The position numbers and the translations under genes were made by a program. The notes under the pieces are model-generated. The model worked only from the letters and a program-made list of their open reading frames with translations, did no database searches and had not been told where the DNA came from. Positions 1 through 23,952 of a DNA stretch of 23,952 nucleotides are shown here, in pieces. Position 1 is the stretch's first letter; each line of letters begins with the position of its first letter. The stretch covers positions 1 through 23,952 of IMG/VR virus record IMGVR_UViG_3300010158_000317, one strand, 5' to 3'. This DNA comes from a virus.

Positions 1-1
1 A

Positions 2-1780
2 AACTACTTAAAGAACCCAATTATTTTAGCCCAGCACGATTATGATGACCCAATCGGCCGTATAGTAGAATATAAAATTGATTCTAAAGGTCTATGGATT
101 AAAGCACGAATCTCGGCTGCGGCAGAGGTTTTTAATTTGGTAAAAGATGAAGTAGTAACTGCATTTAGTGTTGGATTCAGGATTAATGATGCTGAATATA
201 ATGCTGCAACAGAGTTATTTGTTGTTAAAGATTTAGAATTGATAGAAATATCAGTAGTTTCAATCCCCTGCAATCAAAATACTCTTTTTAGTTTGTCTAA
301 AGCATTTTCAGATGCTGATGAGTACAACAATTTTAAACAGCAATTTGCACCCAAAAGCGAGTCAGCTAAAGGGCTAGAATCCTCTACGGACGCAAATAGC
401 AAATCACAGAAGGAAGTCGAAATGACACAAGACGAAATTAAACAAATGGTAGCAGAAGCTACCGCTAAAGCATTAGCTGATCAAGCTACTGCTAAAGCCC
501 TTGCCGATGCTCAAGAAGCTGAAGTGCAAGCCCGCATCAAGGCAGCAGTAGCAGCAGTTACTCCTACCGAAACTGGTGCAGAAAAACTACTTGCTGAAGT
601 TGAAAAGCGTTTTGCTGAACAAGCAGATTCAACAAAATCAGTTTTAGAAGGCCTACAAGCCGCTTTAGCTGACAAGGCAAAAGAAATCGAAGCTATCCAA
701 AAGTCAAAAATGACTTTTGCTGATAACAAATCTGAAGAAGTTCCTTATGCAGAAAAAGAAAAAGCAGTTATTCTTGCTACTGTAATGCGTAAATCTATTG
801 GCGATACTAAGTTCGGTAAAGAACTTATTCAAAAATATGGTCAACATCTTCCAAGTGCTACATGGGAACTTGAAGTTTCCTTGAACATGGAACAAGAAAT
901 TCGTCGTAAATTGATTGTTGCTCCATTGTTCCGTACAATTGCAATGCAAACCAACGTGATGAAAATTCCGTTGAATCCTGAAGCAGGTCTAGCAAGCTGG
1001 GCTGCTCAAGATGGTAGCGATTTTGGTGCTTCTGCTAGTGCTGGTGGTACAACATCTACAAGCGGTGCAACTCCAGGTCAAGGCTCACCACATGCATTAA
1101 AAGAAATTACTCTAAGTTCATACAAAGTAGCTACAAAAGAGTATATGAACTACGAAGAAGAAGAAGATAGCCTATTGGTTCTTCTACCTATCATTCGTGA
1201 TGCAATGGTTCGTCGTATTGCTCGTGCACTTGATCGTGCGTATTTACTAGGTCAAAATTCTGCTTCAGATCCTATCAAGGGTCTTGCAGCATATTCTACT
1301 AGTAGTTCAGCAGCTTTAGCTAATGCAGTTGCTACAGCAGTTACTGTTGCTAAACTACGTGGCTTACGTGCTAATTTAGGTTCATTGGGTCTTGATCCTG
1401 CTGATGTAACATATATTGTTAATTCTGACGTATATTACAATCTGTTGGATGATAGCACATTCCAAACAATGAACCAAGTTGGTCCACAAGCTACATTGCT
1501 TACTGGTCAAATCGGTCAAATCGGTAATAGCCCTGTGTTAGTATCTGGCGAACTACCAGCTAGCACAACCAATGCAAGCACTTCTTCTATTGCTAACGTT
1601 GGTGCTATGGCTATTTATACAGGTAACTTTGTGGTTGGTAACCAACGTGGTCTACGTATGGATACCCAAGAGTTAGTGGAAACACAACGTCGCGTTATGG
1701 TTGCTTCCCTACGTACCGGTTTTGCTCAATTGAGTACAAATCTTGGTTCTGGTGTAGCTTGCCTACGTTTCACAACCTAA
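2..1780 (+). CDS. Prohead protease fused to scaffold/delta domain and major capsid protein (5' partial)
   Basis: The frame is open from the window edge, so the true start lies upstream. Codons from base 2 read as the end of an S78-type (HK97 gp4-like) prohead protease. A His sits in the LAQHD motif (35-37), a Ser in the AFSVGF motif (167-169) and a Glu in LIEISVVSIP (245-247); these match the family's catalytic His, Ser and the conserved Glu region. Without a stop, the frame passes through a polar linker (about 300-420), an Ala/Glu/Lys-rich helical delta-like region (422-710) and an HK97-fold capsid body ending with the typical ETQRRVMVASLRTGFAQL segment. The protease cleaves scaffold and capsid N-termini during head maturation. 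Protease-capsid fusions are known in HK97-type phages. An in-frame internal start at 422 probably supplies most of the capsid protein. A TTG at 137 is not a credible start because homology continues upstream of it. The fusion is seen directly; catalytic roles follow from family knowledge. Confidence 0.9.
   Translation, partial: NYLKNPIILAQHDYDDPIGRIVEYKIDSKGLWIKARISAAAEVFNLVKDEVVTAFSVGFRINDAEYNAATELFVVKDLELIEISVVSIPCNQNTLFSLSKAFSDADEYNNFKQQFAPKSESAKGLESSTDANSKSQKEVEMTQDEIKQMVAEATAKALADQATAKALADAQEAEVQARIKAAVAAVTPTETGAEKLLAEVEKRFAEQADSTKSVLEGLQAALADKAKEIEAIQKSKMTFADNKSEEVPYAEKEKAVILATVMRKSIGDTKFGKELIQKYGQHLPSATWELEVSLNMEQEIRRKLIVAPLFRTIAMQTNVMKIPLNPEAGLASWAAQDGSDFGASASAGGTTSTSGATPGQGSPHALKEITLSSYKVATKEYMNYEEEEDSLLVLLPIIRDAMVRRIARALDRAYLLGQNSASDPIKGLAAYSTSSSAALANAVATAVTVAKLRGLRANLGSLGLDPADVTYIVNSDVYYNLLDDSTFQTMNQVGPQATLLTGQIGQIGNSPVLVSGELPASTTNASTSSIANVGAMAIYTGNFVVGNQRGLRMDTQELVETQRRVMVASLRTGFAQLSTNLGSGVACLRFTT
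408..424 (+). promoter_or_regulatory. Internal ribosome binding site and ATG for stand-alone capsid protein
   Basis: An AGAAGGAAG purine run (408-416) lies 5-7 bases before an ATG at 422-424 that is in frame with the long protease-capsid reading frame. The site sits exactly at the junction between the protease linker and the helical delta domain, where a separate capsid gene normally starts. This placement decides the second start; it is inferred, not proven. Confidence 0.65.
422..1780 (+). CDS. Major capsid protein, HK97 fold, from internal start
   Basis: This is the 452-residue product expected from the internal ATG. It starts MTQDEIKQMVAEATAKALA, the usual beginning of HK97-type capsid precursors. 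Residues 1 to about 97 form an Ala/Glu/Lys-rich coiled-coil delta domain that would act as scaffold and be removed by the protease. The mature body follows: an N-arm and E-loop region with a Gly/Ser/Thr-rich stretch (about residues 200-220), a P-domain spine helix (IIRDAMVRRIARALDRAYLLG), and an A-domain ending near the C-terminus. It forms the icosahedral shell. Codons are of the highly expressed kind (CGT for Arg, ATT/ATC rather than ATA), unlike the connector genes that follow. I see no alternative family; the only doubt is how much protein comes from this start rather than from the fusion. Confidence 0.85.
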   Translation: MTQDEIKQMVAEATAKALADQATAKALADAQEAEVQARIKAAVAAVTPTETGAEKLLAEVEKRFAEQADSTKSVLEGLQAALADKAKEIEAIQKSKMTFADNKSEEVPYAEKEKAVILATVMRKSIGDTKFGKELIQKYGQHLPSATWELEVSLNMEQEIRRKLIVAPLFRTIAMQTNVMKIPLNPEAGLASWAAQDGSDFGASASAGGTTSTSGATPGQGSPHALKEITLSSYKVATKEYMNYEEEEDSLLVLLPIIRDAMVRRIARALDRAYLLGQNSASDPIKGLAAYSTSSSAALANAVATAVTVAKLRGLRANLGSLGLDPADVTYIVNSDVYYNLLDDSTFQTMNQVGPQATLLTGQIGQIGNSPVLVSGELPASTTNASTSSIANVGAMAIYTGNFVVGNQRGLRMDTQELVETQRRVMVASLRTGFAQLSTNLGSGVACLRFTT

Positions 1781-1790
1781 TTTTAGGTTT

Positions 1791-1817
1791 AAAGATGGGA
1801 CTTCGGTCCCGTCTTTT
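1791..1817 (+). terminator. UUCG-capped hairpin after the capsid gene
   Basis: An 11-bp stem (1791-1801 with 1806-1816, one G-T wobble) is closed by a C(TTCG)G tetraloop, an exceptionally stable RNA loop. Only four Ts (1814-1817) follow, and they belong partly to the stem and partly to the next inverted repeat, so termination is probably partial. It may instead protect the 3' end of capsid mRNA. Confidence 0.7.
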
Positions 1818-1845
1818 ACATACCTTGCGAGCAAGGTATGTAAAA
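1814..1845 (+). repeat. 15-bp perfect inverted repeat overlapping the capsid-gene hairpin
   Basis: TTTTACATACCTTGC (1814-1828) is repeated as its exact reverse complement at 1831-1845, with only GA between. In RNA the tip would open to a small loop. The repeat shares bases 1814-1816 with the 3' arm of the UUCG hairpin, so the two full stems cannot form at once. It ends four bases before the ribosome binding site of the next gene (AAAGGA, 1849-1854). Confidence 0.85.
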
Positions 1846-1861
1846 GATAAAGGAAATAAAT

Positions 1862-2518
1862 ATGGGACTATCATTAGTTACTAAAGCAGAATATAAGACC
1901 TATCAAGGCATCTCTAGTACTACTAGTGATAATGCTCTTGATATTTTAATACCAAAAATTAGCGAATTAGTTAAATCTATTTGCCGTAGAAGTTTTGTAG
2001 ATTACATAGATGATTTTAAAGTAGAGTATAGCGATGGTGGAACAAATACTATTGAATTAGCAGAAACCCCTGTAATTAGTATTATTAGTTTAGAGTATTC
2101 AACAGATTATGGAAAAACTTATACTACACTAGAAGAATTTACGCACTATGCATGGGCCAGAAATCAGAATAATCTTAGACCTCTTTTAATGAGTACTCGC
2201 CCATTGGAAGTATATAGTGGATCACCCTATGGAAATACTAATTATGGTTATATGCCTTATGGAACTGTTGCAAACCCAATATTTCCATATACAATTAATG
2301 GTTACAGAGTTACGTATAATGCTGGATATGAAACATTACCAGAAGATTTAAAATTAGCTACTTTTGATATTATTCAATATTATATGAGAAATGACTCAGC
2401 TATACATTCTACTAAAACTATAAGTCCAAATACTATGCAGATTGAGTATGTTAGCAATACTAATTTTCCCGCACATATTAAGCGTGTTTTAGATTTATAT
2501 ACTTCAAGTTATAATTAA
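1862..2518 (+). CDS. Head-tail connector/adaptor protein (gp6-like)
   Basis: A 218-residue protein directly after the capsid gene. The N-terminus (LVTKAEYKTYQGI, then a helix IPKISELVKSICRRSF) has the helical start of HK97 gp6 / SPP1 gp15-type adaptors. The C-terminal part carries the family-like YNAGYETLPEDLKLATFDI stretch and a final helix. The middle holds a Tyr/Gly-rich insert (about residues 120-140). Adaptors of this kind form the ring under the portal that joins head and tail. The start is set by AAAGGA at 1849-1854. Upstream lies the double hairpin; downstream the next gene begins two bases after the stop. Assignment rests on position plus recognisable sequence pattern; 218 residues is somewhat long for the family. 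Confidence 0.7.
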   Translation: MGLSLVTKAEYKTYQGISSTTSDNALDILIPKISELVKSICRRSFVDYIDDFKVEYSDGGTNTIELAETPVISIISLEYSTDYGKTYTTLEEFTHYAWARNQNNLRPLLMSTRPLEVYSGSPYGNTNYGYMPYGTVANPIFPYTINGYRVTYNAGYETLPEDLKLATFDIIQYYMRNDSAIHSTKTISPNTMQIEYVSNTNFPAHIKRVLDLYTSSYN

Positions 2519-2520
2519 TT

Positions 2521-4224
2521 ATGGATGTATCACAATTACTAGACTTTATGTTAGGTTCTAATCTAGCAGTGTCACGGGGCTCATTACCGGAAACTAGAAC
2601 AAAACTATTAGATAGAGCACAAGTAGAATTTCGTTCTGTAATTGAAGATACTTTACCAGTTATATATTTAGTAAAAACTAAAGATATTGTAAATAATCTT
2701 ATTATTGCTCTGGCTCAAATGGAAGAAGTTGAATTAGTTACTTTTATAAGTTCAATAGATGATCCAATAGAAGGCAGATTATATCCAACTGACGATGCTT
2801 TTTATGAGGCTTTATTTACTATACAAGAAGAATTAACTTCTGAAATAAATATAATAGCTCAAAAAGTCCTTACAGGTATACGTGCAACTATTAAAAAAAA
2901 TATAACTACTAAAAGTTTAAGTAGTAATGTGGAAAAAATTAATACGGCATTAATAAATGCATCTAATGCCTATGCAGTAACTTTATCTATAGGTGATTCA
3001 AAAGATACGAATAAAATAACTGAAATTTTACGTACACAAATTATAGATGCTGGAACAGGTTTAAGAAGTTATTTAAATGCTAATACTCCAGCCGTATTTA
3101 CTGATGCATCTGAGATTTTATCATCGTATGATGAAACTAATGAAATACTTATAGTAGGAAATACATTTGCTGCATTAACTAAAAAAATTAATGAAATAGC
3201 AACTCCTATTGTTATAAAATGGTTAAATAGTCACGGACTAAATACAACTAATAAAATAACAGTTGGTAGATTTACTGATGCAGGCCACGTTGCTGTAATA
3301 TCTAAAGAATCTGGCGTAACAGAAATAATAGGTATAAATACACCACTAACACAAATGACATTAGCTTATGCAAGCCAACAGGCCAAAGCTAATATTACGA
3401 TGGATACATTTATATTAGATTCGACACATATTGATTGTGCATTATCTGTAAAAAAAGAATCTTCAACATTTAAAAATTTATTGTCTTTAAATTTCTCATT
3501 TGTAGTTTCTCAGGAATCAACATTTAATCAGGGTACTTTAAGAACTGCAGAAAATGCTGCAATGAATAAAATAGTTCAAAATGTATTCAATACTACTAGA
3601 GAGAAATTAAAAGAAAATTTCTTAAAAAGAATTGTATCTGGTAAAGGATTAGATTATTTAGTATCTGCACTTAGATTTTCACCTACATTACAAGAATCTA
3701 TAATTCTACAAGTTATGGCAGCATTAAAAGGTGAAAAAGACACGAAGTTTTTATCAACTGCAAATGCAAAACAAAAAGGTAAATCTTCCGGATTTAGTAG
3801 TATACAAAAAGATGTACAAAAAGCTATTAAAAAAATTAGTAATTCTGATAGCTCAAATAAACCTACTACTAAAAAACGTAAAGTAACACCTAAAACCGAC
3901 TCTTTACTAGACCTACAAACACTTATTAATACCCATTTGCAAAGTGCAATTTCTGCTAATATGGGAGAAGGAACATCTAGAAATGTCCTAAACTACAGAA
4001 CCGGACGCTTCGCAGCGTCAGCTTCTGTAACTAAACTAAGCAAAAGCAGAGAAGGTATGATAACGGCTTTTTATGAATACATGAAAAACCCTTATCAAAC
4101 ATTTGAACCAGGATATCGTCAAGGTAGTCCAAAAACACGAGACCCTAAATTGTTAATTGCCGCTTCAATACGTGAAATTGCAGCAACAAAGGTGGCGAAT
4201 AAATTAAGGGCAGTATCAACATGA
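2521..4224 (+). CDS. Large neck/connector protein of unknown fold, with tail-completion-like C-terminus
   Basis: I do not recognise a named family for this 567-residue protein. It lies between adaptor and tail terminator, where siphoviruses encode head closure and neck proteins, which are usually 100-200 residues. Residues 1-190 are largely helical, residues 190-330 look beta-rich, and residues 330-460 are helical and Lys-rich with a basic linker (KKRKVTPKT, about 455). The last 100 residues (TGRFAASASVTKL through YMKNPYQTFEPG to RDPKLLIAASIREIA) resemble neck/tail-completion proteins. The likely reading is a neck protein with a large N-terminal extension that may include head-closure function; this is inference. 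No Shine-Dalgarno site precedes the ATG, which is two bases after the adaptor stop, so translation probably depends on reinitiation. Codons are rich in ATA and AGA, unlike the capsid gene. It overlaps the next gene by ATGA. Confidence 0.5.
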   Translation: MDVSQLLDFMLGSNLAVSRGSLPETRTKLLDRAQVEFRSVIEDTLPVIYLVKTKDIVNNLIIALAQMEEVELVTFISSIDDPIEGRLYPTDDAFYEALFTIQEELTSEINIIAQKVLTGIRATIKKNITTKSLSSNVEKINTALINASNAYAVTLSIGDSKDTNKITEILRTQIIDAGTGLRSYLNANTPAVFTDASEILSSYDETNEILIVGNTFAALTKKINEIATPIVIKWLNSHGLNTTNKITVGRFTDAGHVAVISKESGVTEIIGINTPLTQMTLAYASQQAKANITMDTFILDSTHIDCALSVKKESSTFKNLLSLNFSFVVSQESTFNQGTLRTAENAAMNKIVQNVFNTTREKLKENFLKRIVSGKGLDYLVSALRFSPTLQESIILQVMAALKGEKDTKFLSTANAKQKGKSSGFSSIQKDVQKAIKKISNSDSSNKPTTKKRKVTPKTDSLLDLQTLINTHLQSAISANMGEGTSRNVLNYRTGRFAASASVTKLSKSREGMITAFYEYMKNPYQTFEPGYRQGSPKTRDPKLLIAASIREIAATKVANKLRAVST

Positions 4225-4658
4225 GTAAACGCACTTCAATATTAAAAGCTTTAACAGAAAAGTTTAAGCTTATAAATGGGGAATCTCCTTATAATGTTAA
4301 TATTTTTAATAATGCATATCCAATTATAAGATTTTGGGATGAAGTCAATGACTTTCCTTGCATATATGGCTCTGCAGGTTCAGAAACCCGAGAATATTTA
4401 CCAGGTAACTTTACATGGGCATACTTAGGTATTAGCTTTAAAATGTATTGTAGGGGCGAAAACGCCCAACAAGAATTAGAACTATTACTAGAAGATATAG
4501 AAACAGTTGTCAACCATAACCGAGTGTTGGTATATGACACTGAAAACAACCACGAAACCACTGAAATTTTAGTAGTTTCAATAACAACTGATGAAGGGCT
4601 TCTAGCCCCTTATGCTGTCGGTGAATTAAACCTGCAGGTCAGATATCAGCTGATGTAA
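4221..4658 (+). CDS. Tail terminator (tail completion) protein
   Basis: A 145-residue protein with the size and layout of lambda gpU-type terminators. An N-terminal helix is followed by a hydrophobic strand (ETREYLPGNFTWAYLGISF), a helix with LELLLEDIETVV, and two C-terminal strands around ILVVSITTDEGLLAPYAVGELNLQVRYQL. The 'TDEG.LAPYAVGE..L.VRY' ending is common in phage proteins at this map position. It caps the finished tail tube and docks the tail to the head. The gene is immediately before the tail tube gene, as expected. The start ATG overlaps the TGA of the upstream gene, so translation is coupled. The function is from position and pattern, not from a motif unique to the family. Confidence 0.65.
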   Translation: MSKRTSILKALTEKFKLINGESPYNVNIFNNAYPIIRFWDEVNDFPCIYGSAGSETREYLPGNFTWAYLGISFKMYCRGENAQQELELLLEDIETVVNHNRVLVYDTENNHETTEILVVSITTDEGLLAPYAVGELNLQVRYQLM

Positions 4659-4730
4659 CCCGTATTAAGGGTACGACCACAGATAAACGTCTAGTCTAGT
4701 ACCAAGATACTAAACAAAAAAGGAAACAAA
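4659..4730 (+). other. Intergenic leader of the tail tube gene
   Basis: These 72 bases hold a clear ribosome binding site (AAAAAAGGA, ending 4724) before the ATG at 4731. Only weak short inverted repeats are present (ACCC/GGGT near 4661-4676). I see no convincing promoter: a GATACT at 4706-4711 has no matching -35 hexamer. Confidence 0.4.
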
Positions 4731-6206
4731 ATGGCATTAAATTTAGTACGTAATAGTAGAGTATTCTTTACTACAAACGTTAACGCATCAACCGGAGTAG
4801 CTCTTACTACCGGTTTTACTAATCTAAATACTCAGGAACTTCAAGTTCTTGACGGATTTACCTTCTCACAAAACACAAATGCTGATGTTATCACGATTTC
4901 TGAGGCCGGTGTGGCTCCTGTTCGTGGACAACGTTCATTTAACACAAGCTTAGCACCTGTTGATTTTTCATTCTCAACTTATGTACGTCCTTATAATGCA
5001 TCTACAGCAATTACTGCTGAAGAATCAGTATTATGGAACGCAATGTTTGGTGCCGTAGACTACAATGCTACTGCTAGTACACTAACTCTTGGTGGTACAG
5101 CTACTTATGCTTATGCATTTAGTGCAGGTACTGGTACTCTAACAATTACACTAACTACTGGAACTCTTGGAACTGGTGCTACAGTTGGTGACATTGTTAC
5201 CCTTGGTGGATTTACTGCAGCAACAGGTGGAGCATTAACTTCATTTAATGCACCTGCAAAAATTGTAAGTTATAAAGTTGGCGGCAGTTCTGTTACTAGT
5301 GGTGCAGTTCCTACAACTGGTTTAACAGAATTAGTATTTGAGTATGTTAATCCTACCGTAACAGCAACTACTAGTTTCACAAATGCTACGCCAAAGATTT
5401 ATCGTGGAGCATGGGCACCTGTTGCCGCTACTCAATCAGTGGCTACAGCAGCTGGTTCTAACTTAAATCAATTGCTTAAATTTGCTATGTTTTTTGCTGT
5501 TGACAATGTTGTTTACCAAGTTGACAATTGCGCCATGAATCAAGTTACTATTGATTTTGGATTAGATGCTATTGCTACACTAGCATGGACAGGTCAAGCA
5601 ACCGCATTAACACAATCTGCCGTTGCATTAGCAACAATTACTGCTACCCCTGGTACTACATTTACAGCTAAAAATACTTCAGCACCATTTATTACTAATA
5701 AACTAAGTACTGTTGATTTTAAAACTCTTAATGCTCTTGGCGGCCAAGCAGCTGCTACGTACACAATGGCACTAACTGGCGGTTCAATCACTATCAATAA
5801 CAATATTAGCTATATTACTCCAGCTAACCTTGGTGTTGTTAACGTACCAGCTGTTTACTACACAGGTACACGTGCTATTACTGGTACAATTAATGCCTAC
5901 TTAAAAACAGGTAGTGGTGTTGGTAGTACAGGTCAATTGCTTGCAGATATGTTGGCAGCTAGTTCAAGTTCTGTGGAACCTATGGCATCTTTAGTACTTT
6001 CAGTTGGCGGATCTAGTAACTCAAATCGCGTTGTCTTAGATATGCCGTCGGTTACGTTTACCGTGCCAACAGTTGATGTTCAAGCAGTTGTTTCAACAGC
6101 TATTAACTTCACAGCTGAAGGTTCTACACCAAGTGCAACCGCAAATGCAAATGTATTTGCACTTGATAAAACCAACGATATCACAGTTCGTTACTACGCA
6201 GCTTAA
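4731..6206 (+). CDS. Major tail (tube) protein
   Basis: A 491-residue tail tube protein. The N-terminal 110 residues carry the recognisable pattern of this family: a TQELQVLDGFTFSQNTN strand, then ISEAGVAPVRGQRSFNTSL and PVDFSFSTYVRP. Residues about 111-225 are a Gly/Thr-rich beta insertion, after which the core resumes (LLKFAMFFAVDNVVYQVDN, then FGLDAIATLAWTGQ). The rest is beta-rich and ends with FTAEGSTPSATANAN. Hexameric rings of this protein stack to form the tail shaft. The gene is followed by its own hairpin terminator and then by the tail chaperone genes, as in most siphoviruses. Codon choice is of the highly expressed type (CGT, GTT, ACT, almost no ATA by eye), fitting a product needed in hundreds of copies. 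The assignment is strong; the role of the insertion is unknown. Confidence 0.85.
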   Translation: MALNLVRNSRVFFTTNVNASTGVALTTGFTNLNTQELQVLDGFTFSQNTNADVITISEAGVAPVRGQRSFNTSLAPVDFSFSTYVRPYNASTAITAEESVLWNAMFGAVDYNATASTLTLGGTATYAYAFSAGTGTLTITLTTGTLGTGATVGDIVTLGGFTAATGGALTSFNAPAKIVSYKVGGSSVTSGAVPTTGLTELVFEYVNPTVTATTSFTNATPKIYRGAWAPVAATQSVATAAGSNLNQLLKFAMFFAVDNVVYQVDNCAMNQVTIDFGLDAIATLAWTGQATALTQSAVALATITATPGTTFTAKNTSAPFITNKLSTVDFKTLNALGGQAAATYTMALTGGSITINNNISYITPANLGVVNVPAVYYTGTRAITGTINAYLKTGSGVGSTGQLLADMLAASSSSVEPMASLVLSVGGSSNSNRVVLDMPSVTFTVPTVDVQAVVSTAINFTAEGSTPSATANANVFALDKTNDITVRYYAA

Positions 6207-6215
6207 TCGTTTTTT

Positions 6216-6247
6216 GGTAGGGGGTTGATCTCCCCTACCTCTTTTTC
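6216..6247 (+). terminator. Hairpin terminator after the tail tube gene
   Basis: GGTAGGGG (6216-6223) pairs with CCCCTACC (6232-6239) across an 8-base loop, followed by TCTTTTTCT. The T-tract is interrupted, so read-through into the chaperone genes is expected; this would step expression down after the tube gene. Confidence 0.75.
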
Positions 6248-6279
6248 TAGTCTTACAATAATAAAAGGATAATTTTTCC

Positions 6280-6711
6280 ATGGCAACAACAAATGCGGCA
6301 CTTAGCCTAAAGTCTTTACTAGTACCGTCAAAAACGGTTGAAGTAGACTACCCAGGTTTAAACGGCTTCAAAATTAACGTAGTATTCCTATCTCGCGAAA
6401 CACTAGTTGGTATTCGCAAGAAAGCTACAAAAACAACTTTTAAAAATCGTCAACCTGTAGAGGAACTAGACGATAAGTTGTTCTTACAATTATACGTTAA
6501 TGCGTGTATTAAAGGATGGTCAGGCTTAAAGCTTTCTTATCTAGAACAGCTAGCTCCAGTAGATTTATCAGGACAAGATTCTGATACTGAATTACCATAC
6601 GACCAAGACAATGCACTATTCTTAATGCAATCGTCAGGAAACTTTGATGCTTTTATTTCAGAGACGGTAACTGAGTTATCAAATTTCACGAAGACCAGTA
6701 CAGAGAGTTAA
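6280..6711 (+). CDS. Tail assembly chaperone, short form (gpG-like)
   Basis: A 143-residue acidic protein between tail tube and tape measure genes, the invariant place for lambda gpG-type chaperones. It starts with a low-complexity stretch (ALSLKSLLVPSKTVEVDYPG), then a helical core (REILVG-type segment RETLVGIRKKATKTTF, and LFLQLYVNACIKGWSGLKL), and an acidic tail with NALFLMQSSGNFDAFISETV, typical of the family. It coats the tape measure protein during tail assembly and is absent from the virion. The start is set by AAAAGGA at 6263-6269. Near its 3' end is a slippery heptamer that gives a longer fusion. Family call is by position, pattern and the frameshift architecture. Confidence 0.8.
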   Translation: MATTNAALSLKSLLVPSKTVEVDYPGLNGFKINVVFLSRETLVGIRKKATKTTFKNRQPVEELDDKLFLQLYVNACIKGWSGLKLSYLEQLAPVDLSGQDSDTELPYDQDNALFLMQSSGNFDAFISETVTELSNFTKTSTES

Positions 6712-7061
6712 ATCGCCAATTAGAAAGTTATTTTAATAATAACACTGTAGGAATGACCCGTGACGCATATTTTGAAATGTGCGAAACTCTGGGAACAGAA
6801 CCCATTGATGAAGAAATTCCAGTAGAGTTTGAAGACTTTTTACTGGATGTTCAAGAAGCCCTTGGAATATACCAAAAGCTTCGAGATGAATGGGACTACA
6901 TGGGCGGAAACTATATAGGTAAAAACTATACAGGATTGCTAGATATATTGGAATTACTAGATGTACCGGTCGAAGATAGAAGAACTCAGTATGAGTTAAT
7001 AGGTATAATTGATAGGCATAGGTCACAAGCCATTGTTAATGCAAAACCTAAAACAAAATGA
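6280..7061 (+). CDS. Tail assembly chaperone, -1 frameshift fusion (gpGT-like)
   Basis: The downstream frame is open from 6675 to 7061 in the -1 frame relative to the short form. Slippage at AAATTTC (6681-6687) joins 6280-6687 to 6687-7061, giving about 260 residues: 136 from the G frame and 124 from the T frame. The join reads ELSNF-HEDQYRELNRQLE. The T part continues as MTRDAYFEMCETLG, IPVEFEDFLLDVQEALGIY and a C-terminal helix, like known T extensions. In lambda the gpGT form contacts tail tube protein and brings it to the tape measure complex. The ATG at 6753 has no properly spaced ribosome site, so a free-standing T protein is unlikely. Confidence 0.8.
6681..6687 (+). promoter_or_regulatory. 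Programmed -1 ribosomal frameshift site AAATTTC
   Basis: The heptamer fits X XXY YYZ exactly (A AAT TTC in the G frame, AAA TTT after the shift). In the -1 frame a TGA at 6672-6674 lies just upstream and the G-frame stop is at 6709-6711, so any productive shift must fall in 6675-6711; this is the only canonical slippery heptamer there. I see no strong downstream hairpin. Confidence 0.8.
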
Positions 7062-7063
7062 AG

Positions 7064-7096
7064 AACCCCGATAGTTAGCGCTATCGGGGTTTTTTT
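7064..7096 (+). terminator. Strong Rho-independent terminator after the chaperone genes
   Basis: AACCCCGATAG (7064-7074) pairs with CTATCGGGGTT (7081-7091) over a 6-base loop and is followed by T to 7096. The 11-bp GC-rich stem starts three bases after the stop codon. It closes the head/tube transcript and separates it from the tape measure promoter. Confidence 0.92.
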
Positions 7097-7118
7097 ATGG
7101 ACAAAAAAAATTTAACTA

Positions 7119-7147
7119 TTGACAATAAAGCCCATAAGTGTTATAAT
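7119..7147 (+). promoter_or_regulatory. Consensus sigma70 promoter upstream of the tape measure gene
   Basis: TTGACA (7119-7124), a 17-bp spacer and TATAAT (7142-7147) match the bacterial consensus at all twelve positions and at the optimal spacing. It lies just after the chaperone terminator and 53 bases before the tape measure ATG, leaving a leader with AGGAG at 7191-7195. Confidence 0.9.
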
Positions 7148-7200
7148 GGGGGTTACTAATAATAGCGTTTGAAAATTTTGCACGCTAAGCAGGAGAACAT

Positions 7201-10200
7201 ATGGCAGATAGTATTAATATTGCAGTTAATGTAAGTGATAACGGCACAACTGCACAAGCCACGGCTGAAGCTAGAAAATTAAAACAAGCACTACAAGATG
7301 CAGCCTCTGTGGCTGGACAAATACGTGTGCCCCTTGCTACCGGTGCGGCTAGGCAAGGTGTAGCAGCACGTGCAGCTGCTGCAAGTCCTACAGGAACTGC
7401 AAGTGACACTAATTTATCTCGTGGTGTTGCTGGTGCAACAGGTGCAAGCGGGCGAGACTTTGCTGCACAAGCACAGGGCTTAGGCGGACTTGTACACGTG
7501 TATGCTACTTTTGCAGCTAATTTATATGCCGTATCAGCAGCTTATGGTGCATTAAGTAAAGCAGCAGATACTGCTAACATTATTCAAGGACTAGAGCAAT
7601 TAGGTGCTGCAAGTGGTCGTTCACTAGGCGCGCTTGCTAAACAAATGGCACGTGCCTCAGATGGTGCAATTTCCTTACGTCAAGCAATGACGTCTACGGC
7701 ACTAGCAACTAGTGGTGGTATGACTAGTGATGCTATTTTACGCATGACTGAAGTTGCCAAAAAAGCTTCACTTGCGCTTGGTCGTGATATGGGCGACTCA
7801 TTAGATCGTTTAACAAAAGGTATTGTAAAAGTTCAACCAGAGTTATTAGATGAACTTGGTATTATGGCCAGAGTTATTCCTTCTCAACAAAAATATGCTC
7901 GTGAATTAGGTAAAAGTGTTGAAGCACTTAGCGATTTTGAAAAGCGTCAAGCATTTGCTAATGCAGTACTTACCGAAGGTGAAGCTAAATTTAATAATAT
8001 TAATATTCAAGCTAATGCATATACTAAACTAAGTGCTAGTTTAAGTAATCTTGCTACTGAAGGTTTAAATGTAATTAATATGGTACTTTTACCTGTTGCA
8101 AAACTTTTATCTGAAAGCCCCGTGGGTTTAACATTAGCTGTTGGAACAGTAGCTGGTTTATTATTAAAACAAGCTATTCCTGCGCTTGGACAATATAAAA
8201 AAGGTCTTGAAGATATTAAAAGAATAAATCTTGAAAAAGCAGCAAATAAAAGTGATGTTTTAACTGATACTGGTCAATATGATGCAGCACAAGCAGACCG
8301 ATCAAAACAAGCATTCTTAGACAGAAGTAAATATGCAACAAAAAGTGCAGCTGAACAAGCTCAATTAATGCTTGAAGGTGAAAAAATACATGCTGCTGTT
8401 TTAGCGCGTAATGAGGCTCGTTCAAATAGCTTTTTTGGGCATGAAACACTTAACCAAAAAATTATTAATAAAGCGTATGCAGAAGCTGCTGCTTCCAATA
8501 TTAAATCAGATGTTGCACAAACACAGTCAAGATATGGATTAGTTGCAGCTTGGAAACGTTTAAATGAAGAAATTAATGTATCTAAAACTACAGGTCAATT
8601 ATTAAAATTAGGTGATGGTGTTGAAGCACTAGCTCCTAAAACCGGTATGTTACAAAATGGCTTTATGCGTTTAACTGGTGGTTTAATGATTTTAGGTTCT
8701 GCAATAAGTACCATAATTGAAGCTTTTTCAGGTTGGTTAATTATTATAACTGCTGTTCTTGCTGGTATTAGTTTTTTTATAGATTATAATAAAACAGCTG
8801 GAAAAGAAGCAGAAAAATTAGCAGGTTCATTAGACCTGTTAAATGATGCTAGTAAAACAGTAGATAAAACAATAGATGCAATTAATGCAAAACCATTTCT
8901 TCAACAATTAGGTCGCGAAAGTCTATCGGCAAAAGCCAACGCCCTTGGCGGGGTTAGTGACGCCTTAGTAAAAGTAAGCAAAGATGCTGATGCTACACAA
9001 GCAAAAATGGGTTTTTGGGATAAACTAGGAGACGCAAGAATATGGAATGGAATAAAAAATGCATTTTCATTCAACGGAAAAAATACTAACTTAGTAGATC
9101 AAAGCGCTTTAGCAAATAACTTATCTACTGCTATATCACAAAGTATTGTAGATACTGCAAAACTTATTGAAGGCGGTCCTGCAGAAACTGAATTTAAAGC
9201 ATCTATTGCTAGAATATTGGGGGTAACTTATAGCGATATTACTGAGCTTCAAGATCGACTAGGTTCTGTTGGCGACAAACTTATTAATAATAAACCAGCC
9301 ATTGTAGGTGTTATTGAAGATACTAGCAAAAGTGTAAGAACCGCATCTACAGCTGGTGAAAGTTTAAAAACAGCTTGGGATGCCGCAGCAAAATCATGGG
9401 ATTCAATTGTATCTAGTCTTTCAGTAAAAGATCCACTAGGAAAGCTTGGCGAAGAATCAATGGATGTTGGCATGAAAATGCAAAAAGCTTTTGGTGATAG
9501 TGGTGAAAAATTAGCTGAATTAACCTCATTAACTAGAGACTATCAAAAATTGCGAATGGTTAGCCCAGAAACGCAACGTGGTCTTTTAGAATGGGGTTAT
9601 ACAATTGAAAAAGCTGGAAAAGAAGTCGAAACTTTAAAAACAAAACTAGAAACTCAAAAGAAAGCAGCTAAAGAAGCTGCTGATGCACTAGGTAACTTCA
9701 AACCAAGTCAAGCTGTTGGCGTATCTAGAAATGATGGATCAAGATATAATCCTTATATACAAAATAAAGTTGGTGGTAGTATTTTTCCAACAAATACAGC
9801 TGGAGATAATCAAGGATTAACAACAGCAAAATCACTAGCAGAAAGCACAGCACAACAAGTAAAAAATACTGAAAAACAAATTCAGCTTTTAAAAGACAGC
9901 ATGCAAAATGATGATTTATATTTAAAAGCACAAACCGAAGTATTTGTTAATGGTGCAAAGCAGTTTGAAAATTCTATTGGGCTAGGCTTTCAAAAATCCG
10001 GTATTGAAGTACAATTAAAAGCATTATCTGGTAATACTACCGTTGAAGGTATAAAACAAAGCGCTAGACTACAAGAAGCCTCAATTGGCATACAAATAAA
10101 AGGAATCGAAGCAAATAAACAATTAATAATTGCTACTAATAATTTAGCTCGTATTACTGAAGAAGTTGCTATTCAAGAAAAAGCTAAAGAAATTAGTGCG

Positions 10201-13200
10201 CCTGGATTTACTGGTAATAAAGCTGCAGAACAAGCAAAATTAGATTTACGTAGTCTTCAGCTTAAATTATTAAATGAATCAGATAAAATGACTACCGAGC
10301 AATTAAGAGTGCAAGTAAGTGGTAGTAAAACTCAATTACTTGGTAAACCCGCAACGGCTTTAGCACAAGGTGATCCTGTTGCAAAAGGGGTATATGCTAG
10401 AGCTCTTACAGAAAGAAATGCAACTGAAGCCGGAAATTTAGAAATAGCTATTTTAGGTAATACTAAATTAGGTAATCAACTTCAAACACAAAAAGATTTA
10501 GCCATAGCTACTGCAGAAGCACAACGTGTAGGACTAGAAGCTACTCTTGCAGAAGCTAATGCTAGATTATCAATATTAAGTAGTCTAGAAAAATATTCGC
10601 CTATTGTAACCGACATTACACAACAAAATAGAGAAAACGAAGAAAGTATTGTTCGTCAAGCTCAACAACAGTTAACTATGTTAGGTCTGACAGGTAAATT
10701 ACGTGCAGAAGAAGCTGCTTTAGCTAAAATGAATGCAAATAAGGCAGTTTATAAACCTAAAACAATAGCTGCACAATCTGCAGCAGTAGATCAAGCCAAT
10801 GCTGCTATAACTGCTCAAACTAGAAAAGATACAGCAGAAAATTCAGTAGCAGCTAGAAAAACCGCAGATCAAAAACTTGCAGATGCTAAAAAGAATTGGG
10901 ATTACGAACAAAGTATAGAAAAACAGAAAAATGATTGGGCTAATGAAGATAAGCAAAATAGTATTAATTTAGCTAGTATTAAATTGGGCACTTTAACTGG
11001 TATGAAAGCTCTTCAAGAGTCTTTGTTAGTAGATCAACAACGTCAAATTGATTTTGATAAAGAAGATGCTGATTATGCTAATAAACTAGCTAATGAAAAA
11101 GCGGCTAATGCTAATAAAGAGTTTGATCTTAAACAAAAAATGTCGCAGTTTGGTACAGACACTAAAGACTACCAAGCTTTAGATGCGCAATTAACCGCAG
11201 AAACTGCACACTATAAAAAGCTAATACCAACTTTAGAAGCCTTACATAATGCCAGAGACAAACAAATTAGTAGTATGGCAGCTTATGCTAAAGCAATTGC
11301 ATTAATTAATGAAAAAGAAGAAAAAGCAGCACTAATTAGACAATCCGCAGAAACACAAACTAATATCGCTCAAATTAATTTATCAACCATGTCTAACACC
11401 AAAGCCTTTTTAGATGATGAAATTATTGCACGTCAAAGAATAGTAGATCTAGAAAAAGAACAAAATTCTTACACTAGTGCGCTTGCTGCTACAAATAAAA
11501 AATATGAAGAACAGCTCGCTGGCGTTAATATAGCCCTAGAATCTAAACCAGCTGACGCAGAGCTTTTAGCTAGAAAAAAGGCTATTGGAACTGCATTAAA
11601 AACAGAAATAGATAACCTATTTGATGTAAAAGTTGCAACCGAAGCTAATATAAATGCTACAAGCAGATATAATAAAGCAATGGCAGAGTTAACACAAACT
11701 CAAACTTTAGCACAAGGACAACGTGCTGTACGTGCTGGATCTTTAGCTAATCAAGAAACTCTTGGTACTATTTCTGCTGGAACAGCTGCTATTGACCGTA
11801 GTGGTATGGCCAAACAAGCAGCAGATGAACAACACGCAAGAGATACACTAGGTGTACAAGAAAAAATTAATGAATTAGATAAAAAAGGTTATGAGGGTAG
11901 AACAGCCCAAGAAGACTTAGATTTAATATCTTATCAAAATAAATTAGCTTTTTATGACAAACAACTAGGTTATCAAAAACAAATAATTGATAATGATAGA
12001 AATACAGCAATACAAGTAGCTATAAATAATCTTCAGTTAGAAGAACAAGCTAGACTTACTGCAACTGCATCAAGTTATACAGAAAATATGACTATTGCAT
12101 TTGGAGATTTAGGTGCTGCAATTGGTTCTGCTACAGAAGCACTTGTTAAAATGGCTAATGATGAAATAAGCTATATCAAGGAAAAGGAAAAATTACAAAA
12201 GCAAATTTCTAGTTCTGTAAATGAGGATGAAAGAGTACTTATTGAGAGAAAACTTGGAGATTTAGAGAAAAAGAACACCACTGACCAAATTAGCAATATT
12301 GGAAAAATAGCTGGAGCTAGTAAAAAGTTTTTTGACCAAAAAACAATGGGTTATAAAGTAATGGAAGGCATTGAAAAAGCTGCTGCTTTAGTAAGTGCTG
12401 GAATACAAGCTAAGCAACTAGCAGAAGATGCAAGTAATGCATTAACAAAAATAGGTATTGATATACCTGCTATTTATACTGAGTTTATGAAGTATATGGG
12501 GCCGTGGGGACCCGCAGCTGCAACTGCTGCACTTGCTGCTGTAGGTGTTGCTGCTTCAGGATCTTCTAGTACTGGCTCTATGGTTGACATGACTGGCAAA
12601 ACTTCGGAAGAACGTCAGAAAAAGCAAGGTACTGGGGGCGTATTTGGAGATGACGCAGCTAAAACAACTACTATTGTTAACTCACTAGACATACTGGCTA
12701 AAAATTCCATTGAAGGTTTAAACTACGATAATGAATTGTTAAAAGCTATGAGACGTGTAGCTGATTCTGTAAGTGGTGCTGCTAAATCTATTTATGCTGC
12801 ACCAGGTATCAGAAGTGGTCAAGGTTTTGGTACTGCCGAAAAAGACTCAAAAACTCTTGGTAGTTTTGGGTCTGTGCCTGTAGTAGGTAAAATTCTTGAT
12901 AGTATTTTTGGCGGCGGGACTTCTACTAGTACTAAAATTACTTCTGCGGGTATTGAACTTAAGGGTACGTTTAAAGAAGTAATGAATGATGTTTCTGGTA
13001 GTATTAAACAGTTTAAAGATGTATTAACCACATCACATACTGATGGAGGTTGGTTTGGACAAGATTCAGATTCTAGTTCACTTGCACACCAAGTACAAGA
13101 TTTAGGTAGTAACACAAGTCGTGCAATATCTGATATATTTGGACAAGCTAACAAAATGTTTGCAATACTAGGCCAAAAAACTAATGTTAGTGCTGCTAGC

Positions 13201-14769
13201 ATTAATAAAGTTTTAGAAACCTTTGATGTTAGTATGCCTATTGATTTAATGAATAAAACGGGTCAAGAACTTGTTGATGAGTTAAATGCAGTTATAGGTG
13301 AAAGAATCAGCAATGCGGCTCAAAAAATCTTTACTGGATTTGAAAAATATCGTCAATTTGGCGAAGACTACTTAGGTACTGTGCTACGTGTAGTAGATGG
13401 CAATGACAAAGTAAATCAATCGCTATTATCAATTGGACATGCATTTTCTATTGTAGGTAAATTTGATATATCGGAAGATATGATTAAAATTGCTGGTGGA
13501 CTAGAGGCTTTTCAAACTGAAACAGCGTTTTTCCGAGATAACTTTTTAACTGCTGCTGAAAAGCTGGCTCCAGTACAAAAATCAGTAAATGATCAATTAA
13601 CAAAACTTGGTATTAATATTGGTATTACTCGTGATGATTTTAAGCAACTAGTAATATCTCAAAATCTTAGTACAGTTGGCGGTCGTGAAATGTATCAAAG
13701 TTTAATGGAGTTAGCTCCAGGGTTTGATATTGTTACTAAAGCTATGGCTGAACTTGCAAATAAAGAATTAGACCTAGAAGCAAAAATTTATGATTTAATC
13801 GGTCAAAAAGCAATAGCATTGTCTATTGCCAGAAATAAAGAACTAGCAGCAATGGATGCTTCGCTAAGACCCCGTCAAATTTATATTAATGCACTAACTG
13901 ATGAAATTGCAATTCGTGATAGACTTAAGTCAGCTTATGATTCTTCTAATAAATCTGTTAATGCTGCAATTGTTTCGTTAAATAACTACAAAACTGCACT
14001 TCTTGCAGGAGCTGCTTCAACGCTTACTCCAGCACAGAAATATGCGGATGCTGCTGCAATATTTAAAGCAACTGCGCAAGCTGCTGCTGTTAAAATTACT
14101 ACAGCAAGTACTGCAACAGATATTGCTGCTAGAGATGATGCAGTTGCTAAATTAAATAGTGTATCCGATAGTTTCTTAGCTAATTCTAAAGAAATGAATG
14201 CAGGTACTGCACAGTATCAACAGGATTTAACCGACGTTACAACAGCGGTAACTGATGCTACAACTGCAATGGGTACACAACTTTCTGACGCTAAACTGCA
14301 ACTAGGTTTCCTAGATACCATTGCAGCAGCAACACAAACAACTGCAGATATTCTAACAGAGTATTTAACAGCAGTGGGTGTTACCAATATTGCACAAACT
14401 GGTGCAGCTGCCTCAGGTTCTGTAGCATCTACATTTCAGATACCTGGACATGCAGATGGTGGATTGGCACAAGGTATTTCTATGGTTGGTGAAAATGGAC
14501 CCGAACTTGTGGACTTTAAAACACCGGGTCGAGTTTATTCTAATAAGGCCAGTAATGATTTATTTAATACTAAGGAATTAGTAGAAGAAATTAAAGCATT
14601 AAGAAAAGAAGTAGCTGACTTACGTGCAGATCAGAAAGAACAAACAGGACATTTAATAACAACAACATATGACGCTAATATGAAAAATGCTGAAGCAATT
14701 ACAACAGGAAATCAAGATGCTCTAAATAATCAAAATTGGAGTACGCGATCTAAAGTTAAAGTAGCTTAA
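7201..14769 (+). CDS. Tail tape measure protein
   Basis: A 2522-residue protein, by far the largest complete gene here, located after the chaperones. Long helical Ala/Gln/Lys/Glu-rich stretches dominate (coiled coils about 805-830, 1235-1400, 1655-1700). Three hydrophobic segments are visible: about 308-330, 491-527 and 1766-1790; such segments are thought to help form the DNA channel through the host membrane. Near the C-terminus, 2418-2450 holds the usual HADGGLAQG...VGENGPELVDF...PGRVYSN motif of tape measure proteins. I see no lysozyme or peptidase motif. At about 0.15 nm per residue (the lambda rule) the tail would be about 380 nm. The start is fixed by AGGAG at 7191-7195. The gene has its own promoter and terminator. 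Codon choice varies within it: CGT-rich near both ends, ATA/AGA-rich in the middle. Confidence 0.92.
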   Translation: MADSINIAVNVSDNGTTAQATAEARKLKQALQDAASVAGQIRVPLATGAARQGVAARAAAASPTGTASDTNLSRGVAGATGASGRDFAAQAQGLGGLVHVYATFAANLYAVSAAYGALSKAADTANIIQGLEQLGAASGRSLGALAKQMARASDGAISLRQAMTSTALATSGGMTSDAILRMTEVAKKASLALGRDMGDSLDRLTKGIVKVQPELLDELGIMARVIPSQQKYARELGKSVEALSDFEKRQAFANAVLTEGEAKFNNINIQANAYTKLSASLSNLATEGLNVINMVLLPVAKLLSESPVGLTLAVGTVAGLLLKQAIPALGQYKKGLEDIKRINLEKAANKSDVLTDTGQYDAAQADRSKQAFLDRSKYATKSAAEQAQLMLEGEKIHAAVLARNEARSNSFFGHETLNQKIINKAYAEAAASNIKSDVAQTQSRYGLVAAWKRLNEEINVSKTTGQLLKLGDGVEALAPKTGMLQNGFMRLTGGLMILGSAISTIIEAFSGWLIIITAVLAGISFFIDYNKTAGKEAEKLAGSLDLLNDASKTVDKTIDAINAKPFLQQLGRESLSAKANALGGVSDALVKVSKDADATQAKMGFWDKLGDARIWNGIKNAFSFNGKNTNLVDQSALANNLSTAISQSIVDTAKLIEGGPAETEFKASIARILGVTYSDITELQDRLGSVGDKLINNKPAIVGVIEDTSKSVRTASTAGESLKTAWDAAAKSWDSIVSSLSVKDPLGKLGEESMDVGMKMQKAFGDSGEKLAELTSLTRDYQKLRMVSPETQRGLLEWGYTIEKAGKEVETLKTKLETQKKAAKEAADALGNFKPSQAVGVSRNDGSRYNPYIQNKVGGSIFPTNTAGDNQGLTTAKSLAESTAQQVKNTEKQIQLLKDSMQNDDLYLKAQTEVFVNGAKQFENSIGLGFQKSGIEVQLKALSGNTTVEGIKQSARLQEASIGIQIKGIEANKQLIIATNNLARITEEVAIQEKAKEISAPGFTGNKAAEQAKLDLRSLQLKLLNESDKMTTEQLRVQVSGSKTQLLGKPATALAQGDPVAKGVYARALTERNATEAGNLEIAILGNTKLGNQLQTQKDLAIATAEAQRVGLEATLAEANARLSILSSLEKYSPIVTDITQQNRENEESIVRQAQQQLTMLGLTGKLRAEEAALAKMNANKAVYKPKTIAAQSAAVDQANAAITAQTRKDTAENSVAARKTADQKLADAKKNWDYEQSIEKQKNDWANEDKQNSINLASIKLGTLTGMKALQESLLVDQQRQIDFDKEDADYANKLANEKAANANKEFDLKQKMSQFGTDTKDYQALDAQLTAETAHYKKLIPTLEALHNARDKQISSMAAYAKAIALINEKEEKAALIRQSAETQTNIAQINLSTMSNTKAFLDDEIIARQRIVDLEKEQNSYTSALAATNKKYEEQLAGVNIALESKPADAELLARKKAIGTALKTEIDNLFDVKVATEANINATSRYNKAMAELTQTQTLAQGQRAVRAGSLANQETLGTISAGTAAIDRSGMAKQAADEQHARDTLGVQEKINELDKKGYEGRTAQEDLDLISYQNKLAFYDKQLGYQKQIIDNDRNTAIQVAINNLQLEEQARLTATASSYTENMTIAFGDLGAAIGSATEALVKMANDEISYIKEKEKLQKQISSSVNEDERVLIERKLGDLEKKNTTDQISNIGKIAGASKKFFDQKTMGYKVMEGIEKAAALVSAGIQAKQLAEDASNALTKIGIDIPAIYTEFMKYMGPWGPAAATAALAAVGVAASGSSSTGSMVDMTGKTSEERQKKQGTGGVFGDDAAKTTTIVNSLDILAKNSIEGLNYDNELLKAMRRVADSVSGAAKSIYAAPGIRSGQGFGTAEKDSKTLGSFGSVPVVGKILDSIFGGGTSTSTKITSAGIELKGTFKEVMNDVSGSIKQFKDVLTTSHTDGGWFGQDSDSSSLAHQVQDLGSNTSRAISDIFGQANKMFAILGQKTNVSAASINKVLETFDVSMPIDLMNKTGQELVDELNAVIGERISNAAQKIFTGFEKYRQFGEDYLGTVLRVVDGNDKVNQSLLSIGHAFSIVGKFDISEDMIKIAGGLEAFQTETAFFRDNFLTAAEKLAPVQKSVNDQLTKLGINIGITRDDFKQLVISQNLSTVGGREMYQSLMELAPGFDIVTKAMAELANKELDLEAKIYDLIGQKAIALSIARNKELAAMDASLRPRQIYINALTDEIAIRDRLKSAYDSSNKSVNAAIVSLNNYKTALLAGAASTLTPAQKYADAAAIFKATAQAAAVKITTASTATDIAARDDAVAKLNSVSDSFLANSKEMNAGTAQYQQDLTDVTTAVTDATTAMGTQLSDAKLQLGFLDTIAAATQTTADILTEYLTAVGVTNIAQTGAAASGSVASTFQIPGHADGGLAQGISMVGENGPELVDFKTPGRVYSNKASNDLFNTKELVEEIKALRKEVADLRADQKEQTGHLITTTYDANMKNAEAITTGNQDALNNQNWSTRSKVKVA

Positions 14770-14774
14770 AAAGG

Positions 14775-14803
14775 TGCCCTGGATAATACCAGGGCATTTT
14801 TTT
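14775..14803 (+). terminator. Rho-independent terminator after the tape measure gene
   Basis: TGCCCTGG (14775-14782) pairs with CCAGGGCA (14789-14796) over a 6-base loop and is followed by seven Ts (14797-14803). It begins five bases after the stop codon. Confidence 0.92.
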
Positions 14804-14823
14804 GTGCCAGATAAAAAATATAC

Positions 14824-14852
14824 TTGACTAAAGTTATCTAAACGAGTATAAT
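14824..14852 (+). promoter_or_regulatory. Near-consensus sigma70 promoter upstream of the tail tip genes
   Basis: TTGACT (14824-14829), a 17-bp spacer and TATAAT (14847-14852) differ from consensus at one base. It follows the tape measure terminator and precedes the hub gene with AGGAGA at 14868-14873, giving a very short leader. Architecture copies that of the tape measure promoter. Confidence 0.88.
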
Positions 14853-14877
14853 AGGGTAAATTGAATTAGGAGAATAT

Positions 14878-16767
14878 ATGAGCAATGTAACGCAAGCATG
14901 GCTTGAAGATCCTGCCAGTATTCGCGGCATACTGGTAGAAGTAACAGTAAAAGATTTACTTGGTAAATACGGAACTGCAGGAACCGATGTAACACTATAT
15001 CTAAGTAATATAGGCTATACTACTGATAGTGCTGATGTTAGTTATTTACCATATTTAACAGGTGCGCTACAAACAACAGAAAGCCTATCCATTGATGGTA
15101 GCTTGTCCATGAGTTTTGGCAATATTGAAATTGCTAACCCTAATGGGGAACTAGATAGTTGGTTAGATAGTACTCAATTTATTTGGGTTAATCGAAATAT
15201 TCAAGTATATTTAGGTGATCCTAGTTGGTTTACCAGTACTTTAACAGACGTACATACAGTATTTGAATTAGTATTTAATGGTGTAATAGCAGATGTTGAT
15301 TCTAGTGCGCGTGAAACATTAAGTATAAAAGTTCGTGATAAATTACAGCGGTTAAATACTCCGCTAACTGGGAATATTCTTGGCACTTATGGTATTTGGG
15401 GTTCTGGTCAAGCAAATCAAGATAGTATTCGACCATTAGTATTTGGCGAAGTACATAATATGTCGCCACTACTAACAGACCCGTCATTATTGGAATATAT
15501 GTTTACTGATACCAGCGTTGGTACACTAGTATCAGCTACATCAGCAACAGGCAATTTAATAACTTGTGCAAGTACTGTTGGATTTGTTTTAAATAAACCA
15601 ATTATATTTACTAAAGCAGGGGCCGCTACAGGTACAAATATATTAGGCGGTATACTAGCAAAAACAACATATTATATTGATAGTATAGCAACTAATAACA
15701 AAGATTTTACTATTAAAGATATTAACAATGTAGTTATAACACTTACTACTGCTACAGGCTCTATAACTAGCCCTGTACTAGCAGAGGTACGAGTAACTAC
15801 AGCTGAGTCTGTTATTGAAATTCGTTATAATGGTTTAGCCGCGTATACTAATCCAGCCATATATGGTAATAATAATATTTCAAGACCTAATGGTGCTACT
15901 ATTGATTTAACTAATGGAAAATTTGCTTGTACATCGCAACCACTGGGAACTGTTACTGTTTCAGTACAAGGTTTACAAAGAACTGTAGATCTTACTACAG
16001 GTGCATTAATAGAAGGTACTTATACAAATAATATTGCAAAAATAATTGCAGTAATTGTTACGCAATATGGTGATGTAAATAAAAGATTATCGGCTTCAGA
16101 TTTAGATTTAGTTAATTTAAATACTTTTGCTACTAATAACACAGCCCCTGTTGGTATTGTAGTAACAGATAGAACTAATGTTTTAAATGTTTGTCAAAGT
16201 ATATTAGACAGTGCTGCTGCACAGTTATTTTTTAATCGCAAAGGTTTATTGCAAATATTACAACTTGGAACACCTACTAGCGATCCTGTAATTACAATCA
16301 CAGATACAGACATACTATTTCATAGCCTACAAATATCTGCAAGAACAGAAGTTGTTGCAGCAACAAAAATAGGTTATTGCAAAAATTATACCGTTCAAAC
16401 AGCATTGGCTGGAAATGTTCCGCCAATGGCCATTACTATGTTTGGTGATGAGTGGTATACTAGCAGTATATTAGATTCTACCATACAAGCAAATTATAAG
16501 CTTGAAAGCACTCCTGTACAACAAGATACATGTTTGCTAGCAAAAACAGATGCTGATGCATTAGCATTATCTATAAATAATTATTTTAAAGTACCAAGAA
16601 CAGTATATAGTTTTGTAGCAAAAGCCAGTTTATTTTCTTTAAAATTAGGGCAAGCAGTTACATTGACACATAATAGATTTGGATTAGTTGATGGTAAATC
16701 TGGCCAAGTAATATCACTTAGTCCAAATTGGGTCGCGGGTACAATAAATGTAGAGGTAATTGTATAA
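14878..16767 (+). CDS. Tail hub / baseplate protein
   Basis: A 629-residue protein following the tape measure gene, where siphoviruses encode distal tail and hub proteins. The first 190 residues are beta-rich and read like the early part of many phage tail hub proteins (SIDGSLSMSFGNIEIANPNG, then FELVFNGVIADVDSS, then LSIKVRDKLQRLN). IRPLVFGEVHNMSPLL follows. Residues about 212-300 form a distinct inserted module with NILGGILAKTTYYIDSIAT, a pattern seen in many phage structural proteins. The C-terminus (FKVPRTVYSFVAK, LGQAVTLTHNRFGL) matches hub-type ends. It probably forms the ring at the tail tip that joins the shaft to the fibres. No separate Dit gene is visible, so Dit and hub roles may be combined; that is inference. 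Its stop overlaps the next start (TAATG). Confidence 0.6.
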   Translation: MSNVTQAWLEDPASIRGILVEVTVKDLLGKYGTAGTDVTLYLSNIGYTTDSADVSYLPYLTGALQTTESLSIDGSLSMSFGNIEIANPNGELDSWLDSTQFIWVNRNIQVYLGDPSWFTSTLTDVHTVFELVFNGVIADVDSSARETLSIKVRDKLQRLNTPLTGNILGTYGIWGSGQANQDSIRPLVFGEVHNMSPLLTDPSLLEYMFTDTSVGTLVSATSATGNLITCASTVGFVLNKPIIFTKAGAATGTNILGGILAKTTYYIDSIATNNKDFTIKDINNVVITLTTATGSITSPVLAEVRVTTAESVIEIRYNGLAAYTNPAIYGNNNISRPNGATIDLTNGKFACTSQPLGTVTVSVQGLQRTVDLTTGALIEGTYTNNIAKIIAVIVTQYGDVNKRLSASDLDLVNLNTFATNNTAPVGIVVTDRTNVLNVCQSILDSAAAQLFFNRKGLLQILQLGTPTSDPVITITDTDILFHSLQISARTEVVAATKIGYCKNYTVQTALAGNVPPMAITMFGDEWYTSSILDSTIQANYKLESTPVQQDTCLLAKTDADALALSINNYFKVPRTVYSFVAKASLFSLKLGQAVTLTHNRFGLVDGKSGQVISLSPNWVAGTINVEVIV

Positions 16768-19001
16768 TGGCAGCAATTATTAATGAAAGAGATAAAGCGT
16801 TACAAAGTGTAGCGTATAGGACTATGGATACTTCAGTAACTATAGCCTCAAATAATGGTGCATTATTTAAAACTCCTAAAAATGGAGCATTAACTATACC
16901 TACAGCAGGTATAACGCTTACAGCAACTGCAAGTGTTATATTTACAGCCGCTGCTGTGTATACCTGGCATTATGCACTAAGCGCTACTCCCACAACATGG
17001 GTATTGCTAGGCACTGGTAACACACAAACTATTTCAAACACAGCATTTTTAACTGCTGTTGGCAATTCCACAGCAATAAACTACCGTTGCACAGTAACAG
17101 AAAACTTACTAACAACTGCTTATGGCTACTATAACGTACAGTATAGCCTAGAAGCTTCAGAACCTATTGTAACAAACTTATCTCGAGTTGTTGCAACAGT
17201 TGGATCTAATGCAGCAGGTACTCCTGTTAGTTTTGCAAATACAGATACAACAATTACTGTAACTCGTGGTACAAGTAACTTAACCTATAGTTCCACAGGC
17301 GGAGCAAACACATTTCAGGTTGCTGTTGATACTAGTGGAACCAATGCCTCAAATCGCACACTAGATACGCAAACTGCAGTAAATGGTGGGACCACTTATA
17401 CATTAGCCGGTATTACAGGACTAACAGCAGATTCTGCAAAAGTTGTGTTTGTGATTACGCCTTATGACGCAGCTGGTGCAGTTATGGCATCTATAACTCG
17501 AGAAATTACTTATACAAAGGTTACAAACGGTGTTGTTGGCGCAAATGCGGTATTTTATTACTTAGATATTCCAACTCCGGTTATAAGTAAATCTACAAGT
17601 AGCCCCTTAATTACAGGTACACATAGTGGTATTACGGTAACTGGTAAAAAAGTAAATGGTGGTACAACTACTAATTACGGTTATATAACAATTACTGGCA
17701 ATGGTGGCACAGAAGTAGGTACTGCTGATTCTTTAACAAAAAGCTTTACACCTAATAACACAGATACGTACACATCATACACAGTAAAACTATATAATGA
17801 AGCCAGCGTAGCATCACCTACTCAAATATTATTAGACACACAGGTAATTCCAGTTGTGTTTATTGGTGGTAGTACTATTACTGCTACGCTAACTAACCCA
17901 AATACGGTTATTCCCACAGACTCATCAGGTAATGCAGGCGTTTATACAAATACTACCACAGATGTTTATGTTTACGAAGGTGCAACTGCACTAACATATG
18001 ATGCGGTTGGTACTAGTAATGGTACTTGGAAAGTTACAACAAGTGCTACCAATATTACAGCAGGAGCTGTTACTGACTTAGGCATATACGGTCGCACAGC
18101 CATTGCTGCAAATATCCTAGCTGATACAGCTTTTATTAATTTTAATATTACTGGAACTACCCTAGGCGGTCAAACATTTACTGCAACAGCCACCCAAACT
18201 TTTGCAAAAAGCAAAGCAGGCATTACTGGTAGTGCAGGGAAAAATGCACTTGTAGCTATTGTTAATTATTATGCTTGGGGTAACTCAGGAGTTCCTACTT
18301 ATACTGGTAATATAACATATACTTGGTCAACTAGTAGTTATAGTTGGCCAACTAAACCAGCTGCTTGGACAACAACTATTGGAGCAGCTCCAGGTACAGG
18401 ATATACTTTATATCAATTAAGTTTAACTATAAAAGGCCTAGAAGGCGATACTAGTACAACAGTAGATATGGCAACTGCAATTGTTGGTACAATTGGTTAT
18501 CGTAATGATGGTACAATTGGATTGCAAGGCAATTCTGCACGTACTGTTTACGTAGTTACTACTAGTGCCATAGTACCAGGAAGCCCTACTCCAGCTGTAC
18601 CTGGTGCCGGCGGTGCCGGCGGCGATGCTATACCAACCAGCACGGTCACTAATTTAGATGGTACACTAGCTACTTGGAGTTTTCAGGCAAGTAGTATCTT
18701 AACTGGTGGTCAGTACATGTATCAATGCGATGGTATACTTAACACCGCCACTAATGCAATTACTTGGAATAGCCCCTATCTTTCAAATTTAAAAGTAGGT
18801 AGTTTATCTGCTATTAGTGCTAATTTAGGTAGTATTAGTGCTGGTGCTTTAAATATTAATAATAAATTTATTGTAGAATCAACAGGTGCTACAACTATTC
18901 AAAGTGGTACAACTGGTTCTCGTATGCAAATGACTGAGAACTTTATTAAAATATACGATGGTAGTATACTCAGAGTACAATTAGGTAATTTAAGTATGTA
19001 A
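16767..19001 (+). CDS. Tail tip / host-specificity protein with Ig-like domains and J-like C-terminus
   Basis: A 744-residue protein starting at the ATG that overlaps the previous stop (TAATG), with GAGGT at 16753-16757. An upstream TTG at 16728 would extend into the hub gene and has no support. The N-terminus (INERDKALQSVAYRTM) is followed by several Thr/Gly-rich Ig-like beta domains, including YTWHYALSATPTTW (about 70-85) and VYVYEGATALTYD (about 405). Residues about 600-625 are a Pro/Gly hinge. The C-terminus (VGSLSAISANLGSISAGAL, then RMQMTENFIKIYDG and LRVQLG) resembles the end of lambda J-type central tip proteins. It probably forms the central fibre that touches the receptor. The lambda-J role appears divided between this protein and the hub protein; that is inference. 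Confidence 0.65.
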   Translation: MAAIINERDKALQSVAYRTMDTSVTIASNNGALFKTPKNGALTIPTAGITLTATASVIFTAAAVYTWHYALSATPTTWVLLGTGNTQTISNTAFLTAVGNSTAINYRCTVTENLLTTAYGYYNVQYSLEASEPIVTNLSRVVATVGSNAAGTPVSFANTDTTITVTRGTSNLTYSSTGGANTFQVAVDTSGTNASNRTLDTQTAVNGGTTYTLAGITGLTADSAKVVFVITPYDAAGAVMASITREITYTKVTNGVVGANAVFYYLDIPTPVISKSTSSPLITGTHSGITVTGKKVNGGTTTNYGYITITGNGGTEVGTADSLTKSFTPNNTDTYTSYTVKLYNEASVASPTQILLDTQVIPVVFIGGSTITATLTNPNTVIPTDSSGNAGVYTNTTTDVYVYEGATALTYDAVGTSNGTWKVTTSATNITAGAVTDLGIYGRTAIAANILADTAFINFNITGTTLGGQTFTATATQTFAKSKAGITGSAGKNALVAIVNYYAWGNSGVPTYTGNITYTWSTSSYSWPTKPAAWTTTIGAAPGTGYTLYQLSLTIKGLEGDTSTTVDMATAIVGTIGYRNDGTIGLQGNSARTVYVVTTSAIVPGSPTPAVPGAGGAGGDAIPTSTVTNLDGTLATWSFQASSILTGGQYMYQCDGILNTATNAITWNSPYLSNLKVGSLSAISANLGSISAGALNINNKFIVESTGATTIQSGTTGSRMQMTENFIKIYDGSILRVQLGNLSM

Positions 19002-19009
19002 GGATTAAA

Positions 19010-19297
19010 ATGGCTTTTGGTTTAAAAATGTATAAGTCTAATGGACTTGTTGCCTATGATTCAAATTCTGTTACATGGAACCAAGTTGATCAAGTTTATG
19101 TTGCTGGTGGTGGTAGTGGAAGCTGGACATATCCGCTACTTGTAAACAAAGAAATTTTAGTTGTACAAATGCTAATAGATGCACCGCCTACTAACCGAAA
19201 AGCTATAGCACATACTATAACTTCAAGCAATATAACAGGCACCATTTCAATTTCCGGCGGTTCTGAAAACGCCTATTTTTGGGTATTAATGCGATGA
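19010..19297 (+). CDS. Small tail tip-associated protein
   Basis: A 95-residue protein, MAFGLKMYKSNG at the start, SVTWNQVDQVYVAGG in the middle and AYFWVLMR at the end. Small proteins of this pattern often lie next to the J-like gene in siphoviruses and are thought to be tail tip components, but I cannot give a proven function. It has a good ribosome site (AAGGA at 19000-19004) eight bases after the tip protein stop and overlaps the next gene by ATGA. Its first 25 residues share a loose pattern with the start of the giant fibre protein downstream, suggesting a common attachment or cap domain. Confidence 0.65.
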   Translation: MAFGLKMYKSNGLVAYDSNSVTWNQVDQVYVAGGGSGSWTYPLLVNKEILVVQMLIDAPPTNRKAIAHTITSSNITGTISISGGSENAYFWVLMR

Positions 19298-22200
19298 GCT
19301 ATGGATTTTCAGCAACTAATAATTATAATCAAGTTTTAATATCTAGTGATACTCGTAACTTGCATTTTATAGGTAAAGCATATTTATATAATACTTTATT
19401 AACAAGCGACTATTATGGTGGAGTTCGCCAATGGACTTTTAGAATAGGTACTGCTAAAAATATTGTTCCCCTACCCTTTTTTACAATGACTGGTGCGGAG
19501 TATTACGGAGTATCAGCAGTTAGACAAATTAGTGTAGCGGATACTACTATTTTTACTACGGGCCCTATTCCTATAGAAGGTCAACTAGCAAAAACATATA
19601 ATTGGAACAATGCTCCTACTACTATTACAGAAGGCGTAGATAATATTTATAGTATAAATACTACTAACGTATTAAATGGTACTATGCTATACTGGGATAT
19701 ATCGCCAAGTACAGGTAATGATTTTCAGTATACAGACGGTAGTTTTATTATTGGTAGTACTGGAGCTGGTTCTTTTCAAATAACTCCAACTAAGTTTTTT
19801 GACCCATATCCAGAAACCGCAGAAAACTACACTATTAATATTAGAACGTATGCACCATTAACTGGAGCTATAGTATTATCACAAACTATTGTTGTTAATA
19901 ATACCAGTAGTACTGATATTATAGGCTTTGGCTGGACTACTAACGCAAATTGGGGCCCTAATTCAATTACTGAAGGTAGTAACAATACTGGAGGTGTTCC
20001 ACCAGGAGCATTTGTAATTACAGCAATACAAGGGAATAACTCAGTTATAGCAACCTCTTCTACTATAACTCTAGCTAATGAATATACAGAGTCTTATACT
20101 TTTAGCAGTCTAGCATTAACAATGAATGAAGGTGCAGCAAGTACCGTTGGTATTACTACTACTAATGTTAAAGATGGCACAATAGTTTATTGGGAAATTC
20201 CTAATGCTGCAAATGAGTTTTTAGTTACAAGCGGTAGTTTTACTGTAACTAATAATGCAGGATCATTCAGCATTACTACTACTAGTTTTTATGATGCATT
20301 TGCTGAAACAAATGAAACATATAATATTGTATTAAAAAGATTTGATGGCACCGCATATAATACTGTAAAAACATCCTCGGCAATAACTGTAGTTAATGTT
20401 GCTAATGCAGCAGCTACAACAGCTCTTGGATGGAATACAGATTCTACCTTTGGGCCTACTAATTTAACAGAAGGCACTATTTACAGTGGTACTACACCTC
20501 CTAATGTATACGTTGTAACAGATGTTAATCCAAATAATACTGTATATGTTACTTCAGAACCTATTACTCTAGCTACTGAATTTACTGAAACATATACATT
20601 TAGTAGTTTAACGTACAGTATGACTGAAGGTGTTGCCAGCACAGTAAGCATTACTAGTACTAATGTACCTAATGGGACAATAGTATATTGGGAATTGCAA
20701 AATGCTGGAAATGAGTTTTTAGTTACAAGCGGCAGTTTTACTGTAACTAATAATACTGGTTCATTTATTGTAACGCCTACTAAATTTTATGATGCCTTTA
20801 CTGAATTTACTGAAACATACAATATTATTTTAAAAAGATTTAATGGTACTACTTACAATGCCGTAGCAACTTCTACTACAAGAATATCATTAACTAATTC
20901 ACCTAATAATACAGCTACTACAGCCTTAGGATGGAATACTAATGCTTTGTGGGGTACTGATACACTGGTTGAAGGTACTGTGGGTAGTGGTGCTCCTGGT
21001 AGTACAACTATACCGACCAATGTGTTTGTTGTTACAGACATTGATCCTGCCAACACTGTTATAGTTACTTCTCCATTAATTACTTTACCAACTGAAAAAA
21101 TTGAAACATATACTTTTAATAGTATAAACTATACTATGACTGAGGGTATTTCAAATACCGTAACAGTTAGTACAACTAATGTACCTAATGGCACATTAGT
21201 ATATTGGGAATTACAAAATGCTGAAAATGAATTCCTAAGTATTAGTGGTAGTTTTACTATTAATACTAATACAGGATCATTTGTTGTAACTCCTACTAGT
21301 TTTTATGATCCGTACCAAGAAGTAAATGAAACCTACAATATTGTATTAAAAAGATTTAATGGTACTACGTATAATACAGTAAAAACATCTTCTGCAATTA
21401 TTGTTAATGCAGTTAATAATATAGCCACCACTGCATTAGGTTGGAATACTAGTAGTTCATGGGGTACTGGCGCGTTAACAGAAGGTACACTAGGTAGTGG
21501 TGTTCCAGATACTACAACAGGTATTTTACCTACAAATGTATTTGTTGTTACAGATGCTAATCCTGGCAATCCTGTATACGCTACATCTTTTCCAATAACT
21601 ATACGTTCTCAGGCTAGCGAAACATATTCTTTTAGTAGTTTACCAGCAGCTATGATTGAAGGCAGTAGTTCTGCGGTTACTGTTACGACTAACGGTGTTC
21701 CAGATGGCACAATTATAAACTGGACCCTAAACTCAACAAACTCAAATAATTTTGTGGCAGATAGTGGTACTTTTACAGTTTACAGTAACACAGCCACATT
21801 TAGTATAACGCCAACAAATGTTTATGATGCTTATGTAGAATCAGTATCAGATTCATTTACTATTACATTGTTTAAACAGTTTGGTACTCCAGATAATCTT
21901 ACAACTGAAATTTTTATAACTTCCAATAGCATAGTTATAACTCCTAGCACTACCACACAAACTACAGGATTTGGTTGGAACACAAATGCTTTATGGGGCA
22001 CAGACCCTATTAGCGAAGGTGTAGCAGGGGCTGGTATACCAGATGATATAACAGGTACTATACCTGCTAACGTATTTGTAGTAACAGAAACTGATCCACA
22101 AAATATAGTTATTGTTACTTCAGGGAGTATACGCATTGATGCTGATAATTCAGGTTCAGCAGTTGTTTTTGATTATGGTTACGGAAGTTCTGGTTGGGGC

Positions 22201-23952
22201 GGCACAGCGGGCAATGAGCTTGCTGTTAATCGCAATTCAGGCAATGCTGATGTTTTAGTATATACTAATTATCCAGTAGGAACAACTCTTTATTGGTATC
22301 TATCAACAGGTAATTCAACTTTAGACGATAATAGCGTTAATTTTAGACAAACTCAGGGTTTTGCTACAATAGTTGCAGGTTCAAGCGCGTACAATATTGC
22401 TGTTATTACTCTTGAGTATATCTATAACAACGATTCTACAGCTAATCGTTTAGGTACAGGTCTTGCAGCTTATTGGAATACTACAAGCAATACAATTTAT
22501 TCTGTTTCTGATACAAAAAAGAGATTTAAACTACGTTGTAGATTAGGTGATGATACTGGTCCACTACTTGCTGCCGATGGAACACTTAGTGGAACTACAA
22601 CAAGCACTGACGGAACATTACCAATATATTTAACAAGTATTACTTATGCTGCTATAACTCTTTTACGATGGGCTGGCATAGGAGCTGCTTGGGCTAATGA
22701 CCAAGTACTTACAGAAGGTACCAGATATACTTTTCGTTTATCAAACTTTGTAAGTAGTACAGCGTATAGTTGGTCAATTCAACATATAACTACAGATACA
22801 AACGATTTTTTAAGTACAGGCGGTACTACTGGTATTGTTAATCAACCTGGTACAAGTAACTACTCTTTTTCTATAACACCAGTAGTAGACGGAAGACGAG
22901 AAACATTCAAAACCTTTAGAATTACAGTAACTCAATCAGGCAGAACAATAACTTCACCAATTTTAACAATTCGACCTAGCAATGATATAACTGCTCCAGC
23001 CATAGAAGCACCACTAACTATTACAGAAAACCAAAGTTTTACTTGTACTGCAAAAACTGTGGGTTTAGCTGATGGTACCTACTACTGGAGAATAAACAAA
23101 CCCGCTACACCAGGAGCTACTGTAGCAGACTATAACATAGGCCCGCCTGTAACAGGAGACTTTAATTATTTTTATGGTCCAGTTACCATGATTAATAATA
23201 CTGGTACATTTACTGTTCCAGCATTACCAGTTGACAGTATTACAGAAGCTCAAGAATATTTTACTATTAGTTTAGTAACTAAAACTACTGTAACTAGAAC
23301 TTGGAATATTGTAGATGTAAGCACTAATGGTATTAATGATTTTGATGCTATAACAGGAACTACTACACCTGGTGGATTTAATTGGTCTTATTTTACTATT
23401 ACAGCAAAAGCAGATAGTTTAACTGAAGGCACAGAAAAGTTTACGATTAGTATTAGAGATAGTGCTAATAATTTACCTGAATTATGTAGTTCAGGTGAAA
23501 TATCTGTGTTAGACGTTAGCCAACTAGTGCCGCCTGTGGCTCCGTATTTTACGGGGCCAAGCAGGGTATATGAAGGTATACAAAATACTTTTACTGTTAA
23601 AACCTCTGGTTTAACTGATGGTACATATTACTGGCGAATAGATGATATAACTACGTCCACTATAGTTAATCAAAACAATGCAAATAGTACTGGAGATTTT
23701 GGCGTTCAATGGGGTAATATAACAATAACCAATAATACTGGTACGGTTGATATAACTGCAATTTCTGATATAAGTACAGAATTTGATGAAAAATTCACAA
23801 TTAGTATTGTAGGCAAAGCAGGAGTTAATTATAGATACTGGAGTATTAATCCAGTTCTGCCAGCTACTGCTGCTGATTTTACCGCAGGTAGTTTATCTGG
23901 AGCCTGTACACCTGGTGGTTATAATTGGTGGTATTTTACAGTTAATGCTGCA
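19294..23952 (+). CDS. Giant tail fibre-like protein with tandem Calx-beta-like repeats (3' partial)
   Basis: The frame from the ATG at 19294 is open to the window edge, at least 1553 codons; I read every codon and found no stop. Residues 1-99 (MSYGFSATNN, SSDTRNLHFIGKAY, IVPLPFFTMTGAEYYGV) look like a phage tail attachment domain. Five tandem units of 166-172 residues follow (19591 to about 22137), each with TEG...NVPNGT.VYWE...GSFTV...TPT.FYDAF.E..ETYNIVLKRF and then LGWNT..WG...TEG...NVFVVTD. A divergent 300-residue section comes next, then 182-residue units with DGTYYWRI, DF and TEG.EKFTISI. These features resemble Calx-beta domains, common in long phage fibres and bacterial adhesins. It is Thr/Ser/Asn-rich, with no signal peptide. 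It is probably the side or tip fibre; binding specificity and end lie outside the window. Confidence 0.8.
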   Translation, partial: MSYGFSATNNYNQVLISSDTRNLHFIGKAYLYNTLLTSDYYGGVRQWTFRIGTAKNIVPLPFFTMTGAEYYGVSAVRQISVADTTIFTTGPIPIEGQLAKTYNWNNAPTTITEGVDNIYSINTTNVLNGTMLYWDISPSTGNDFQYTDGSFIIGSTGAGSFQITPTKFFDPYPETAENYTINIRTYAPLTGAIVLSQTIVVNNTSSTDIIGFGWTTNANWGPNSITEGSNNTGGVPPGAFVITAIQGNNSVIATSSTITLANEYTESYTFSSLALTMNEGAASTVGITTTNVKDGTIVYWEIPNAANEFLVTSGSFTVTNNAGSFSITTTSFYDAFAETNETYNIVLKRFDGTAYNTVKTSSAITVVNVANAAATTALGWNTDSTFGPTNLTEGTIYSGTTPPNVYVVTDVNPNNTVYVTSEPITLATEFTETYTFSSLTYSMTEGVASTVSITSTNVPNGTIVYWELQNAGNEFLVTSGSFTVTNNTGSFIVTPTKFYDAFTEFTETYNIILKRFNGTTYNAVATSTTRISLTNSPNNTATTALGWNTNALWGTDTLVEGTVGSGAPGSTTIPTNVFVVTDIDPANTVIVTSPLITLPTEKIETYTFNSINYTMTEGISNTVTVSTTNVPNGTLVYWELQNAENEFLSISGSFTINTNTGSFVVTPTSFYDPYQEVNETYNIVLKRFNGTTYNTVKTSSAIIVNAVNNIATTALGWNTSSSWGTGALTEGTLGSGVPDTTTGILPTNVFVVTDANPGNPVYATSFPITIRSQASETYSFSSLPAAMIEGSSSAVTVTTNGVPDGTIINWTLNSTNSNNFVADSGTFTVYSNTATFSITPTNVYDAYVESVSDSFTITLFKQFGTPDNLTTEIFITSNSIVITPSTTTQTTGFGWNTNALWGTDPISEGVAGAGIPDDITGTIPANVFVVTETDPQNIVIVTSGSIRIDADNSGSAVVFDYGYGSSGWGGTAGNELAVNRNSGNADVLVYTNYPVGTTLYWYLSTGNSTLDDNSVNFRQTQGFATIVAGSSAYNIAVITLEYIYNNDSTANRLGTGLAAYWNTTSNTIYSVSDTKKRFKLRCRLGDDTGPLLAADGTLSGTTTSTDGTLPIYLTSITYAAITLLRWAGIGAAWANDQVLTEGTRYTFRLSNFVSSTAYSWSIQHITTDTNDFLSTGGTTGIVNQPGTSNYSFSITPVVDGRRETFKTFRITVTQSGRTITSPILTIRPSNDITAPAIEAPLTITENQSFTCTAKTVGLADGTYYWRINKPATPGATVADYNIGPPVTGDFNYFYGPVTMINNTGTFTVPALPVDSITEAQEYFTISLVTKTTVTRTWNIVDVSTNGINDFDAITGTTTPGGFNWSYFTITAKADSLTEGTEKFTISIRDSANNLPELCSSGEISVLDVSQLVPPVAPYFTGPSRVYEGIQNTFTVKTSGLTDGTYYWRIDDITTSTIVNQNNANSTGDFGVQWGNITITNNTGTVDITAISDISTEFDEKFTISIVGKAGVNYRYWSINPVLPATAADFTAGSLSGACTPGGYNWWYFTVNAA
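19591..22137 (+). repeat. Five tandem protein-coding repeats of 498-516 bp
   Basis: Unit starts at 19591, 20089, 20587, 21103 and 21619 give periods of 498, 498, 516 and 516 bases (166 or 172 codons). The first and last units are the most divergent. The middle three keep long near-identical DNA stretches, such as 20212-20256 against 20710-20754 (one mismatch in 45 bases). Each unit holds a larger Calx-beta-like half and a smaller half with a second TEG motif. Confidence 0.88.
23026..23952 (+). repeat. Second repeat family of 546 bp (182 residues), cut by the window end
   Basis: The segment TENQSFTCTAKTVGLADGTY (from 23026) recurs as YEGIQNTFTVKTSGLTDGTY with its Glu at 23572, 546 bases later. 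Both copies continue with YYWRI, a DF motif, a Gly/Thr strand, a [TI]...E..E.FTISI strand and a PGG[FY]NW..FT segment. Sequence is divergent at DNA level. More copies may follow beyond the window. Confidence 0.75.

Follow-up and report, generated by a model that had tools for sequence, protein, structure and literature searches.

Is the giant repeat protein encoded at the end of this viral DNA a very long receptor fibre, as was proposed as one possibility in an earlier note made from the sequence alone, or is it built into the phage tail in another way? The DNA analysed, called the window below, is an entire virus fragment from IMG/VR, 23,952 bases long, and the 3' end of the gene is absent from the record. 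On the plus strand, a stop-free frame runs from the ATG at 19294 to the window end (19294–23952) and encodes 1,553 visible residues of a putative array-bearing tail-tip protein, which continues past the contig. The ATG overlaps the stop of a 95-aa ORF ending at 19297.

All parts of the protein lie on the plus strand. Residues 1–80 (MSYGFSATNNYNQ...VSAVRQIS; 19294–19533) are homologous to the start of repeat-free proteins of 305–318 aa and represent the first half of the N-terminal domain of what is called the scaffold below. They are followed by a junction of residues 81–99 (19534–19590), where the array starts and replaces a two-residue hairpin turn. Five composite units come next, namely A1 (166 aa, from residue 100; 19591–20088), A2 (166 aa, from residue 266; 20089–20586), A3 (172 aa, from residue 432; 20587–21102), A4 (172 aa, from residue 604; 21103–21618) and A5 (about 170 aa, from residue 776; 21619–22128). 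The remainder consists of the divergent block D (residues 946–1134; 22129–22695), within which the array varies most, a single Calx-beta-like domain C (residues 1135–1234; 22696–22995), the 182-residue unit B1 (residues 1235–1416; 22996–23541), and the first 137 residues of unit B2, which is cut by the window end (23542–23952).

The autocorrelation of the protein sequence showed peaks at lags 166 and 172. By pairwise BLASTP, the A units were 34–64% identical with scores up to 207 bits, compared with a best score of 28.9 bits for shuffled units; their similarity is therefore not due to chance. The layout given in the earlier note, five units of 166–172 residues followed by a divergent block and 182-residue units, was thus borne out. 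At the DNA level A2–A4 were 71–75% identical, which indicates old duplications and not assembly stutter. Within the window, B1 and B2 were 43.6% identical over 140 aa. The score of domain C against B1 (26.2 bits) was under the best shuffled score and weak on its own, and the domain was assigned from its position, its motif and a by-eye comparison with the matching stretch of a full-length relative, L003. The motif TEG had been taken to mark both domains of each composite unit; it was found in six of the ten A half-units, and the looser motif xEG in all ten.

Two relatives, L002 and L003, were obtained when IMG/VR was scanned with the window protein, and scans of the same collection with the repeat units returned these two and no others. 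Both genes are complete and encode 1,753 and 1,417 aa, respectively, from the equivalent ATG. The window end corresponds to L002 residue 1204, beyond which 549 residues remain in L002. Judged from this alignment, the window protein probably lacks ∼550 C-terminal residues, and its full length would be about 2,100 aa if the remainder is as in L002. Both protein ends are common to L002 and L003, with a C-terminal domain that is well conserved between them, and the first 80 window residues were 85% and 84% identical to L002 and L003, respectively. The array insert comprises 1,437 residues in L002 and 1,107 in L003, and in the window it has at least 1,473; the A units number 5 in the window and 3 and 2 in the two relatives. 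The end of the protein, which the earlier note had sought past position 23952, was in this way located through the relatives, with ∼550 further residues in L002 and a conserved domain last; an early stop with no further domain was seen in neither of them. Among 50,697 phage records, no close array relative of the window protein was found at E 1e-5, and the L002 query gave nothing beyond a weak hit at E 0.03, on a virion structural protein from two Synechococcus phages.

The two kinds of repeat distinguished in the earlier note can indeed be recognized, but they are homologous. When the profile of ten A units was aligned with that of seven B units by hhalign, a probability of 96.6% was obtained (E 5.8e-10, 145 columns), and the alignment was in register across both unit halves, which indicates at the profile level that the A and B repeats are one superfamily. 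The suggestion that they are Calx-beta-like was supported by PF03160, which matched the L002 protein in its B units with 33.9 bits (cut-off 27) and the L003 protein with 26.6 bits, just under the cut-off. In the Pfam scan of the window protein, its own repeat copies gave no match, PF03160 included; the A family would count as Calx-beta-like by descent, without a direct Pfam match. Compared with the Calx-beta domain itself, the second repeat kind of L002 passes the curated cut-off and the first kind shares ancestry with it, whereas the window copies are without a Pfam match and the units are two-part composites. E14, D69 and E73 (A7 numbering) are among the acidic positions that are invariant across the ten A units.

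A structure model of residues 776–1416 (pLDDT 64.7, pTM 0.38) was all-beta. For the large domain of A5 the model showed a beta-sandwich, most pLDDT values being 64–93, and for block D the confidence was mostly low. A Foldseek search with this model returned Ig-like tandem proteins with E down to 5.6e-9, but with TM-scores of 0.1–0.2. The model supports the array being a chain of beta-sandwich domains, its overall shape and block D lying beyond the model's reliability. No receptor-binding signature and no known binding domain was found in the array, the matches being to generic Ig-like folds only.

The C-terminal part of L002 and L003 was also found in L009, where the whole protein is only about 308 aa. 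It starts like the window protein (MSYGFLATNQYNQVLVSSDTRNLHF) and then passes straight into the C-terminal part, with no repeats. A search with the N-terminal 103 residues gave seven more loci, in which the match ended at residues 29–90 (most at 77–90), and all seven encode the same repeat-free protein of 305–318 aa. After a wider scan, repeat-free frames were read in at least 21 phage contigs, where the first ∼80 residues, similar to those of the window protein, are joined directly to the C-terminal part of the relatives. Because the same N- and C-terminal ends are contiguous in these repeat-free homologues, the whole array can be regarded as an insertion at one point.

The position of this point was examined by AlphaFold2 modelling of the repeat-free L012 protein (305 aa) together with 22 relatives (23 sequences), which yielded a model with pLDDT of 81.8 and pTM of 0.80. 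The scaffold, of ∼305 aa, has two beta-domains. Strands 69–78 and 81–89 pair as a beta-hairpin with the turn at 79–80; this turn corresponds to the residue where the array starts in the window, and the scaffold of L002 and L003 resumes at the counterpart of W82. Since the insertion site is a hairpin turn in the model, the two ends of the array would lie side by side, and the array is predicted to loop out from this turn instead of forming a stalk that separates an attachment domain from a distal tip. Only the outgoing junction can be seen in the window, and the return junction is placed by analogy with L002 and L003.

In a PHROG scan the repeat-free relatives matched 4062, 3370, 6061 and 425 over residues 1 to ∼200, the 4062-type match having E values of 1.1e-10 to 1.4e-7 (best 7.6e-11), and three insert-bearing homologues, L038, L046 and L047, matched the 4062-type profile as well. 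The window protein (P0001) had no PHROG match at E 0.01. These PHROG families are mostly of unknown function, and their profiles, of 223–263 positions, are without the array. Sequence profile searches of the PDB with the A units, the B units and the scaffold gave nothing meaningful, and a fold search of the PDB with the scaffold gave weak generic matches and no convincing solved counterpart. A gasdermin pore fold was considered for the scaffold and rejected, the best VIA-align match (Z 6.0 at 11.8 Å rmsd) being taken as chance; the C-terminal domain weakly resembled the lambda gpJ fibre (8xcj, Z 4.8), a match that was not relied on. In one genome per bacterial or archaeal species, 26 pattern matches to the scaffold were found, 0 of which were confirmed, so that no host link could be drawn.

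The genes around the scaffold gene are recurrent. A small ORF of ∼95 aa lies directly before it in 27 of the 27 loci examined, and a tip protein with a similar C-terminal end precedes in 25, most of the tip proteins ending in LRV(K/Q/R)(I/L)G(N/K/D)L or near it. The cassette can be written as tip protein, ∼95 aa, scaffold and, in the usual case, ∼70 aa and ∼200–225 aa. In the window it is represented on the plus strand by the 757-aa tail-tip protein (16728–19001), ending ...LRVQLGNLSM, and the 95-aa gene (19010–19297), which gave a weak match to PHROG 557/2427. An FG...DS motif that the 95-aa protein and the scaffold have in common had hinted at homology, but this was not supported, as hhalign gave probabilities of 1.9% and 3.8%, with only 19 aligned columns in the better case. 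Before the tip gene lies a 629-aa tail gene (14878–16767, plus strand; PHROG 8917, function unknown), whose product may be hub-like, as judged from gene position. Just upstream of it (14824–14852) a sequence agreeing with a promoter consensus at 11 of 12 bases was noted; promoter-like sites in 14700–23952 were no commoner than in shuffles. In L002 the scaffold gene is followed by genes of 76 and 225 aa, and at least eight more ORFs lie 3' of it on the same strand, so that in this relative the gene does not stand at the end of the tail operon, where the earlier note had put it. In Acinetobacter phage phiAbaA1 a distant 263-aa homologue (YP_009304777) is placed likewise, after a giant tail protein.

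The upstream genes of the window form a T5-like siphophage head and tail set, including protease and capsid, adaptor, tail completion, terminator, major tail protein and chaperones. A 2,522-aa ORF in the tape-measure position (7201–14769) had no match in Pfam; if tail length follows tape-measure length as usual, the tail would be unusually long. At 2–1780 the head-maturation protease is apparently fused to the major capsid protein (Peptidase_S78 at residues 8–97, Phage_capsid at 347–567), two proteins that are annotated as two genes in the best phage relatives. In L009 (1736–9290) the cassette adjoins a lysozyme-like gene and genes that, by eye, are unlike the siphophage set of the window, which suggests that the scaffold cassette moves between unrelated phages.

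Inserts were also found at other loops of the same scaffold. L038, L046 and L047 carry inserts of 226–447 aa, of which 226, 261 and 246 residues, respectively, fall in the turn that links the long strands 221–242 and 245–267 of the second domain (numbering of the L012 model); in L046 and L047, loops around residues 90–115 hold further inserts, of 447 and 243 residues. Two matches were obtained with the large insert of L046, whose scaffold homologue has 1,022 aa (6345–9410): one to PHROG 2056, described as 'tail fiber protein; host specificity' (E 8.9e-6), and one, with 24.1 bits slightly short of the cut-off of 25, to the Gp38 adhesin PF05268 (E 3.6e-5). The glycine-rich composition of the insert may inflate these scores. 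The second-domain inserts of L038 (8001–9599), L046 and L047 (1284–3695), all at one hairpin turn, have (D)DG(Y/L)W and ISTN/VSTN-like motifs in common by eye, and may be homologous to one another. The scaffold model was also matched by BFVD A0A6J5REC2 (555 aa, E 2.1e-25), which carries the database name 'bulb-type lectin domain containing protein'. Scaffold homologues with broken frames were seen in L040 and L041 (both 8001–9013) and L043 (8001–8995), the matched range containing 7 and 2 stops; sequencing error, genuine decay or a frameshift may be the cause.

In the scaffold tree, where the window row covers 25% of the columns, the three array carriers formed one clade (100/100), which adjoined eight repeat-free rows within the starred set of 11. 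Such a tree fits a single gain of the array. The identities between the window and L002 were 85, 71, 66, 35, 45 and 62% for the scaffold start, A1, the last A unit, D, C and B1, and 63% for B2; those between L002 and L003, from the N terminus through the scaffold end, were 76, 74, 49, 29, 34, 47, 51, 67 and 55%. Block D of the window was 35% identical to that of L002 and 26% to that of L003. Conservation thus drops toward the middle of the array from both ends. This pattern is as expected for a loop with a variable apex, which would probably be block D; recombination or relaxed constraint would look identical.

From these results we consider it likely that the protein is a small tail-tip scaffold bearing a giant, looped-out Calx-beta/Ig-like array as an adhesion module. 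As read from the sequence, a conserved tail-cassette protein carries the giant insert, and according to the predicted structure of the relative, the insert would exit and re-enter at one hairpin turn. The chain would run out after residue 80, through A-type units, the variable middle and B-type units, and back; the returning chain would complete the first domain of the scaffold and then build the C-terminal domain. The protein may be placed at the tail tip because the scaffold gene travels with the tip-protein gene, its position in the virion being deduced from gene order, and the array would project as a looped or doubled-back arm. A role as adhesion module is suggested by the other inserts in the same scaffold and by evolved Dit proteins. 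The variable middle or the faces of the repeats might attach to some structure of the host surface, a glycan or a surface layer being the probable target, and so aid adsorption. Least certain is the last step, in which block D at the apex would make the host contact. Other relatives use different loops of the same scaffold for different modules.

A related explanation retains the proposed loop topology and takes the array as a spacer or decoration, which would raise the chance of contact by weak, unspecific sticking to cells, mucus or particles. The generic Ig-like matches with no known binding domain, and the A-unit copy number, which varies freely, would agree with such a role. It is less easily reconciled with the good conservation of the outer array parts and with the Gp38-like adhesin insert that at least one relative carries in the same scaffold, and we regard it as rather unlikely. 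An ordinary long tail fibre, with N-terminal attachment, a linear repeat stalk and a distal C-terminal receptor-binding tip, appears improbable. In the usual fibre plan an N-terminal attachment region is followed by a repeat stalk and a conserved C-terminal domain, and L002 and L003 do agree well in that last domain; but the two ends form one contiguous 305–318-aa protein in the at least 21 repeat-free contigs, strands 69–78 and 81–89 pair in the L012 model, and the tip domain of a stalk would hardly be fused straight to its base in so many relatives. A classical trimeric tail fibre has a separate distal C-terminal tip, whereas here the C-terminal part continues the N-terminal scaffold. The very long receptor fibre with a terminal binding domain that the earlier note envisaged was consequently not supported, the C terminus of the relatives being the other half of the scaffold, while the alternative named there, a virion-borne adhesin, is plausible. 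That an assembly artefact or chimera joined a repeat gene to a tail gene is scarcely credible: the window contig is a fragment ending inside a repeat, but the same junction occurs in three contigs from different metagenomes with 51–63% overall protein identity, and the frames are open over 1,417–1,753 codons in the two complete relatives.

If the looped-out adhesion module is the right interpretation, giant phage repeat proteins like that of the window could be read as a small conserved protein with a looped-out insert instead of as a stalk, and the scaffold family would gain a testable role as an adhesion scaffold. The resemblance of the C-terminal part of a giant protein to small proteins of other phages would be explained, and a search rule for unrecognised receptor-binding modules would follow, namely to look for inserts at the hairpin turns of the scaffold. 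More speculatively, and with somewhat less than an even chance in our estimation, the cassette might be a general tail-tip 'socket', whose scaffold offers at least two to three slots for adhesion devices ranging from Gp38-like modules to a closed loop of about twenty Ig domains; the grip on the host would then lie at the apex of a loop that is anchored at its two ends, in contrast to the free tip of a fibre.

None of the papers searched linked Calx-beta, phage and tail fiber. With the T-even long-tail-fibre adhesin Gp38, the L046 scaffold insert shares the PF05268 and PHROG 2056 matches; Gp38 is a separate fibre-tip protein, whereas the L046 insert lies inside a scaffold loop, and the window array is unrelated to Gp38. 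The BACON repeats of crAss-like phages are likewise tandem domains forming a variable array in a phage protein, but the domain family differs from the one found here (PMC6949934). A close parallel is offered by the evolved Dit proteins known from skunaviruses and from further siphophages that infect Gram-positive bacteria, in which insertions improve adsorption to EPS-bearing lactococci (PMC10688798). There, too, a compact tail-tip protein carries an internal adhesion module, and both flanks align with an insert-free form (PMC10688798); the same arrangement was found here, with the first flank only seen in the window itself. The scaffold was assigned to no Dit family in Pfam and PHROG scans, and the evolved Dit inserts are carbohydrate-binding modules of 168–319 aa, whereas the insert described here is a repeat array of 1,107–1,437 residues in the relatives and of no fewer than 1,473 in the window. 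The internal insertion of an adhesion module into a tail-tip protein is thus known in kind, and what is unusual in the present case is the size of the insert, its repeats and how varied the inserts on a single scaffold are.
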